Below are positions 1-64,000 of a DNA stretch of 64,000 nt, in pieces (the first letter of the stretch is position 1; the number at the start of each line of letters is the position of its first letter). The DNA lies in the NCBI GenBank assembly GCA_017510425.1, contig JAFWNJ010000011.1, positions 1 through 64,000 of the forward strand, given 5' to 3'. This DNA is from Candidatus Saccharimonadota bacterium. Its GTDB lineage: Bacteria > Patescibacteriota > Saccharimonadia > Saccharimonadales > Saccharimonadaceae. A program made the position numbers and the translations under genes. The notes under the pieces were generated by a model. That model saw nothing but the letters and a program-made list of their open reading frames with translations, made no database searches and was not told the origin of the DNA.

Positions 1-10
1 TAATAGATAT

Positions 11-54
11 GGGTATATTATTGTGGTATTTCATAACATTAATATACCCTTTTT
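11..54 (+). terminator. Intrinsic terminator of a gene left of the window
   Basis: A 9-bp perfect inverted repeat (GGGTATATT at 11-19, AATATACCC at 41-49) is followed by five T on the plus strand. It would end a plus-strand transcript entering from the left, converging on the phosphorylase gene. The stem is AT-rich, so efficiency is uncertain. Confidence 0.6.
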
Positions 55-92
55 GTTGATTCTTGGTAACCATTTATTAGGCTCCTCCAGTA

Positions 93-1859
93 TTATTGAT
101 TAGTAGCTGGAAAGTCTAATATGTGTCTGAACTTATGCAGGTAATCATTCATCATTCTGGCGCCAGATATAATAGGTAAAAATGCGCTTAATTGATGTTG
201 TATCATGAATTCCAAATCAAAATCGTTCTCCCACACTGCGATCGTGTCTTGCATTTGCTGATAAAGCATATCAAGTTCATCGCCTTCATTCTTGCCATTA
301 ACATTAAAGTAGTCATTCATATGTGCATCGGCCACACCGCCATCATGAGTAGAAATTAGGAGATTAAGATTTGCTACATCTTTCATCCAGCTAGTACCAC
401 AAGCCTCTAGCCCGACAATCGGAACATTAATTGCAACATTGCTACCACACGAAAGACCGAAAGCTAACTCCTCATCGTAATCCACGAGATAATGAACATG
501 TTCTCTCAAGTAATCGTCTGAATCGACTAAATTAAGGATATACTTTAATTTTGAGGACATGATTGTGTCGCCAGTATGGATTCGCCCAGTCAGTATATAA
601 TGAGCTCCGCGCGGCTCTAAAATATTAAGTAGCCGAGTAATATCACGAAATGGTAAATCGGGGCGTTTGTAATCGACAAAACGGCGTTTAAAGTCAAAGA
701 TAAAGTCATTACTATCAAAATGTAAAATCTTGCCATTTTGATCAGGACGACTCTTTAAACATTCATTTAGTATTTCCCTACCGTTTGACTTAAATCTCCT
801 AATACTATCAGCAGTCAAAGCCGAAAGCTTTTGCAAATACACTTCCGTCGGAAGATTAACATCGTCTAAGATTGCATAATCATGATAAAAATCTAAGACA
901 CACGGCATAGTCCAAGTATCTAAATCGATACCATTAGTAATAGCCTTAAATTTAACCTTATTTCCGGAGACATCATGGTAATTCGCCACTCTGGCATGGA
1001 GTTTCGACACGCCGCTCTTGAGCTCGGCAATCTCAATCGTCGCAGAAGAAAGTTTAATGTGACCACGATCGAATTTGTCAGAAAGCCATTTTTTCACCGC
1101 GGCAGACTTAAGATTCGGGAACACAAAACGGGTGAATTGTTCATAAGAGAACTCCGCTTCGGCCGCCTGAACCAAAGTATGATTGGTATATAAAGTATGT
1201 TTTCTCGTGTAAACCATCGCCTCATAAAAATCCATACCGTTACTGGATAGCTCATCAAGCCGAGCCAGCGCAGCAAAAAAAGTTGCAATCTCGTTAAGTT
1301 GCATAATGGCCGGCTTCAAACCTATAAGTTTTAGGGCGGCATAGCCACCAAATCCCAGGGCAACTTCTTGGTATAAACGGTGATCGGAGCCACTTAAGCC
1401 AGAATAAAGCTCACCAAAATTCGGTTCCGTAATAGCGATAATGCGCGAACTCATAAATTTCTTCTCGATGACATCAAGTTTGCAAAGCGTTCCGCAACAT
1501 TTGATGAAGACATTATCAATAAATTGATACCCAAAATCATGATAATCAACCGGTTTGCGAATATCCTTAATAAAACCATTCTCCATTTGCTGATGGGATT
1601 CAAAGGGATAAAAAGGAGTAATCAGTGTAAACGGAATCTGCATTTTTTCTGCAATTCTCCTCGTATCGGCCGCCAGAACACCAAGACCTCCTCCGCCGCG
1701 AATGCCATTTTTCTTATCATATAACTCAATAGTCCAATAAGTGTACGGCCTTTCGGGCGAAAGCGCCTTGGTCAGATGAGTTCTCTCGACTGCATCGTAA
1801 AAAATATCAATATCTTCAATATTCTCTAATGGATGATAAAAATAATCATTGTCGGTCAT
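93..1859 (-). CDS. glgP: Alpha-glucan (glycogen) phosphorylase, GT35 family
   Basis: Predicted to release glucose-1-phosphate from the ends of cytosolic alpha-glucan using phosphate and PLP. Visible are a glycine-rich GGGGLGVLAAD segment near residue 57, matching the GGLGVLAGD motif of phosphorylases, an LNEIATFFA stretch near residue 190 like the family HLNEGHAAF region, a YKRPDLPFRD segment near 400, and ACGTSWMKD near 490, where the lysine corresponds to the PLP lysine of the family GTSGMK/GTGNMK motif. At 588 aa it resembles the shorter bacterial and archaeal phosphorylases rather than the 800-aa E. coli type. The ATG lies 8 nt after TAAAAT with an upstream TG (extended -10), so the mRNA is probably leaderless. 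It shares a pathway with the GT and GH57 genes at 32.4-34.8 kb. Confidence 0.85.
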   Translation of the reverse strand: MTDNDYFYHPLENIEDIDIFYDAVERTHLTKALSPERPYTYWTIELYDKKNGIRGGGGLGVLAADTRRIAEKMQIPFTLITPFYPFESHQQMENGFIKDIRKPVDYHDFGYQFIDNVFIKCCGTLCKLDVIEKKFMSSRIIAITEPNFGELYSGLSGSDHRLYQEVALGFGGYAALKLIGLKPAIMQLNEIATFFAALARLDELSSNGMDFYEAMVYTRKHTLYTNHTLVQAAEAEFSYEQFTRFVFPNLKSAAVKKWLSDKFDRGHIKLSSATIEIAELKSGVSKLHARVANYHDVSGNKVKFKAITNGIDLDTWTMPCVLDFYHDYAILDDVNLPTEVYLQKLSALTADSIRRFKSNGREILNECLKSRPDQNGKILHFDSNDFIFDFKRRFVDYKRPDLPFRDITRLLNILEPRGAHYILTGRIHTGDTIMSSKLKYILNLVDSDDYLREHVHYLVDYDEELAFGLSCGSNVAINVPIVGLEACGTSWMKDVANLNLLISTHDGGVADAHMNDYFNVNGKNEGDELDMLYQQMQDTIAVWENDFDLEFMIQHQLSAFLPIISGARMMNDYLHKFRHILDFPATNQ

Positions 1860-1899
1860 ACATAATTATTTTAGCATAAAAATTTTACAGAACAATGAT

Positions 1900-2031
1900 A
1901 ATGTCATTAACTCAAGCATACTTTAAGCCCAACAGACAAAGTACTTTCAGGAACATGAAGACTTGGCCAGAGCGGCCCGGAGCGTGTCCTGAAAGTACTT
2001 TGTTGTTGGGCATGCTTAAGTTAATGGCATT
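1900..2031. repeat. 132-bp imperfect palindromic element
   Basis: A long inverted repeat fills the gap between two minus-strand genes. The core stem is 17 bp perfect (1936-1952 with 1987-2003). It continues as 8 bp (1927-1934 with 2004-2011), 6 bp (1914-1919 with 2012-2017) and 8 bp (1905-1912 with 2019-2026), interrupted by small bulges and a 7-nt asymmetric bulge at 1920-1926. The central loop is GC-rich with two GGCC tetramers. Too long and irregular for an ordinary terminator; it looks like a MITE or REP-type element, though it may also end the acyltransferase transcript. Confidence 0.85.
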
Positions 2032-2047
2032 TATGTAATCTAAAGTT

Positions 2048-3010
2048 TTAATACCAAAATTCTTTTGGTAGTTGATCAGCAATACGTTTATGGAAGTCCC
2101 AATCAAAACCTTCAAGTCGCTCTGGATTACTAGTTTTAAAATACTGCTTACGGATGTCTTTTGCTGTCATTATTTCACCAGGAATTAGACGGTATTTCTT
2201 CCAGAAATTAAGTCCCCGCTTATAATCTTTGGGCGGTAGAATGGCTAAGGGCAGAAAATCGCAGTTCATTTCCGGGTCAGCATAGAGCTTTAACGCTAGC
2301 ATTGACATAGTTGGTATGATATCTTCCTCCTTCTTGAAGGTAGCCTCGTTTTTAAACACCGTAGCTTGTCGCGTAGCGGAAGGAGCCACGAACACCACTC
2401 CGCCCTGTTTTAGTCCATCATGAGAAATACTGGTATATATATTCCGGAATTCTTTCTTCAGGCGTGAACCTTCTTCGAACAATAACGTCCCCTCTTTTAG
2501 ATTCATCTTCTGCCAAGTAGAAGGAGTAATTGTGGGGGTAATAATGATACCAAGCCGTTTAATCCGATCATAATTTGGCGCCAGAGACTCATACCACGGC
2601 AAATTTACAGGAAAAAACATGGGCTTATCACCCATGATATCAATCTTCATTGTCAGGATTCTCGCAATTTCACCAAGTGAGGGATGATTGAAACCAACCA
2701 CGAGACCATTTTGCTTATCTCTAGGCATGCCAGCATATGAACCAGGTGTGAGTTTCGAAAGGTCTTTCACCAATTTGCGACGTGCCGCCCTATTGTGCTC
2801 CACAACGTTATTCTTCGGCCCGGTCGTACGAAAGAAAAAATTAATAGCAGCATTGCATGCTTTCCCGACCGGTACCATTTCTTTCCGTAAGTCTTCAGCT
2901 CCCAGTGAAGCTAATAAGGAATAATTTTCGTGTTGTAATTTGTCTATAATTTGCTCAGCGCTTAATTCTTTAAGTTCTTTTTTTGTAAAAATATTTTTAC
3001 GTCTTGCCAT
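2048..3010 (-). CDS. PlsC-like 1-acyl-glycerol-3-phosphate acyltransferase family protein
   Basis: A 320-aa protein with a probable lysophospholipid acyltransferase fold. NHPSLGE near residue 107 fits the HX4(D/E) catalytic motif of the PlsC/LPLAT family, and EEGSRLKKE near 182 resembles the EGTRS substrate-binding motif. No clear membrane helix is visible. The start is placed at the second in-frame methionine (MARRKN): TATAAT lies 6 nt before this ATG, which makes the 14-residue-longer reading unlikely. It sits downstream of an unknown gene on the same strand (53-nt gap). Substrate unknown; given the reduced lipid metabolism usual in this group it may remodel scavenged lipids (inference). 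Confidence 0.65.
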   Translation of the reverse strand: MARRKNIFTKKELKELSAEQIIDKLQHENYSLLASLGAEDLRKEMVPVGKACNAAINFFFRTTGPKNNVVEHNRAARRKLVKDLSKLTPGSYAGMPRDKQNGLVVGFNHPSLGEIARILTMKIDIMGDKPMFFPVNLPWYESLAPNYDRIKRLGIIITPTITPSTWQKMNLKEGTLLFEEGSRLKKEFRNIYTSISHDGLKQGGVVFVAPSATRQATVFKNEATFKKEEDIIPTMSMLALKLYADPEMNCDFLPLAILPPKDYKRGLNFWKKYRLIPGEIMTAKDIRKQYFKTSNPERLEGFDWDFHKRIADQLPKEFWY

Positions 3011-3063
3011 AACTAAATTATAGCACATGTGGTAAAAATTAAAGCTTTTCACAAACTAATCGA

Positions 3064-4476
3064 TTAGGTGGTAGATAATTGCGAAACTATAATATCCTCG
3101 ATTTGTCTACCATCTACACCGGTCATACCAAGCGATTTAATTCCGTTTATGATTCTGTTCCGTTCATCTAGCGGGACCACTATGTGCTCAATATAATTCG
3201 GACCGATCCCAATCCGGAACATTTGTTCATTATCTTCAAACTCTTTGTTATTTTCTGCAATTAGGGAAAACAATTCTTCTGGAGAAAGACGATTAATGTA
3301 AGTGTCACCGCTCGTTGTCCCATATTGATCATCTGGATAAGCATACCAATCCATGCGATCCCATAATTCTGGCTTGAAAACGGCAATTACTTCATTTTGA
3401 CCCATTCTATTAATCTGAGTTGTATTCGCGATTCGTGTAAAAACGCTGTCGGCTCCCCCCGATATGAAATCATCAGTAGAGGAGGCTCCCTTCGCAATTA
3501 AACCTCTCGAAAAACGCTCGCTCGTGCTAAAAAGTCCTAAACTTAAGGCCCTATAGATACCCATAATTGAACCACTAGAGAATTCATGATAGGATCGTAA
3601 ATCTTCGCCAGATATTTTTAAATACTCTTCATGCTTGTTCCTGTCTATGAATGTCGTATAATTTAGAGATACTTCCTTATTTTGTAAATTCTCAACAGCT
3701 TTCGCCTGCTTCTGGGTAAGCCCAGCATCTATTTTATGGTGCCATTCGTAGCAATTTGTTTTAAACTCTCTTTCCGATTCTTCCGATACATTAGAAAACA
3801 CATCCTTAATACCGAAATCCTTTTCAAAAACATCCACAAGAAGTTGCTTCACTGTGTTAATACCTATATCGTCAGGCATTTCGATTTTGACTAATCCTAT
3901 TGCGGCTCTTGTTATTAATTCAGGCCTAAAACCAAAATAATCCTCATATTTCCCCATAGTGGCCATAGATGTAGGATCGGCAACAAAAACTCTTGCGTCA
4001 TTTTTCGTAAACACGAAAGCATCGCATAGTTTATATTCTTCCTTCGACGAAGCGCTGCTATAGACAAACTCACCATCATCTAATCGTGTGTCTCCAAGAG
4101 TTGCCTTCTCGGTCTGAACATCCCAGGTCTCCATTTTTTTCATCAAGGCGTTTTTAGGCCTGAGCTTTGCATAAAAAGATAAGAGATTCTTGTCTTTTTC
4201 ATAGACGACATTGATTCTTTGGTCCTGAAGCTGATCGCGACCACATTTTATTTCGGCGTTTGGGCGAAATGTCGCATCGCCAATATGCTGGAGCTCCTGG
4301 TTTAAAAGCGAGTTGAGCGTTCTGTCTATATCATCTACGAGAAGATCTTCTTTAATATTGGCTGGTTCTTTTGGGTCGTTAGAATGAAAACCATCAATAG
4401 AATCTTCAGATAAAACGTTTTGCCAACGAGTAGAGGGATTATTTTTTGGATTGTCTGAGGCAATTTCATTCTTCAT
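3064..4476 (-). CDS. Unknown 470-aa soluble protein
   Basis: I do not recognise this protein. It is acidic, has no signal peptide or membrane helix, and has a serine- and glycine-rich C-terminal third with SSTDDFISGGADSVFTRIAN (about residues 335-354) and a tyrosine-rich MDWYAYPDDQYGTTSG stretch (about 375-390). The glycine-, tyrosine- and acid-rich C-terminus loosely recalls ADP-ribosyltransferase-type folds, but I see no convincing R-S-E triad and do not assign it. The start is set at MKNEIAS because TATACT lies 10 nt upstream; an 8-residue N-terminal extension is possible. It ends 53 nt before the acyltransferase gene, so co-transcription is possible. It lies just outside the left boundary of the integrative element. 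Confidence 0.6.
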   Translation of the reverse strand: MKNEIASDNPKNNPSTRWQNVLSEDSIDGFHSNDPKEPANIKEDLLVDDIDRTLNSLLNQELQHIGDATFRPNAEIKCGRDQLQDQRINVVYEKDKNLLSFYAKLRPKNALMKKMETWDVQTEKATLGDTRLDDGEFVYSSASSKEEYKLCDAFVFTKNDARVFVADPTSMATMGKYEDYFGFRPELITRAAIGLVKIEMPDDIGINTVKQLLVDVFEKDFGIKDVFSNVSEESEREFKTNCYEWHHKIDAGLTQKQAKAVENLQNKEVSLNYTTFIDRNKHEEYLKISGEDLRSYHEFSSGSIMGIYRALSLGLFSTSERFSRGLIAKGASSTDDFISGGADSVFTRIANTTQINRMGQNEVIAVFKPELWDRMDWYAYPDDQYGTTSGDTYINRLSPEELFSLIAENNKEFEDNEQMFRIGIGPNYIEHIVVPLDERNRIINGIKSLGMTGVDGRQIEDIIVSQLSTT

Positions 4477-4537
4477 GATAAATACCAGTATAACATTCAA
4501 AAAGTAGTTAGTCTATGTATTTTTTTGTGCAACAAAA

Positions 4538-4559
4538 ATGGCTGGGGTGGTAGGACTCG
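4538..4559. repeat. Left attachment repeat (displaced tRNA-Gln 3' end)
   Basis: Identical over 22 bp to the 3' end of tRNA-Gln at 15902-15923: CCA, discriminator, acceptor 3' strand, T-stem 3' strand and part of the T loop. Identity stops in the T loop. This is the expected product of integration into a tRNA 3' end. It is followed by a dyad (ACTCG at 4554-4558 with a later CGAGT) and a TTTTCAA/TTGAAAA hairpin, which could be recombinase arm sites. Confidence 0.85.
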
Positions 4560-4614
4560 CATCGAGCTTTAGCGAGATCCGAGTTCTGCTTTTTCAAGTT
4601 TTGTTGAAAACAAA

Positions 4615-4640
4615 ATGGCTGGGGATGAGGGACTTAATTC
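4615..4640. repeat. Second, diverged tRNA 3'-end-like remnant
   Basis: 77 bp inside the left repeat, the motif TGGCTGGGG recurs, followed by GAGGGACTT. Read on the minus strand this looks like a decayed acceptor plus T-arm of a different tRNA, ending in CCA. It may be a scar of an earlier integration or part of a complex attachment site. The adjacent 4641-4740 shows nothing further that I can assign. Confidence 0.45.
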
Positions 4641-4742
4641 TCAACCCTAGTAAGTATATTGTATACCTTACGAATTTCGACATCAACACAGCAGAAACGA
4701 TATTGGAGGCTCACGGACACACTGTTACCATATAATTATCAT

Positions 4743-4791
4743 ATTACACACTTTTGCAAAAATTGTATTTTTGTGTAATACGTGCTATACT
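4743..4791 (+). promoter_or_regulatory. Promoter with palindromic operator before the ATPase gene
   Basis: ATTACACA at 4743-4750 and TGTGTAAT at 4772-4779 form an 8-bp inverted repeat. It encloses a -35-like TTGTAT (4763-4768), which is 17 bp before TATACT (4786-4791). The Shine-Dalgarno-like AAAAGGA follows before the ATG at 4809. A dyad over the -35 suggests repressor binding, perhaps autoregulation (inference). Confidence 0.5.
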
Positions 4792-4808
4792 AGAGAAAAG
4801 GACAAATT

Positions 4809-5999
4809 ATGGCAAGAATTAAAAGAAAATATCTGGACGAGGTTATCCGTACAATCGGAACGGAAGACATTAAAGTCATTACTGGGGTACGCCGAAGCGG
4901 TAAATCTATTTTGCTCGACGACTTCAAAAAATATGTCAAAAGCAATATCAAGAATGCAAACATTATCAGTTTTGACCTTTCTTCTCTAAAATATGAGAAA
5001 CTCCGTGAGTATCACGCCCTGAATGATTATGTTGAAGAGTATTTTGTTGACGGGGCAAAGAATTTTCTTCTAATAGATGAGGTACAGATGTGCGAAGGTT
5101 TTGAACTGGCACTTAATAGCCTCCACGCCTCCCATAAGTACGATATCTATATCACTGGGTCTAATGCCTTTCTTGCAGGAAGTGACCTTGCCACGCTCTT
5201 CGTTGGGCGAACCTACACCATCGAAGTCTACCCATTCTCCTTCGCCGAATTTATGGAATACTATGGATATAAAGATAAGTATGATGCTCTTGAAAAATAC
5301 GTCCGTGAAGGCGGAATGTCTGGTTCATACACATATAAAACCCTAGATGATAAATATGATTATCTTCGTGAGACTTATGATACTCTTATCGTCAGGGATA
5401 TTGAGGAAAAGCACGGCGTTAAAAATCCTGCCGTAATGGATGGCTTATCGGATTTCTTAATGGATAACATCTCAAAACCGACATCTGCCCGCAATATCAC
5501 AAACACATTAAACTCCAACAAGATTGAAGCATCAAATAAGACCATCACGGAATACATTAAATATCTCTGCGAAGCGTACGCTTTTTACAAGGTGAGACGA
5601 TACGATATTAAAGGCAAGCGATATCTTGCCACGACGGACAAATACTATCTTTCAGACCACGCTTTCCGCTATGCAAAATTGGGGACGAAGACCCCTAATT
5701 TCGGCGATACTTATGAAAATATTGTGGCGATTGAATTGATGCGACGTGGCTACGAAGTTTACGTCGGTGCGATGCGAAATGGTGAAATAGATTTTGTCGC
5801 TATTAAAGACGGAGAAAAGTTGTATATCCAGGTTTCATATCTGATAACGGAGCGAGAGACGATGGAAAGAGAGGTTGCGCCGCTTGTTAATATACCTGGC
5901 GGATATCAGAAACTCCTCATTGCCGGTACAAGACAGCCAGAGATGCAGTATGAAGGCATTCGTATTGTTGATATTGCCGATTGGCTGTTAGAGGAATGA
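4809..5999 (+). CDS. AAA_14 / DUF4143 family ATP-binding protein
   Basis: A 396-aa P-loop ATPase of the AAA_14-DUF4143 type. The Walker A motif is GVRRSGKS near residue 26, Walker B is FLLIDEVQ near 84, and YITGSNAFLAGSDLATLF near 115 fits the sensor region of this family. The C-terminal part has GEIDFVAIKDGEKLYIQVSY (about 335-354), which matches the degenerate PD-(D/E)XK-like core found in DUF4143 proteins. These ATPases are common in mobile elements and in host-restricted bacteria; their biochemical role is not established. Start supported by AAAAGGA 7 nt upstream. The stop is followed after one base by the next ATG, so the two genes form an operon that may act as one unit. Confidence 0.8.
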   Translation: MARIKRKYLDEVIRTIGTEDIKVITGVRRSGKSILLDDFKKYVKSNIKNANIISFDLSSLKYEKLREYHALNDYVEEYFVDGAKNFLLIDEVQMCEGFELALNSLHASHKYDIYITGSNAFLAGSDLATLFVGRTYTIEVYPFSFAEFMEYYGYKDKYDALEKYVREGGMSGSYTYKTLDDKYDYLRETYDTLIVRDIEEKHGVKNPAVMDGLSDFLMDNISKPTSARNITNTLNSNKIEASNKTITEYIKYLCEAYAFYKVRRYDIKGKRYLATTDKYYLSDHAFRYAKLGTKTPNFGDTYENIVAIELMRRGYEVYVGAMRNGEIDFVAIKDGEKLYIQVSYLITERETMEREVAPLVNIPGGYQKLLIAGTRQPEMQYEGIRIVDIADWLLEE

Positions 6000-6000
6000 T

Positions 6001-6828
6001 ATGAGCAGAAAGAACATCTATCAGATTATCAGCGAGCAAAAGGTCAATCCTACGAATGCTTTTGAGAGGCTAAAATACTATCTATTCTCAAAAGAATACC
6101 GTGGCACAGATTATCGCACATATACTGTGTCGACATTCATAGATAAGTATGTATTCTCGCATATGCCAATTAGAAAAGCATATATAAGTCTCGTCGACCT
6201 AATCGGCGGGGCTGGCATTATTAAGGTTCGGGAAAGGTATGAAAGAGAAATCGATGATATATTTACCCTATCCGAAATAATTCTTTGCGCTATTGATAAT
6301 ACCCCGAAAGAATTATTCGGAAAAGGGGGAATCGTACAAGTAGATTTTTATCACGATATTTTCTATGTGGTAAACTCAATAGTACAAGATACTGGTCATA
6401 AGATAGCAAAGATGCCGTACGGAAGGATTATAGTCACCGAAGACGCCATAAGAGACCAGGCAATATGGTTATCTCAAGATGAAGAAATGTCGCTGGCTTT
6501 ACTGGAATATACTCACTATGCAAATTCTGGCAATATTGAAGCAAAGGCTTCTATTCTCACTAAACTAGGTAAGATAATTGAACCACGCCTAGAAAATGCA
6601 CCTCAAAAATCTACTGCCGATATTGTTGGCTATCTACTAAACTCCTTCCATTTGCGACACAATAATCAATCTGGCAAGTGGTCTAAAGAGTACATTAAGG
6701 ATATGGACGACACGGAACGAGAGAAGTGGCTGGATAAACTGTATAACAGTATTGTGCATCTAATTATAGAAGATGAGCAGAAGTCGATAAACAAGGAAGT
6801 CGTTGAATTTCGGAAGAATAATCATTAG
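6001..6828 (+). CDS. Unknown protein, translationally coupled to the ATPase
   Basis: A 275-aa protein that I do not recognise. It is soluble, predicted mostly helical, with charged C-terminal helices and no signal peptide or catalytic motif that I can identify. Its ATG lies one base after the ATPase stop codon, so translation is probably coupled and the products may act together. A two-gene ATPase plus partner cassette with its own operator-like promoter and a terminator downstream (6939-6964), carried as cargo on a mobile element, is the layout expected of a small defence, toxin-antitoxin or element-maintenance module. That role is inference from context only. Confidence 0.65.
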   Translation: MSRKNIYQIISEQKVNPTNAFERLKYYLFSKEYRGTDYRTYTVSTFIDKYVFSHMPIRKAYISLVDLIGGAGIIKVRERYEREIDDIFTLSEIILCAIDNTPKELFGKGGIVQVDFYHDIFYVVNSIVQDTGHKIAKMPYGRIIVTEDAIRDQAIWLSQDEEMSLALLEYTHYANSGNIEAKASILTKLGKIIEPRLENAPQKSTADIVGYLLNSFHLRHNNQSGKWSKEYIKDMDDTEREKWLDKLYNSIVHLIIEDEQKSINKEVVEFRKNNH

Positions 6829-6938
6829 CATATAATACAATAAAAATACGAAATGTCAAAACTAATACACCTCCACGTATATGCGTTTTGCAAATATACG
6901 ACCTTCATTCTCCATCACCTTTACCCAATCATCACGCC

Positions 6939-6964
6939 GACCATCCAAAGGCTGGTCTTTTTTA
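6939..6964 (+). terminator. Intrinsic terminator of the ATPase operon
   Basis: GACCATCC (6939-6946) and GGCTGGTC (6949-6956) form an 8-bp stem with one mismatch and an AAA loop, followed by a run of T to 6964. It lies about 110 bp after the second gene of the operon. The 6829-6938 stretch holds no convincing gene. Confidence 0.75.
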
Positions 6965-7110
6965 CTAAAAAGAAGTTAAAAACTAATGATGGAGCAAGAA
7001 TAAAAGAAAACCAAAATATAATTCTGACACCCGTATGAAAGTGCTTATGTATATTATGCGATAACTTTTTGGGTCGGGGTTTGACAATGTATTTTTCGCT
7101 ATGTTTATGA

Positions 7111-7302
7111 TATAATTAAAGTGTTCTGAATTTCAATTTTACACACTGGTCTATCCGTGACAAGATAGGTAAATATTTGACCTCCGTGTGGAGCACCTCG
7201 CTCCAGTCAGGTCAAAAGCCAGTCTGTAGAAAATGAAGTTCAGAACACTCCATAGCGGGGTGTTCCACTTGGTTTATGGGGACAAATAATATCTATACGG
7301 AG
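7111..7302 (+). ncRNA. Structured 5' leader RNA, riboswitch-like three-way junction
   Basis: An extended -10 (TGATATAAT, hexamer at 7111-7116) precedes a leader of about 190 nt. P1 pairs 7120-7130 with 7239-7249 (11 bp perfect) and continues imperfectly to ACTGG (7145-7149) with CCAGT (7219-7223). Inside are P2 (7151-7155 with 7164-7168) and P3 (7176-7183 with 7209-7216, then GGAGC 7190-7194 with GCTCC 7200-7204). The 3' strand of P1 can instead pair downstream: 7243-7251 with 7257-7265, 9 bp with one G-U. CTCCGT at 7182-7187 is complementary to the Shine-Dalgarno ACGGAG at 7297-7302. No known class recognised. Alternatives: a replication origin hairpin of the element, or a palindromic repeat like those elsewhere in the window. 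Confidence 0.6.
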
Positions 7303-7308
7303 AAATAT

Positions 7309-8319
7309 ATGGCACACGACAATAAAAAGAGTAAGCACATCAGCAAACCTAGTACATCTAAAAAAAGTTTGTTGGCTTCAAAATCTAAACCGCATCTTGA
7401 TATTAAAAAAATATGGTTATTGTGTACTGCTACTATTGCGATTATTGCCGTCGTCGTATTTATCATAATTGCCCCTTCAGCATATAAATCGGAATTATCT
7501 GAACAAGGGAGCGGAAGGCTCAACGTTCAGACCAAAAGTGATAGAGAACTAATTATAGAAGATTTGTTAGGGATTGAAAGTACTTTAGAAGAAACGTCAA
7601 ATTTGGATTCAGAGAAAGTAGTCCTTGAGGGAATTTACAATAAGACGAGTACGCCAGAAGAAAATTGCAAAGGAAAAATAATTGAAGAGTCGAAGAACAC
7701 CTTTTTTGATAATAAGAATAATTTCTCTGTGGTTGAGCATAAGATATCGGTAAATGCTGGAATCCGAGACAAGGAGTTCGACAAATATTCGATTGGCAGT
7801 GATGGCGTATTGTATACAACATCTGTTGATAATAAAAAGTATAAGGCTATGGGAGGGCTAGGAATAGTGCAGAAGTTCGACTCAAATTCCAGCCACTACA
7901 ATAAGTACATAGACTATGGAATACTTGGCATTACGTGTAAGGTGTCTATAGTTGGTAATTATTCAGATGTAGAAAAAGGCTATACGAAAGAACTAGATAC
8001 AGAAGATGAAAATTTTGGACGCTATCTCCTCGGCACAGACATAATGTGGGGCGTTTATGCAGACGGCAACTTAACGACAAACTCTGATACCTATATAGTT
8101 ATCGTAGGCAAGGATTCAGAACTTAATGACGCAGAAAATGATGTGAGCGAAAATGCACTATCTAATTCTCATACTAGTGCTAATCCATATCCAAATTTAA
8201 AAGAAGATATTAGTCCAATTACAGAAATTCATATCTTTAATTTTGATTTTACTATAGATGAGAAGACGAAAGAGTTTGTCAATAAGTGGAGTTATGCTGT
8301 CAACAAGAATTTAAAATAA
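7309..8319 (+). CDS. Membrane-anchored unknown protein, cargo of the element
   Basis: A 336-aa protein with a lysine- and serine-rich cytoplasmic N-terminus (about 30 residues), one strongly hydrophobic helix (about residues 34-56) and a large, probably extracytoplasmic domain of about 270 residues. That domain has two cysteines and several N- and D-rich loops; I recognise no family. The start is set at MAHDNK because ACGGAG (7297-7302) lies 6 nt upstream; an 11-residue-longer start at 7276 has no ribosome binding site and would overlap the leader structure. It is the gene directly controlled by the structured leader. A probable small membrane protein follows at 8335. Confidence 0.7.
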   Translation: MAHDNKKSKHISKPSTSKKSLLASKSKPHLDIKKIWLLCTATIAIIAVVVFIIIAPSAYKSELSEQGSGRLNVQTKSDRELIIEDLLGIESTLEETSNLDSEKVVLEGIYNKTSTPEENCKGKIIEESKNTFFDNKNNFSVVEHKISVNAGIRDKEFDKYSIGSDGVLYTTSVDNKKYKAMGGLGIVQKFDSNSSHYNKYIDYGILGITCKVSIVGNYSDVEKGYTKELDTEDENFGRYLLGTDIMWGVYADGNLTTNSDTYIVIVGKDSELNDAENDVSENALSNSHTSANPYPNLKEDISPITEIHIFNFDFTIDEKTKEFVNKWSYAVNKNLK

Positions 8320-8334
8320 TAAAGGATTAAGAAG

Positions 8335-8535
8335 ATAAATACTCAATCTAGCATAGTAAATCAAAATGGCAAAGGCGAGCATAAATGGTTAAAAATCCTT
8401 GCTATTTGCCTCGGAATTGCTGTTTTAACAACAATTCTCCATTTTGCATTATTGCAACCAGCAATAGATGAACATAATAAACTCATCGACCAGAGGGTAG
8501 AAGAATTAGAACAACAGAAAATACTCATCAAATAG
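8335..8535 (+). CDS. Small membrane protein without an ATG start
   Basis: An open frame encodes about 66 residues with one clear transmembrane segment (WLKILAICLGIAVLTTILH, about residues 19-37) followed by a charged helix. There is no ATG, GTG or TTG at its beginning. AAAGGA at 8321-8326 is spaced 8 nt from an ATA at 8335, so either ATA is used as a rare start or a former ATG has mutated. It lies 15 nt after the preceding stop and in the same frame, separated by two stop codons. It may be a real small partner of the upstream membrane protein or a gene being lost. Confidence 0.4.
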   Translation: MNTQSSIVNQNGKGEHKWLKILAICLGIAVLTTILHFALLQPAIDEHNKLIDQRVEELEQQKILIK

Positions 8536-8695
8536 GATACCCACAAGTTGAAAACATAAAGAATAGTTTTGGGATTTTGGGCGTTTTGGGTCACAATCGG
8601 ACTTTCCGCACTGGTGAACGTTCTGCATCGCTGTATATATAGACACTTGCGATTGCAGTAAAAAATAATTAACGAAGTCAGTATAGAATAGAGGT

Positions 8696-9223
8696 ATGGC
8701 ACGACCAACAAAGAAGAATGATGAACTAAAGTTAAAACTAGCGGATTTTGTCCGAGCGGGTTTGACTGTCAAGGACGCTTGTGAAGCGACGAACATATCA
8801 ACCTCGACTTTTAACCGCTGGCGGAATACAGATATTGAGTTTGACAGACTTATTGACGAGGCAACAAAGAAGGGTTGGGAGAATGCAGAAGCCTTTGCAA
8901 AATATCATTATCGTGGCTATAAGCGAAAAGTAGTGAAGAAGTTACCACCCCTGCCAGAAAAATCGCTCACAGAGCCTCCTAGTGGGCTTAAAGAGCGTTT
9001 CTCCAAGCCAATCGAACGAAAACCAAATAAACAATTTTACGCTGGCTTACCAGTTCTGTTTACTTACCCAACAAAATACCCTACAGATTTCTACATCAAT
9101 GGCAACAATGGAATGGTGGAGCGTTTCACAAAAGAAGGCATCCTGCAAACAATGAGAATCAATACTTACGAGCGAAAATATCTCGGGAAAGATGAAGATA
9201 TCTGCTTCGGCGTAATTTTCTAG
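8696..9223 (+). CDS. Phage-type helix-turn-helix protein
   Basis: A 175-aa basic protein. Residues 1-55 contain a helix-turn-helix: VRAGLTVKDACEATNISTST, then FNRWR, which is the pattern of small DNA-binding domains in phage terminase small subunits and related phage proteins. The rest is unassigned; it includes a proline-rich linker near residues 82-110. AGAGGT lies just before the ATG and TATAGA about 16 nt upstream. The 160 bp before it (8536-8695) hold a 9-bp hairpin (CTGCATCGC with GCGATTGCAG, one bulge) and no gene. Likely a DNA-binding regulator of the element; a packaging role is less likely because no terminase large subunit or capsid gene is present. Confidence 0.6.
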   Translation: MARPTKKNDELKLKLADFVRAGLTVKDACEATNISTSTFNRWRNTDIEFDRLIDEATKKGWENAEAFAKYHYRGYKRKVVKKLPPLPEKSLTEPPSGLKERFSKPIERKPNKQFYAGLPVLFTYPTKYPTDFYINGNNGMVERFTKEGILQTMRINTYERKYLGKDEDICFGVIF

Positions 9224-9233
9224 GTTTGATAAT

Positions 9234-11555
9234 TCACTTTTTGTCAGAGAGATTTATCTTGCATCTTGGACACTTCTTCTGCGTAGTTAAATTATATATT
9301 CTTGTCTCCCATTTATGCTTACAAGATGGACATTTACAATTGATTATCTTCCCACTTTTTCTGCTTAATTCATATGGAGAGTAGTTTCCGTCATCCCATA
9401 CTTTTAACACATACGGGTCAGTAGTGGCTATATCGTTAAAACCTTTTAATACACGATTATTACTACAGTAATTGCATTTGTGTCCAGACAATCTACTAGG
9501 AAGAGTCGTCTCATAACTATGACTCTTCTTGCATTTTAGCCATATTTTCTTGCCCGAACCTTTACTAATTTCCGTAGGGAAGACCGTGTTTCTTTCATAA
9601 TCCCATTCATCCAATATTTCTGGATTCGTAGTAGCTATGTCATTAAAACCAGCAAGAACTCTTTGTCCAGAACAATATGGACACTGTATCTTCTTGGACG
9701 TTTTAGCATTTGGCGATGCTATATAACTGTGACCTTTAGCACATTTCCAATATACCTTCGTCTCGTGCCCTTTACTGACTTCCGTAGGTTTTATAATATT
9801 TCGCTCATAATCCCATTCATCCAACAGGTTTGGGTGCGTAGTAGCCAAATCATTGAAACCTGTAAGTACTCTATGCCCAGAGCAATATGGACAACCACAA
9901 GAAGACTTACCTACATTCAATAAAGAACCGTTATAACTATGCCCTTTTTCACATATTAACCAAACAATCCTATTTGAGAATCTAGTAACCTCTGTTGGCT
10001 TTATTTTGTTTTTCTTATAATCCCATCTTTTTACAAGTTCTGGGTTTGTTGTTGCTAGGTCATTAAAACCAACCAATATCTTTCTTGGTGGAGTTGAGCA
10101 ATACGGGCATCCAGTTCCACCGTTTATACGATTAGAAAGAGTTGCTTTGTAACTATGACCTTTATCGCAGACCCACCAAATATATTCAGCCGTTCCACGA
10201 GATACATTATCTGGCGTTAATCCGAGTTTCTTGTTTTTCTCATAGTCCCATTCAGGTAGCAATTCAGGGTTTGTTTTTGTAATACAGTTCTCAATTTCAT
10301 AATTTTCGACTTGCCGTCTTAATATGTCGTGGTCTCTATCTAAATCTACATTCATATCAACATCTAGTTGGTTTTCTAAAAATTCTAATGCCCCGATGAG
10401 ATGTTTGCCGTCTGCTCGTCCATTTTCTGTTATTTGGTATACCATCGAACTTGATTCAAGTGTTTCTGCATTTTTCTCACGTATGCGAATCAGTTTAATT
10501 CCGTTTTTCTGACAAAGGTTATCTTTTATAATATCTTTCTTTCTTCTATGGTAAAATTCGCCATCATATTCTATGCCAACTTTTATACTTGGAATAAATA
10601 TGTCCAATTCTTTTTTACCAAGCCATTCCGTCTTATAATTTTCAACAGCATCTTTGAACGTATTTTTTATATAATAAAAGATGACTTTTTCTGGAAAAGA
10701 TATCCTATTCCTCTTGGCACAAACTGGACATTGGTTGATTGAACTATCGTTCCTAATTCTATTTGCAACTTTACTTTGCCACTCGTGTCCTCTTTTGCAT
10801 TTCCACCAAAATTTCTGGCTTCCACCTCTAACAATAGTCGTAGGGTCGATTGTATTTTTTTCGTAGTTCCATTCTTCTTTTAATGCTGGAAATTGCGTAA
10901 ATAAATCATTCATTCCTGCAATGGCTTTATGGTTTGAACAATATGGACATCCGCAACCTCTTATCCTTGTAATTACTTTCATCTTATAAGAATGGTTTTT
11001 CTTACATTTCCAATATATGCCCAAAGTATACCCCTTACTTATCTCCTGCGGGCTTATTTTATTTTTTTCGTAATCCCATTCATTCATTATTTCTGGATTC
11101 GTAGTTGCGATGTCGTTATAGCCAACCAATATTTTGCGTATCGGATTTGAACAATATGGGCAACCAACACCGTGGGTCCTTGGATGTATGACTGAATCAT
11201 AACTATGCCCTTTTGGGCATATCCACCATACTTTAGGTCTAAATCCCACGCCTATTTTAGTTGGGTCTATCCCAAGTTTGTTGTTTTTCTCATAGTCCCA
11301 TTCAGTAAGTAGTTCGGGGTACTTTGTAGCAAAGTCATTAAAGCCCGATAAAATTTGTCTACCAGAACAATATGGGCAACCATAATGTCTATTTGTTCTT
11401 TCGTGAATGCGCCTTTGAAAAGAGTGATTGTTTTTACACCTCCACCACACCTTTTTATTTGAGCCAGTAGAGACCTCATCAAAGAAAATGCCATCGTTAG
11501 CATTTTTTTCGTAGTCCCATTCTTTTACTAATTCAGGGTAGTCTTTCTTGTTCAT
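9234..11555 (-). CDS. Nine-zinc-ribbon protein with central PD-(D/E)XK-like nuclease
   Basis: A 773-aa protein built of nine copies of a domain of about 65 residues: a PELLxEWDYEKN start, a W-W-x-C-x-x-x-H-S-Y segment and a CPYCSG end. This matches the probable zinc-ribbon domain PF14311 (DUF4379). Four copies precede and five follow a central domain (about residues 285-400) with KELDIFIPSIKVGIEYDGEF followed by YH, the core of Vsr/DUF559-type PD-(D/E)XK endonucleases. Each repeat carries CxxxH and CxxC pairs able to bind zinc. The repeats probably grip DNA and position the nuclease (inference). It is the only long minus-strand gene of the element; TATAAT and a weak AAGG site precede the ATG. 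Could serve defence, element competition or mobility. Confidence 0.7.
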   Translation of the reverse strand: MNKKDYPELVKEWDYEKNANDGIFFDEVSTGSNKKVWWRCKNNHSFQRRIHERTNRHYGCPYCSGRQILSGFNDFATKYPELLTEWDYEKNNKLGIDPTKIGVGFRPKVWWICPKGHSYDSVIHPRTHGVGCPYCSNPIRKILVGYNDIATTNPEIMNEWDYEKNKISPQEISKGYTLGIYWKCKKNHSYKMKVITRIRGCGCPYCSNHKAIAGMNDLFTQFPALKEEWNYEKNTIDPTTIVRGGSQKFWWKCKRGHEWQSKVANRIRNDSSINQCPVCAKRNRISFPEKVIFYYIKNTFKDAVENYKTEWLGKKELDIFIPSIKVGIEYDGEFYHRRKKDIIKDNLCQKNGIKLIRIREKNAETLESSSMVYQITENGRADGKHLIGALEFLENQLDVDMNVDLDRDHDILRRQVENYEIENCITKTNPELLPEWDYEKNKKLGLTPDNVSRGTAEYIWWVCDKGHSYKATLSNRINGGTGCPYCSTPPRKILVGFNDLATTNPELVKRWDYKKNKIKPTEVTRFSNRIVWLICEKGHSYNGSLLNVGKSSCGCPYCSGHRVLTGFNDLATTHPNLLDEWDYERNIIKPTEVSKGHETKVYWKCAKGHSYIASPNAKTSKKIQCPYCSGQRVLAGFNDIATTNPEILDEWDYERNTVFPTEISKGSGKKIWLKCKKSHSYETTLPSRLSGHKCNYCSNNRVLKGFNDIATTDPYVLKVWDDGNYSPYELSRKSGKIINCKCPSCKHKWETRIYNLTTQKKCPRCKINLSDKK

Positions 11556-11639
11556 AAACTAGCCTTATTATTGGTTACATTATATCATTTTTGCCCCAAA
11601 ACCTAAAGATGTATACCCTCGCTATCAAACGGCTGGAAG

Positions 11640-11680
11640 AGCCCTCTCCGTGCGTCAGAGGGGCTATTCTGTGCTATAAT
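11640..11680 (+). promoter_or_regulatory. Promoter with hairpin upstream, divergent region
   Basis: AGCCCTCT (11640-11647) and AGAGGGGCT (11657-11665) form a dyad over the -35 position. They are followed by an extended -10, TGCTATAAT, with the hexamer at 11675-11680. It drives the gene at 11705. The minus-strand zinc-ribbon gene has its own TATAAT in the same 149-bp gap. The dyad may be an operator. Confidence 0.45.
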
Positions 11681-11704
11681 AGTAGCAATTAACGAAGATG
11701 TAAT

Positions 11705-12697
11705 ATGGAAGAAGATGTAACACTTCAACTTATTCAATTACCTATCGATAAAATACCAACAAAAACCTATTCTCTGACTATCGAAGTACCAGTAGAGGAA
11801 TATAAAAATGAACGCAATGTTCCTGCCTCTCTTGTTTTTGCGGTAGAAAAGATGATAACTGAAAAATGGCACGAGGCTACGCCTAGTTATAATCTGAAAC
11901 ATCTTTCTAGTATATTCAGACATTCTCTTATTTCTTTCTTTCAAAATAGTCTGACAAAACTCAATGATACAAATAAACCCACCCTCGCCATTAAATATAC
12001 TTCGCAAACAGAAGATATAGAAATCGCTTTAATGGATGGTGTTACTGGAGAAATTGCATCGTCGTACTACACGAAATGCATAAGAATGACTTGCCAAAAA
12101 CCAGATTTAGATGGCAATGTTTTGCTTACGGTGTTGACTGTCTATAAGCATACGCTAGAAGCGGATGATATCAGTAAGTCTTGGTATTCTTCTGGAAGTA
12201 AACCACTCCATATAAACTACGAGGCACTCAATAATGTGGTGTCTAGTGCAACGCCTGTAACTACTTCTTCGGACTCTTTTGAAAGCCTGTCTATCAAGGC
12301 TGATGAAATGGACTATCGGCTAGTGCCAAAATATATCAATAAATTAAAGTTTGTTGAAAATTCTGAATCAAGACTTGTGCTCGGAGATTTTGAAGTAATA
12401 TTCAAGGTCAATAATACTAGAGAAGTCGGTTTAGCAAAGATATTATTTCAGAAAGACGAAGAATCTCTATATGATTTGATTGGATACGATGAGTTGAATG
12501 AATACTTCTCTGGTTCTGAAGAAGAGTGGTTCAGTATGAACGATGGCGAGAAAAAGAAGTTTAAGGACGAAATGGAACGAGCGTCTAGGCAACTGGGTAA
12601 TAGAATTGCTAAAATGATTGGCTCGGCAGAATGTGTAATTAGTGCTGAAAAGTACGGTTTAAGAATCAAATCGGAGTTTCTAAAACCAAAAGAATAA
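11705..12697 (+). CDS. Unknown protein of the element
   Basis: A 330-aa soluble protein that I do not recognise. It is acidic, lacks signal peptide and membrane helices, and has a charged helical region near residues 265-305 rich in E, K and R (GSEEEWFSMNDGEKKKFKDE). The start is the ATG 24 nt after TATAAT; no good Shine-Dalgarno is visible, only GAAG. It is followed by a strong terminator (12718-12753), so it is a single-gene transcript separate from the replication module downstream. In this position genes often encode regulators or accessory functions, but nothing in the sequence decides that. Confidence 0.6.
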   Translation: MEEDVTLQLIQLPIDKIPTKTYSLTIEVPVEEYKNERNVPASLVFAVEKMITEKWHEATPSYNLKHLSSIFRHSLISFFQNSLTKLNDTNKPTLAIKYTSQTEDIEIALMDGVTGEIASSYYTKCIRMTCQKPDLDGNVLLTVLTVYKHTLEADDISKSWYSSGSKPLHINYEALNNVVSSATPVTTSSDSFESLSIKADEMDYRLVPKYINKLKFVENSESRLVLGDFEVIFKVNNTREVGLAKILFQKDEESLYDLIGYDELNEYFSGSEEEWFSMNDGEKKKFKDEMERASRQLGNRIAKMIGSAECVISAEKYGLRIKSEFLKPKE

Positions 12698-12717
12698 AGT
12701 AACCAAAAGACTACGCT

Positions 12718-12753
12718 GACCCCCGTCGTACGACACCGTACGGGGGTCTTTTT
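12718..12753 (+). terminator. Strong intrinsic terminator
   Basis: A 9-bp perfect stem, GACCCCCGT (12718-12726) with ACGGGGGTC (12740-12748), encloses an internal CGTACG and is followed by five T. It ends the 11705-12697 gene and insulates the replication-recombination module. Confidence 0.9.
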
Positions 12754-12767
12754 GATATCGTTTGGCT

Positions 12768-12944
12768 ATGGAAACGAAATCAAATAATTCAGAACAGAAA
12801 GGTGAAGCCGAAACCAATGGCTTACTTGCTATGGTCGAATTATTTGACGGAGTTAACAGACGACTCGGTAAAGATGCCATCGTCGCAATACCAACTAAAG
12901 AAGATATGAGAAAGGAGCAAAAAGATGCAACCGCTGGTAAGTGA
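12768..12944 (+). CDS. Small hydrophilic protein at head of the replication module
   Basis: A 58-aa charged protein (METKSNN start) with one amphipathic segment (LLAMVELFDGVNRRLGKDAI). I do not recognise it. It starts 15 nt after the terminator T-run; no Shine-Dalgarno is visible and a promoter is not obvious. Its last 20 nt overlap the SpoVG-like gene, whose Shine-Dalgarno lies inside this reading frame, so the two are probably translationally coupled. A TTG start 6 nt upstream is possible but not needed. Confidence 0.5.
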   Translation: METKSNNSEQKGEAETNGLLAMVELFDGVNRRLGKDAIVAIPTKEDMRKEQKDATAGK

Positions 12945-13260
12945 AATACAAATCATCCCAGTTCGCCCTAAAGATGGACTGGTGGCATTCACCAACTTTG
13001 TTATTTATAGTGCCATCGGTTGCACTTCGGTTGCAATAATGACTCGTCCTCTTGGTGGGTATAGATTAGTTTATCCAACAAAGAAACTTGGTGGACAAAC
13101 TATCTCAATCTTCCGCCCAATTACCAAAACAGTTGGGATGGCAATAGAAGAAGAAGTAATAAAGCAATATGAAAATGTAACGAAAGGAATAACAGATGCC
13201 AGACACAATAGTTTTAGCGGTCAAAATCAAAGACCCGTTAACTCAAACAATAATCGATAA
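12925..13260 (+). CDS. SpoVG-like protein
   Basis: A 111-aa protein that resembles the SpoVG family (PF04026) of small nucleic-acid-binding regulators. Shared features are an N-terminal strand with IIPVRPKDGLVAFTNFVI, a central YRLVYPTKK strand like the family MPSK segment, and a C-terminal helix after FRPITKTVGMAIEEEVIKQY, like the PIN...R..I...V...Y pattern. AGGAG lies 7 nt upstream of the ATG. SpoVG-like genes are common on conjugative and integrative elements near replication genes. Its 3' end overlaps the replication gene by 65 nt in another frame, so the last about 20 residues share DNA. Regulatory role on the element is inference. Confidence 0.6.
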   Translation: MQPLVSEIQIIPVRPKDGLVAFTNFVIYSAIGCTSVAIMTRPLGGYRLVYPTKKLGGQTISIFRPITKTVGMAIEEEVIKQYENVTKGITDARHNSFSGQNQRPVNSNNNR

Positions 13261-14362
13261 GTCGTTTGCTAATAAATGGTCTCCTAGCCTAAATGGGGTA
13301 CTATTCCCACCGTATGATATCAGTTCAAGTAAAAATAAGAAATGTACTCTAAACCCAGACAGAGAAGATAAAGAGCGTGGGCAATATATGCCCCACCTGA
13401 CATTTTATAAACAAGTAGTTAGGAGCGGATTTCTTTACATCTTATATATTTCATTTTCTGCTCCGAAAGTTTTGTACGGTAATAATCTTGAGGAATCTAG
13501 ACAGATGGAATTGCCAGTTCTCTGTAGCAGGTTAAGCGCTCTATTGTCAGAAAAAGGCGTTCATCTTTCCGTAGAAGAGATTTTAAAATCCGAAGTAAAA
13601 GCCATCCATTATGGGAAAAACGTCGTTTTGCAAAACTGGATGTCTCCTAGACAGATTATTAACTACGTATCAAAAGCCGATATCCCTCTCAAGAAAAACA
13701 CAGATTTCGTTCGCTACAAGAATGAGGGGATGGCACTTCATATTTATACAAATGAACGGAGTCTTTGTTTATATGACAAACTCGAAGAACTTAAAAAAGC
13801 CAAACTCACAGAAAAGGGCAATATAGAAAAAGACAATCAGTATCAGTTATGGCTATTGCATCACATTGGAAAAGTCATTAAACAGCCATTCAAAGTTCTG
13901 CGAATTGAAAGTCGGCTAGAAACGAAAAAGGCGATACGAGACTGCTTTAAAAAACTCAAAATTAAAGTTCCCCATAGTCTTACTCTTGAAGATTTATATA
14001 AAGAAGACTTGGGGAAGGCAGTGTTATCAAATGAAATCAAGATGCTTGAGGAGAATATACCAGTATTTAGCAGTTGTCGAGAGCCACCTGAAAACTTCGC
14101 CGAGTATATTCGTATTCTTAATCCGAAAGCCAAGGCAGAAAATATAGCATTCGTTGTCGGAGTAATGACAATAGAAAGAAATGTTGGAATGAGGAATACA
14201 CGGATGCTACTTGGAGCGAAAGAGTCGGCAAAATGGCGAAACATAAAGAATAAGTTAGAAAGACTAGCAATGCCAAATATGCCAATCGACTATCTCGCTG
14301 AAATACATAAACAAATCGAGTCTTTCAAGCCACTTAAACTTGAGGACTATCTTAAAAAATAG
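13196..14362 (+). CDS. Phage gene II/X-like replication protein (putative Rep)
   Basis: A 388-aa protein whose layout fits the phage/plasmid replication gene II/X family (PF05144): an N-terminal strand-rich part, a central EVKAIHYGKNVVL segment, a LCLYDKLEEL motif near residue 190 like the family YDK region, and VLRIESRLETKK near 235, like the LRxExRL strand. Such proteins nick DNA and start rolling-circle replication of filamentous phages and small plasmids. AAAGGA lies 8 nt before the ATG. It overlaps the SpoVG-like gene and is followed after 19 nt by the recombinase. If correct, the element can replicate as a circle after excision. The nicking tyrosine cannot be assigned by eye. Confidence 0.5.
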   Translation: MPDTIVLAVKIKDPLTQTIIDKSFANKWSPSLNGVLFPPYDISSSKNKKCTLNPDREDKERGQYMPHLTFYKQVVRSGFLYILYISFSAPKVLYGNNLEESRQMELPVLCSRLSALLSEKGVHLSVEEILKSEVKAIHYGKNVVLQNWMSPRQIINYVSKADIPLKKNTDFVRYKNEGMALHIYTNERSLCLYDKLEELKKAKLTEKGNIEKDNQYQLWLLHHIGKVIKQPFKVLRIESRLETKKAIRDCFKKLKIKVPHSLTLEDLYKEDLGKAVLSNEIKMLEENIPVFSSCREPPENFAEYIRILNPKAKAENIAFVVGVMTIERNVGMRNTRMLLGAKESAKWRNIKNKLERLAMPNMPIDYLAEIHKQIESFKPLKLEDYLKK

Positions 14363-14381
14363 TATAATTAAAGGAGAAAAT

Positions 14382-15917
14382 ATGGTAAATATCACCAGGA
14401 AAAAAGCGGAGGTAAATAAGAAGGCTGTGCTTTTCGCACGTGTCTCAACTGCTCGTCAAAAGCGAGAAGGTCTTTCAATCGAAGAAATCCAACTTCCTAG
14501 AATTCGTGAATACGCTAAAAAAGAAGGACTTGAAGTAATTGCGGAATTTACTGCTGGCGAAAGCGGTGGTAGCGAAAAAGAGCGAAAAAAATTCAACGAG
14601 ATGGTTAATTTTGTTGAAAAGAATAAAGAGATTGGCAACATCGTTGTTTATCGAGTAGACAGAGCAACCAGAAATTTTAAGGATGCTGTTAGAATCAAAG
14701 ACTTATGTGATAACAGGAATGTAAAACTCCATTGCGTAGACGAAAGATTGGTACTCGAAAGAGACACTCGTGGCTCAAAAATGACAGAATGGAATACTAA
14801 AGTTTTCGTTGGTCAAGAATATCTGAATAGAGTAAAAGAGGATGGTTTCAACACAAAATATACCAAATTGGAGCGTGGGGAACTCCCCTGGCACGCTCCT
14901 TTTGGATATGATAATGTAAAAATGCCAAATGGAGAGCCTACGGTAATGATGGATGGTAAAAATTCTCATATCGTACGTGAAATTTTTCGCAGATACACGA
15001 CTGGCACTTATTCACTGCAGTCGCTTGCTAAAGAAATCAATGGAGAATTCGATACTAACTTCTACAAAAATGGAATCCGCAGAATTCTCACTAATAAGTT
15101 TTATGTAGGTATTATCGTGGATAGAAGAACTGGAGACGAATACCCACACATTTATGATACTCTTGTAAGTAAAGATTCGTTTGAGAAGATTCAAGATATC
15201 CTAACTGGACATAGTACTAAACGTCAGCGATATTATGGCGTAGAAGCCACATATAGGGCTATGATGACGTGTTCAGAATGTGGCTGTTCGTTGACTCCAG
15301 ACCCAAAGAAAAAGGTTCAAAAGAATGGAAATGTACATCACTACCTCTATTATCATTGTACAAATGGCAAGCATCTCCATACTAGCCCAGTTCATAGTAT
15401 TTCAGAAACGAAACTGGATACAATTATGCAGGATTTGTTAAAAAGATTGAAACCACCAAAGGAAAGGATGGAGACACTCAAAAAAGAGTTGATTGCAAAG
15501 AATAAAGAAAAGAACAAATTCTATGATGAGCGACGTGCAAGCCTCACTGCATCGCTACAGCGTATTCGTCAACGTCAGGAAAAAGCATTCGATATGTTGA
15601 TGGACGGGAGTATTACACAGGAGCAATATGACAGAAATAATGAACGTTATGCGGAAGAAGTAGAGGAAGTAGAGAAAAAGCAAAGACAGTTAGACGAAAT
15701 TGACCAATCCTATTACGTAACGGTTTCCTACCTGTTAAGCCTTTTCGAACACGCTTCTGACATCTTTGCAGTTGCGAAAGCAAATGAAAAACGCCAAATT
15801 CTCGGTCTGTTACTCTCGAACCTCGAATTTGACGGTGAAAACATCCATTATACCCTGAAAGAGCCCTTTGAGGGGCTCTTTCATTCGACTAATCGTTCTA
15901 TATGGCTGGGGTGGTAG
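14382..15917 (+). CDS. Large serine recombinase (integrase of the element)
   Basis: A 511-aa large serine recombinase. The resolvase-type catalytic domain starts with AVLFARVSTARQ, where the serine is the predicted nucleophile (about residue 20), and contains YRVDRATRN near 88. The recombinase domain has FGYDNV and NGIRRILTNKFYVGIIVDRR, and a zinc ribbon has CSECGCSL with a later CTNG. A coiled coil (about residues 375-450) follows, typical of large integrases. The start is MVNITRK: AAAGGAG lies 6 nt upstream and TATAAT just before it; a 14-residue-longer reading lacks such a site. The final codons and the TAG stop lie inside tRNA-Gln on the opposite strand, so the attachment core supplies the C-terminus. 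It is the obvious enzyme for integration and excision here. Confidence 0.9.
   Translation: MVNITRKKAEVNKKAVLFARVSTARQKREGLSIEEIQLPRIREYAKKEGLEVIAEFTAGESGGSEKERKKFNEMVNFVEKNKEIGNIVVYRVDRATRNFKDAVRIKDLCDNRNVKLHCVDERLVLERDTRGSKMTEWNTKVFVGQEYLNRVKEDGFNTKYTKLERGELPWHAPFGYDNVKMPNGEPTVMMDGKNSHIVREIFRRYTTGTYSLQSLAKEINGEFDTNFYKNGIRRILTNKFYVGIIVDRRTGDEYPHIYDTLVSKDSFEKIQDILTGHSTKRQRYYGVEATYRAMMTCSECGCSLTPDPKKKVQKNGNVHHYLYYHCTNGKHLHTSPVHSISETKLDTIMQDLLKRLKPPKERMETLKKELIAKNKEKNKFYDERRASLTASLQRIRQRQEKAFDMLMDGSITQEQYDRNNERYAEEVEEVEKKQRQLDEIDQSYYVTVSYLLSLFEHASDIFAVAKANEKRQILGLLLSNLEFDGENIHYTLKEPFEGLFHSTNRSIWLGW
15857..15882 (+). terminator. Hairpin inside the recombinase 3' coding region
   Basis: GAAAGAGCCC (15857-15866) and GGGCTCTTTC (15873-15882) form a perfect 10-bp stem with a 6-nt loop, followed by only a weak T tract. 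It lies about 35 nt before the recombinase stop. It may end the recombinase message near its stop codon, or limit read-through into the tRNA on the opposite strand. Confidence 0.5.
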
Positions 15918-15923
15918 GACTCG
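15902..15923. repeat. Right attachment repeat, inside tRNA-Gln
   Basis: Exact 22-bp copy of 4538-4559. It supplies the 3' end of the intact tRNA-Gln, including CCA, and the last codons and stop of the recombinase on the other strand. Confidence 0.85.
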
Positions 15924-15977
15924 AACCCACGAATGTCGGGACCAGAACCCGATGCCTTACCACTTGGCGACACCCCA
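15903..15977 (-). tRNA. tRNA-Gln (anticodon CTG)
   Basis: A complete cloverleaf on the minus strand: acceptor TGGGGTG paired with CACCCCA, D-arm, anticodon stem TCGGG/CCCGA with loop TTCTGGT (anticodon CTG, glutamine), T-arm with GTTCGAGTC, discriminator G and encoded CCA. It is the integration target of the 4.5-15.9 kb element; its 3' 21 nt come from the element side. It overlaps the recombinase 3' end antisense. Confidence 0.95.
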
Positions 15978-16002
15978 GTATGAATCTAATTATACCACAA
16001 GG

Positions 16003-19000
16003 TTATTCGCTTCGCAACGCCTCAACTGGATCCTTTTTGCTGGCCGAACGGGCCGGTATGAGACCGCCAATTAGAGTTAGCACGATTGATAAGATAATCA
16101 AGAATAAAGCCATCCGGATGTCTAAAGTAGCCGAAAGCGGTATATCGCCAGTAAAATGGTGAAGGATGAGGTTAATTATTGGAACCAGAAGATATGATAT
16201 CAGTACGCCAAACAATCCAGACAGAAGTCCGATAATGAAAGTTTCCGCATTAAATATTGACGAAATATTATGTTTGCTCGCCCCAATCGCTCGCAAAATT
16301 CCAATCTCTTTCGTCCGTTCATACACCGAAATATAGGTAATCACGCCAATCATAATTGATGACACGATAAGTGAAATTGACACAAATGCAATTAATACAT
16401 ACGAGACGGCGTCCACGATGGTCTTCACCGAGGACATTAAAACTCCAGTGGTATCAGTGTAATCAATTACTTTCTCATCCATGTTTAGTGAGCGCATTTT
16501 GTCATTATATTCTTCCAAAAATTCTAGGAAGTGAGTTTTCCCATCAAAACTCCAGAAATAAAAGGACATCGTGGTCGGGTCATCCAAATCTTGATACCCC
16601 AGCGCCGATAAATTTGTCGCGAGTGTCGATTTACGTTTGGTAAACATTGCCGTGACTACGCGCGACAGCTCATCCTCGCTGAAATTTAGACGAAATGCGC
16701 CAATGATGGCATCTTTATCGACATTAAAGGCAGAGGCAAAACTATTGGTAAGATAAGTCGAAAGCTCCCCCACCTTGGTTAGAATCTCTTTCTTCATCGT
16801 AACTTCCGTAATTGCTATCGAAAATGACTCAATCGCAGACTTCACTGGTAAAGCTTCTAAATATTGTTCAGTTACAGGGCTAAAGAGCAGGTCAATGATA
16901 GGAATTGGCATCGTTTCAGTATCATAAGGAATACTCTGTTCTTGCATGGCTGTCTCAAATGCTGCTACGTAAGCACTTAATAATCCCTTCAAGAGTCCAG
17001 CAAAAGTTGATTTGAAGGTATCACCAGGAATCGAGTATTCCTCCTCAAAGTCCGAAAAGCTCTCATCGGAAAGAAATTCATCAACTATCGAATCGATTTC
17101 ATTTTTAAGAAAAGTACCCGAGCCATCCAAGCCAGCAATTGAAAGCTTTAATTTGTCAGCTAAATCCTTGAATCTGTTAGTTAATTTATCCTGAACAGGT
17201 GTAATATCAGCAGTGATATCATTCGATATCTGTTGAATATACTCTGATGTCTTCGCTGCCACGGCATTTTGATCGATTTTGACTCCAAAAGCTTGTGCTA
17301 ATTTGTTCTCGTCAATTGAAACCAAATCTGAGAACTCAAAATTATAATCGTTTCCTTCCTCACCGAAGCGTGTATTGGAGAAAATATCAACATCAGGATT
17401 AGCCAATTGTTTTTTGACGATTTCCGTTTGGCCAGATAAATCCACAATATGGGTAATTAAGGAGGGTAAATAGGCAATCCCACTTTCAGAAGCCATCATC
17501 TCGGTGTTTGTAACCGCTACGCCGACGATATGCAGCTTCTCGGCATTATTATATATACTACGCATATAGTTTTTATCATCCGACATATCTTCATAGACAT
17601 CGTATTTACTATTAAACTTAAATGTTTCCGTCGCTGGGATTAATCTAAGATCTACGTTCATTAAGTCATCATAGCTTAATTCGAGCGGCTTATTATCAAT
17701 CGTTACTCGTTCTCCACTCATAATTTTGGAAATTATTTCATTTAATTCCTGAGAATCATGGAAGCCAAGTGAGTAGGTCAAAAGTTCCGAAATCTGATTA
17801 CGATTATTGAGCACTACGATCATTTCATTGTATTCATTGGGATATCTACCAGCCAGGAGTTCAGTATTATTCTGTAAGTTTTCTAATTCAAACTGGCGAA
17901 ACACCGAAGTCATCGTAGAATAATTTCGAAGCAGCGATGTTTCACCAATCAGTGAAGAAAACATATTACTCGGATTCATCTTGGCGACCTGACCAGTAGC
18001 ATCTACTGTGTATATCACAGGGTCCACGTTGTATTCGTATTCAACCATACGAATATCATCCTCAAGTTCCGCCTTATGCGCTTCAAGATAAGTCGCAAAG
18101 CTAGGTAGGTCATTATTAGAAACGGTACCTAAAGTTGAAGTTAGGATTTGATTCTCGATTAGAACTCCATCCTGCCGATCTCCCGTAGTCTCTCCAGTCA
18201 AACTCAGCAGAATCCCAGTGAGATCAGCAGTTTCCTTCTGTAAACGCAGAGGATAAGAAGTCAAAGTATCCTCCTCAATCTTATCAATATAATTCTGGAA
18301 TCCAGTCGACACCGCGGAAATAAGCGCAATCCCGATTATTCCAATCGACCCCGCAATTGCGACCAGTATCGTTCGTGCTTTTTTTGTGAGCAAATTCCGC
18401 ATTGAAAGCCCAAACGCTGTAATAAATGACATCTTGGTCTTCTTGGATTTTCGCTCAGATTCGATCAAATCTAAATCGGTTTTAATCTTGCCGTCATATG
18501 GATTCGAGTCGGCCGTAATCTTTCCATCCTTCAGATTAATAATACGAGTGGCATACTGATTGGCGAGGTCAGGATTATGGGTCACCATAATCACGAGTTT
18601 ATACTTCGCAATTTTTTTGAGTAAATCCATTACCTGCAAAGATGTTTCCGAATCTAGTGCCCCCGTCGGCTCATCCGCAAGTAATATATCAGGATCGTTA
18701 ACAAGCGCACGCGCAATTGCAACACGCTGCATTTGCCCACCTGACAGCTGGGCAGGAAGCTTATGGATATGCTCTTCAAGCCCCACCTCCTTCAAAACCT
18801 TCTTAGACCTGATTATTGATTCGCGCTTAGAAATACCAGACAAAGTCAGGGCTAGTCGCACATTCTGTAGAACGGTCTGGTGAGGAATAAGATTATATGA
18901 CTGGAAGACAAACCCAATCCGATGGTTACGATAGGCATCCCAATCTTTATCCCGGAATTTCTTGGTTGATTTCTCATTAATAATTAAGTCACCCGAAGTA

Positions 19001-19170
19001 TAGTCATCGAGGCCGCCAATGATATTTAAGAAAGTGGTCTTACCGGAACCAGAAGGCCCCAGAATAGCTGCAAATTCACTGGTACGAAAATTAATCGACA
19101 CATTATTTAAAACGGCTCTCTTTATCCCACCGGTCAAATAGACCTTAGAAACTCCCCTAACTTCAAGCAT
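16003..19170 (-). CDS. MacB-like ABC transporter, fused ATPase and FtsX permease
   Basis: A 1055-aa fusion. Residues 1-230 form an ABC ATPase of the MacB/LolD type: Walker A GPSGSGKT near 40, signature [15 protein letters not shown] near 142, Walker [15 protein letters not shown] near 163. A first transmembrane helix near residue 270 is followed by a large extracytoplasmic region (about 290-890) and three C-terminal helices with the FtsX fold ([20 protein letters not shown]). MacB-type machines use ATP to drive changes outside the membrane rather than transport across it; a role in export of peptides, wall hydrolase control or host contact is possible. Start at MLEVRG: TATAAT lies 9 nt upstream. 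Divergent from the VTC operon; ends just before tRNA-Gln. Confidence 0.85.
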
Positions 19171-19230
19171 ATATATTACATTATACAATACTTTTAGCAT
19201 TATTTTAGTTTTTCATATATAATACGAAAT
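19171..19230. promoter_or_regulatory. Divergent leaderless promoters, ABC transporter and VTC operon
   Basis: Within 60 bp, a minus-strand TATAAT (complement at 19180-19185) lies 9 nt before the ABC transporter ATG, and a plus-strand TATAAT (19218-19223) lies 7 nt before the VTC gene ATG. No Shine-Dalgarno is present on either side. Confidence 0.75.
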
Positions 19231-19956
19231 ATGGAAAAACAGAGTTTTTGCAGAGTAGAGAAAAAATATGTAATTAAAAAATCCGATCAGAAGAAGTTGC
19301 TCCCCATCATTAAGGTAGAAATGCAGCCAGACAATTACTTCAAATCTGAAATATTCAATATCTATTTCGACGACGATGATTATAACATGATTACTCAATC
19401 AATTGACTGGGTTGATTTCAAAGAAAAAATTCGTGCCAGAAGTTACAATGGCTACGACCGCGTTTTTATTGAAATCAAAACCAAGATTCGGGGTGACGAT
19501 GAAAACTTGGGCCATAAAAGACGTATTATGGTAACGAGAAAAGAATTCAAAGAGTTTATCAATCAAGATGCATCCCTACGTAATATAATTAATCATAAGA
19601 ATGTAACTAGGAGCGAACTTCAAGTTGCCGAAGAAATTGACTATCTAGTCAAGTATTTAAATCTAAAGCCCAGAATCCTAGTTTCATACAAGAGGACATC
19701 ATATCGCAATCAAGAAGGTCTTAGAATTACATTTGATGAAAATTTAAGGTATCGCACCAAAGATTTCAGGTTCAATAAACAAAAAGATGATAAAATATTC
19801 TTTGAAGACACACAAAGTGAGATCATGGAGCTAAAATCCCAGGACTCGTTCCCATTATGGTTGGTACGAGAACTATCAAAGCTCAAAATTTATCCAAGGC
19901 AATTTAGTAAGATTGGTAGCATATATCAAAAGATAAGAAAGGAGAATGATGTTTAA
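19231..19956 (+). CDS. VTC-domain polyphosphate polymerase family protein
   Basis: A 241-aa protein of the VTC family (PF09359), which in yeast and some bacteria polymerises polyphosphate from ATP inside a tunnel fold. Visible are the basic and acidic residues of the tunnel strands: RVEKKYVIKKSD near the N-terminus, FNIYFDDDDYN, KEKIRARSYN, VFIEIKTK and RILVSYKRTSYR, and the C-terminal MELKSQDSFPLWL segment. No membrane helix; the enzyme is cytosolic. The ATG is 7 nt after TATAAT, so leaderless. It overlaps the DUF4956 gene, and the pair plus the following Cthe_2159-type gene is a known VTC/DUF4956 neighbourhood. Its product could be polyphosphate or a related polymer. Confidence 0.8.
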   Translation: MEKQSFCRVEKKYVIKKSDQKKLLPIIKVEMQPDNYFKSEIFNIYFDDDDYNMITQSIDWVDFKEKIRARSYNGYDRVFIEIKTKIRGDDENLGHKRRIMVTRKEFKEFINQDASLRNIINHKNVTRSELQVAEEIDYLVKYLNLKPRILVSYKRTSYRNQEGLRITFDENLRYRTKDFRFNKQKDDKIFFEDTQSEIMELKSQDSFPLWLVRELSKLKIYPRQFSKIGSIYQKIRKENDV

Positions 19957-20620
19957 CACTATATTTAATACACCGTCAGAGGGGCTTGATATAACGACTG
20001 GCTTAATCTGTGCCGGAGTAGCATTACTGCTAGGCATAGTGATTGCAATCGTCCATATGAAAACGTCGCAAACTACAAAAGGTTTCTTAATCACACTTGC
20101 CACACTCCCAGTGCTAGTTATGGCAGTGATGATTATGATAAATGGCAACCTCGGCACTTCAATCGCAATCCTGGGTGCCTTCTCGCTGATTAGGTTCCGT
20201 TCGATGGAGGGTCAAGCAAAGGATCTACTTAGTATTTTCTTTGCTATGGCGATAGGGCTTGCTTGCGGCATGGGCCATATATTATTTGGTGCCGTCATTA
20301 CGCTAATCGGAATAATCTCAATTCTATTCTTTTCTTATACCAGTTTTCTCGAGCCCAATAAAAATCAGCGCATTCTAAAAATCACCATTCCAGAAGATTT
20401 AGATTACGAAGAAGTATTTAATGAAACCTTCAAGAAATATACCACTAAGGCCACACTTGTACGTATGAAGACAGTCAACATGGGAAGTTTATATAAACTA
20501 ACCTACGACATTAAATTGCGTAAAGGCATTAAAGCCAAAGATTTCCTGGATGAAATCCGTACCAAGAACTGCAATCTTAAAGTTTTATTGTCTCAGCCTT
20601 ATCTAGATGAGGAGATTTAA
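19949..20620 (+). CDS. DUF4956 membrane protein
   Basis: A 223-aa membrane protein with four hydrophobic segments in its first 130 residues (around 15-35, 45-62, 65-85 and 95-125) and a cytosolic C-terminal domain with an alpha-beta pattern (ILKITIPEDLDYEEVF onward). The conserved LGAFSLIRFRSMEGQAKDL segment is typical of DUF4956. GGAG at 19941-19944 is 4 nt from the ATG at 19949 and only 1 nt from the ATG at 19946, so the later start is preferred. It overlaps the VTC gene by 8 nt and its stop abuts the next ATG. DUF4956 proteins travel with VTC proteins; a joint polymer synthesis or export function is suspected. Confidence 0.8.
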   Translation: MFNTIFNTPSEGLDITTGLICAGVALLLGIVIAIVHMKTSQTTKGFLITLATLPVLVMAVMIMINGNLGTSIAILGAFSLIRFRSMEGQAKDLLSIFFAMAIGLACGMGHILFGAVITLIGIISILFFSYTSFLEPNKNQRILKITIPEDLDYEEVFNETFKKYTTKATLVRMKTVNMGSLYKLTYDIKLRKGIKAKDFLDEIRTKNCNLKVLLSQPYLDEEI

Positions 20621-22162
20621 ATGAAACTAAAGTTTGATTCTAAGTGGCTTATACTTTTCGTGGTGCTAGTTTCGGTCACCACGATGACAATCTTAATGAA
20701 TAAAACAAAGGATAGCACAGTAGACACCATCACGTCGACAATCGAAATTGATAACGACGACACTACGGTAGATTGGGATGCACTACCCACAAAATATATT
20801 GAGTTAAACGAAACTCTAAACATCACACAATCTGGCATATATCATCTGAGTGGTATTATGAATGATGGTTATATCTATATCAATTCAGACGACACAGCAA
20901 ATATTAAAATAATTCTTGACAATGCTAGCATTAAAAACGCCACTGGGCCAGCAATTTATTGTGAATCTGCAGGTATTTTAGCAATCGAATTGATTGGCGA
21001 GAATACAATAGAAGATGGTTCGGCGCGTACCGATTCAGAAGATACATCTGGCGCAGTTTTCAGCGAGAGTGATCTCATAATTAGCGGTGATGGCAAACTA
21101 AAAGTTATAGCCAACTATCAGGATGGTATTGTCAGTAAGGATAACCTGAAGATTAAGAATGGCATTCTGGATGTTACGTCAAACGATGACGGTATTCGCG
21201 GTACCGACTCAGTGTACATCTTAGGTGGCGATTTCACCATTGAATCAACTGGTGACAGTATTAAGACCACCAACGAGACAGATCCAAGAAAAGGTTTCAT
21301 CTTAATCGAAGATGGTAATTTCAGTCTAAAATCCAATGCTAAGGGTATCAAGGCAACTAACAAGATATTAATCCATGCCGGCCATTATTTAATTAGTACG
21401 GAAGACGATGCGGTTCATTCGAACGGCTACCTAATGATAGCCGACGGGGTCATAGACATTAATTCGCGCGATGATGCCATGCATGCCGACAAATCATTAA
21501 TCATTAATGGTGGCGAAATCAATGTCGCAAGTGCTTATGAAGGTATTGAGGCGCAGTCAATCAGCATAAACGGCGGCAGTATTAAATTAGCGACAATCGA
21601 TGACGGGGTCAATGCCGGTGGTGGCTCCGATGCTTCCTCAATGAACCGTCCAGGAGCCAATCCATTTGATGGTGATGAAGATTGTGCTATTACAATAAGC
21701 GATGGAGACATCTACATCAATTCAGCAGGAGACGGGATAGATAGTAATGGTTGGCTCTATATCAACGGTGGTAGTATCGTTGTGGATGGCCCAACCAATA
21801 ACGGTAACGGCGCCCTCGATGCCGGCCTCGGCATTATTATGAAAGGCGGGCAAGTGATTGCGATTGGCGCCAGCGGTATGGCAGAATCGCTTGGTGAAAA
21901 TTCTTCAATCATGAACGCAAGTATTCTTCTAAATGCAACCGAAACAGCAAATACGGAAATTGAAATTAGAGACTTAGACAATAATATACTAATTAGCCAT
22001 ACGTCGGCAAAAAGCTTCAACCACATCGCAGTAGGACTGAAAGAGTTTGCGATCGGAAATACGTACACATTATATCTTAATGGTAAAAAACAACTTTCGT
22101 TTACCCTGTCCGGTATCACTACGATCGTTGGCGAAAAGTCACGTTTTAATCGCCCACAATAA
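20621..22162 (+). CDS. Cthe_2159-type carbohydrate-binding beta-helix protein
   Basis: A 513-aa secreted or membrane-anchored protein: a hydrophobic N-terminal helix (about residues 8-26), then a repetitive right-handed beta-helix with many GG-x-I/F-x-I and DDGI/DDAV turns. This fits the carbohydrate-binding Cthe_2159 family (PF14262), whose founding member binds cellulose and pectin-like acids and binds calcium through acidic turns; the same DD-rich turns are abundant here (NDDGIRG, EDDAVHS, RDDAMHA, IDDGVNA). It starts directly after the DUF4956 stop with GAGGAG upstream. As the outer-surface member of the VTC/DUF4956 operon it may bind the host or its polysaccharide. Confidence 0.75.
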   Translation: MKLKFDSKWLILFVVLVSVTTMTILMNKTKDSTVDTITSTIEIDNDDTTVDWDALPTKYIELNETLNITQSGIYHLSGIMNDGYIYINSDDTANIKIILDNASIKNATGPAIYCESAGILAIELIGENTIEDGSARTDSEDTSGAVFSESDLIISGDGKLKVIANYQDGIVSKDNLKIKNGILDVTSNDDGIRGTDSVYILGGDFTIESTGDSIKTTNETDPRKGFILIEDGNFSLKSNAKGIKATNKILIHAGHYLISTEDDAVHSNGYLMIADGVIDINSRDDAMHADKSLIINGGEINVASAYEGIEAQSISINGGSIKLATIDDGVNAGGGSDASSMNRPGANPFDGDEDCAITISDGDIYINSAGDGIDSNGWLYINGGSIVVDGPTNNGNGALDAGLGIIMKGGQVIAIGASGMAESLGENSSIMNASILLNATETANTEIEIRDLDNNILISHTSAKSFNHIAVGLKEFAIGNTYTLYLNGKKQLSFTLSGITTIVGEKSRFNRPQ

Positions 22163-22195
22163 TAAATGTGATATAATGGTACAAAAGGAGGCAGG

Positions 22196-23122
22196 GTGCA
22201 ACTAATTGTCATATTATTAACCACAGTATCTATACTAACGTTTTTGTCTGGAGCGATTGTATTTTTCGGCTCATCAAAGAGGGATCGTATTAGGTCTACG
22301 TGGTATTTTTTGGCAGCTATTTTTGCCACACTGTGGATGACATCTATCTCCTTCTTCCTTATTGCCTCACCAGAAAGGATCGAGACAATAGGTTGGCATG
22401 TCAACTGGACCTTTATCAGTGCGATTTTCCTAGATGTTGCTTTCCTTGGTTATGGAGCCTGGGAGAAAAGATATGGCAAAATCGCAACAATTATTTTCCT
22501 AATCTTGGGTCTAGCATTATCAAACGCGATTCTACTTGCTCCAAATGAGCTATATAGTGCCGTCATATTAAGTCCGACCGGAAATACAGTAACAATGAAT
22601 ATGGGTTTATTGTACTATGCATATATAGGTTACTTTGCCACGATCGTACCAGCCATAATAGGAGTATTCTTCCACCAATTTATGAAGACTCGCTCCAGGC
22701 AGAAACAAGGTGGCGATTTGGTCACAATGATGAGCTTTGGGACTTCAAGCACACTGGTGTTAATCTTTAATTTAATCCTGCCGCTATTTAATAACTGGTC
22801 ATTAATCTGGATTGGGCCACTTGCCCTCGCAGTTACAATATTAGGAGTTTATTATACAATTCTACGCTACAAAATGTTGAATCTGACATCTGTATGGCTC
22901 AGAATATTCTCATATGTAGTAGTAGTTGCATCAATTGCCATAATGTATATGGTGCTATTTTCAATTATCTTTGCAGCTTTATTCCGTGGCTCGACTCCGT
23001 CTACGGAAGTAATCATTCTTAATTTCATTATGATCATAATCTTCATGGCATTAATGCCCGCGATGAACGGGCTTATGGGGTTCATACGTACCCTAATAAG
23101 TGGCAATAACAAGGATGCGTAG
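22196..23122 (+). CDS. Polytopic membrane protein, histidine-kinase 7TM-like
   Basis: A 308-aa protein with about nine hydrophobic segments. The first seven resemble the N-terminal 7TM sensor domain found in some histidine kinases (PF16927), but no kinase domain follows. A GTG start is used: TATAAT and AAAGGAGG lie upstream, the latter 6 nt before the GTG. The stop is 6 nt before the CAP-domain gene, so the two are co-transcribed. The function is unknown; it might sense or export a ligand together with the secreted CAP protein. Confidence 0.65.
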   Translation: MQLIVILLTTVSILTFLSGAIVFFGSSKRDRIRSTWYFLAAIFATLWMTSISFFLIASPERIETIGWHVNWTFISAIFLDVAFLGYGAWEKRYGKIATIIFLILGLALSNAILLAPNELYSAVILSPTGNTVTMNMGLLYYAYIGYFATIVPAIIGVFFHQFMKTRSRQKQGGDLVTMMSFGTSSTLVLIFNLILPLFNNWSLIWIGPLALAVTILGVYYTILRYKMLNLTSVWLRIFSYVVVVASIAIMYMVLFSIIFAALFRGSTPSTEVIILNFIMIIIFMALMPAMNGLMGFIRTLISGNNKDA

Positions 23123-23128
23123 TATTTT

Positions 23129-24091
23129 ATGGAAATCCCAAAACCAAACAATAAAAGAATCTCAATTTTACTCTCCGTCAATGCGGCCGCCATCTTAGTG
23201 GCGGGAGTTCTAATTGCAAGCGCAATTTGGTTCAATGGTGGTATGGACTTTAAAGCCGTAGATGAACGTTCCGATATTATCGAGGATAAAATCGGTGAAA
23301 TAGCACTAATTGAATCAATCACTGATTCGGATGCAAATGTAGAAGATTATATGAATACCATTGGTAACGACGATTATGTTTCTACAACCAGTCACGAATT
23401 TGATAACACCGAAGTCCCTCAGGGCGAACTCTGGAATGAAAAAGTAATTACTATTTATGCAACCCCAGATACAGATATCTGCGTAAGTAGTAGTTTATCT
23501 GATTTAGGTGATATGTACTGGCAGACCTCAGACACCAGTGTTATCTCTGGTTTTTATGACAACGCTCGTACCTGGCTTGGTTATGATAGTAAGACCTGTA
23601 GGTATCCAGTAGTGGCAGGTACCGGTACGACGACCATTACGGCCGGTACATACGATGGTAAGCGTAAGGACTCAATCATTGTGAACGTCGTAGCCCCACC
23701 TGAAGATCAATGGGAACATGAAGTCTTGACACTAGTTAATAAGATACGAATCAAGAATAATTTAGGCCAACTCGCCTGGGGGCAGACCTGCGAAGAAGCA
23801 GCCAAAATCCGTGCTAGAGAGACGATGACCTTATACGCTCATACAAGGCCAGATGGCACTTCTTGGTCAACCGCTTGTCCAGCGCCCAATAACAACGGCA
23901 TTAGTGGCGAGAATCTTGCAATTGGCAATGCCGCTGTGTCACCGGCGACTACGGTAGCACTCTGGATGAGTTCAGAAACCCACCGAGCCAACATTTTAAA
24001 TCCTGACTACACCAATCTAGCTGTCGGCTTCGTGTTCGACCCAGATTCTACCTATAAAACACACTGGTCGCAATTCTTTAGTACTTATTGA
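23129..24091 (+). CDS. Secreted CAP (SCP/PR1) domain protein with Ig-like domain
   Basis: A 320-aa protein with an N-terminal membrane anchor (about residues 13-33), a linker, a bacterial Ig-like segment (about 105-190, ending TITAGTYDGKRKDSIIVNVV) and a C-terminal CAP domain (about 200-320). The CAP domain shows VNKIRIKNNLG, CEEAAKIRARE, YAHTRPDGTSW, GENLAIG, WMSSETHRANILNP and the final W-x-Q-F, the usual motif set. Bacterial CAP proteins are extracellular and of varied, mostly unknown activity. It follows the 7TM protein after 6 nt and converges on the serine hydrolase gene with a 7-nt overlap at their 3' ends. Confidence 0.85.
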   Translation: MEIPKPNNKRISILLSVNAAAILVAGVLIASAIWFNGGMDFKAVDERSDIIEDKIGEIALIESITDSDANVEDYMNTIGNDDYVSTTSHEFDNTEVPQGELWNEKVITIYATPDTDICVSSSLSDLGDMYWQTSDTSVISGFYDNARTWLGYDSKTCRYPVVAGTGTTTITAGTYDGKRKDSIIVNVVAPPEDQWEHEVLTLVNKIRIKNNLGQLAWGQTCEEAAKIRARETMTLYAHTRPDGTSWSTACPAPNNNGISGENLAIGNAAVSPATTVALWMSSETHRANILNPDYTNLAVGFVFDPDSTYKTHWSQFFSTY

Positions 24092-25080
24092 TTATTATAA
24101 AATGTTTCTTCAATCATAGTGCCTATGTCACGAATTCGCTGAAAAGGCACACGATTTGTCATCACTACTACAATAAAATGTCGGTTTTCCTCCGGGAACT
24201 CCACGATAGCTGCATCATGATAGAGATTCCAATAGCTCTCTTCAGGATTATAATCCCAACCAACTTTATTATAAACATTGGCCCTAGTGAAACCACTGGG
24301 GAGACCCTGTCTCCAGTTGTATTCTGTAATTGGTTGATTTAGGAAGGAATCTTTCATTACGCTGACCAGGCTAGGCTCTTTTATGGTTTCATGATTATAG
24401 AAAACTTTCATCATGTTCAAAATATCGTTAGCATTAGAAACAAAACCACTAACACTGGTATTTATAGTGCCATATCTACTCACTACGGCTTCCTGCAATT
24501 CTTCCCTACCGATCATAGTCCAAAGCGACTCAGCACAAACAGAGTTCGACTCGCGAATGGCTAAATCTAAGCATTCTAATACGGTAAGTCCAGTTCGTCC
24601 AGCCATGTCATCACTGTTCCATTCGCCGGTTTGTAATTTTTCATATCCTGCATAGACGACAAAAAGTTTGTAAAGCGATGCAATACTATAAAACTCATCC
24701 GGGTTGAAAGAACCAACTATTTCATCAGTATCGAGATCGTAAATCAGTACACTTCTATTCCCACGTAGGCTACCAGCCCATTCGTCAACTATCGGCTGAA
24801 AATCAACCGGTTTAATCTCCTTAATCCCATTATTATAGACTCTATCAGGATCATCGGCAGGTATATTACCAGGATCAGAACCAGTATCGACATCTACGTT
24901 CTCCGAATCATCCAGGCTAGATAAATCATCCGAATCAGGGTCTCCGACTTTATGAATGGGCAACAAGATAATAGAAACTATTAGGAGTAAAGTAATAGTA
25001 ATAATTGATATTATACTAGCTGAGATAACTAAAGATTGAGTTTTTACGGCTTCGCTTCGATCAGTCTTTGTAAAATCCAT
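24085..25080 (-). CDS. Class A beta-lactamase-like serine hydrolase, membrane-anchored
   Basis: A 331-aa protein with an N-terminal transmembrane helix (about residues 18-42), an acidic linker, and a penicillin-binding fold (about 95-331). SLYK near residue 139 is the SxxK active-site tetrad, SNS near 184 the SxN motif, and KVG near 274 stands where KTG is expected. The family (COG2367) includes class A beta-lactamases and D,D-peptidases; with the K-V-G change a resistance role should not be assumed and a peptidoglycan hydrolase role is equally likely. GAGGAG lies 8 nt before the ATG. It overlaps the CapA-like gene by 37 nt, which indicates an operon. Confidence 0.75.
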   Translation of the reverse strand: MDFTKTDRSEAVKTQSLVISASIISIITITLLLIVSIILLPIHKVGDPDSDDLSSLDDSENVDVDTGSDPGNIPADDPDRVYNNGIKEIKPVDFQPIVDEWAGSLRGNRSVLIYDLDTDEIVGSFNPDEFYSIASLYKLFVVYAGYEKLQTGEWNSDDMAGRTGLTVLECLDLAIRESNSVCAESLWTMIGREELQEAVVSRYGTINTSVSGFVSNANDILNMMKVFYNHETIKEPSLVSVMKDSFLNQPITEYNWRQGLPSGFTRANVYNKVGWDYNPEESYWNLYHDAAIVEFPEENRHFIVVVMTNRVPFQRIRDIGTMIEETFYNNQ

Positions 25081-26540
25081 TTAGCATTCTCCTCATCTAG
25101 AAGTCTAGTCTGCAAGCCACTATCGTAAACCGTAGGAACAATCTTGGTCTGCAGTAACTTATCTTTAAAGAAATAATGTGAAAGAATTAAGCTTCTCGTG
25201 GTTCCCGGCCACCATGATTGGTCAAAGAATAAATTACCAAGACCATAATATATTGCACCATCACCATATAATTCGAAGGTTTGCGGCTGATGGGCCGAAG
25301 TCCCCACTACTACATCTGCCCCGAGGTCAATTAAATGCCTAAAGAACCCAATCTCGTCTCCAGGGGTATTTTCGGGATAATCGCAAGTTGGGTCTTCATA
25401 TTCTGAAGCGTAGGCATTGCATTCGTAGTACTGTATATCAACAATCACGAAATCACCACGCTCCTTAGCAGCATTAATCTCAGATGCGGCATTCTCTTCG
25501 TAATATTGGTTTGCACCAGGATAGTCACCCAGCGTAGCGCCACCGGTAGATAGATTATAAGCTAAGAACGTAATCTTCGTACCCTTCTCGTCTATCTCTA
25601 AAGGAATAGCAGCCGAATCAGCATCGGTGCCACCACCCACAATCCTAATGCCGTGCTCATTATAAGTATCAATCGTCTCCAGTGCCGAAGGGATACCACA
25701 ATCCAAATTATGATTTCCTGTAAGCTCAACAATATCTAGCCCAATATCAAGTAGAGTATTAATAAATCTCTTGTCAGAACAAATATTCCGAGAATCGGCA
25801 TAATCACTGAAGGACGATTCATTAGAAGTGTGAGTTAGATCAAAGCTGGACAAGTAATCCCGCAGCCCTTCTGAAAAATAACTAGCATCACCCACGCTAT
25901 ATAACTTCGCATTCATCCCCCTCGATAACGCCGTAACACCAGTTTGAGCAAATGTTAAGACAGTATCTTTACTGGGAAAATCATTATTATAAAGATTGCC
26001 AATCAGTGGCTTAATCTCTTCGTCGTATTTTTCAGAATTAAAACTAATTACTCTGAAAACCGCACCCTCATCAAAATTATCAAGGAAATATTTATCATTA
26101 ATACTAAGCAGTTTCTGGCTAAAATCTAATTTATCGACATCAATCATAGTGAAAGCAAAGTCGGCAACATAAGCATCGGCAAACAACAAATCAAGGTCAT
26201 CTGCAGTAATATTGGTATCAGTACTATAGAAGTTCGTCACTGGCACAGAAATCTTCACTAAAAACTCTCCATCCTCCAATGATGGCCTTGATAAATAATT
26301 AGTGGCAGAGATATAGACATCCTTGTCCAAATCAACTTCCTCAGTAAATACTCCTTCTAACTCGTATATTTCGCTCTCACTCAGGCTCTCATCATAATAT
26401 ACCTTCCCCGGAATCCTAAACAAACCAGTCTTTGTAAAGTATTGGAAGCCAAAAAACACCCCGGCAAAGATCACAACGAAAAACAGTAAGCCAAGACAAA
26501 CAATTTTCAATGGTCTCCCACGTCTAGACTTCATTTCCAT
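25044..26540 (-). CDS. CapA-family (PGA_cap) metallophosphatase-like protein
   Basis: A 498-aa protein with one N-terminal membrane helix (about residues 12-32), a family-unassigned region (about 40-205), and a CapA domain (PF09587, about 215-460). Signature motifs are ELTGNHNLD near 283, FVIVDIQYYECN near 355, VVVGTSAHQPQ near 405 and IYYGLGNLFFDQ near 424. CapA proteins belong to the calcineurin-like fold and act in poly-gamma-glutamate or other envelope polymer metabolism; the polymer here is unknown. TATAAT lies 6 nt before the ATG (leaderless). Co-transcribed with the serine hydrolase. Confidence 0.8.
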   Translation of the reverse strand: MEMKSRRGRPLKIVCLGLLFFVVIFAGVFFGFQYFTKTGLFRIPGKVYYDESLSESEIYELEGVFTEEVDLDKDVYISATNYLSRPSLEDGEFLVKISVPVTNFYSTDTNITADDLDLLFADAYVADFAFTMIDVDKLDFSQKLLSINDKYFLDNFDEGAVFRVISFNSEKYDEEIKPLIGNLYNNDFPSKDTVLTFAQTGVTALSRGMNAKLYSVGDASYFSEGLRDYLSSFDLTHTSNESSFSDYADSRNICSDKRFINTLLDIGLDIVELTGNHNLDCGIPSALETIDTYNEHGIRIVGGGTDADSAAIPLEIDEKGTKITFLAYNLSTGGATLGDYPGANQYYEENAASEINAAKERGDFVIVDIQYYECNAYASEYEDPTCDYPENTPGDEIGFFRHLIDLGADVVVGTSAHQPQTFELYGDGAIYYGLGNLFFDQSWWPGTTRSLILSHYFFKDKLLQTKIVPTVYDSGLQTRLLDEENAKWILQRLIEAKP

Positions 26541-26587
26541 AACTCAATTATAACACACTCATTAAGCAAAAATGGTATAATTAAAAC
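26541..26587. promoter_or_regulatory. Divergent leaderless promoters, CapA and GH97 genes
   Basis: A minus-strand TATAAT (complement at 26547-26552) lies 6 nt before the CapA ATG and a plus-strand TATAAT (26576-26581) lies 6 nt before the GH97 ATG. The 47-bp gap holds both promoters and no Shine-Dalgarno. Confidence 0.8.
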
Positions 26588-28555
26588 ATGGTCAAGTGGG
26601 CAAGTGTTTTTCATAGGAAAAAGTTCGAGAAATCTGTTAGTTCGCCAGATAAATCTATTTGCTGCAATGTTGTTCTTAGGAATAATCAACTAATCTATCA
26701 AGTAACCAAGAATAATAAGCTAGTCATTAACGAATCCAGGCTCGGAATTTCAATTTGCGGTGAGCAGCTAATTGCTAATAAAATCATGTTGGTCAGATAT
26801 CAAGAAAAAAGACACCGTGAAAGCATTTCTATGCCATGGGGAGAGGACGAGGTCATCAATAATGATTACAACGAACTTACTGTTTTCTTGTCAGAGTACC
26901 AGCCGCCTTACCGTATTATGACAATCAGATTCAGAATATTCAATAATGCAGTAGCTTTCCGATACGAAATCCCTCCACAGCCGAAGTTCAGTCAGGTATC
27001 TATCAAAGATGAAGTTACAGAATTCAATATCGACCCAAATTCAATCGCCTGGAAGATTCCAGCCTACCAACCAGACAGATACGAATACAATTATGAGAAA
27101 GTCAATCTCAGTAGTATCACTGGTTCAGTACATACGCCATTGACAATCAAGACACCGAACGGTTTCTATCTATCACTGCACGAAGCGGCACTATATAATT
27201 ATGGTTCAGCCACAATTAAACTCAATAATGAAAGACATCTAATCACTGATATCACGCCATTATCAGATGGGACTAAAGCCCACGTATTACTTCCCTTCCA
27301 GACACCCTGGCGACTAGTCATGATAGCAGAATCCGCCATCGAGCTAACTACCAATCGAACCATGTATGCTCTAAACGATCCACCAAAGATGGATTTCAGC
27401 TGGGTGAAGACATTAAAATTCATTGGTATTTGGTGGGCAATGTATGTCGGCGAATGGACCTGGGCTAAAGGCGAAAGGCACGGCGCCACTACAGAACACG
27501 CTAAAGAATATATCGATGCGGCCGTAAGACTAGGCATCAGCGGAGTATTAATCGAAGGTTGGAACGAAGGCTGGGAAGGCGACTGGTTGCAGAATGGTGT
27601 CAATAATCAGTTTACTCAGCCCACGCCGGACTTTGATTTAGAAGCCGTCGCCAGTTATGCTAGGAAACGAGGGGTAGAGATTGTGGGCCACCATGAAACC
27701 GTCGGTTTCATCGATAATTACGAAAAACAGCTCGAAAGTGCCTATAATTATTATGCCGCCAATGGCATCAATTATATTAAGACTGGCTATGCTGGCTCCA
27801 TGATGTTAATTAATGGGCGCAAGGAATTCCACCATTCACAACTCGGCGTGAATCACTACCAAAAAACCGTAGAATTAGCTGCCAAGAAACATATTTGCTT
27901 GGATATTCACGAGCCAATCAAAGGTACTGGTATCGAAAGAACCTGGCCTAATCTCCTGTCACGCGAGGGAGCAAGAGGCCAGGAATACGAAGGTGGCGCC
28001 ATTGCGCCTTCACATGCCTGTATCCTGCCGTACACGAGGCTTTTATCAGGCGGTATGGATTATACTAGTGGCATATTTGATCTCGAGAATAATGTTAAAC
28101 GCATTGCTACGACATTAGCTAGACAATTAGCCTATTTCGTCGTAATATATTCCGGCATGCAAATGGCCGCCGACCGACCGTTTATCTACGAAGAAAGGTT
28201 TAAGCAGGAATTCGAGTTCATTAAGAATGTCCCTACCAATTTTTCGAAAAGTATCCCGCTCGCCGGCGAAATCGGTGAATACTACGTCGTCGCGAGAAAA
28301 GATAGAGAAAAAGACAATTGGTATATTGGCGGCATTACCGACGAGAACGGTCGAACCCTACACCTAAAATTCGACTTCCTAGAAGAAGGTAAAGCTTATA
28401 GTGCCACTATTTATTCCGATGCGGATAATGCCCACTACCGAGATGAACCATTCGCAATCACCATCAGAAATATGAAAATAAGCCACAATGACTCAATCGA
28501 TATCTACCTAGCTCCAGGAGGCGGATTCGCGATTGAACTAAAAAAGATTAGTTAG
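26588..28555 (+). CDS. GH97-family glycoside hydrolase (alpha-glucosidase type)
   Basis: A 655-aa protein matching the three-part GH97 plan: N-terminal beta-sandwich (about residues 20-265), catalytic barrel (about 275-560, with IGIWWAMYVGEWTWAKG and GISGVLIEGWNEGWEGDW) and a C-terminal beta-sheet domain (about 575-655). LDIHEPIKGTGIERTWPNL and SREGARGQEYEGG are further barrel segments seen in the family. GH97 members hydrolyse alpha-glucosides or alpha-galactosides with calcium. No signal peptide is present, so unlike SusB it should act in the cytosol, on glycogen-derived or imported oligosaccharides. Leaderless. Its 3' end overlaps the convergent sortase gene by 8 nt. Confidence 0.85.
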   Translation: MVKWASVFHRKKFEKSVSSPDKSICCNVVLRNNQLIYQVTKNNKLVINESRLGISICGEQLIANKIMLVRYQEKRHRESISMPWGEDEVINNDYNELTVFLSEYQPPYRIMTIRFRIFNNAVAFRYEIPPQPKFSQVSIKDEVTEFNIDPNSIAWKIPAYQPDRYEYNYEKVNLSSITGSVHTPLTIKTPNGFYLSLHEAALYNYGSATIKLNNERHLITDITPLSDGTKAHVLLPFQTPWRLVMIAESAIELTTNRTMYALNDPPKMDFSWVKTLKFIGIWWAMYVGEWTWAKGERHGATTEHAKEYIDAAVRLGISGVLIEGWNEGWEGDWLQNGVNNQFTQPTPDFDLEAVASYARKRGVEIVGHHETVGFIDNYEKQLESAYNYYAANGINYIKTGYAGSMMLINGRKEFHHSQLGVNHYQKTVELAAKKHICLDIHEPIKGTGIERTWPNLLSREGARGQEYEGGAIAPSHACILPYTRLLSGGMDYTSGIFDLENNVKRIATTLARQLAYFVVIYSGMQMAADRPFIYEERFKQEFEFIKNVPTNFSKSIPLAGEIGEYYVVARKDREKDNWYIGGITDENGRTLHLKFDFLEEGKAYSATIYSDADNAHYRDEPFAITIRNMKISHNDSIDIYLAPGGGFAIELKKIS

Positions 28556-29039
28556 CCACAGCAAAAACAATTAATCTGTGCGAAGCATCGCCATTATCAT
28601 ATAACTCGCCAGCGCAGGTCATAATCACTAGGGTATCACGCGGCGAAGACTCTAGGAGCTTAGCCATATTAATCTCACTTTTTGGAAGCGTACTTATCGA
28701 AGAAACAGTGTAGAGTTTGCCACTATATATAATAGTGTCATTATCGGAAACACGATGTAGCTCCTGAAATACGGTGCTAGAATGACCAATCAATAATGTT
28801 TTGCTGCTAACATTTGAATAACTACCAACTATTTCATCCGGAGTATTAAGCTTACCATCTTCAAGTGAAAGTGTAGCAACATCCGAAGCGAACCTAATAC
28901 TAGGAATAATTAGCTCACCAGAATATACATCACCGAAGGCCTCAACTGGCTTTAACATAAAAATTGAGTATATTATAAAGCCAACAAAATATACTAAAAC
29001 AAACAGCGCTTTATAGTCAAACCTAGATTTAAGCTCCAC
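28548..29039 (-). CDS. Sortase family transpeptidase
   Basis: A 163-aa protein with an N-terminal signal anchor (about residues 10-28) and a sortase barrel. LIGHSS near residue 83 carries the catalytic histidine, VIMTCAGE near 139 the cysteine, and SHRLIVFA near the C-terminus the arginine. At this length it resembles class D/E sortases. It uses a GTG start with AAGGAGGAGA just upstream. No LPxTG-type signal is visible on the surface proteins of this window, so its substrates lie elsewhere or use another motif. Confidence 0.85.
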   Translation of the reverse strand: MELKSRFDYKALFVLVYFVGFIIYSIFMLKPVEAFGDVYSGELIIPSIRFASDVATLSLEDGKLNTPDEIVGSYSNVSSKTLLIGHSSTVFQELHRVSDNDTIIYSGKLYTVSSISTLPKSEINMAKLLESSPRDTLVIMTCAGELYDNGDASHRLIVFAVAN

Positions 29040-29104
29040 ACTCTCCTCCTTGCTACAAGTATAACATAACCAGAATCAAAATAGCAATACAAAAAATAAA
29101 AGAA

Positions 29105-29650
29105 TTACACACCCGGGCTAAAAAGTTTTAGCCGCTTCTCATGCGATTTATAATTATGATCATGCTGTGACACTTCCTGCCAGAAAGCCTTCGAATGATC
29201 CATATGGTTAAGATGAGCCAGTTCATGCAAAATCACATAATCTCTAAGCTTTTCCGGAACGTTCATTAGGCCAATATTAAGAGAAATCGTCTTATTTGAA
29301 GAGCAACTCCCCCATCTCGTATTAGCATGCGATAAACGACACTTATTATAAGTGTAACCATAGAGCTTAGCGTAGTACTCTAGCCTATATGGCAGATATT
29401 CCCTAGCCTTCTTCATCAGTAACTTTTTCTTGTAATCACGTGCTCTCTGCCCATTCGGATCTTTAATCGGTAGACTATCTCTAATTGTTTGGCGATTAGA
29501 ATTTAGGAACCTTTTAGCTAAAAAGGACGAGGTATAGCTTGGTACTGACATTGATAAACGCCCAGAGGTCGACACGGAAAACTTAATTCCTCGAGACAAA
29601 GAATTTTTGCGAACAATAACCTCACCAAATTCTTTATCATTAATAATCAT
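29105..29650 (-). CDS. YgjP-like zinc metallopeptidase
   Basis: A 181-aa protein of the YgjP/DUF45 family (COG1451). HELAHLNHMDHSKAFW near residue 138 contains the HExxH zinc site and the third histidine, and WGSC near 115 is another conserved segment. No signal peptide, so it is intracellular. Substrate unknown. It starts 9 nt after the kinase-like gene stop, without a visible Shine-Dalgarno, so it is probably translated from the same message. The 65 bp between it and the sortase gene contain a TATACT promoter for the sortase. Confidence 0.8.
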   Translation of the reverse strand: MIINDKEFGEVIVRKNSLSRGIKFSVSTSGRLSMSVPSYTSSFLAKRFLNSNRQTIRDSLPIKDPNGQRARDYKKKLLMKKAREYLPYRLEYYAKLYGYTYNKCRLSHANTRWGSCSSNKTISLNIGLMNVPEKLRDYVILHELAHLNHMDHSKAFWQEVSQHDHNYKSHEKRLKLFSPGV

Positions 29651-29659
29651 TGTAGTTAA

Positions 29660-30163
29660 CTACTTATCAGCTTGCTCGGCTAGACCCTTCACCACGTGTC
29701 TGACCTGAGTTTCAAAGGTATGCTTCCCCGATAGAATAATCGGCTTCTCAACATCAGTAGGCGCTTCAAGTAGGGCAACCGCATCGTCATATGCCTTCTT
29801 GGCTTTAGCGACATTCTTATAGCGCATCTTGAGTCGAAGCCTAATGGTGGCCATATCAGTCTGGACCCAGATTAAAGTAGGATCATAGCCATGACTGCGA
29901 AGGACATTACGAAGCTCCGTACGCTCCTTTTCACTATCAATACACCCTTCAAGCACTAATGATTGTCTCGTCTTCAGAACGAGCTCAAAAACCGCCAGTA
30001 AATCCTCAAAAGAAAGTCCGTAATCCTTCTCAACGGCAGACAAATTATAATAAGTTAACTTAAATTTATTGGCAAATTTCTCTGCAAAGGTGGTCTTACC
30101 ACTACACGGAGCACCGAAAATCAGAAGTGCCCTAGGTTTGATTTTGTCTTTATTACCTTCCAT
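29660..30163 (-). CDS. P-loop kinase-like ATPase
   Basis: A 167-aa P-loop protein. Walker A is FGAPCSGKT near residue 15, and RLRLKMRYKN in the C-terminal half resembles the lid arginines of nucleotide and small-molecule kinases (adenylate kinase, zeta-toxin-like AAA_33). The substrate cannot be assigned. The start at MEGNKDK is chosen because TATAAT lies 10 nt upstream; the hydrophobic 22-residue extension upstream is then non-coding promoter DNA. Heads a two-gene unit with the YgjP-like peptidase. Confidence 0.65.
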   Translation of the reverse strand: MEGNKDKIKPRALLIFGAPCSGKTTFAEKFANKFKLTYYNLSAVEKDYGLSFEDLLAVFELVLKTRQSLVLEGCIDSEKERTELRNVLRSHGYDPTLIWVQTDMATIRLRLKMRYKNVAKAKKAYDDAVALLEAPTDVEKPIILSGKHTFETQVRHVVKGLAEQADK

Positions 30164-30206
30164 AACTAAAGCTATTATACCATAGACACATAAAAATAAA
30201 ATGATT

Positions 30207-31181
30207 TTATTTGAAAATCTTATGGTCAAGCTTCAAGAAATCAACAAAATTCGTAATCGTAGCAATTTGCGAGAGAATCTTCTTGTCTTCGTCTTTTTCA
30301 CTAATAAAATCTTTCTCGCGCAGCGGCGGCTCGAAGAAATCCTGATTATCATACACGCCAATATGGAGATGGTTATCGACAAAACAAAGAATAATTTTAT
30401 GCTTCTTCCCTTGGACCAGCTTTTCAACATTATCTATGAATGAAGGGTCTAGAAGATAAAATGCCTCAAACTCATCATCGGCATAAACACTAAATTCTTT
30501 ATTGAACGTTATAGATTCTGTTTCGACCTTCTTCATTTTATGTTTAGTCTTCGGATTCTTGCCAGGGTCAATACTAGCATAACCGAATTTCCTACTCACG
30601 ACTTTTAGACGAAAATTAAATTTCTTCGGAAAATCGAAAATCATCCATCTACCTTTAAAAATTGTGGTGCTATACTCTTTGCCTTCAGAATCACTGCGAA
30701 CCTTCTGGATAGTTACATCTGCCTGTACAAAATCGACATCCTTATATTTCCCCTGAGTAAAGTCATTCGAATAGTACCGATTACCCATATTGATCATGCC
30801 AGTATCGCGAATCAAAAGGCTAGGTAGACCCATATTATGACTATATGATACATTCGTAAAAAAATTTTTCATATTTCGTCTTACAAAATATTTCTTATAA
30901 GCCGCCTTATATTGGTAATATTGTTTAGCGAAAAGCATTAGTCCGATCTGAGAATAAGATGAGAAGACCGAGCCAACACTGAGAGCAAACAAAAGGAGAA
31001 AGAAGGCGAGTACAATAGGTCCCAGAAGTAAGAATAACGAACCAACGAAAGCAAAGACAACCAAAAACGGAATCAGGACAAACAACATAATAAATAAACA
31101 GACATAAATTGTTCTTTTTTGTTTCTTGAAAAATGCCGCTTTCGCAGCCTCAAATTCTTTATAATCTATATTGTCATCCAT
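30207..31181 (-). CDS. DUF3137-family membrane protein
   Basis: A 324-aa protein with two N-terminal transmembrane helices (about residues 24-72) and a cytosolic domain with SVYADDEFEAFYLLDPSFID (about 225-245), a segment typical of DUF3137 (PF11335), plus a KIILCFVDNHLHIGV strand. Function unknown. The start is at MDDNIDY, 6 nt after TATAAT; a 6-residue-longer reading would place the ATG inside the promoter. Its start region touches the deacetylase stop (31199), so that gene runs into this one. Confidence 0.75.
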   Translation of the reverse strand: MDDNIDYKEFEAAKAAFFKKQKRTIYVCLFIMLFVLIPFLVVFAFVGSLFLLLGPIVLAFFLLLFALSVGSVFSSYSQIGLMLFAKQYYQYKAAYKKYFVRRNMKNFFTNVSYSHNMGLPSLLIRDTGMINMGNRYYSNDFTQGKYKDVDFVQADVTIQKVRSDSEGKEYSTTIFKGRWMIFDFPKKFNFRLKVVSRKFGYASIDPGKNPKTKHKMKKVETESITFNKEFSVYADDEFEAFYLLDPSFIDNVEKLVQGKKHKIILCFVDNHLHIGVYDNQDFFEPPLREKDFISEKDEDKKILSQIATITNFVDFLKLDHKIFK

Positions 31182-31198
31182 GTACGCATTATAGCACA

Positions 31199-32209
31199 CT
31201 AATTATTAATACCGTGGTGTGCAGTAAAGGAATCTTGATTAAGTTTGGAAAAAATATATCCGTTATCTAAACCGTATTGTATTATTCTCTCAACCGCATC
31301 GACAGAAAACCCCTTTACGTCATGCTGTAGAATCACCGACTCGCCACCCACCTTCAAGCCATCAACTACCCTCTCGTAAACGCCGTCGGTCGTATTAATG
31401 CCGCCGGCATCGCCAGAGCTAACATTCCAATCAAAATACGTGAAACCACGATTTACTACATCTTCAGCCAAAAAAGTCATAATACGACTCCCGCCATCAT
31501 ATCTCGTACTGACGGTATTCGAACTCCCGCCCGGGAAACGTATTAGCGTGGAAGTCTCGCCTGTTATTCGCTTCACTCTATCCTGGACAGCGGTCAAGTC
31601 TGCATAATAATTCTCCACACTAGAATAAATGTAAGCATAATCATGTGACATAGAATGCAGGGCCACAGTATGACCCTCATCATATTCCCGACGGATTAAC
31701 TCATCGTCACCATAACCAGTCACAAAAAAGGTAGCCTGAACGTTATATTGCTTTAAAACATCCAACAAATGTGCAGTATACTGACCTGGGCCATCATCAA
31801 AAGTTAAATAAATGACCCCAGTGGGCTGAATAACGCTTACTATGCGAGAAACGCTACTAGAATTACCATGCTCGTCAGTCGCAGTGTATTTTATTAGATA
31901 CTCGCCAACTTGATTCGTATCAACAGCACCATCAGTCTCAACAGCAACTTCAGTCCTGATATCATAAGCATCTACACCGTCATCGACATACTTTGTGCCA
32001 AGAGCAACGGTCTTTTTCTCTGGACCCCTAAGCTGAATTGTCGGTGGCACATCGTCAACTGGTAAAGGAATTAAAACTTGCTCCAAATAAGAATCAGAAT
32101 TAATGATTAGATAAACTATGAAAAGACCAATATTGAAAACGGTTATAAAACAAGCAATACTAGCAAGAATTATTCTTGAAACATGATATCTTCTCACCTG
32201 TTCGACCAT
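31199..32209 (-). CDS. Polysaccharide deacetylase (NodB) with Ig-like domain
   Basis: A 336-aa protein: N-terminal signal anchor (about residues 14-35), a DUF5011-like Ig domain (about 50-128) and a carbohydrate esterase family 4 NodB domain (about 130-325). Metal and catalytic motifs are TFDDGPG near 136, HSMSHDY near 185, RFPGGSSN near 225, DWNVSSGD near 260 and LQHDV near 293. Such enzymes remove N-acetyl groups from peptidoglycan or other surface glycans; here the domain is outside the membrane. TATAAT lies 8 nt before the ATG (leaderless). Divergent from tRNA-Trp only by position; both are on the minus strand. Confidence 0.85.
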   Translation of the reverse strand: MVEQVRRYHVSRIILASIACFITVFNIGLFIVYLIINSDSYLEQVLIPLPVDDVPPTIQLRGPEKKTVALGTKYVDDGVDAYDIRTEVAVETDGAVDTNQVGEYLIKYTATDEHGNSSSVSRIVSVIQPTGVIYLTFDDGPGQYTAHLLDVLKQYNVQATFFVTGYGDDELIRREYDEGHTVALHSMSHDYAYIYSSVENYYADLTAVQDRVKRITGETSTLIRFPGGSSNTVSTRYDGGSRIMTFLAEDVVNRGFTYFDWNVSSGDAGGINTTDGVYERVVDGLKVGGESVILQHDVKGFSVDAVERIIQYGLDNGYIFSKLNQDSFTAHHGINN

Positions 32210-32232
32210 ATAAAATTATTATAGCACAAAAA

Positions 32233-32308
32233 TGGCAGGGGCAGAGGGACTTGAACCCCCGACACCAGGTTTTGGAGACCTGTGCTCTACCAACTGAGCT
32301 ATACCCCT
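32233..32308 (-). tRNA. tRNA-Trp (anticodon CCA)
   Basis: Complete cloverleaf: acceptor AGGGGTA paired with TGCCCCT, D-arm TAGCTCAGTTGGTAGAGCA, anticodon stem CAGGT/ACCTG with loop CTCCAAA (anticodon CCA), T-arm GGGGGTTCAAGTCCCTC and encoded CCA. A CCA anticodon decodes only UGG, consistent with UGA as a stop. Confidence 0.95.
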
Positions 32309-32377
32309 ACATTAAGGTACAAAGACAATTTTATCATATTTTTACATTTTAAAAAATATGTGCTAAAATCATTAACA

Positions 32378-33601
32378 ATGAAAATACTTATGTTGGGGTG
32401 GGAACTCCCACCGCATAATAGTGGAGGACTTGGCGTAGCCTGCTTAAATATGGCAAAAGCATTATCCAGGCAAGGCATCGACATAGATTTTGTGCTCCCC
32501 TACGAAGCCGAACATCCTGACATTAAATTTATGCATATTCTTTCCGCCACCCACCTAGATCCAATCTATCGCTACGGTGGCGGCGCTTATGAATCATTGA
32601 AATTACTAGAAAAAATCATTCCGAATCATAATAGCCAAGAAAAGATTTCAATCCGCGATGTCCAGAAATCCTACTGTGAATACGTCGACGAATACCTAAA
32701 AGAACACAAGCCAGAAGCAGTCCACGCGCATGACTGGTTGACCTATGAAGCCGGTATGCTGGCAAAGAAGCATTATGACACACCATTTATCGCACACGTG
32801 CATGCCACCGAATTCGACCGCGCTGGTATGCACTACGGCAACCCAATTATTCATGAAATTGAGTATGAAGGGCTGACACTAGCAGATAAAATCATTGCTG
32901 TCTCGGAGACCACCAAACGTATCATCCATCAGAAATACAATATCCCTCTTAGAAAAATCGACGTCATCTACAATTCGCTGGATGAAAACTACAAAAATTC
33001 CCTATATCAGTTTAACGAGCAAACCTATAAATATCTACTCAGGCAAAAAGAAAAGGGTTATACGATTGTCTCTACCGTTGGGCGTTTCACTATTCAAAAG
33101 GGCCTGCATAATCTAATGGAAGCTGCCGCATTAGCCATTTCGAAGAACCCCAAACTCATCTTTGTCTTTGCTGGCGACGGCGAAGAAAGAAACGAGCTGA
33201 TTGAAAAAGCCGCCACATTAGGTATTTCTAAAAATATCATCTTCACAGGCTTCGTACGTGGTAAGAAATTACGAGATATCTATGCTATATCGGATATTTT
33301 CGTGATGAGCTCAATCTCTGAGCCGTTTGGCCTCACTGCGCTTGAAGCTGCCCACCACGGCGATGCATTAATTCTAACCAAACAATCTGGTGTCGCAGAG
33401 GTCATCTGGTCAGCCATGACCTATGATTATTGGGATGAAAGAAAACTAGCAGACGAGATAGTCTCTATTTCTGAAAATCCAGCCCTACGTGAATCCTTGC
33501 AGCAAAATATCAGCCACGAATACGACAAAATTTCCTGGAATGATGTTGCAAAAAAATGCATCAAGGTTTACAATGATACGATAAAGCATAAGAGGAAATA
33601 G
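32378..33601 (+). CDS. GT4/GT5-type glucosyltransferase, glycogen synthase-like
   Basis: A 407-aa GT-B fold glycosyltransferase. NSGGLGVACLNMAKAL near residue 15 is the glycine-rich donor loop, AVHAHDWLTYEAG near 125 the HDW motif, STVGRFTIQKGLHNLMEAA near 235 the start of the C-terminal GT1 domain, and SEPFGLTALEAAHHG near 320 the EX7E motif that binds the nucleotide-sugar. Its immediate partner is a GH57 enzyme, the arrangement of archaeal and thermophile alpha-glucan synthesis, so a glycogen chain elongation role is likely; exact donor unknown. Start at MKILMLGW, 8 nt after extended -10 TGCTAAAAT; longer readings run into tRNA-Trp. Confidence 0.8.
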   Translation: MKILMLGWELPPHNSGGLGVACLNMAKALSRQGIDIDFVLPYEAEHPDIKFMHILSATHLDPIYRYGGGAYESLKLLEKIIPNHNSQEKISIRDVQKSYCEYVDEYLKEHKPEAVHAHDWLTYEAGMLAKKHYDTPFIAHVHATEFDRAGMHYGNPIIHEIEYEGLTLADKIIAVSETTKRIIHQKYNIPLRKIDVIYNSLDENYKNSLYQFNEQTYKYLLRQKEKGYTIVSTVGRFTIQKGLHNLMEAAALAISKNPKLIFVFAGDGEERNELIEKAATLGISKNIIFTGFVRGKKLRDIYAISDIFVMSSISEPFGLTALEAAHHGDALILTKQSGVAEVIWSAMTYDYWDERKLADEIVSISENPALRESLQQNISHEYDKISWNDVAKKCIKVYNDTIKHKRK

Positions 33602-33602
33602 G

Positions 33603-34805
33603 GTGCGCGCGATTTGTCTATATCTACACATACATCAACCTATCCGCTACCGCGAATACTCGATTTTTGATGTAGGCAACAGTTCAGACTATTTCTATGA
33701 TAATTATAGTGGTCGCCAATCCAATGAACGCATTTTCCGCAAAGTCGCCGATAAAAGTTATTACCCAATGTTGGGGTTACTACTAGACAACATGAAAGAA
33801 CACCCAGATTTCAAAGTATCTTTTTCGATTACTGGAACTTGGTTAGAACAAGCCGAAAAATGGGCACCAAATTTAATCAATATTATTAGAGAGATGGTCG
33901 AGCTAGGTCAAGCCGAAATTGTCGACGAGACCTATTATCACTCACTAGCCTATTTTTATAATATCGACGAATTCAATGATCAAGTCAAAATGCATTCTGA
34001 AATCATTAAAAGGCTATTTAATGTCAAGCCAAAGGCCTTCCGTAACACTGAGTTTGCTTACAACGATTCCCTTGCTCACTGGGCCGAAAAGCATGGCTAT
34101 GAAGTAATTCTAGCCGAAGGCTGGGATAAAATTCTCGGTTGGCGCAGCCCAAATCACGTCTATCGCCCGATGGGTTGTCAAAAAATCCGATTATTGTTAA
34201 AGAATTATCGTCTCTCAGATGACATCGCCTTCCGTTTTTCTAACCGAGCCTGGAGTGAATGGCCACTCACGGTACCTAAATATCAGCGATGGATTGACGA
34301 TGATTGCTTGCGCGGTAATCTGATTAACCTATTTATGGATTTCGAGACCTTCGGCGAACATCAATGGAAAGACACCGGTATTTTCGACTTCATGAATACT
34401 TTTATATCGTCGTGGTTATCAGAATATGAAAACAAATTTGTTACTGTATCCGAAGCTAGCCGAATTGAGGAGCCCGTCGGCGAAATCTCGATGCCAGAGA
34501 CCGTAACCTGGGCCGACACCGAGAGAGATTTATCTGCCTGGCTCTCTAATGCCATGCAAAGCTCCGCCATGAACCAAATCTTTAATTTGAGAGAGCAAAT
34601 CCTCTCAACCCATGACGGACAGCTGATTTCCGATTGGCGCTACATGACTACATCCGATCACCCTTATTCCATGTGCACCAAATACTGGAACGATGGCGAC
34701 GTGCACGCCTACTTCTCAGCCTATGCATCTCCATATGAGAGTTTTATGTATTATATGAACGTTTTGCGCGATATCGAGTATCGCATTAATAATATTCTAG
34801 GATAA
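33603..34805 (+). CDS. GH57-family alpha-amylase / glucan-processing enzyme
   Basis: A 400-aa glycoside hydrolase of family 57. LHIHQPIRY near residue 8 is conserved region 1, FRNTEFAYND near 140 contains the predicted nucleophile glutamate, and MDFETFGEHQW near 242 the acid/base aspartate. The length fits short GH57 alpha-amylases. A GTG start lies two bases after the upstream stop, with AGAGGA before it, so it is translated with the glucosyltransferase. No signal peptide; it acts in the cytosol on alpha-1,4 glucans, for trimming or transfer during storage polymer turnover. Confidence 0.85.
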   Translation: MRAICLYLHIHQPIRYREYSIFDVGNSSDYFYDNYSGRQSNERIFRKVADKSYYPMLGLLLDNMKEHPDFKVSFSITGTWLEQAEKWAPNLINIIREMVELGQAEIVDETYYHSLAYFYNIDEFNDQVKMHSEIIKRLFNVKPKAFRNTEFAYNDSLAHWAEKHGYEVILAEGWDKILGWRSPNHVYRPMGCQKIRLLLKNYRLSDDIAFRFSNRAWSEWPLTVPKYQRWIDDDCLRGNLINLFMDFETFGEHQWKDTGIFDFMNTFISSWLSEYENKFVTVSEASRIEEPVGEISMPETVTWADTERDLSAWLSNAMQSSAMNQIFNLREQILSTHDGQLISDWRYMTTSDHPYSMCTKYWNDGDVHAYFSAYASPYESFMYYMNVLRDIEYRINNILG

Positions 34806-34844
34806 TCGCATAAATTACCTGAGTGTGCCGACTTTTTAGGCAAC

Positions 34845-34864
34845 AAAAAACTCTCCGAAGAGAG
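34845..34864 (-). terminator. Terminator of rpmG
   Basis: Minus-strand CTCTC-TTCG-GAGAG hairpin with a stable UUCG-type tetraloop, followed by six T. It is 18 nt past the L33 stop codon. Confidence 0.8.
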
Positions 34865-34881
34865 AATTTTGACTGATGTAA

Positions 34882-35091
34882 CTAGTGTTTCTTTTCTTTG
34901 ACTTCGTTACGACCAAGATTCTTCTTAGTTTCAACGAAAAGAACATGCTTACGAAGAACTGGATCATACTTCTTCAAACTTAGCTTATCAGGAGTATTCA
35001 TCGTATTCTTCTTGGTATAATAAGCACGCACACCCGATTCTTCCGAAACGAGACCGACTAGTTTACGCTTAGTATTATTCTTCTTTGCCAT
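34882..35091 (-). CDS. rpmG: 50S ribosomal protein L33
   Basis: A 69-aa basic protein with the L33 signature: [16 protein letters not shown], then [20 protein letters not shown] near residues 32-51 and FVETKK. The zinc-binding cysteines of the C+ form of L33 are absent, so it is the zinc-independent type. It has a charged C-terminal tail of about 12 residues. TAAAAT lies 7 nt before the ATG (leaderless). A tetraloop terminator follows. Confidence 0.9.
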
Positions 35092-35121
35092 ATTATTCCT
35101 ATTTTACCACAGAACAAGGAA

Positions 35122-35152
35122 AATGGCAAGACGATGAAACTGTCTTGCCATT
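35122..35152 (-). terminator. Terminator of the 35161 gene
   Basis: AATGGCAAGAC (35122-35132) and GTCTTGCCATT (35142-35152) form an 11-bp perfect stem, 9 nt past the stop codon of the minus-strand gene. The T tract is short (TTTTCC). Confidence 0.75.
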
Positions 35153-35160
35153 AGTGAGAG

Positions 35161-35361
35161 TTAGAAGGAGTTCTTAAGCTGATTAACATCGTAGTAACCT
35201 TTGTACTGCATTACTCGGCTCAGAGTCTCAGGGTCAACCGGATTGCCCGCTTTTAAGCTTTTTGCAACTTCCCTTGCGACCTTATCGTAGGTAAAAGAAT
35301 CTGTCCCCGTTTCAGGATGCCAATCTGCAGTATTAGGGTCATAAAACGTTAAATAACCCAT
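35161..35361 (-). CDS. Small unknown protein with strong Shine-Dalgarno
   Basis: A 66-aa soluble protein (MGYLTFYDPN start) that I do not recognise; it has two aromatic-rich segments and a short helix near residues 25-50. AAGGGGGGTGAG precedes the start, and TATAAT lies about 70 nt upstream, so the message has a real leader, unlike most genes around it. It has its own terminator. Monocistronic. An ATG 3 nt upstream out of frame is ignored. Confidence 0.6.
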   Translation of the reverse strand: MGYLTFYDPNTADWHPETGTDSFTYDKVAREVAKSLKAGNPVDPETLSRVMQYKGYYDVNQLKNSF

Positions 35362-35504
35362 TCATCTCACCCCCCTTCTGTAAGATTCAAGAAGACGGCA
35401 CTATAGAACAGAACCGTATTCTCGACAAGCATTATACTAAATATCATAACAATATGCAAGAATAAGCAAAACACAGAATAAAACTAAAAGATTTCCAAAG
35501 GAAA

Positions 35505-35532
35505 AGCCCCGCGCTGTAGTAGCCGCGGGACA
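35505..35532 (-). terminator. Terminator of the 35541 gene
   Basis: Minus-strand CCCGCGG and CGCGGGG form a GC-rich stem around a 9-nt loop, followed by CTTTT. It begins 9 nt past the stop codon of the 99-aa gene. Confidence 0.75.
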
Positions 35533-35540
35533 AACTTGTG

Positions 35541-35840
35541 TTACATTCCGCACTCTGAGAAGCGCAGAATTAACGGTGCACCGGACTTGGTTGTAACACG
35601 CAGAACGTCGTCCGACACTCTTGTAACCTCGATTATGTCGGATGTTCCTATCCAGCCACCATGGAAGCCTTTAATTGAGGTTCCTTGAATGTAAAACTTT
35701 TCATCAAGAAACCTAATAACTGACATCGGCTCCATTTCTTCAAGCTTCTTTTTCAGAGCATACGCTCTTGCCGGGATACTTGAAACTCCCGACCGTGTCT
35801 TTAGCTCCCACTCGAAAAGGGAGCGGTACATGCCATCCAT
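35541..35840 (-). CDS. Small unknown protein with strong Shine-Dalgarno
   Basis: A 99-aa soluble protein that I do not recognise; the second half is beta-rich (VIRFLDEKFYIQGTSIKG, then DIIEVTRVSDDVLRVTTKSG), resembling a small SH3- or OB-like barrel. AAGGAGGT lies 6 nt before the ATG of MDGMYRS, so a 15-residue-longer reading is rejected. TATAAT is about 50 nt upstream, and the leader can form a TTGCCA/TGGCAA hairpin. It has its own GC-rich terminator. With the 35161, 45575 and 46191 genes it forms a class of short orphan genes with canonical expression signals. Confidence 0.6.
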   Translation of the reverse strand: MDGMYRSLFEWELKTRSGVSSIPARAYALKKKLEEMEPMSVIRFLDEKFYIQGTSIKGFHGGWIGTSDIIEVTRVSDDVLRVTTKSGAPLILRFSECGM

Positions 35841-35957
35841 AGCAGTACCTCCTTTATTTTTTTTGCCAATAAAAGCCACTGGCAAGAATAATTATACCAT
35901 ATCTCTTAGAAAAAATCAATAGCCACAATCATTGCCGTACGATTTGGTATCATAATC

Positions 35958-38900
35958 TCAAGCTATCGCCAGCAATAACTTGATGAAATCTTTAATCTCT
36001 TTAATACCAGCTGTTTTATTGGGCGGGATGAATATTCTCTTGTCATCTAAAAACTGAAGAGAAGATACCAAACCATAGACAGCTTTCATTAGTGATAATA
36101 GTTCCGCTTCGTCTTTATCATTAAAATCATATACCTTATCATAGACTTCGCCATCTTTATCTGGCACAACAAAGAGAATGTGTGCACGGGCCACCTGGTA
36201 TTTTCGATAAGTCGGCGAATTATTTAATAACAGTTTATAAAACAAAAGCTGCAGCATATATTTATATAACGTCTTATGTGATTGCCATTTGTCCTTATGA
36301 TAGTCAGCCGTCTTATAATCATAAATCTCGAGAGTTTTATCTTTCTCATTAATCAGTAAATGATCAATCTTACCAGTTAGCGGAACCCCATCTAAGACAA
36401 TTCTTTCCGGTCCCAAATCAACTTCGGCCTTACCCTGTCGTAAAATATCACCAAATTCTTTTAACGAAACAGCGAGATCACCTGGACCTTTTTCGCGCAG
36501 TTTCTCCTTAATCTCGGATGAGATATTACGCTGTTCAAGCTCAGATAAGAAATACGAAATGGCTTCCTCATCCGAAATTAGCTGATTAGTCACACGTTCG
36601 AAGGTCTTATGAACCAAATTACCAAAAGCCAGTGACTCATCTTCAGGTCCAGACGGCACGTGCAAAATTTCTCTCTTGAAAAACTCCTGCGGTCCAGCAT
36701 AGGCAATATCAATAAAAGTAGTAAGTGATGTCGGCGACATCCGATAACGAGAAATCTGGTCTTTATATAGTAAACGCAAATCCGGTGCATATTCAACATA
36801 TGGAGATAGCCAATTCTTTAGATTCTGCTCAGTAATTTTAGTCGAGTCCTGTTCGTAATGGCAAATCACCTGCCCAGATGGCAAGAACGGCGAAATCACC
36901 TTATCGCCTTCCACATATTCATTAAGATATTCCAATCTATCAGGGCTTTTACCATTGAAATCAGCCAGTGAGTTAGTAATATAGATTGATTTCTTCGCAC
37001 GGGTCAGGGCTACATATAGAATCCGCAATTTTTCTCCGTCGGTCGTGCCAGTATGACGAATATGTAGAAGATTTTTCGGCAAAGAAAGCGTACTATTATT
37101 GCCCTTGCCTTTACCCCATGCACTGTGGTCAGCCGAGATAATAAAAACATATTGAAATTCCAGACCCTTAGCTTTATGCGCAGTCAAAATTTGAACCGCA
37201 TCCTCAGATTCTTTATAAGGCGAAGTGGTATTTAAAGCCATGCTCGCATTCTCATAATCCGAAATCATTTCAATCAAATCATCTAGCATAAGCCGCTTAT
37301 CACCAAAATGCTTATTTAGTTTACCGCGCAAACTAGCCAAATTCTCATACAAAGCATACGATTCATATTCACCCTGACTTGTATAGTACGAAAGATACGG
37401 CGAACGATAGTCATTAATAGGCGAAGCGCCAATCACATAATCTATAAAAATTTCTAAAGGCTCCGTAAAGGACAGCGCAACCAGATTCGCCAAAAACTCA
37501 GCAAAAGATTTAATCTGTTCGTTCTGCGACGTTGAAAGACAATCGAAAATGGATTTCTTTTCAACGCGAGCTAAGTCAACTATCTTTAATACTTCGACCA
37601 TCGGCAAGCTAAAGCAAGCATATCCCATAACCTCCATTAAAAGAGCTGCCTCGACTTTACCAATCTTCAGTTGGTACACCAGACGACAAATTGATAACAA
37701 TTGGTGTATGTAAGTGTTTTCAAACAAATTATTCTGCCTCTCAAAAGCTATGTTAATCTCCGAATGGGATTTAAGATAAGGTAGAAGTGGTAAAAAATAC
37801 TTCCCCATATAAGAAATTACCGCAATTTCGTGTTGCGATACGCCATCATTGATAAGTTCAGCGATTTTATTTGCCACAAAGCTAAATTCCATGTCCGAGG
37901 ATTTAAATTCGTGTCGGAAAATCTGAGAGGCATCCGGGTTTGGTTGATGAGCGAATAACTCCTTATCTGCAAATCTATCCGGAGCCTGATTAATAATCTC
38001 ACGCGAGAAATCCAGAATCTCTTGGGTACTACGATAGTTCTCGACCAAGGGTATCACTTCGGCCGAATAATGGTTTTGAAAATCTAATAGATTTGTCGAC
38101 AAAGCCCCTTGAAACTCATAAATCGCTTGATCATCATCACCAACCGCCATAATATTTGGCTTTTCATAATCAGTTAGCTTCTTAATAATCATAAACTGTG
38201 AAGGATTGGTATCCTGAAACTCATCAAGCATAATATACTGATAGCGCTCCGACAAAGTCAGCCTGAATCCTTTATCGTCCGTCAAGACTTTCACCGCCTC
38301 CTGAATCATATCATCAAAATCATATAAACCATTTTGTAGCAAGTACTCATTATATTTCGACATCACATTAGCAAGGCTTAGTAGCTTCTTATTCGCAACC
38401 CTATCCTTCAATCTATAATTACCCTTAGCATCAAGCTCAAAATGATCATTCCGCCATTTCGTAAGAGAAGTGATCTTCTCAGTAGATTCGGCTTGAATAA
38501 TAGCCTCCTTTAGAGAGCGCGCCAACTCACCGATTGAACGTTCAACCGTCGGAAGAATCGGCTGCACTTCAATGTACTTTGACAAAATCTCAAAAATAGG
38601 CTGATAAGCATTCTCGAGGGATTCCTTGAACTTCCTGGCGACTACGTTTTTTAATAACGGTGATATAGCCTCAGATAAGACTTTAGAATCTTCAATGTTG
38701 GTATCAGCGATTAATTTTAAATCGGCATCCGAAAGCCCCGCCGACTTAGCGGATGAAATCACCTCGATGATATTCTTTACGCTGTCACCACGTAGAATAT
38801 CAGTCCCCGACAGACTATCCTGAATTGTATTAACAATTTTATATTGTGTCACTTCATCAATTGCCGAATCGAGATGTCTATCATAATTCTCACTATAATT

Positions 38901-39185
38901 CCTATATTGCACCAGAATATCCGTACCAAAAGCATGATAAGTCCCAATATTAACCTTCATCGCATCGGCGCCAATAATGGTTTTAAGACGTTCGCGCATA
39001 TTAGAGGCACCAGTCTCAGTAAAAGTCAAACATAGGATATTTTCTGGGTTAGTATCAGTATTCTTTAATATATAAGCCACCTTTTCGGACAAAAGTTGAG
39101 TCTTCCCCGTACCCGGACCAGCCAGTACAAGCAAAGGCCCATCTAGATACTCCACGGCTTTCTTCTGATTAGCATTAAGCCCCAT
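35958..39185 (-). CDS. UvrD/PcrA-type helicase with C-terminal PD-(D/E)XK nuclease
   Basis: A 1075-aa superfamily 1A helicase-nuclease. Helicase motifs: Walker A LAGPGTGKT near residue 26, LDEFQDTNPSQF near 325, GDDDQAIYEFQGA near 352, ILTAHKAKGLEFQYVFI near 665, LYVALTRAKKSIY near 722. The C-terminal 230 residues form a PD-(D/E)XK nuclease: GKIDHLLI, LEIYDYKTADYHKDKW and a following QLLFYKLLL helix, as in RecB/AddB C-terminal domains. Likely a DNA double-strand-break resection enzyme, standing in for RecBCD/AddAB. The start at MGLNANQKK is supported by AGGGAG 8 nt upstream and leaves 14 nt to the gpsA stop, so it is co-transcribed with gpsA. Confidence 0.85.
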   Translation of the reverse strand: MGLNANQKKAVEYLDGPLLVLAGPGTGKTQLLSEKVAYILKNTDTNPENILCLTFTETGASNMRERLKTIIGADAMKVNIGTYHAFGTDILVQYRNYSENYDRHLDSAIDEVTQYKIVNTIQDSLSGTDILRGDSVKNIIEVISSAKSAGLSDADLKLIADTNIEDSKVLSEAISPLLKNVVARKFKESLENAYQPIFEILSKYIEVQPILPTVERSIGELARSLKEAIIQAESTEKITSLTKWRNDHFELDAKGNYRLKDRVANKKLLSLANVMSKYNEYLLQNGLYDFDDMIQEAVKVLTDDKGFRLTLSERYQYIMLDEFQDTNPSQFMIIKKLTDYEKPNIMAVGDDDQAIYEFQGALSTNLLDFQNHYSAEVIPLVENYRSTQEILDFSREIINQAPDRFADKELFAHQPNPDASQIFRHEFKSSDMEFSFVANKIAELINDGVSQHEIAVISYMGKYFLPLLPYLKSHSEINIAFERQNNLFENTYIHQLLSICRLVYQLKIGKVEAALLMEVMGYACFSLPMVEVLKIVDLARVEKKSIFDCLSTSQNEQIKSFAEFLANLVALSFTEPLEIFIDYVIGASPINDYRSPYLSYYTSQGEYESYALYENLASLRGKLNKHFGDKRLMLDDLIEMISDYENASMALNTTSPYKESEDAVQILTAHKAKGLEFQYVFIISADHSAWGKGKGNNSTLSLPKNLLHIRHTGTTDGEKLRILYVALTRAKKSIYITNSLADFNGKSPDRLEYLNEYVEGDKVISPFLPSGQVICHYEQDSTKITEQNLKNWLSPYVEYAPDLRLLYKDQISRYRMSPTSLTTFIDIAYAGPQEFFKREILHVPSGPEDESLAFGNLVHKTFERVTNQLISDEEAISYFLSELEQRNISSEIKEKLREKGPGDLAVSLKEFGDILRQGKAEVDLGPERIVLDGVPLTGKIDHLLINEKDKTLEIYDYKTADYHKDKWQSHKTLYKYMLQLLFYKLLLNNSPTYRKYQVARAHILFVVPDKDGEVYDKVYDFNDKDEAELLSLMKAVYGLVSSLQFLDDKRIFIPPNKTAGIKEIKDFIKLLLAIA

Positions 39186-39199
39186 AATTCTCCCTTCTA

Positions 39200-39979
39200 T
39201 TAAAACCAAGTTGAAAAAGTCTTAAGAATAGTGTTTAAGATTACTGCCTCACTAGGCACTTCAATCTCGTGATTTAAAATCTTCTTAATAGCCGATAAAC
39301 CTTCCACGGTCTTCTCTGGCTGATAAGTCAAATCGGTTCGATATTTATCGCCGAACTCATAATTTCGTGACGGATAGCCACAAGTTAACTTAAGGTCACC
39401 AATCCCACAGTAAAGCCCTACCGTCTCGCCGTCTGCACCATTTGACTTAAGAACAGCTCGCATTTCGTTTGAAACATCACGAATATACTCATTCCAATCG
39501 GCTGAACCCCGCGCTAAACCCAATATCCCAGCCTGAATCGCATAAACATTCTTTAGTGAACCGCACATTAAAACACCATTTTCATCATCGGTATAATCTG
39601 AGAAAACATAATTAGCCCGAAATAGCTCGACTAGTCGCTTGTCCGTAAAGGTAAAATAAGTATCCTTCTGCGCCTTTATGTCATCTGCAAATCCAGGCCC
39701 AGACAGAACCATATAGTCTTTAAAGCTATCGAAGGTTTTAGCAGATAATATTCCCTTCGTCGCAACAATCAAAGGAATGTTCTTAGGTAAATGTGGTAGC
39801 ACATACGGAACCGCCCTCGATGGCACCGCAAGCAGAATATAATCAGAATCGCCAACTACATCATAAAGGCGCTCCTCCTTCGTGCGCGAATCATAATAAT
39901 CAATGTCGCAACCATTATTAGCTAATATTCCTCCGAGTGCCGTCCCAAACGCCCCCGCACCAATAATCGCAATTTTCAT
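39200..39979 (-). CDS. gpsA: Glycerol-3-phosphate dehydrogenase [NAD(P)+], short form
   Basis: Reduces dihydroxyacetone phosphate to glycerol-3-phosphate for lipid head-group synthesis. IAIIGAGAFGTALGG at the N-terminus is the Rossmann GxGxxG loop, VATKGI near 68 and VLSGPGFADDI near 90 are GpsA motifs, GSLKNVYAIQAG near 142 carries the catalytic lysine, and KTVEGLSA near 225 the C-terminal substrate site. At 259 aa it is about 70 residues shorter than usual, mainly by loop deletions. The start is MKIAIIG, 7 nt after TATAAT; the hydrophobic 28-residue extension upstream overlaps the divergent nifU promoter and is rejected. Confidence 0.85.
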   Translation of the reverse strand: MKIAIIGAGAFGTALGGILANNGCDIDYYDSRTKEERLYDVVGDSDYILLAVPSRAVPYVLPHLPKNIPLIVATKGILSAKTFDSFKDYMVLSGPGFADDIKAQKDTYFTFTDKRLVELFRANYVFSDYTDDENGVLMCGSLKNVYAIQAGILGLARGSADWNEYIRDVSNEMRAVLKSNGADGETVGLYCGIGDLKLTCGYPSRNYEFGDKYRTDLTYQPEKTVEGLSAIKKILNHEIEVPSEAVILNTILKTFSTWF

Positions 39980-40012
39980 AAAGACTATTATACACCATGT
40001 TATAATAATAAT
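39980..40012. promoter_or_regulatory. Minimal divergent leaderless promoter, gpsA and nifU
   Basis: Only 33 bp separate the two ATGs. A minus-strand TATAAT (complement at 39987-39992) is 7 nt from the gpsA ATG; a plus-strand TATAAT (40001-40006) is 6 nt from the nifU ATG. The -35 region of each promoter must lie within the other gene. Confidence 0.85.
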
Positions 40013-40417
40013 ATGCAAAAAGAAGGCCAAGACTGGGTTTATACAGATATAGTTAAAGATCATTTTTTGAATCCGCGCAACTTCCTAATGGGCGATGAAT
40101 CACAGTTTAAATACGATGCCTGCGGGCTTGTCGGTAATCCCATTTGTGGCGATCAGATGAAAATGTACATCAAGGTTAAAGACGGCCGCATTATCGACAT
40201 CCGTTGGAAAACCTACGGCTGCGCTTCCGCCATCGCCTCTACCTCAGCCTTATCTGAACTCGCAAAAGGCAAAACCCTAGACGAGGCCCTCAAAATCACT
40301 GCTAAAGATATCGACGATTATCTAGGCAATTTACCCAAGCATAAGTTTCACTGTTCTGTACTAGGCCACGAAGCTCTTGCCGATGCCATCTCAAACTATC
40401 GTGCTAAGACCCTGTAA
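40013..40417 (+). CDS. nifU: Fe-S cluster scaffold protein, NifU/IscU family
   Basis: A 134-aa scaffold on which Fe-S clusters are built from sulfur delivered by the cysteine desulfurase. The three conserved cysteines lie in VGNPICGD (near residue 42), KTYGCASAIAS (near 68) and HCSVLG (near 108). Leaderless. It converges on the desulfurase gene with a 27-nt overlap of the 3' ends, so the two partner genes are adjacent but transcribed towards each other. The likely clients in this window include NrdG. Confidence 0.9.
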   Translation: MQKEGQDWVYTDIVKDHFLNPRNFLMGDESQFKYDACGLVGNPICGDQMKMYIKVKDGRIIDIRWKTYGCASAIASTSALSELAKGKTLDEALKITAKDIDDYLGNLPKHKFHCSVLGHEALADAISNYRAKTL

Positions 40418-41530
40418 TCTTTTCACAATTCCCGGCAATACTCGCATTACCGCTTCGACATCACCCATAGTATTACCTAAACCAAACGAGAATCTAATCG
40501 ATGAGTGAGCAACCTCCGCATCACCAGTCTTCGCCATTAATACGTGTGAAGGCCTAGTATCTCCTGCCGCACAGGCAGAGCCAGTGGAGACAATAATCCC
40601 TTCGTTATCAAGATATAGCTGAATCGATTCCCCCTCGGCAGCTTTGAAAGAAACATTTAGGATATTTGGCAAAGATTTGCCCTTAGTTAAATCAGTATTT
40701 AAGGAACTGCCGGGAATCTCAGATAAAATCCGCTTCGCTAGAGTATCCCTAAGAGAGCGAACAAGAGTATCATATTTTTTGAAATTCCGAGTGTTTACAG
40801 AACATCGCAAAGCTTCACGAAAACCAATTATCCCGACCGTATTGTATGTGCCACCCCTACGGCCAGATTCTTGATTACCGCCAATCATGAAAGGCTTAAA
40901 TGGTACGCCTTTCTTTACATAAAAAGCACCTACCCCGACCGGACCACCAATTTTGTGAGCGCTAAAAGTGGCATAATCAAGCCCTAGTTGTTTTACATTG
41001 AACGGAATTTTTCCTAATACTTGAGTAAGATCAGAATGTACATATGCACCACGCCTATCTGTAACCAAATCACGCCTAAAACGGTCCTTCATCTTAAAAA
41101 GGTCAGAAGAAGCATCGCACTTTATTTTAGAAGCCTGAGAAACAATTCTCGCCAAATCCAGAATATCCCCAGTTTCATTATTGGCTAACATATACGAATA
41201 CAATTTGGGCAACTTGTTGCCTTTACAAATATTAGCCGTCTCGATAATCGAATGGTGTTCCATCTCAGATGTTTCAATCTGACAACCATCAAAAACTCTC
41301 ATAATAGTATTATTGCTTTCGGTTGAACCAGAAGTAAAAACAATTTCCTCAGGGTCTGCTCCAATGCATTTAGCCAGAAGCTCCCGACATGCTTCAATTT
41401 CATTCAGTGACAAATGCCCAGGCGTATGAAGAGCTGAAGCATTGCCAAAAAAATTTGACTGAGCTTCCGACATCGCTCTAGTTACCTCGGGTAGAATAGG
41501 GGTAGTAGCTGCATAATCCAAATATATCAT
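40391..41530 (-). CDS. iscS: Cysteine desulfurase (NifS/IscS family)
   Basis: A 379-aa PLP enzyme that takes sulfur from cysteine. MIYLDYAATTP is the N-terminal signature, TSGSTESNN near residue 66 and EMEHHSI near 90 bind PLP, SAHKIGGP near 190 has the PLP lysine, and STGSACAAG near 315 the persulfide cysteine. Between the family segments ARIVSQASK and AYVHSDLTQ there is an extra stretch of about 20 residues rich in D, F and R that most IscS proteins lack. Leaderless (TATAAT 6 nt before ATG). Convergent with nifU. Confidence 0.9.
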   Translation of the reverse strand: MIYLDYAATTPILPEVTRAMSEAQSNFFGNASALHTPGHLSLNEIEACRELLAKCIGADPEEIVFTSGSTESNNTIMRVFDGCQIETSEMEHHSIIETANICKGNKLPKLYSYMLANNETGDILDLARIVSQASKIKCDASSDLFKMKDRFRRDLVTDRRGAYVHSDLTQVLGKIPFNVKQLGLDYATFSAHKIGGPVGVGAFYVKKGVPFKPFMIGGNQESGRRGGTYNTVGIIGFREALRCSVNTRNFKKYDTLVRSLRDTLAKRILSEIPGSSLNTDLTKGKSLPNILNVSFKAAEGESIQLYLDNEGIIVSTGSACAAGDTRPSHVLMAKTGDAEVAHSSIRFSFGLGNTMGDVEAVMRVLPGIVKRLQGLSTIV

Positions 41531-41592
41531 AGCTACATTATACGCTAAAAAGACTTGTCATTGCTAATAAAAGCTGATAAGATGAAAGTATT

Positions 41593-42447
41593 ATGGAAAA
41601 TACTTTTACTATTATGCCAATGAGCCAGCAAGTCAACCTGACTCCCGGCGAAACCTACACCGGCACAATCACTATCGTAAATCCAGTTGACGCCACACAA
41701 GATTTTCATTACAAGATGTCAATCTCGCCGTATAGCGTAATTGGACAAGATTACACTGCCGACCTTAAAACCGTCACTGGCAGGAACGAGATTACTAATT
41801 GGATCACAATCGAAGAGCCAACCGGAGTCGTAAAACCAAATGAATCTAAGAAAATTCAATACACTATTAAGACTCCGTCCAACGCAGCCGCAGGCGGCCA
41901 ATATGCCGCAATTACCGTATCAAGCAACAATGATACCGTACAAAGCGGCGGTGTAGCCGTTAATAATGTCTTCGAGATGGCCAGTCTTATCTACGCCAAC
42001 GTATCTGGCGATATCGTTCGTGAAGGCAACATCCTTGAAAATAACATTCCTGGCTTTGTCGCAGTGCCGCCAATCGAAGTATCAGCATTGCTTGAAAACA
42101 AAGGCAATATCCACGAATCCGCCACGGTAGTTCTAAACGTCACCAATTTCTTTACCGGCGAAGTCATCTTCCCAAAGAGTGAAGATAATAACGAATTCAA
42201 TGAATTGGTCATGCCAGAAACTACCTACCTAGCAACGAGAAACATCACCAATCTCCCATCACTCGGAGTAGTAAAAGTCAAACAAACTATCTATTTCAAC
42301 GGCAAATCATCTGTCGAAGAAAGAGATGTCATCATCTGCCCAATTTGGTTCCTCCTACTTGTGATTGCCTGTATTGCCGGGATCGTTGGGTTCATCGTCA
42401 TGAGAATTAAGAAACACAAGAAAAAGAACGATTTGTCGTCAATGTAA
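41593..42447 (+). CDS. DUF916-like beta-sandwich protein with C-terminal membrane anchor
   Basis: A 284-aa protein resembling the WxL-protein cell-surface DUF916 domain: MSQQVNLTPGETYTGTITIV, then GVVKPNESKKIQYTIKTPSN and GGQYAAITVSS. The C-terminus has one hydrophobic helix (WFLLLVIACIAGIVGFIVM, about 251-269) and a lysine-rich tail, the usual anchor of a surface protein. There is no signal peptide, and a stop codon lies 15 nt upstream in frame, so the start cannot be moved far. Either export uses a non-standard route or the protein is tail-anchored with its domain inside. GATAAG precedes the ATG. Confidence 0.65.
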   Translation: MENTFTIMPMSQQVNLTPGETYTGTITIVNPVDATQDFHYKMSISPYSVIGQDYTADLKTVTGRNEITNWITIEEPTGVVKPNESKKIQYTIKTPSNAAAGGQYAAITVSSNNDTVQSGGVAVNNVFEMASLIYANVSGDIVREGNILENNIPGFVAVPPIEVSALLENKGNIHESATVVLNVTNFFTGEVIFPKSEDNNEFNELVMPETTYLATRNITNLPSLGVVKVKQTIYFNGKSSVEERDVIICPIWFLLLVIACIAGIVGFIVMRIKKHKKKNDLSSM

Positions 42448-42458
42448 CACCATAAACC

Positions 42459-42491
42459 AATAAAGCCATCTCGAGAAGATGGCTTTATTTT
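42459..42491. terminator. Bidirectional terminator
   Basis: AATAAAGCCATCT (42459-42471) and AGATGGCTTTATT (42477-42489) form a 13-bp perfect stem with A and T flanks on both sides. It serves the convergent 41593 and nrdG transcripts. Confidence 0.9.
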
Positions 42492-42523
42492 GTTGAATTA
42501 CAAGGATAAAATAGCAAGTGGCA

Positions 42524-43072
42524 CTACTCTATAGAAAGTATTTTGCCAGTACCAACTTTAAGTCTTAATAGTCTCTGATTGCTAGAGCCTCTAAATCTTA
42601 GACTCAGGTCTCGCTGCTTCAAGATAAAAGGGCCGTCAATCAAGGCATCCAAGGACTTCACAAAATCCCAAGGTTCTTTACCATACTCTTTAATTACCTC
42701 ATAAGTAAAGCCCGAAAAACTCCAAACATCCCAACCAAATTCTTTCCTAACGTAATCTGCAATAGTCTTGCAAGCCTTTGCTTGAACCATTGGTTCGCCG
42801 CCACAGAAAGTCAAACCAGTCTGACCCTTAAAAGTCGATAGTTGATCCAGGACATCCTGAATCGGGACCAGAATGCCAGTACAATAATCCCAAGTCTCGG
42901 GGTTCTGACAGCCTGGGCAATGATTAGGACACCCCTGAGTCCAGACCACTGCTCGAAGCCCATCGCCATTGACAATATTATCCCTTTCCAGGGGACCGGA
43001 GAGGCGTATCATCCCCTCCGGCACTTCCACTTGCTGAGAAATCTTTTTTAACGATAATTTATGATAATCCAT
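42524..43072 (-). CDS. nrdG: Anaerobic ribonucleotide reductase activating protein
   Basis: A 182-aa radical SAM enzyme that generates the glycyl radical on NrdD. WTQGCPNHCPGCQNPETWD near residue 45 contains the Cx3Cx2C cluster site in its NrdG form (spacing seen: C-PNH-C-PG-C), and FCGGEPMVQ near 90 is the GGEP SAM-binding motif. It starts 33 nt after the nrdD stop, so the two form an operon. Together they make deoxynucleotides without oxygen. Confidence 0.9.
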   Translation of the reverse strand: MDYHKLSLKKISQQVEVPEGMIRLSGPLERDNIVNGDGLRAVVWTQGCPNHCPGCQNPETWDYCTGILVPIQDVLDQLSTFKGQTGLTFCGGEPMVQAKACKTIADYVRKEFGWDVWSFSGFTYEVIKEYGKEPWDFVKSLDALIDGPFILKQRDLSLRFRGSSNQRLLRLKVGTGKILSIE

Positions 43073-43105
43073 ATAAGCTCCGTACCCAAGAAATACTACT
43101 TCGTA

Positions 43106-45304
43106 CTATTTAGTTCCCTTCGCGCAATTACAAACTTTCTCAAAAGGCAAATCACCCTCTAGCCGTCCACAATGCGGACACCTATCGCCCGTAATCACGC
43201 CAGAAAATCCACAAACCGGATCACGGTCCACTGGATGATTGACAGAACCATAACCAATTCCCGAATCGTGCATTTTACGAATCACAGCCTCAAATGCCGC
43301 AATGTTCTGAGACGGATCACCATCTAATTCGATGTAAGTAATATGACCCGCATTGCAAAGTGCGTGATAAGGCGCTTCAATATCAATCTTCTCAAAAGCC
43401 GAGATTGGATAATAGACCGGAACATGGAACGAATTGGTATAAAATTCCCTATCAGTTACACCAGGAATCTTACCGAATTCTTTTCGATCAATCTTGGTAA
43501 AGCGCCCCGCGATACCTTCAGCTGGAGTAGCGAGTAACGAGAAATTCAATTTGTACTTCTTACAATACTCATCACATTTTTCTCGCATATGCGAAATAAT
43601 ATCCAGCCCTAGGTCTCTAGCATCTTCATCCTCACCGTGGTGCTTACCAACCATCGCAACTAATGTCTCCGCAAGACCAATGAAGCCAATTGACAAAGTA
43701 CCGTGTTTTATCACATCGCGCAGTGTGTCATTAGGTCCGAGCTTCTCACTGCCAAACCAGTTCCCCTGCCCCATCAAGAACGGGAAATTTCGGACATGTT
43801 GATTCGCCTGAAATTCAAAGCGCTCAAGCAACTCATCCTTTACAAGATCCATCTTCTCATCAAGTTCGCGGTAGAATCCTTCCCAGTCCGCTTCTTTACG
43901 CTCACCCAGACAAATTCCGTGCTTTATACCAATTCGAACCAAATTAATCGTCGTAAACGACAGATTACCTCTACCAGTTACAATGCCATCCGATTCCGGA
44001 AATACCGAAGCGAAAACACGTGTCCGGCAACCCATGGTCGCAATCTCAGTACGATAATCACCAGGCTTATAGTACTTCAAGTTATAAGGCGCATCAATAA
44101 AGCAGAAATTTGGGAACAGTCTCTTAGCCGATACTTCCATAGACTTCTTAAACAAATCGTAGTTTGGATCATCGGGTTCGTAATTGATACCAGATTTTAC
44201 CTTGAAAATTGAAATCGGGAAAATCGGTGTCTCACCCTTACCTAGACCATTTTCCGTAGCCTCCAGAAGATACTTAGAAACTAATCTACCAGCCGGAGAA
44301 GTGTCAGTACCAAAATTAATCGAAGTGAATGGCACCTGAGCACCAGCCCGCGAGTGCATTGTATTTAGATTATGCACGAAACCTTCCATAGCCTGCAAAG
44401 TTTCCCGCTCTACATCCTCATTTGAAGTTTCAATGATTTCTTTTGGCCATTTAGCTTTCTTCAATTTATCATCATCGCCAAATTCATAAGAATCTTTGAC
44501 TTCAAGATCGAGTTTCTTGCCAGTAAATTTATTATACTTAGCCAAGTTTCGCTTCAAAGCCTTACGGAAAGACTTATTCACGCCGGGCGCCATCGCATAA
44601 TCGAAATTCGGGATTGATTGCCCACCATGTTGCTCATTTTGATTAGCCTGCAACAAAATTGCCGCAAGCGCGCAATAACTACCAATCGAATTAGGAGTGC
44701 GAAGATGTCCGTGTCCCGTATTGAAGCCACCGTTCTCAAACATCACGAAAGGATCACTCTGACAGCAAGTTAGCGTACCTGTAGCATAAAAATCCAGATC
44801 ATGGATATGAATATCACCATTATCATGAGCCGCTGCGATATCAGGACGAAGCAGCAAGCTCTTTGCAAAAACTTTAGAGCCTTCCGCACCGAACTGGAGC
44901 ATTTTACCCATGGCCGAGTTGCCGTCAACATTGGCATTGGAGCGCTTAACATCAGAGTCTTCACTGGCATCTGCATGAGAAATCGTACGATAAATCATCA
45001 TGAGATCAGATTTCGCCTCGCGCCTACGTGAACGCTCTTGCCTATATTGAATATATTCGCGTGCAGTACGCTTAAAAGACGATTCCATCAAGACTTCTTC
45101 GACAATGTCCTGAATCTGCTCGACATTCGGTGTACGTGCGGTAATCTTCTCCTCGGCACGTTTTATTACCTTATCAGCTAGAGCCTTAGCTCTATCGTAT
45201 TTAAATTCACCAGTAGCGAGCCCTGCCTTAGAGATGGCTTCCGCAATCTTCTCGGGATCAAATTTGACAATCTTGCCATCCCTTTTGACTATTCTTTTGA
45301 ACAT
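43106..45304 (-). CDS. nrdD: Anaerobic ribonucleoside-triphosphate reductase, C-terminus short
   Basis: A 732-aa class III ribonucleotide reductase. Residues 1-90 are an ATP-cone (VKRDGKIVKFDPEKIAEAI), followed by the catalytic barrel with DIHIHDLDFYATGTLTCCQ near 195 and FTSINFGTD near 325. The C-terminus has two CxxC-type pairs (DPVCGF, CPHCGR, and VCNC), the zinc site. After LPFEKV, where I expect an RRxTGYL glycyl-radical loop of about 30 residues, the protein ends with CNCAKGTK. No glycyl motif appears in other frames before nrdG. AAGGAGGT lies 6 nt before the ATG of MFKRIV. A long leader with NrdR-like boxes precedes it. Confidence 0.88.
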   Translation of the reverse strand: MFKRIVKRDGKIVKFDPEKIAEAISKAGLATGEFKYDRAKALADKVIKRAEEKITARTPNVEQIQDIVEEVLMESSFKRTAREYIQYRQERSRRREAKSDLMMIYRTISHADASEDSDVKRSNANVDGNSAMGKMLQFGAEGSKVFAKSLLLRPDIAAAHDNGDIHIHDLDFYATGTLTCCQSDPFVMFENGGFNTGHGHLRTPNSIGSYCALAAILLQANQNEQHGGQSIPNFDYAMAPGVNKSFRKALKRNLAKYNKFTGKKLDLEVKDSYEFGDDDKLKKAKWPKEIIETSNEDVERETLQAMEGFVHNLNTMHSRAGAQVPFTSINFGTDTSPAGRLVSKYLLEATENGLGKGETPIFPISIFKVKSGINYEPDDPNYDLFKKSMEVSAKRLFPNFCFIDAPYNLKYYKPGDYRTEIATMGCRTRVFASVFPESDGIVTGRGNLSFTTINLVRIGIKHGICLGERKEADWEGFYRELDEKMDLVKDELLERFEFQANQHVRNFPFLMGQGNWFGSEKLGPNDTLRDVIKHGTLSIGFIGLAETLVAMVGKHHGEDEDARDLGLDIISHMREKCDEYCKKYKLNFSLLATPAEGIAGRFTKIDRKEFGKIPGVTDREFYTNSFHVPVYYPISAFEKIDIEAPYHALCNAGHITYIELDGDPSQNIAAFEAVIRKMHDSGIGYGSVNHPVDRDPVCGFSGVITGDRCPHCGRLEGDLPFEKVCNCAKGTK

Positions 45305-45395
45305 AAAATATACCTCCTTAAACGTATTCTTGTTCAACTTGTTATTAACTATGACCTTATTTTAGGACGACCTTAATGGTAATGCTTCTGTCACC

Positions 45396-45438
45396 CTACA
45401 TTTAGTGTCTTACCACTATAATACACCACTAAATGTAG
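45396..45438 (-). promoter_or_regulatory. NrdR-like paired boxes at the nrdD promoter
   Basis: CTACATTTAGTG (45396-45407) and its exact inverse CACTAAATGTAG (45427-45438) lie with centres 31 bp apart and flank a minus-strand -10 (TATTAT, complement at 45418-45423). NrdR, the ATP-cone repressor of ribonucleotide reductases, binds two boxes about three helical turns apart; half-sites here (TAGTGT, CCACTA) fit its consensus loosely. The leader to the nrdD ATG is about 100 nt and has a strong Shine-Dalgarno. Confidence 0.6.
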
Positions 45439-45574
45439 CATTGCAAGACCTTTTATGCTTAATTATTGTAAAAAACACATGCATCAATAACAAACAAAAT
45501 ATCGACGAGAGATAAACAATAATATATAATCATGACAAGAAGATGGTTGCTGCACCTTAAGAAAGGAGGGGGAC

Positions 45575-45940
45575 ATGTATAAAGACAAAAGTACTTCGAA
45601 AATCAATCCAGAAGACAGTCTAGCCGCCGAAATTCTTCGAGCAATCGCCGAAATCCGTTTGCTGTGCGTAGACGAAGGAATCTACATTGGTGAAAGAAAT
45701 GACCTGAAGCACTTCGAAATCCCTGAAAACGTCGACATCAATGCACCTGCATACTACTTGCAGAACAACACCAATCCAGAAATTTCAAAAATGCTGGATG
45801 ATTTAATGCAAGAAGAAGACCCTATTAAATACTCAGAGGACTTAGAGGAGCTAACAACAAAAGTCGTCGATTATGTACAAGGTAATTTAAATCTTCATAC
45901 TAAACTCGCCAGCGACAACACATGGAGTTGGACTAAGTAA
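45575..45940 (+). CDS. Small unknown acidic protein
   Basis: A 121-aa acidic soluble protein that I do not recognise. Residues 10-35 form a probable helix (EDSLAAEILRAIAEIRLLC) and residues 65-100 another. AAAGGAGGGGG lies 5 nt before the ATG, TATAAT (45525-45530) about 45 nt upstream, and a hairpin terminator follows, so it is a monocistronic gene with canonical signals. It is divergent from nrdD and starts a block of three unknown genes (45.6-48.5 kb). Confidence 0.6.
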   Translation: MYKDKSTSKINPEDSLAAEILRAIAEIRLLCVDEGIYIGERNDLKHFEIPENVDINAPAYYLQNNTNPEISKMLDDLMQEEDPIKYSEDLEELTTKVVDYVQGNLNLHTKLASDNTWSWTK

Positions 45941-45954
45941 CCATTCTTCAAAAA

Positions 45955-45974
45955 GGGCAGCCAATCGGCTGCTC
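45955..45974 (+). terminator. Hairpin after the 45575 gene
   Basis: GGCAGCC and GGCTGCT form a 7-bp stem with a short loop, 15 nt after the stop codon. The T tract is poor, so termination may be partial. Confidence 0.6.
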
Positions 45975-46086
45975 TAATTAATTGCGAAAAATAATTGACA
46001 TCCTATAAAGAGTGTGATGAAATGGAGGCATGTGTACAAATAGTACCCATGAACATTAATATCGTTTTTGGAATGCCATAATAAAA

Positions 46087-46142
46087 CTGCTTAGCAGCGT
46101 AAGGCGTAAGAGTAAAGTCGTACACCATACGCTGCCAAGCAG
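46087..46142 (+). promoter_or_regulatory. Long hairpin in the leader of the 46191 gene
   Basis: 46087-46101 pairs with 46128-46142 over 15 bp with a single A-C mismatch, leaving a 26-nt loop. It lies between a promoter (TTGACA at 45995-46000, 17 bp, TGAAAT) and the Shine-Dalgarno of the next gene. A 19-codon reading frame (46022-46081, MEACVQ start) ends just before the hairpin and could be a leader peptide, although it has no clear ribosome site. The arrangement resembles an attenuator, without a T tract. Confidence 0.5.
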
Positions 46143-46190
46143 CAAACGAATCTCATTGTCACGACACCAAAAAGAAGGGAGGTTCACATT

Positions 46191-47159
46191 ATGGTAATCA
46201 ATCCCCAGAGACTGATACCAGACAATTGGCACGGTATCTATGTATCAACCGAAGCAGACCTCATTTTCCTCGGTTCAAAAAATCTTGAATGTCTCAAGCA
46301 GTATTGGACACATAAAGAAAATGAGGTAATTGATCACATCGATGCCATAAAGACACAGATTAGTGTACTGGATGGCAAAACCGTCGACGACATCAGAGCT
46401 GTAGCATCTGAGTACGAACACCCAGATTCTACATGGAGACCATTGGCAAAAAAAGCGGAGCCGTTTGATGCAATTTTGACCAACTGCAAACCCGGCGCCA
46501 CTACTTTTAATCTTTGTGGATGGTGCAAGTATAACGGAGGTATTACATGTCTTTACAGGTACCACATCATTACTACTTACCTTCTGATCCCAAAGGAGTT
46601 TAATAATGGTAGTGGAGCTCACGACTATGAAGAATTCAACCTTAACACGCCTTGCGCAATCACAAACGGCACACAGGAATTATTAGACACGTGCGTAGAA
46701 TATCTCAAGTCCGAACTTGCAGAGCTCATCGCAAAAAAAGCCGAAATTTGTGAATATGCAAAGCTTATCGCCGAAGCAATGGAAAAGGCTGAAGAAAAAC
46801 CTTACTTCACCGATAATAGGCCCGAAAACTGGTTCAAAACCGATGACGAAGTGGTTTGTTTCATTCCGAACTATATCGAAAACGCCTCCAAAAAAGGGAT
46901 TTTCGTAACTGGCAAGGTAGTCTGTGGGCAAAAACGTAGCGATGGATTTGTTTTGATCCGTGTGGACGAACGAATAAATGCCGACAACTATAACGACAAT
47001 CGTAAGATTGTCTTCGGATCGAGCAGACCTGAAATTTTGCACAAATGGGAGTATGGATATCTCAAAAACCACCCCGACTACCTCAAGATTTGGATTAGGG
47101 AAAGCTCCGTTCTGGCCAGGCAGACCTCCAGCGAGATGGCCAAGGCATTTGCCAAGTAA
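46191..47159 (+). CDS. Unknown 322-aa protein
   Basis: I do not recognise this protein. It is soluble, with a cysteine pair in NLCGWCKYNGGITCLYRYH (about residues 107-125) that could bind metal, a long helix near 163-200 (ELAELIAKKAEICEYAKLIA), and a beta-rich C-terminal third (DDEVVCFIPNYIENASKKGI onward). GGGAGG lies 8 nt before the ATG. A 150-nt leader with a strong hairpin precedes it and an intrinsic terminator follows, so it is regulated as a single gene. Confidence 0.6.
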   Translation: MVINPQRLIPDNWHGIYVSTEADLIFLGSKNLECLKQYWTHKENEVIDHIDAIKTQISVLDGKTVDDIRAVASEYEHPDSTWRPLAKKAEPFDAILTNCKPGATTFNLCGWCKYNGGITCLYRYHIITTYLLIPKEFNNGSGAHDYEEFNLNTPCAITNGTQELLDTCVEYLKSELAELIAKKAEICEYAKLIAEAMEKAEEKPYFTDNRPENWFKTDDEVVCFIPNYIENASKKGIFVTGKVVCGQKRSDGFVLIRVDERINADNYNDNRKIVFGSSRPEILHKWEYGYLKNHPDYLKIWIRESSVLARQTSSEMAKAFAK

Positions 47160-47194
47160 GATCATGTTTTCTTTAATTGGCACCAAAAACGATT

Positions 47195-47231
47195 ATACCC
47201 CTCTACAAGAAACATCGTAGGGGGTATTTTC
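47195..47231 (+). terminator. Terminator of the 46191 gene
   Basis: ATACCCCTCTAC (47195-47206) pairs with GTAGGGGGTAT (47217-47227), with one bulge, followed by TTTT. It lies 35 nt after the stop codon. Confidence 0.8.
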
Positions 47232-47347
47232 ATGAAGTTTAAATTGAAATGAGATGAAACTAGTTAATAATAAAACAAAAAATGGTGGGGGTTAATTAAC
47301 TGGGTTTTAATAGAATGCAAAGGAGATTAGAATGATATAATTGAAGT

Positions 47348-48451
47348 ATGGAACAGTTAAACGAGCACAAAAATACATCGCAACCACCAAATGATAATGG
47401 CTGGTCAGAATTTCCGCCATTTCAAGGTAATAAGTCGGCCGAACAGAATGATTCAACGAGCGAAACAGTCAAAGACACTCCAGAATATTTGTTGGATATC
47501 GATCCAGCTCGTCGCAGAGAGATAATAGATTCTTCCGCCGAGATGACACGTGTCATTCCTGGTGCAATGATATTTGGCGGGAACGCGAATCGTATTCTCT
47601 ATGAAGTATATACTGGTAAGACTATGTTCGGTGTAGGCAAAAACGATGCCGATATTTATGTACCGCAAGCTACGTTTGACATGCTTTTAGTTAAACAACC
47701 TGCTGGCTACGAATTAGATCGTGAACTCGACGAAAATGGAAAAGAAAAATGGATTCGTCCGCAAGAAGGGTATCTTGTACTGACGAATCTAACTACTGGC
47801 GACCACATCGATACGCAGAGTGTTGACGATTCGCATAAATCAACTGAAGTAGAAATAGATGGAAAAATGGTTAGGGTTCAGTCTTTGACTGACCAAATTA
47901 ACGATAAAATTCGGTTGATGTTTGAAACGGATGGTCTAAAAGACATCCCTATAGACCCAATTCATAACCAGGATCCGATTAGTAAATACGGAGTTTATGC
48001 ACAATATATTTTAGAAATGGCAGACTCAGAACGAGGACAAGTGGAGCTTGCCAAGCACGCTGATGAATTACCAGAAGATTGGCGAGAGACTATGGAGATA
48101 ATGGCTAGCCAGGGCGAATACGGTAGACCCGTGAGTCAAGAGAAACGTCATGCATTCCAAGAAAAAATGGAAGCTTGGAAAAAAATCCAAGAAACTATAA
48201 AGCAAATTCAAGAACAGATGATGAACGACCTAAAAGATTACTATAAAACCATTCATAGTAAGGCATCGGAAGAACACAATGTAGAATTGCCCAGTTTAAT
48301 GGATGGATTTGAAAGCATAGTAAATGAAGCATTGGGAGAATCGTCCAATTCGAACGATTTTATACAGAAAATTATTGACAGGATGTCCGATAGCGAAAAA
48401 GAAGTTATTAAGGATAGAATAAAAAGTCTTGCAATGAAAAGCGATACTTAG
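47348..48451 (+). CDS. Unknown protein with a nucleotidyltransferase-like core
   Basis: A 367-aa soluble protein. MIFGGNANRILYEVYTG near residue 75, followed by NDADIYVP near 102 and a HIDTQSVDD segment near 155, has the GG...DxD spacing of the nucleotidyltransferase superfamily (for example AbiEii or CCA-adding type). The first 45 residues are low-complexity and the last 150 are helical, probably coiled coil (KKIQETIKQIQEQMMNDLKD). Family assignment is tentative. TATAAT lies 6 nt before the ATG (leaderless), which sets it apart from the two genes before it. The 160 bp after it hold an AT-rich stretch with a weak CCCTC/GAGGG hairpin and no gene. Confidence 0.5.
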   Translation: MEQLNEHKNTSQPPNDNGWSEFPPFQGNKSAEQNDSTSETVKDTPEYLLDIDPARRREIIDSSAEMTRVIPGAMIFGGNANRILYEVYTGKTMFGVGKNDADIYVPQATFDMLLVKQPAGYELDRELDENGKEKWIRPQEGYLVLTNLTTGDHIDTQSVDDSHKSTEVEIDGKMVRVQSLTDQINDKIRLMFETDGLKDIPIDPIHNQDPISKYGVYAQYILEMADSERGQVELAKHADELPEDWRETMEIMASQGEYGRPVSQEKRHAFQEKMEAWKKIQETIKQIQEQMMNDLKDYYKTIHSKASEEHNVELPSLMDGFESIVNEALGESSNSNDFIQKIIDRMSDSEKEVIKDRIKSLAMKSDT

Positions 48452-48614
48452 CTAAATTTTTAGGGATTTAACCGCTGAAATAATAGAGATAAATTACATT
48501 TTTTTGAAATTTTTTTGTAGCAAAAATGACACAAAAATGGCCCTCTATTTTAACGAGGGATTTAACAGACACTAATAGATTACGAAATAGTTGAAAATTA
48601 TTTTATAACCCGTT

Positions 48615-48691
48615 TGGTGGATCTTACTGGGCTCGAACCAGTGACCTTACGAATGTGAATCGTACGCTCTAGCCAACTGAGCTAAAGATCC
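48615..48691 (-). tRNA. tRNA-Val (anticodon CAC)
   Basis: Complete cloverleaf: acceptor GGATCTT paired with AAGATCC, D-arm TAGCTCAGTTGGCTAGAGC, anticodon stem TACGA/TCGTA with loop TTCACAT (anticodon CAC), T-arm ACTGGTTCGAGCCCAGT and encoded CCA. It ends 22 bp from the divergent prfA start. Confidence 0.95.
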
Positions 48692-48713
48692 AAAAACATG
48701 GTATAATTATACC

Positions 48714-49751
48714 ATGAATTTAGATAACTTGAAACAAGAATTGCAAGAAATCGAAACCTTCCTTGCTAATCCAGAGGCTTACAGCGATAGCTCATTTGCA
48801 GCCAAGTCCAAACGAGCAGCCCTGCTCCATGAGATTTTAGACCTAGACGAGAAGATTAAAAAGATCGAACGAAGTAAATCCGAGGCCGAAGCACTAGTTA
48901 ACGATCCAGAATTAGGCGAAATCGCAAGGGAAGATATCGCTAATGCAGATATCGAGCTAAAAGACTCTAAAGAAAAGCTCGAGGAGCTCCTCATTCCCAA
49001 AGATCCCGCCGACGACAAACCAGCCATCATTGAAATTCGCGCCGGGGCTGGCGGAGACGAAGCATCGCTATTTGCCAGTGAGCTGTACCGCCTATATCTA
49101 AAATATGCCGAAAAACACAACCTAAAAAGCGAACTCATCAGCAAAAACGAGAATGAAGCCGGGGGCATGAAAGAAGTTATTTTCAAAGTCTCTGGCGATA
49201 ATGCCTATGGTCAGCTTAAATTCGAAGGTGGAGTACATAGAGTCCAGCGTATCCCCGTTACGGAGTCACAAGGCCGTATTCATACTTCCACTGTCACCGT
49301 CGCGGTTCTCCCAGAAGCCAACGAAACAGATCTAGAAATCAACCCCGAGGATCTCCGTATCGACATCTATCGCTCCGGCGGCCACGGCGGCCAAGGTGTC
49401 AATACGACCGACTCTGCCGTCCGCATTACCCACATCCCGACCGGACTCGTAGTCGCTATGCAAGACGAGCGTTCCCAACAACAGAATCGTATTAAAGCTA
49501 TGAATATCCTACGTTCCCGCCTCTTAGAGCGCAAGAAGGAAGAAGAACTAAAAAACGCTTCCGAAGCACGCAAGTCGCTCATTGGCACCGGTGATCGCTC
49601 AGAGAAAATTCGCACCTACAACTTCCCACAGGATAGAGTCACCGATCACCGTATTCACTATTCTCGCTCGAATATCCCTGCTGTAATGGACGGTGACATT
49701 GACGACATAATTCATGAACTAGCAAAACATGAACGCGAGCTCAAAGGATAA
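48714..49751 (+). CDS. prfA: Peptide chain release factor 1
   Basis: A 345-aa class I release factor that ends translation at UAA and [18 protein letters not shown] near residue 226 contains the GGQ peptidyl-hydrolysis loop, and [16 protein letters not shown] near 102 is also conserved. Its length is typical. TATAAT lies 6 nt before the ATG (leaderless). The GGQ glutamine is the target of PrmC, encoded directly downstream and overlapping the 3' end by 23 nt if the ATG start is used. Confidence 0.95.
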
Positions 49752-50487
49752 TGTTATATGGGTGGGTGACGGGCCTGGAGGGGGTCCCCAAAAATTGCAT
49801 GTGTCAATTTTGGGGGAGGAAAAGGCCCGGCAGGACCCACCCAGGGCATACCTTGAAGGCGTGCAAGATTTTTATGGTCGCGACTTTATCGTCACACCAG
49901 ATGTTCTGATCCCGCGCCCCGAGACCGAACAGATTGTTGATGCCGTACTGAATCTAGCCGGCAAACCATATCTCCCTGGAGTTAAACCGAGTAAAAGAAA
50001 ACTGCCAGAGAACCCCATTATTCTTGATGTTGGCACCGGCTCCGGCTGCATTGCCATCACTCTGGCCCTAGAGCTTCCGGATTCAACCATTTACGCCTCC
50101 GACATCTCTAAAAAAGCAATTGAAATCGCACAAAAAAACGCTGCCAAACACAACGCTTCTATAATTACTATTATATCACATCTGCTCAATAAAGTCAATT
50201 TTACCCCTGACGTAATTATCGCTAATCTCCCCTATGTTGACAAAAACTGGGACTGGATTGATAAAACGGCTCTAAGCTACGAACCAGAGACCGCACTCTA
50301 TGCCAAAGACCACGGTCTCGCACTAATTAAAGAATTAATCCGCCAAGCAGCAGAAAAGCAAATCAAATATCTAATCCTCGAATCCGACCCCTGCCAGCAC
50401 GAAGCGATTGCTAAATATGCGGAAGACTACGGTTACGACTTAATCAACACCATGGGATATATCTTGAGCTTTAATGGACATCATTAA
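49729..50487 (+). CDS. prmC: Release factor glutamine methyltransferase with altered N-terminus
   Basis: A 252-aa SAM-dependent methyltransferase that modifies the GGQ glutamine of release factors. LIPRPETE near residue 61, [16 protein letters not shown] near 100 and the active-site ANLPYVD near 164 (NLPY in place of NPPY) identify it. The usual N-terminal helical domain is missing. Instead, residues 11-39 are encoded by an 85-bp GC-rich nested palindrome (49759-49843), and the family sequence starts at [11 protein letters not shown]. The start is uncertain: the ATG at 49729 overlaps prfA by 23 nt without a Shine-Dalgarno, and an in-frame GTG exists at 49801 inside the palindrome loop. Confidence 0.85.
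49759..49843. repeat. Nested palindromic element inside the prmC coding region
   Basis: Three stems share one axis: 49759-49767 with 49835-49843 (9 bp), 49770-49776 with 49823-49829 (7 bp), and 49786-49797 with 49805-49816 (11 of 12 bp), closing a 7-nt loop. It is much richer in G and C than its surroundings and is translated in frame as part of PrmC. Confidence 0.85.
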
Positions 50488-50503
50488 GACCATTTGGGTT
50501 TAC

Positions 50504-50632
50504 GCCATATAATTCATCAATATCGAAGGACATAAAGGCAAAATCTTTGATTTTGCCGCCGTAAGGGCGAAGCAATGTGGTAAAATTTATTACCACATTG
50601 CGAAGCTCCTGAGATATGATGAATTATATGGC
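50504..50632. repeat. Branched palindromic element between prmC and the HtrA gene
   Basis: The outer stem pairs 50504-50524 with 50613-50632 (20 bp with one bulge). Inside lie two perfect hairpins: 50537-50545 with 50549-50557 (9 bp) and 50572-50583 with 50590-50601 (12 bp). The result is a three-way junction in either DNA strand or RNA. It fills the gap between two convergent genes, and may double as a bidirectional terminator, though no T tracts are present. Confidence 0.85.
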
Positions 50633-50644
50633 TTATCCAAAAGG

Positions 50645-51904
50645 CTATTTCTTATATCCACCCAGTGTCACATTAACCGCAATCTCATTCCCCTCCCGAA
50701 TCACAGTTAATTGCACCGTATCACCCGGCTTATACTCACCAACGAGATCCGACAAAGTTCCCGCCGTACCGATCTTTACCCCATTTACAGCCGTGACAAT
50801 GTCTTTATCACGCAGTCCAGCCTTCGCCGCCGGAGAATCATTCATGATAGCAGAGTAAGAAGAAGCACTATATAGATATTCACCAGTAGAAACAGGCAAA
50901 TTATAAGATTTAGCAATTTCTGGCGTAATCTGGACTGTATAAATACCAAGATAAGCGCGCTCAGCCTTGCCGGTCTCAATTAATTGAGCCAGCATACCCT
51001 TAGTAGATGAAATCGGAATCGCAAAACCCATATTCTCAGCCGAAGCCGAAGTGGCGGTGTTAATACCAATTACTTCACCAGCCGCATTTACCAGAGGCCC
51101 ACCAGAATTACCCGAATTAATCGCAGCATCAGTCTGGATCATATCTGTAAGAGTCTCCACATTATATCCAGACCCGTCAGAAGCCGTCACGGAACGACCG
51201 GTACCAGAGATAATCCCAGCCGTCACTGTGTTTTGAAACTCACCAAGAGCATTCCCAATTGCAATTACCTGCTGACCAACCTTTATAGTTTTCGAATCAC
51301 CCAGTGTCGCCGGAGTTAAATCAGAAACACCATTTATCTTCAGATAAGCCACATCATCAAGCGGATCAACCGCAACCACATTGACATCGTCATAGGTCGT
51401 ACCGTCATCAAGAATTACCGTAACCTTAGTAGCACCACTTATCACGTGCTTATTGGTCAAAATATAGCCGTCCGCCGTCGCGATAATACCCGTACCGGCC
51501 GCTGACGAAGAATAATCTTGACCGAAATAATTCTTCGTCGTAGTAGATGTCACAATGGAAACCACGCTTTTAGATACCTTATCCGCAATATCTGCAATAG
51601 AACCTTCTACGAAATTTGCCGAATTGCCATCAGCCCCACTACTTAAGAAAGTAATTGGTGTCGATGATTTCTCATATCCCATCCAACCAAGCACCGAACC
51701 GCAAACTGCAAAAACTAAAGCAACAGATGAAATAACTATTGCGCCTTTATTAGACGATTTTTGACAATCAACACAGCTACACCCTTTAGCGTTTTCAGGT
51801 TCTTCGACCTTCTTTTCTTCATTAACACTTTTGTCTTCACCGACTTCCTTAACTTCGCCAACTTTTTTTTGCTCATCAACATTTTTACCCTTTTCGTTTT
51901 CCAT
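50645..51904 (-). CDS. htrA: HtrA/DegP-like serine protease with PDZ domain
   Basis: A 419-aa membrane-anchored quality-control protease. A charged cytoplasmic N-terminus (about 40 residues, many KEV/EEK repeats) with a CSCVDC cysteine cluster is followed by a membrane helix (about 52-73) and a trypsin-like domain: TNKHVISG (histidine) near 151, DDVAYLKI (aspartate) near 185, and GNSGGPLVN (serine) near 268. One PDZ domain (about 310-415) ends in LTVIREGNEIAVNVTL. AAAGGAAG precedes the ATG. It sits after the membrane protein gene on the same strand, 12 nt apart. Confidence 0.9.
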   Translation of the reverse strand: MENEKGKNVDEQKKVGEVKEVGEDKSVNEEKKVEEPENAKGCSCVDCQKSSNKGAIVISSVALVFAVCGSVLGWMGYEKSSTPITFLSSGADGNSANFVEGSIADIADKVSKSVVSIVTSTTTKNYFGQDYSSSAAGTGIIATADGYILTNKHVISGATKVTVILDDGTTYDDVNVVAVDPLDDVAYLKINGVSDLTPATLGDSKTIKVGQQVIAIGNALGEFQNTVTAGIISGTGRSVTASDGSGYNVETLTDMIQTDAAINSGNSGGPLVNAAGEVIGINTATSASAENMGFAIPISSTKGMLAQLIETGKAERAYLGIYTVQITPEIAKSYNLPVSTGEYLYSASSYSAIMNDSPAAKAGLRDKDIVTAVNGVKIGTAGTLSDLVGEYKPGDTVQLTVIREGNEIAVNVTLGGYKK

Positions 51905-51916
51905 ATCTTCCTTTCT

Positions 51917-52699
51917 TTAAATATTAAAAATCGGATTACTAAACCATAATACGATTATACTAACAATGATTGCCCCAAACAGTACTGGCGCCAGGATATG
52001 CTTAAATCTGAAATCATCCTGGTACTTAATTGTAGCCTCCCTGACACGATTATAAACAAATGCGAAAATCGTCAGAATCAAAGCCACTTGAGGAATACGA
52101 ATTCCAGTGGAACCAAACGTGTAAATAATCGACCAAGCATTAGACAGCCAAGTAATCTCAGCAAAGATTAAACCACAAACCAATGTAGTTAGAGTATAAT
52201 TCTTATCCTCACTCTGAGATAGAACATGACGACTACAAGCATAGCCAATCAGGAACTCAAGCACAATCAAAACAATCGGATCTAAGCCAGAAGTCATAAT
52301 CGAACAGGCCGAAGTTCCAAGAAAGACCGCAACCAATGACTGAATAGTAGTTGCATTGTCATTCGACAAAGGCTTAATGATTAATAACCAAGCACAATAG
52401 AAAATTGCCAAAATAATATGTACCGGCAAAAAGGCACTACCAGCATAATACGACAGTAATACCACACTGAAACCAACTATTAAATCTACCAAGTTGGACT
52501 TAATACTGAGCCAAAGATAGCGTAGCCTCACAGCAAAAACCCGCCATTTCGAAACCAAAACCAGAAGAAGACCAAGCACAGGACTATTAGATAAAACCGT
52601 AATCAGAACCGCACCAATACCGAGCAGTAAGTTTAAAAACACGTGCACGAAGCTACTTGCGATGTTCCTAGATTTTCTTGCTAAAATATAGTCTGCCAT
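51917..52699 (-). CDS. Polytopic membrane protein of unknown function
   Basis: A 260-aa protein with about seven hydrophobic segments and a positively charged N-terminus (MADYILARKSRN). I do not recognise a family; there are no conserved charged residues in helices that would suggest a known transporter. TATAAT with an upstream TGC lies 7 nt before the ATG (leaderless, extended -10). It shares a 78-bp divergent promoter region with signal peptidase I and is followed after 12 nt by the HtrA gene, so the two are probably co-transcribed. Confidence 0.7.
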   Translation of the reverse strand: MADYILARKSRNIASSFVHVFLNLLLGIGAVLITVLSNSPVLGLLLVLVSKWRVFAVRLRYLWLSIKSNLVDLIVGFSVVLLSYYAGSAFLPVHIILAIFYCAWLLIIKPLSNDNATTIQSLVAVFLGTSACSIMTSGLDPIVLIVLEFLIGYACSRHVLSQSEDKNYTLTTLVCGLIFAEITWLSNAWSIIYTFGSTGIRIPQVALILTIFAFVYNRVREATIKYQDDFRFKHILAPVLFGAIIVSIIVLWFSNPIFNI

Positions 52700-52777
52700 A
52701 ACTTATATTATAGCAGATTTCCTAAAAATAAGCTTAAAAACCCTCATTCATTCTTCAAGCATGATATAATACTAAGC
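52700..52777. promoter_or_regulatory. Divergent leaderless promoters, membrane protein and lepB
   Basis: A minus-strand TATAAT (complement at 52707-52712) lies 7 nt before the membrane protein ATG; a plus-strand TATAAT (52765-52770) lies 7 nt before the lepB ATG. Confidence 0.8.
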
Positions 52778-53446
52778 ATGGAACCAACCTTTTTCCAAAA
52801 ACATCCGCTACTTAAAGACATCCTGAGCCTAGGTTCTTTTATCGTGGCAATTATTCTGGGTACAGTCGTGCTGAATACTTTTATTTACCGCTCTTACAAT
52901 GTAGTTGGCGGCAGCATGGAGAATACCCTACATCAAGACGACAGAGTTATCGTCAATCGAGCTGCGGTTTCATGGTCACACTTCCTCGGACAAGAATACG
53001 TACCAGAGAGAGGACAAATCATTGTCTTCCTAAACGAGGATGAGAAGAAGGTCGCCGAATATAAGAGTCAGGGAGTCGAAAACCCCATGACTTGTTCACT
53101 GCCTACCGACGTCAACGATCAATACATCATTAAAAGAGTCATCGCTTTCCCTGGTGAAAGAGTGGTAGTAAAAGACGGCAAGATGACCATATATAATGAA
53201 GAATATCCGGACGGACATGAATACGACACAGGCTGGCGACAATCAGAGACTGATGGCCCGAAGGAACATACCTCAGGAGAGATAGATATCGTGGTGCCAG
53301 AAGGTGAATTATTTGTATCTGGAGATAACCGAGAAGGTTCGAATTCCTGGGACTCCCGTAACGGCCTTGGCACAATTCCCTACTGCCGCATTATTGGACC
53401 AGTCATTCTACGGCTCTTCCCATTTGACAAAATCAGAACGTTCTAA
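52778..53446 (+). CDS. lepB: Signal peptidase I
   Basis: A 222-aa membrane protease that removes signal peptides. One N-terminal helix (about residues 13-35), then GGSMENTLHQDD near 46 with the catalytic serine, YIIKRVIAFPGERV near 113 with the general-base lysine, and VSGDNREGSNSWDSR near 183, the family box E. Leaderless. Its 3' end overlaps the convergent rmuC gene by 4 nt. It is needed for the many secreted proteins of this window. Confidence 0.93.
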   Translation: MEPTFFQKHPLLKDILSLGSFIVAIILGTVVLNTFIYRSYNVVGGSMENTLHQDDRVIVNRAAVSWSHFLGQEYVPERGQIIVFLNEDEKKVAEYKSQGVENPMTCSLPTDVNDQYIIKRVIAFPGERVVVKDGKMTIYNEEYPDGHEYDTGWRQSETDGPKEHTSGEIDIVVPEGELFVSGDNREGSNSWDSRNGLGTIPYCRIIGPVILRLFPFDKIRTF

Positions 53447-54609
53447 ACTTCACCAATCAATTTAACTGATTCAGACTCAGGAAGCTCTTCCACGTTTTTC
53501 AATTTCCTTTCTATCTGACGGGAAGTAGTCTTAGCTGATTCGATTTTATTCGCCGATTCTTGTAGCTTCTTCTGTACACCCTCAAGTAGCTCAGAAAACT
53601 TACCAAATTGTGTCTTCACCGCCCCCAGTGTCTGCCAAACCTCAGCCGAACGCTTTTCAATCGCTACGGTCTTAAAACCCATCAGAAGCCCATTTAGAGC
53701 AACCGGAAGAGTCGAAGGGCTAGTTATGGAGACATGGTATTTTTGTCGAACCTCATCTGACAAACCCGCAATACGTAATATTTCAGCATAAAGAGATTCG
53801 GTCGGTACAAACATAATCCCAAAATCCGTCGTATGCGGCGGGTCCAAGTATTTACCAGAAATCTTCTTCGCCTGCTCCTTCACATCAGCCGCCAGAGCTT
53901 TAGAATACTTCTCAATCTCAACCTTGTCACCATTCTCATAGGCAGATATTAATCTAGAATAGTTCTCCACTGGGAATTTACTGTCAATCGGCAAGAAAAC
54001 CATATCTTCCTCACCTTTACCAGGCATCTTAATGGCAAATTCTACCCTATCGCTGCTCCCCTTCTTGGTAATGACGTTTTCCTCATACTGTGATTTATTT
54101 AGAATATCATTTACAATCGCACCTAGCTGCACTTCACCATAAATCCCTCGCGTTTTTACACCCTCCATTACTTTCTTCAAATCCCCCACACCGGTCGCAA
54201 GATTCTTCATCTCGCCAAGTCCCTGATAAACTTGGGTCAGTTGGGTCGAAATTGATTTAAAACTCTCATTAAATCTCTTCTCAACCGAAGCCTTCAACTT
54301 CTCATCCACAGTCTCGCGCATCTCCTCCAGCTTCTTCTCATTGCCAGTCCTGAGCTCATCGATACTCTTCGCATTACTATTCTGTAGACGCTCAAGATTC
54401 TCACTGATCTCCTTGCGATTCTCACGAAAATTACGATCAATGGAAGGGTTAATCTTGCCAACCTCACCCTCCATTTTTATCAAGCGTTCTGCCATAGCGG
54501 TAAGCTCTTTCTGGCTATATTGCGAATTATTCTTTTTCAAAACCAGAACTATCAATATAGCTAAAAGAATTATTATTACAACCCCCATAATTATAAACAA
54601 AATATTCAT
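53443..54609 (-). CDS. rmuC: RmuC-like DNA recombination protein
   Basis: A 388-aa protein with an N-terminal membrane helix (about residues 2-24), a coiled coil (about 30-110) and the RmuC core (PF02646): GEVQLGAIVNDIL near 165, FLPIDSKFPVENYSRL near 208, PPHTTDFGIMFVPTESLYAE near 258 and the C-terminal helical part. RmuC restrains recombination at inverted repeats in E. coli, which is of interest given the palindromic elements nearby. The start is MNILFII, 6 nt after TATAAT. It starts 17 nt before the stop of the giant surface protein gene on the same strand. Confidence 0.85.
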   Translation of the reverse strand: MNILFIIMGVVIIILLAILIVLVLKKNNSQYSQKELTAMAERLIKMEGEVGKINPSIDRNFRENRKEISENLERLQNSNAKSIDELRTGNEKKLEEMRETVDEKLKASVEKRFNESFKSISTQLTQVYQGLGEMKNLATGVGDLKKVMEGVKTRGIYGEVQLGAIVNDILNKSQYEENVITKKGSSDRVEFAIKMPGKGEEDMVFLPIDSKFPVENYSRLISAYENGDKVEIEKYSKALAADVKEQAKKISGKYLDPPHTTDFGIMFVPTESLYAEILRIAGLSDEVRQKYHVSITSPSTLPVALNGLLMGFKTVAIEKRSAEVWQTLGAVKTQFGKFSELLEGVQKKLQESANKIESAKTTSRQIERKLKNVEELPESESVKLIGEV

Positions 54610-54626
54610 AAGACAATTATAACACA

Positions 54627-57600
54627 CTACAAGGTTTCGTCATTGTCTCGCTTAAACAAAGCATAAGTTATTGCAGCGCCCGAAGCCGCTATAGAAGCAG
54701 CCGTAATCAGCATATCAGAAGGTGAAATCGACTCACTGTTTTCGGTCACACCAAGGGGTTGAAGATTTTCGTCTTCAAGATTACCAGCAGCAATGTCAGA
54801 ACCCTGATCAGATAAATTGTCTATAGTTATATTTTCATTTGAAATGGGATTACTTAGAGCCTGGGCGCCTTGATTGCTTGGGCTATTTTGATTACTTAAA
54901 TTATTCTGATTGTTTTGGTTATTACTACTTACCGTCATCGCCGCCCTGAAGCCTTGAATCAAACTGGCGTTCGCATTCGGATTTTGCATATACCAATCAT
55001 AAATATCTTGCGTAGTCTTCACATAGCCCATCATATAAACAAACTTCAAATTATTAGTACTATTCTTTTGCTTATAATACCTTGTCCTATCATATAGCCC
55101 AGACACATTAGAGAGGGCATATTCCTCGTACCTCATCTCGTCTGGTACACCAAGCAAACCCTCTAGAAGATAAGCTACTGTACCCGTACGGTCCGCACCA
55201 ACACGACAGTGGAAATAAACATTCTTGGTGGTGTTAGTATTTACGATATCATTCATAATGTTAGTTACCGCCGTCCAGGCTTTCATGTAATTCGAGGAAG
55301 AATTATTCTCATCACCACTATTGTAGTCAAAGTCATAGTGAATCACTTGGTTGAGATGATAGTCGGTTAAATGCGTATCGCTAGAATACTCATCACCTAC
55401 ATTATACTCTGTAGTAATGCCAAGATTAGTGAGCTCGGTCGCTGGAGCACTATTTAGTTTTTCGCCACGGAACAATCTGCCATATGCTAGAGTACCAGTC
55501 ACGGTTTGACTATTACTATCAGTGTAACTTACAGGAAGACCTCCAAGGTCGCGTACGTTACGAATCGTACCAGTATCCACCCAGCGTGTACCATTCTTCG
55601 AAGTTGCAGTCACATAACCATATACAGTACTGTCATTTTGGTCTTCCCAATAGTAAGTCTGCCCTGGTATCATATTATGAATCACGCCGTTTTCTGCCTT
55701 AGCATAGGATACCACAGCACCCTGAGCATTATTAAGGCGTACGGTTAAAGCTGTACCAAGTTCAGTATCATATGCATCTGGCTTCGAGCAATCTACCGAA
55801 CCACTCGTCCAAGCGGACAAAGCATCCAAAGGCTTCACTGCATCACTATAACTCGGGATCAAGCATCCGTTATCAACAAAGTTATCCCTAATCCCCTCCC
55901 AGAACTCCAATTCTGATAGCTCATTCGTATCACCCCAGGTCGAATTATTGATCGGCGTAAACTCATTAAAGGTAGTGATGCCAACCGGGCTTGGTACCCA
56001 ATCATCCATTAATTCTTGATATCCTCTAGTAGCATTATTGGATACATCAAACACAACCGGAGTATCAGAAGATTGATAGCTATAATGCGCGACATAAGTC
56101 ATGTTACTACTCGGAACCGTCGAAGCAGTTACTTGGGTAGCCGGCGAAGTCGACTCGTCAAACCAACCTATAAACGTATGGTTATTGGTTGGTGGATTTG
56201 GCACCGGCAAAGACCCCAACGGATCATTTACCGTGACCGTTCGGCTACTATCAGTCGGATTCGTGAAGCTACCACTGCCCGGATCAAAGTCAATCAAATA
56301 ATCCGCCTGCGTAGTGCCAAGTTTGACGTACATATCGGTCAATTTACCAGTAAGATAACGTTGCGGAGTCGTACCATTTGCTTGGGCTGATGCACCAAAC
56401 CAGACATTAGTATCAAAACGATGCGTGTTGCCAGACACATCATACCAAGTAGTGAAGGCTCCATCATTAATTGAGTACTTTAGTACCTGATTCTCTCTAA
56501 CAATTTTTACTCTCTTCAGAGAGGTGCCAGCAGCCGTATAAGTCGTCGGCGCACCATTGCTAAATCTACCAGTTAATTCGAAGTTTGGCCCTGTAGAATA
56601 ACTGCGATACACAAATCCAGGGTAGTTCAAACTTGAATTTTCATACTTAGAATTTACTAAAGTTCCCTGATTCACTAACTGCGGCTGTGCAAGTTCTACT
56701 ATCGTAAATCCAATTTCGAAATCTTTCTGATAATTAGCCGTGGAGAATAGGGCTACGCCAGAATCCACATATTTCTTAGTTTTATCCTGCGTACAATAAG
56801 TGCCAGATATTACTGCATTCCCACTAAACTGGCACTCATTGATTTCGGAGAATACAATCGGGAAACTTGTAGTGTCTTCAACCCACCTGGCATAGTAAGT
56901 TATGTCGGCATCCACAGTAGTTTCAGGCGTTACTTCATCATAAAAAGTACCGTCGTCCGTATACCAACCAAAGAATCTATAATTAGCTCGTGTGGTGGTT
57001 GGCAAGCTACCCACCGCATCGCCGTCGTCCACCTGGAACGAAGCCTCCGGACTAGGTGTGGTACCACCGTTTGCATTGAAGGTTACCGTCCGCTTAATCA
57101 CAGGAGCCGCCGTAACTTGTACCTCTATTGCCTTTGTAAGATTGGACTGGGCACCAGTCATAACAATATTTACAGTACCTGCAGCTACACCAGTAATTAC
57201 ACCAGTGCTAGCATCTACCGTAGCTATCGAAGTATTAGCCGAACTAAAAGTGTAGGCTTCAAGTTGTGCTGAATTATCAACTATGATTGTCAGCTGATCA
57301 CCTGCTGCTAATGTCAAATCAGCATTCGAAATTACCGCTTGGGTTACATCAAGTTTCCATTCAGCGTAAACCGTCATGGCAGAATACACTTCGGTTGCGC
57401 TAGTGACAGTATTATTATTCGAGGTATCGTACCATCTCTGGAAAACATGATCGGTATAAGTTGGATCATTTTGTGGCATATTAGCACCAATCGCATTTCC
57501 GGCTGCTATATCAACAAAGAAAGTACTGTCGCCATTTCGCGGATCAAAAGTTACTCTAAACATCGACGATGTATCCACCACTGTTACAGTAATGATATTA

Positions 57601-60600
57601 TTCGTCGCATGAGAATCTGTACCAGTAATTGAAATCGTAGCAGTACCTTCAGCAACAGCAGTGACTGCCCCAGTTGACGAATCAATAGTAACTACGCTAG
57701 TGTCGCTCGATGAGAATGTAAATGATTCAAGATCTGCCGCATTAGTCACTGTGATCGTAGTAGTGTTGCCCTCTGCAATCGTAATAGCATTAGTGGCAAC
57801 CTGCGCCAGTGCCACGGTCCCCTTCCATTGTGCATGATAAGTCCAATCACCGTCCGGCACCGTTTGGTCAGTCACCAAAGTGCCACCGCTTACTGCTGTG
57901 TACCAACCTTGGAAAATATGGTCAGCATAAGTCGGATCAGGAGATGGATATTTATTTCCTAGCGCAGTACCCGCAGTGACAGTCTCGGTGGTGTTACTAC
58001 CTCCATTGTGCGGATTAAAGGTAATGTCATAAGTTGCAACCGGCTCAATATATGGTTCAACGTATTCAATCGGTACTTCGATAGTCGGCCTTGGTGCATT
58101 AGATGTGGTGTTACCATGAGTAAGACCACGGCTCCTAGTCTGAATTCTATTATTATAGCTCGGTTGTTTCTCAAGCCAAATACCATCCGTAATAGTAGTA
58201 TTAGCGAAGGCTGACTTTTCCAGTAAGTAGAGACATCGTCCATTTATACCAAGATTTGAAGTCTCGTTATCACATAATGCGAGCGCCTCCGGATAAGTCA
58301 TGAAGCGTGCCACCGAACCATTGTAATCACCGCTAAAGGTCACAAGATTCGGATTATCCCAGCCCGGGTCCGAAGAAGTTGGGAGAAGCGCAAGAGCATC
58401 AGTGTAAATAGCACTGGTTTCTTGCATGCTTTTATAATATACGAACTTAGCATTACCATTTTCGGTACCAAAGTAGTAGAATCGCTCATCCTCATCATCA
58501 AAATCTCCATCGAAATTAATATCACAGTTAAATGCATTACCAGCAACCAAGGTGGTATCATTAACAATTGAGCCATAGGTAATAGTATTATTGGGCCAGC
58601 TGGTCCCCTTACAACCATTACTACCAGTCTGGCTACAAGTTTCAGTATGAAGCGTATTTGCCTCAGCAATTTTACAAACATAAGTTGGCTCTCCCCATTT
58701 CGCATAATACTGCGTCGGCGTATTAGCATCAAATACTGTAGAAGTAGTCAGTTGTGTGCCAGCACCATTTATACCGGTATACCAGCCCTCAAATGTATGT
58801 CCCGTCCATGTAGGCTCCGGCAAAGAGCTAAACGAACCGCCATTAGCTACTGGTTCTGTAAATGTTGACGGCGTACCACCTTGCGAGTCGAAATCAACAT
58901 AAATCAAATTACCCACTGATACGCTAATCGTGCGTGTATCGCCCGTCTTCGAACCAGTCATTGTAATTGTAGCCACACCGTTAGAAACTGCCGTAATCAC
59001 ACCAGCAGAGCTTACTGTAGCCACAGAGGTATCACTTGATACAAATGTATATGGCTCAAGATCCGCTGCATTGGTGATATTAATGGTTTCCGTATCGCTC
59101 ACAGACATAGCGATACTAGTATTGGTGATTTGAGCATCGGATACTGATTTATACCAATGTGCATAGTAAGTGGTGGTCGCAGTCGGCACAGTAGCAGCCG
59201 TAATTTGCTGCCCACCACTCGATGCCGTCCACCAACCGTCAAATAACCACCCACTGTTCATTACTTCCGGAATTTCCCCTAACGCATTTCCATTTATAAT
59301 CTTATAAACGGTAGAGCTGGGGGTACCGCCATTTGCATCATATGTGATGTCGAAAACATAACTGGCCGGCATATCACCAAGTTTAATATACATATTGCTC
59401 ATTTCGCCAGTGAAATAGCGTTTTGCTGCCGTACAACCTTCAGTACAGTTCACATTGTCGGGATAAGCACCAAACCAAGCAGTTAAGCCAAATTGTTGAT
59501 TAAATTGAGTAAAATCTTGGAGCTCGATTAGCCGTCCATTATCTACACTAGTGTAGATATGCCCGTCAATTCTAAAAACCCGCACATCTGTACCATTGTA
59601 GGCGGTAGCATAAGGAGACTTAGTGATGGTTCTGGTTTCCGCATGGTCAGTCGGTGCGCCATAAGTTGATTTTATTTCAAAACCATGAGCACTATCGCTA
59701 CGCACAACAATGCCTGGAGATTTTCCACCGTAAGGTGAGCCAGTAGCCGAAGACGATAATTTATCATTAAACATGGTTGTTTGATTTTCGGATTGAGAAT
59801 TCGGATTATAGACGTCAAGCGTAAAATGTGCTTCATAATCTTTTAGATAATTGTTATTGCTATAAAGGGCGACGCCAGTATCAATAAAGTCATCATTTAC
59901 ATAATCCTGGCATTCCGAGCCACTAATAGTGCCATTATTAAATATACATTTCCCCATCTGGCTAAAGACCGTCGGAAACGGATCAGTTAGCCACATTGCA
60001 TAAAGCGAAATATTGGTACCGTCAGCAGTTTGATCAATTGGATAATCGTCGCCGGGCTGGTAAATTGTACTCGAACATTCATCATTACCTGTATTGGAAT
60101 TATAAGTAGTAGCCACCGTACACCAACCGCCAAATGTCTTAATAGTTCCACTAGTCATCACCGGCACAGCACTGCTTAGTGCCGCATGGGAACTTGCCGC
60201 CGGTGTACCGCCATTAATCTCTAGTGCCTGCGGATTCGGTGACGGCATACCAGTCACTGTTTCATTCGTATTGCTAAGGTAAGTCACACTATAAGTAACC
60301 AAATTCGCTACCGCCGTTAACACATAAGTACCCGTATAGGTCCCTGCCGGTAAAGTCGTGTCCACTCTAGCACCAAAACTAAAAGTATAGATATGTGGGA
60401 TAGGATCATTGTTGCCATCTAAACTATTCGCCACCGTTGTTTTAGCAAGCACCAAACCCTGCCCATATGGAGCTGGCAAGAAATCTGAATTATTAACTGT
60501 CGTATCTACCCCACCAGAGCTAGTAACATACTGGCTTGGTTTTAACCCCCATTTATTATTATATGTGGAACTAGTTGAGAAATCCTGCTGTGTAACCACA

Positions 60601-60902
60601 GAACTAATCGATTCAACCTCGTCATTGTTTGAATTAACCAAACTAGAACCACCGCTAGAGACAATCGATAGATTGTAACCTGTAAAGTTATCCGTAGAAA
60701 TCGTCACTGTAGCATTGCCGGATTGACCAAAAGTACCGCCCGGTGAAGGCATCAAATTAAGAGAAAGGGCGCTAGATTGAACTGACATCGAAAGAGTACT
60801 CTGCTTCGCAATCGAATATGCCATTCCATCAGAAAGCAGAACACCCAAAATCGTGCTTAAAACACAAGAGGATAATACCAACAATTTGGTGTTAGTTCTC
60901 AT
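54627..60902 (-). CDS. Giant surface protein: InlB repeats, Ig-like domains and tyrosine phosphatase
   Basis: A 2091-aa secreted protein. A signal peptide (about residues 1-30) precedes a beta-rich domain (to about 200). Then follow about seven InlB B-repeats (PF09479; each with F-x-GWY/W and ending in A-x-W), three Big_2-like Ig domains (SSDTSVATVSS type) and two similar concanavalin-like domains (FDTGVALYSNNNYLKDYE and YVDSGVALFSTANYQKDFE). Residues about 1780-2000 form a tyrosine phosphatase of the Y_phosphatase3 family (PF13350): NVRDLGG near 1781 and the CX5R loop HCRVGADRTG with cysteine near 1899. A C-terminal helix and KRDNDETL tail anchor it; no LPxTG. TATAAT lies about 70 nt before the ATG, with GAGG near. 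Likely a host-contact adhesin with enzyme activity. Confidence 0.85.
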   Translation of the reverse strand: MRTNTKLLVLSSCVLSTILGVLLSDGMAYSIAKQSTLSMSVQSSALSLNLMPSPGGTFGQSGNATVTISTDNFTGYNLSIVSSGGSSLVNSNNDEVESISSVVTQQDFSTSSTYNNKWGLKPSQYVTSSGGVDTTVNNSDFLPAPYGQGLVLAKTTVANSLDGNNDPIPHIYTFSFGARVDTTLPAGTYTGTYVLTAVANLVTYSVTYLSNTNETVTGMPSPNPQALEINGGTPAASSHAALSSAVPVMTSGTIKTFGGWCTVATTYNSNTGNDECSSTIYQPGDDYPIDQTADGTNISLYAMWLTDPFPTVFSQMGKCIFNNGTISGSECQDYVNDDFIDTGVALYSNNNYLKDYEAHFTLDVYNPNSQSENQTTMFNDKLSSSATGSPYGGKSPGIVVRSDSAHGFEIKSTYGAPTDHAETRTITKSPYATAYNGTDVRVFRIDGHIYTSVDNGRLIELQDFTQFNQQFGLTAWFGAYPDNVNCTEGCTAAKRYFTGEMSNMYIKLGDMPASYVFDITYDANGGTPSSTVYKIINGNALGEIPEVMNSGWLFDGWWTASSGGQQITAATVPTATTTYYAHWYKSVSDAQITNTSIAMSVSDTETINITNAADLEPYTFVSSDTSVATVSSAGVITAVSNGVATITMTGSKTGDTRTISVSVGNLIYVDFDSQGGTPSTFTEPVANGGSFSSLPEPTWTGHTFEGWYTGINGAGTQLTTSTVFDANTPTQYYAKWGEPTYVCKIAEANTLHTETCSQTGSNGCKGTSWPNNTITYGSIVNDTTLVAGNAFNCDINFDGDFDDEDERFYYFGTENGNAKFVYYKSMQETSAIYTDALALLPTSSDPGWDNPNLVTFSGDYNGSVARFMTYPEALALCDNETSNLGINGRCLYLLEKSAFANTTITDGIWLEKQPSYNNRIQTRSRGLTHGNTTSNAPRPTIEVPIEYVEPYIEPVATYDITFNPHNGGSNTTETVTAGTALGNKYPSPDPTYADHIFQGWYTAVSGGTLVTDQTVPDGDWTYHAQWKGTVALAQVATNAITIAEGNTTTITVTNAADLESFTFSSSDTSVVTIDSSTGAVTAVAEGTATISITGTDSHATNNIITVTVVDTSSMFRVTFDPRNGDSTFFVDIAAGNAIGANMPQNDPTYTDHVFQRWYDTSNNNTVTSATEVYSAMTVYAEWKLDVTQAVISNADLTLAAGDQLTIIVDNSAQLEAYTFSSANTSIATVDASTGVITGVAAGTVNIVMTGAQSNLTKAIEVQVTAAPVIKRTVTFNANGGTTPSPEASFQVDDGDAVGSLPTTTRANYRFFGWYTDDGTFYDEVTPETTVDADITYYARWVEDTTSFPIVFSEINECQFSGNAVISGTYCTQDKTKKYVDSGVALFSTANYQKDFEIGFTIVELAQPQLVNQGTLVNSKYENSSLNYPGFVYRSYSTGPNFELTGRFSNGAPTTYTAAGTSLKRVKIVRENQVLKYSINDGAFTTWYDVSGNTHRFDTNVWFGASAQANGTTPQRYLTGKLTDMYVKLGTTQADYLIDFDPGSGSFTNPTDSSRTVTVNDPLGSLPVPNPPTNNHTFIGWFDESTSPATQVTASTVPSSNMTYVAHYSYQSSDTPVVFDVSNNATRGYQELMDDWVPSPVGITTFNEFTPINNSTWGDTNELSELEFWEGIRDNFVDNGCLIPSYSDAVKPLDALSAWTSGSVDCSKPDAYDTELGTALTVRLNNAQGAVVSYAKAENGVIHNMIPGQTYYWEDQNDSTVYGYVTATSKNGTRWVDTGTIRNVRDLGGLPVSYTDSNSQTVTGTLAYGRLFRGEKLNSAPATELTNLGITTEYNVGDEYSSDTHLTDYHLNQVIHYDFDYNSGDENNSSSNYMKAWTAVTNIMNDIVNTNTTKNVYFHCRVGADRTGTVAYLLEGLLGVPDEMRYEEYALSNVSGLYDRTRYYKQKNSTNNLKFVYMMGYVKTTQDIYDWYMQNPNANASLIQGFRAAMTVSSNNQNNQNNLSNQNSPSNQGAQALSNPISNENITIDNLSDQGSDIAAGNLEDENLQPLGVTENSESISPSDMLITAASIAASGAAITYALFKRDNDETL

Positions 60903-61046
60903 GTCTAAGAAACCTCGCAGTTAAATATTCTTTTGACACTCTTTCACTCCACTTTTTGTATATAACCATTATAAGTCATTAAAAATCATTAAGCAAGTGT
61001 TTAAAACTATTTTTTCCACAGACAAAATGTGATATAATTAGAACAC

Positions 61047-61122
61047 GCCGACTTAGCTCAGCTGGTAGAGCAACGGTTTTGTAAACCGTAGGTCGTCGGT
61101 TCAATCCCGACAGTCGGCTCCA
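61047..61122 (+). tRNA. tRNA-Thr (anticodon TGT)
   Basis: Complete cloverleaf: acceptor GCCGACT paired with AGTCGGC, D-arm TAGCTCAGCTGGTAGAGCA, anticodon stem ACGGT/ACCGT with loop TTTGTAA (anticodon TGT), T-arm GTCGGTTCAATCCCGAC and encoded CCA. TATAAT at 61033-61038 lies 8 nt before the 5' end. Confidence 0.95.
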
Positions 61123-61129
61123 CGTGAGT

Positions 61130-61275
61130 GAAATTAATAAAAAGCAATACGAAACTTTAGTGTCGTATTTGATTTACGAAGAATTAAAAATCGAGGGCTT
61201 GCTCTCGTATTTTTAATTAGACGTAAATCAATAGAGCGTAGCTTCGCTACGCTCGTATTGTTTTTTATTAATTTC
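61130..61275. repeat. Branched palindromic element after tRNA-Thr
   Basis: The outer stem pairs 61130-61152 with 61253-61275 (23 bp, one G-T). Inside are a compound arm (61170-61178 with 61222-61230, then 61182-61191 with 61209-61218) and a 9-bp hairpin (61234-61242 with 61246-61254, sharing two bases with the outer stem). Another small hairpin (ACTGTAC/GTACAGT) follows near 61290-61307. No gene is seen in 61123-61342. Confidence 0.85.
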
Positions 61276-61342
61276 CGAACTGGCAACAGACTGTACGCAG
61301 TACAGTCGGCATGTCGTGCCATTTCACGGCAGTACAATCGAC

Positions 61343-61888
61343 CTAATAATTCTCCGCCTTCACCTCGAAAAACGCTTGCGGATGCGAACAAACCGGACAA
61401 ATCTCCGGAGCTTGTTTTCCCATCACGATATGACCACAATTCCGACAAACCCAAATTGCATCGCCATCTTTTGAAAAGACCTTTTTGTTCTTTACGTTGC
61501 TTAGCAGCTTGCGGTACCTCTCCTCATGACTTTTCTCAATTTTGGCTACGCCTTCAAATTTATCAGCTAGTTCATCGAAGCCTTCCTTCCGAGCCGTCTC
61601 AGCAAATGACTTGTACATATCAGTCCACTCATAATTCTCCCCATCAGCTGCCGCTTCCAAATTTATATCAGTAGGCTCCACCTCACCGCCATGAAGCTCT
61701 TTATACCACAATTTAGCATGTTCTTTCTCATTAAGTGCGGTTTCGGCAAAAATCGCTGCGATCTGTTCAAACCCGTCCTTCTTAGCCTTCGAAGCATAAA
61801 AATCATACTTATTGCGAGCTACCGATTCACCAGCTAGAGCCGCTTCAAGATTCTTTTCTGTCTGAGTACCAGAATATTTAGTTTTCAT
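61343..61888 (-). CDS. rbr: Rubrerythrin
   Basis: A 181-aa non-heme di-iron peroxide reductase. The helical N-terminal part carries ExxH-type iron ligands ([15 protein letters not shown] near 20, [12 protein letters not shown] near 52, [11 protein letters not shown] near 115) and the C-terminus a rubredoxin-like Fe(Cys)4 site: WVCRNCGH near 146 and EICPVCSHP near 163. It removes hydrogen peroxide in anaerobes. AAAGGAG lies 6 nt before the ATG, and the gene follows the SDR gene by 18 nt, so they form an operon. Confidence 0.93.
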
Positions 61889-61906
61889 ATTCTCTCCTTT
61901 CTTTAG

Positions 61907-62668
61907 TTATATGCAAGTATATCCACCATCCACTGGCAATATTGCGCCAGTTACATAGGAAGCTTCACTAGAAGCTAGGAACACCACCGCTGCATCAAGC
62001 TCACCCGGCTTGCCATATCTCTGCATCGGGACATGGGTCTTTGCAAACTCCTGGAACTGAGGGGTGTCCAATACCGCCTTAGTTAACTCTGTCTCAAAAT
62101 ACCCAGGACAAATCGCATTACAAGTAATGCCCTCAAGAGCAAGTTCTGCCGCTACCGCACGCGTAAAGTTCACTACGGCCCCTTTCGAAGCATGATAGGC
62201 CACCGTGTGAATTTCGGTATTGCCTACCAAGCCATACATCGAAGCAATATTAATAATCCGCCCGTAATGATTTTTCTTCATGATATTAGCAAAAGCCCTC
62301 GTCATCTTAAACACACTCGTCTCGTCAGTCGCAATCGTGAAATCCCATTCTTCATCCGTCATCTCAAGGACACCCTTATCCTTCGACGAGCCCGCACAGT
62401 TTAGTAGAATATCAACTCTACCAAAATCCTTCTCAACTTTTTTAGCTACATCATTAATGTTATCCGAGTCGGTCACATCGCACTTATAAGCAATGACTTC
62501 CTCCGCACCTTCTTTCAATAGTTTTGGCTTAAACTCCTCGAGCCGCTCAACCCTACGTGCTAAGATTGCCAATTTCGCACCTTGTCTAGCAAAGGCCAGA
62601 GCCATCTGTTGACCCAACCCCGAAGAAGCACCTGAAACTACCGCAACTTTGTCTTTTAAATTAAACAT
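61907..62668 (-). CDS. Short-chain dehydrogenase/reductase
   Basis: A 253-aa classical SDR. GASSGLGQQMA near residue 14 is the TGxxxGxG cofactor loop, NCAGSS near 90 the NNAG strand, and S-M-Y-G with YHASKG near 155 the catalytic Ser-Tyr-Lys region. PVDGGYTCI ends the protein like many FabG or gluconate 5-dehydrogenase homologues; substrate unknown. The start is MFNLKDK with AAAGGAG 8 nt upstream, so a 5-residue-longer reading is rejected. Heads the operon with rubrerythrin. Confidence 0.85.
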   Translation of the reverse strand: MFNLKDKVAVVSGASSGLGQQMALAFARQGAKLAILARRVERLEEFKPKLLKEGAEEVIAYKCDVTDSDNINDVAKKVEKDFGRVDILLNCAGSSKDKGVLEMTDEEWDFTIATDETSVFKMTRAFANIMKKNHYGRIINIASMYGLVGNTEIHTVAYHASKGAVVNFTRAVAAELALEGITCNAICPGYFETELTKAVLDTPQFQEFAKTHVPMQRYGKPGELDAAVVFLASSEASYVTGAILPVDGGYTCI

Positions 62669-62722
62669 ATTAACTCCTTTCATTTAAACATTATACCAAA
62701 ATATGCTAAAATAAAACTAATT

Positions 62723-63403
62723 ATGAGCAGCAAAACTGAAACAGAATCAAAAACCCGCAGCCAGACCATCGTCAAATCCGGATACCTTTTCATTTTAATT
62801 AATTTCCTACTAGCGGTTTTCAATATTATCGTCGGTTTATTATCTAATTCGCTAGCCATCGCTTCCGATGCCGTTCATAGTCTCACCGATTCAATATCAG
62901 GCTTTCTAATCATCATAAGTGAAAAACTAGCCATCCATCATAAATTCTCTAAATACAGAGCCACAATTGAGCGCATTACCACGATAATCATCGCGCTCAT
63001 CATCATCCTAGTCGGTATCGAAATCATCATTCTGTCCATCAAAAACATCATCTCCCCCGAAGAAGTCGACTATTCACTTCCTACCATCGTCGTACTCATA
63101 GCATCCATTGCTACAAAATATCTACTTGCTAACTACCTCAAAAAAACCGGCAAAGTCATCAAGTCGAGTGTCTTAATTGCATCCGCCGCCGAGACTATGA
63201 ACGACACTTGGATCTCAATCGCCGTATTGTTTTCCGCCATAATCTACCTAATTTGGCAAATCAACATAGAATCATATATTAGCATCATAATCGCACTCGT
63301 CATTGTCAGAATTGGCCTAGAATTCATTTTCCCACATTTATCCAAGCATCACCACCACCATCTAGAAAGCGACCCAGATCACGACCACTGCGGCAAAAAA
63401 TAA
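62723..63403 (+). CDS. Cation diffusion facilitator transporter
   Basis: A 226-aa CDF-family metal exporter with about five to six membrane helices. SLAIASDAVHSLTDS near residue 43 holds the HxxxD metal site of TM2, and SAAETMNDTWIS near 153 the TM5 partner, where E replaces the usual first H or D. The C-terminal cytosolic domain of larger CDF proteins is absent and replaced by a short histidine-rich tail (SKHHHHHLESDPDHDHCG). Likely exports zinc, iron or manganese. Extended -10 TGCTAAAAT lies 10 nt before the ATG. Divergent from the SDR operon. Confidence 0.85.
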   Translation: MSSKTETESKTRSQTIVKSGYLFILINFLLAVFNIIVGLLSNSLAIASDAVHSLTDSISGFLIIISEKLAIHHKFSKYRATIERITTIIIALIIILVGIEIIILSIKNIISPEEVDYSLPTIVVLIASIATKYLLANYLKKTGKVIKSSVLIASAAETMNDTWISIAVLFSAIIYLIWQINIESYISIIIALVIVRIGLEFIFPHLSKHHHHHLESDPDHDHCGKK

Positions 63404-63412
63404 CAAAAAAAA

Positions 63413-63459
63413 TGGAGCCGCGAACCGGGTTTGAACCGGTGACCTCATCCTTACCATGA
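63413..63459 (-). tRNA. tRNA-Thr(GGT) 3' half, probably an attachment-site remnant
   Basis: On the minus strand the sequence from the anticodon loop (ATGGTAA, anticodon GGT) through GGATG, the T-arm ACCGGTTCAAACCCGGT, an acceptor strand TCGCGGC and CCA is a convincing tRNA 3' half. The D-arm and 5' acceptor do not follow. A poor 5' partner (GCCGTG at 63533-63528) and a CCTTACC/GGTAAGG stem would give only a 121-nt odd structure. Best read as a displaced tRNA 3' end at the edge of an integrated element. Confidence 0.55.
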
Positions 63460-63535
63460 TAGCACCTAGGTATCAACCTATTTACAATCAAGGTAAGGTG
63501 CAAGGAAACCCAAATTCAAAACCGCTACACGGCAT

Positions 63536-63614
63536 TATAATCATTTGGTAAATTTAAAGGTTCGCACCTGTAAACTACGAACCTCTTTTTGTTAAATTTC
63601 CTACTTCGATTATA
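63536..63614. repeat. Nested inverted repeat with T-rich hairpin
   Basis: Stems 63536-63542 with 63608-63614, 63550-63557 with 63592-63599, and 63558-63564 with 63578-63584 lie on one axis. The innermost hairpin is followed by TTTTT (63586-63590) and may end the CDF transcript. Minus-strand TATAAT sequences occur in both outer arms. Confidence 0.6.
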
Positions 63615-63640
63615 CCACAAATTTCGACAAAATCAGTAAA

Positions 63641-63678
63641 AAATCTGCCGAAATTCGCTACGAAATGCCGGCAGATTT
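63641..63678 (-). terminator. Terminator of the tyrosine recombinase gene
   Basis: AAATCTGCCG (63641-63650) and CGGCAGATTT (63669-63678) form a 10-bp perfect stem; on the minus strand it is followed by TTT. It lies 19 nt past the recombinase stop codon. Confidence 0.8.
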
Positions 63679-63696
63679 CCCACCCCAGATAAAACC

Positions 63697-64000
63697 TTAT
63701 GCGGTCGCCACGACGACAGTGGTATGACTCCTGGCGTGGACGGCACGAAGATCCTCGTCTACCACATGAGTATAGGTCATAGTAGTTTGAATATTCTCGT
63801 GGCCGAGAAACTCCTTTACATACACAATATTGGTATTATTGCGAAGTAAATCCGTGGCAAAGGTGTGCCGCAAGGTGTGCGGATGAACGGACTTGCGAAG
63901 CCCAGCTTTCTCGGCACAATTCTTAACCACCATCTGGACGACCTCGTTCGAGATCCTAGCGCCCTTATTCTGCTCCGAGATAAATAACGCCGGAGCATTA
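63697..64000 (-). CDS. Tyrosine recombinase (XerC/D-like integrase), C-terminal part
   Basis: The last 101 residues of a tyrosine recombinase; the 5' part lies beyond the window. HPHTLRHTFATDLLRNN contains the H-x-x-R pair, LGHENIQTT the following LGH motif, and MTYTHV the nucleophile tyrosine. The reading frame stays open to the window edge. It could be the host Xer recombinase or the integrase of an element whose border is the tRNA-Thr 3' half 240 bp away; the tRNA remnant favours the latter, the Xer-like sequence the former. Confidence 0.85.
   Translation of the reverse strand, partial: NAPALFISEQNKGARISNEVVQMVVKNCAEKAGLRKSVHPHTLRHTFATDLLRNNTNIVYVKEFLGHENIQTTMTYTHVVDEDLRAVHARSHTTVVVATA

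What the first reader, a model, noticed from the sequence alone, without database searches (positions are those of the whole stretch)
7111..7302. Candidate new riboswitch-like leader with switchable P1 and anti-Shine-Dalgarno
Seen: an 11-bp closing helix around two hairpins (three-way junction), whose 3' strand can alternatively form a 9-bp helix with 7257-7265, plus a 6-nt complement (7182-7187) to the Shine-Dalgarno at 7297-7302. Known: mutually exclusive helices of this layout are typical of riboswitches and attenuators. I recognise no known class. It precedes a membrane-anchored cargo gene of a mobile element.
Basis: partly seen in the sequence, partly recalled or inferred. Interest (0 to 1): 0.75.

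Follow-up and report, generated by a model that had tools for sequence, protein, structure and literature searches.

The report
New pseudoknot attenuator RNA family in Saccharibacteria
The window carries one copy of an RNA switch family that is absent from Rfam and was found in dozens of Saccharibacteria genera: a folded start of the message that can form either a transcription stop signal or a long pseudoknot that captures that stop signal, placed in front of mobile-element, DNA-methylation and membrane-protein genes.

Summary
The helices reported at 7111-7302 are real. The RNA starts near 7121-7123, because 7111-7116 is its -10 box. It folds as a long P1 (7120-7135/7234-7249), a three-way junction (P2, P3), and then a hairpin 7243-7265 that shares bases with P1. 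Rfam 15 has no match even at E=10. Homologues with 70-90% identity, and far more divergent ones found with covariance models, occur in 36 of 174 genomes of the genus, 28 of 61 genera sampled in the family, and rarely elsewhere in the phylum. Covariation is very strong: across 84 sequences, 41 of 44 pairs show changes on both sides (1068 double-changed cells, 339 in shuffles). In most divergent members that hairpin is a canonical intrinsic terminator. I read this as a cis-acting transcription attenuator: terminator (off) versus pseudoknot antiterminator (on). The trigger is unknown. No junction nucleotide is conserved family-wide and the downstream genes share no pathway, which argues against an ordinary metabolite riboswitch. 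The anti-Shine-Dalgarno element is not conserved.

The parts
7108..7116 (+). extended -10 promoter element TGATATAAT; predicted transcription start about 7121-7123
   Evidence: Sequence. 111 of 116 family members have a -10-like hexamer at nearly fixed spacing and 87 have TGn. The base 12 nt after the start of the hexamer is G, followed by T, in 98 of 106.
7120..7135 (+). P1 5' strand (segment 1)
   Evidence: fold; helix 1 covaries, 97.4% of cells paired and 12 of 14 pairs with changes on both sides
7137..7150 (+). 5' strand of inner helix P1b up to the junction
   Evidence: Covaries at 11 of 11 pairs
7151..7168 (+). hairpin P2 (approximate limits)
   Evidence: Covaries at 5 of 5 pairs
7176..7216 (+). 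P3 arm: stem 7176-7183/7209-7216 with apical hairpin 7190-7204
   Evidence: P3 covaries at 8 of 8 pairs
7188..7202 (+). segment 2, GTGGAGCACCTCGCT: half of the long-range pseudoknot
   Evidence: 15-bp duplex with 7254-7268, -28.9 kcal/mol, z = -6.1 against shuffled interior; covariation
7218..7231 (+). 3' strand of P1b
7234..7249 (+). P1 3' strand; its end is shared with the terminator-like hairpin (segment 3)
7243..7265 (+). terminator-type hairpin (segment 3:4), arms 7243-7251 and 7257-7265
   Evidence: Pairing kept in 87.5% of cells. Divergent homologues have a canonical U-tract after it.
7254..7268 (+). segment 4, AGCGGGGTGTTCCAC: other half of the pseudoknot, overlapping the 3' arm of the hairpin
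   Evidence: 97.6% of cells paired with segment 2; 26 double-changed cells against 7.6 shuffled, 0 of 500 shuffles reach it
7266..7276 (+). U-rich tail, weaker than in other genera (CACTTGGTTTA)
   Evidence: 32 of 44 members of the genus have at least 6 T in 8, background 3.4%; 51 of 62 divergent members have at least 7 T in 8
7297..7302 (+). Shine-Dalgarno of the downstream gene
   Evidence: its complementarity to 7182-7187 is not conserved
7309..8319 (+). downstream gene, 336-aa protein with one N-terminal membrane segment, no Pfam match

Best explanation
7120-7281 is a cis-acting transcription attenuator, one member of a large RNA family not in Rfam. Transcription starts at the first pair of P1. 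P1, P1b, P2 and P3 form a three-way junction. When 7243-7265 is transcribed it can fold into an intrinsic-terminator hairpin, which ends transcription before the gene. Alternatively its 3' arm plus following bases (7254-7268) is captured by the apex of P3 (7188-7202) in a pseudoknot while P1 holds part of the 5' arm, so RNA polymerase reads through. Shown: the RNA structure, the pseudoknot, the mutually exclusive hairpin, the fixed promoter, the genes immediately downstream, and real U-tracts in divergent members. Inferred: that termination occurs in cells, that the pseudoknot is the 'on' state, and that a signal tips the balance. In this genus the U-tract is eroded, so the output may be leaky termination. 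The signal is unknown.
For: Structure: 38 of 44 pairs with both-side changes in 45 sequences; 41 of 44 in 84 sequences, 1068 double-changed cells against 339 +/- 20 in shuffles. Pseudoknot: never part of the search models, yet z below -2 in 106 of 116 members, median 14 bp. It keeps pairing through sequence replacement (L174 GGGCAGCCAC/GTGGCTGTCC; L212 AAAGCGGCACCGC/GCGGTGTCGCTTT; L226; L211), and its within-copy covariation in genomes with several copies (G007, G052) shows it is cis. Terminator: canonical hairpin plus U-tract in divergent members, some ending about 10-15 nt before the start codon, too close for a separate promoter (L171, L192). Balance: predicted energies of the P1-only and terminator states lie within a few kcal/mol. 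Promoter fixed in 111 of 116. The CM is specific: 7 of 230 phylum-wide genomes hit.
Against: No transcript data. In the window's own genus the tail CACTTGGTTTA is a poor U-tract. The pseudoknot also covers U-tract bases that are inside RNA polymerase when termination is decided, so it may act mainly after read-through. Thermodynamics without a pseudoknot penalty favours the pseudoknot by about 12 kcal/mol (lower than the terminator state in every member), which could mean it is always on. The 3:4 helix covaries less than 2:4.
Confidence: 0.7

Rival explanations
1. It is a metabolite or ion riboswitch of the ON type: a small molecule bound at the three-way junction stabilises P1 and the pseudoknot and prevents termination.
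For: Three-way junction, P1 overlapping the terminator and many gene contexts resemble ON riboswitches. Inside the genus some P3-flanking bases (CAGTC.G) and A-rich joining bases are well conserved.
Against: Over 84 members no unpaired junction or loop base reaches 90%. Downstream genes share no pathway: DNA methyltransferases, DUF4352, small membrane proteins, nucleases, recombinase, P-type ATPase, epimerase.
Confidence: 0.15
2. It is a stability element: a 5' end sealed in P1 plus a three-way junction with pseudoknot protects the mRNA from exonucleases, like a viral exonuclease-resistant RNA in topology.
For: P1 starts at the predicted +1; topology of a three-way junction with an apical-loop to downstream pseudoknot.
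Against: Does not explain why the pseudoknot partner is exactly a terminator arm plus U-tract in most genera.
Confidence: 0.07
3. It is an attenuator controlled by a counter-transcribed antisense RNA, like the repC leader of pT181.
For: Four mutually complementary segments and a mobile-element setting.
Against: No extended -10 on the opposite strand in any of 116 members, plain ATTATA in 12. An antisense RNA from elsewhere was not excluded.
Confidence: 0.04
4. The product is a terminated small RNA that acts in trans, and the downstream gene is incidental.
For: Promoter and terminator flank a stable RNA of about 150 nt.
Against: A same-strand start codon was picked within about 5-125 nt of the end of the match in nearly all divergent members with enough sequence. 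Gene context differs everywhere, and pairing covaries within each copy.
Confidence: 0.03
5. It is a DNA-level repeat or recombination site, not an RNA element.
For: It lies in mobile elements and has inverted repeats.
Against: Fixed promoter and orientation to genes, G-U-tolerant covariation, single copy in this genome, no match in phage or plasmid collections.
Confidence: 0.01

Closest known systems
ON-type purine (adenine pbuE) riboswitch (from established knowledge)
   Same: Three-way junction with P1-P2-P3; P1 3' strand overlaps an intrinsic terminator; P1 disfavours the terminator
   Different: No conserved junction core, no L2-L3 kissing pattern found, and a long pseudoknot from P3 to the terminator 3' arm instead; not matched by any Rfam model
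Pseudoknot-based transcriptional riboswitches (fluoride, preQ1-I, ZTP; from established knowledge)
   Same: A pseudoknot and a terminator compete for one strand
   Different: Here the pseudoknot has a median of 14 bp and takes the terminator 3' arm and often U-tract bases; no conserved aptamer
pT181 repC attenuation leader (from established knowledge)
   Same: Four-segment mutually exclusive pairing on a mobile element
   Different: No antisense promoter found; three-way junction and pseudoknot; precedes many unrelated genes
Flavivirus exonuclease-resistant RNAs (from established knowledge, topology only)
   Same: Three-way junction with apical-loop to downstream pseudoknot
   Different: No sequence signature tested; here the downstream partner is a terminator

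Membership tests
Any Rfam 15 family | covariance-model match at or near the gathering score | tested here: not met
   No family in the leader region, even at E up to 10; divergent loci: only tRNA and tmRNA elsewhere on the contigs, plus sub-threshold noise
Riboswitch (metabolite-sensing leader) | conserved structured domain in 5' leaders supported by covariation | tested here: met
Riboswitch (metabolite-sensing leader) | highly conserved unpaired aptamer core | tested here: not met
   No unpaired core base at 90% over 84 members; only switch segments conserved. Partly conserved within the genus.
Riboswitch (metabolite-sensing leader) | coherent set of controlled genes | tested here: not met
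Riboswitch (metabolite-sensing leader) | ligand binding changes structure | not testable with these tools
   Needs in-line probing or SHAPE
Intrinsic-terminator transcription attenuator | G+C-rich hairpin followed by a U-tract between promoter and gene | tested here: met
   51 of 62 divergent members have at least 7 T in 8; weak in the window itself
Intrinsic-terminator transcription attenuator | mutually exclusive conserved antiterminator | tested here: met
   Pseudoknot 2:4
Intrinsic-terminator transcription attenuator | regulated termination in vivo | not testable with these tools
   No transcriptome available
Leader-peptide or ribosome-sensing attenuator | conserved short ORF in the leader | tested here: not met
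   Read from the leaders: the AUG in the P1 3' strand is not kept, being GTG or TTG in L106, L116 and no start in L128, L131
Antisense-RNA attenuator | promoter on the opposite strand | tested here: not met

The most novel reading that the evidence does not exclude
A widespread RNA family in Patescibacteria controls accessory genes through a fold-encoded switch in which the apex of a three-way-junction domain captures the 3' arm and U-tract bases of an intrinsic terminator as a long pseudoknot. The switch is conserved as architecture rather than as an aptamer sequence, and may respond to a physical or transcription-machinery signal (polymerase speed, temperature, a protein) instead of a metabolite.
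Probability: 0.35. Interest if true: 0.85.

Novelty: new variant of a known kind. Interest (0 to 1): 0.72.

Why it matters
I found no description of cis-regulatory RNA in Saccharibacteria in the papers searched. This is a large covarying family with more than 100 members collected here, absent from Rfam, in front of DNA methyltransferases, recombinases, nucleases and surface proteins of an epibiotic, genome-reduced lineage. It offers a ready-made regulatory part for organisms that lack inducible expression tools, a need stated in PMC11665869, and a new antitermination geometry to test.

Tried and rejected
Anti-SD element: not conserved. Conserved leader ORF: start codon not kept. Antisense promoter: none. 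DNA repeat or mobile sequence: single copy in the genome, no phage or plasmid match; no viral-contig match to the segment-2 pattern. L046-L048 and L050-L051 BLAST hits: chance matches to promoter, coding or SD sequence. L136 and L180: model false positives on inspection. L049: similar four-segment logic before an EcoRI-type methylase, but model R3 does not match it on that strand, so not claimed. Reverse-strand CM hits: mirror images of the same helices. Length match of the P1+P1b arm (median 26 nt) and the P3+pseudoknot arm (25) suggests a side-by-side fold, but lengths do not correlate (rho 0.13, p 0.26): inconclusive. A further hairpin 4:5 (segment 4 with downstream GGGGAAC) and SD-near hairpins were seen in several members but not tested formally. 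Paper searches on Saccharibacteria plus riboswitch, attenuator or RNA motif found no description.

Full report
WHAT IS THERE. The window is contig C20 of a small genome (840 kb). The congeneric hits in the named collection are Candidatus Saccharibacteria assemblies, mostly from ruminant gut. The reported helices are in the sequence. Folding of 7100-7320 gives z = -5.8, with no shuffle of 200 as stable. The first base given, 7111, is the -10 box TATAAT, so the RNA begins about 7121-7123. P1 (7120-7135/7234-7249) and an inner helix P1b close a three-way junction with P2 (7151-7168) and P3 (7176-7216). The 9-bp alternative helix 7243-7251/7257-7265 exists exactly as stated.

HOMOLOGUES. BLAST in 100 relatives found leaders of 71-90% identity in about a dozen congeners, several genomes having two or three copies before different genes. 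A covariance model from 11 of them (R1) found 51 places in 36 of 174 genomes of the genus; one of these, L136, is a false positive on inspection. Models R2 and R3 reached much further. In the family, 56 of 246 genomes and 28 of 61 genera match. In a phylum-wide sample only 7 of 230 genomes match, which shows that the model is specific and that the family is centred on the order of the window genome. One contig labelled Bacilli carries a strong copy (L158), probably mis-binned or transferred.

STRUCTURE TEST. On 45 distinct leaders of the genus (A3, fitted to R1) 95.9% of cells pair, 38 of 44 pairs have both-side changes, and the covariation score is 0.539 against 0.218 shuffled and at most 0.096 when slid. 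On 84 divergent leaders (A8, fitted to R3) the figures are 89.3%, 41 of 44, and 0.649 against 0.180. These alignments are fitted to the structure and so lean towards it, but the unfitted MAFFT alignment A1 already gave 22 of 52 pairs with compensated changes. Rfam 15 has no related family.

THE PSEUDOKNOT. The P3 apex (segment 2, window 7188-7202) is complementary to the 3' arm of the downstream hairpin plus following bases (segment 4, 7254-7268). This pairing was not in any model used for searching. In the genus 97.6% of cells pair, with 26 double-changed cells against 7.6 in shuffles. The competing hairpin helix 3:4 keeps 87.5% with 7 double changes. Alignment-free, segment 2 beats shuffled interior sequence with z below -2 in 106 of 116 members (median z -6.5 in the genus, -4.3 in divergent members); most of the rest are members in which my script picked the wrong hairpin. 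The median length is 14 bp. Sequences are replaced wholesale while pairing persists: L174 GGGCAGCCAC/GTGGCTGTCC; L211 AAAACGGGCAC/GTGTCCGTTTT; L212 AAAGCGGCACCGC/GCGGTGTCGCTTT; L226 AAAATGGCACCACG/CGTGGTGTCATTTT. In many divergent members the helix runs into the U-tract. In the genus the tail (CCACTT, CCATTT, CCGCTT) changes together with segment 2 (AAGTGG, AAATGG, GCGG), which may be why its U-tract is eroded (inference). In genomes with several copies the change is matched within each copy (G007: L089 CACTCGCT/AGCGAGTG, L096 CACCTCGCT/AGCGGGGTG), so the pairing is in cis.

WHAT IT DOES. In divergent members the 3:4 hairpin is followed by a canonical U-tract (51 of 62 with at least 7 T in 8), often directly upstream of the Shine-Dalgarno. 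A promoter at near-fixed spacing (111 of 116) puts +1 on a conserved G (98 of 106 begin GT), the first pair of P1. Thus promoter, fold, terminator and gene are in series, which is the layout of a transcription attenuator. Once +1 is taken into account, P1 shares only 3-4 nt with the terminator, so P1 switching is a minor part. The terminator and the pseudoknot compete for the whole 3' arm. Predicted energies place the P1-only and terminator states within about 2-3 kcal/mol at the median. The pseudoknot state is about 12 kcal/mol lower before any pseudoknot penalty, which the program cannot give. That termination and antitermination really occur, and which signal tips them, is inferred or unknown. 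In this genus the tail is weaker (median 6 T in 8, background probability of at least 6 being 3.4%), so termination may be leaky.

WHY NOT A STANDARD RIBOSWITCH. No unpaired junction or loop base reaches 90% conservation over the family; only the switch segments do. First downstream genes include N6/N4, EcoRI-type and C5 DNA methyltransferases (9 of 60), DUF4352 proteins (5), a serine recombinase, a family of about 75-aa membrane proteins and other small membrane proteins; in the genus, HSDR_N and PDDEXK nucleases, YbjQ, P-type ATPase, an epimerase and many orphans. Architecture is conserved, aptamer sequence is not. A protein, a physical signal or clade-specific ligands remain possible.

CONTEXT IN THE WINDOW. 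A 22-nt exact repeat (4538-4559, 15902-15923), the 3' end of tRNA-Gln, brackets an integrative element of about 11.4 kb with a serine recombinase at 14340-15917. The leader precedes its orphan membrane-anchored gene. Recombinase relatives were found within the fetched flanks of 14 of 50 genus loci, so mobile elements are common hosts but not the only ones. The anti-SD complementarity is not conserved.

Noticed in passing
window 4538-4559 and 15902-15923: Exact 22-nt direct repeat matching the 3' end of tRNA-Gln(CTG) (15903-15977, minus strand) that bounds an integrative element of about 11.4 kb with a serine recombinase; a degenerate third copy lies at about 4616-4634, perhaps an older insertion.
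   Followed up: partly
L049:2190-2400 (G016:C6:17190-17400): A leader before an EcoRI-type adenine methylase with the same four-segment logic (GTGTCC / GGGCACTGTAG / GGACAC / CTACAGTGTCC + TTTTT) that the models do not match; possibly a more distant family branch.
   Followed up: partly
L134, L124, L176 downstream of segment 4: Segment 4 can also pair with a purine-rich segment after the U-rich tail (L134 GGGCGTTCC/GGGGAGCGCCC; L176 GTGTCC/GGGACAC), a possible third alternative helix, sometimes followed by hairpins that cover the Shine-Dalgarno (L110, L115, L117).
   Followed up: no
window 9234-11555 (-): 773-aa protein with nine DUF4379 treble-clef zinc fingers and a weak DUF2726 match in the middle; likely DNA-acting cargo of the element.
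   Followed up: no
L181, L183, L184, L190, L193, L195, L197, L203, L204, L209, L213, L215, L217: A family of small membrane proteins, mostly 75 aa (MKDRKTYKILTACSFILPINRWYLGN...), repeatedly follows this leader in several genera of the family.
   Followed up: no
L158:2468-2627 (-): Strong copy of the leader on a rabbit-gut contig labelled uncultured Bacilli; mis-binning or transfer.
   Followed up: no
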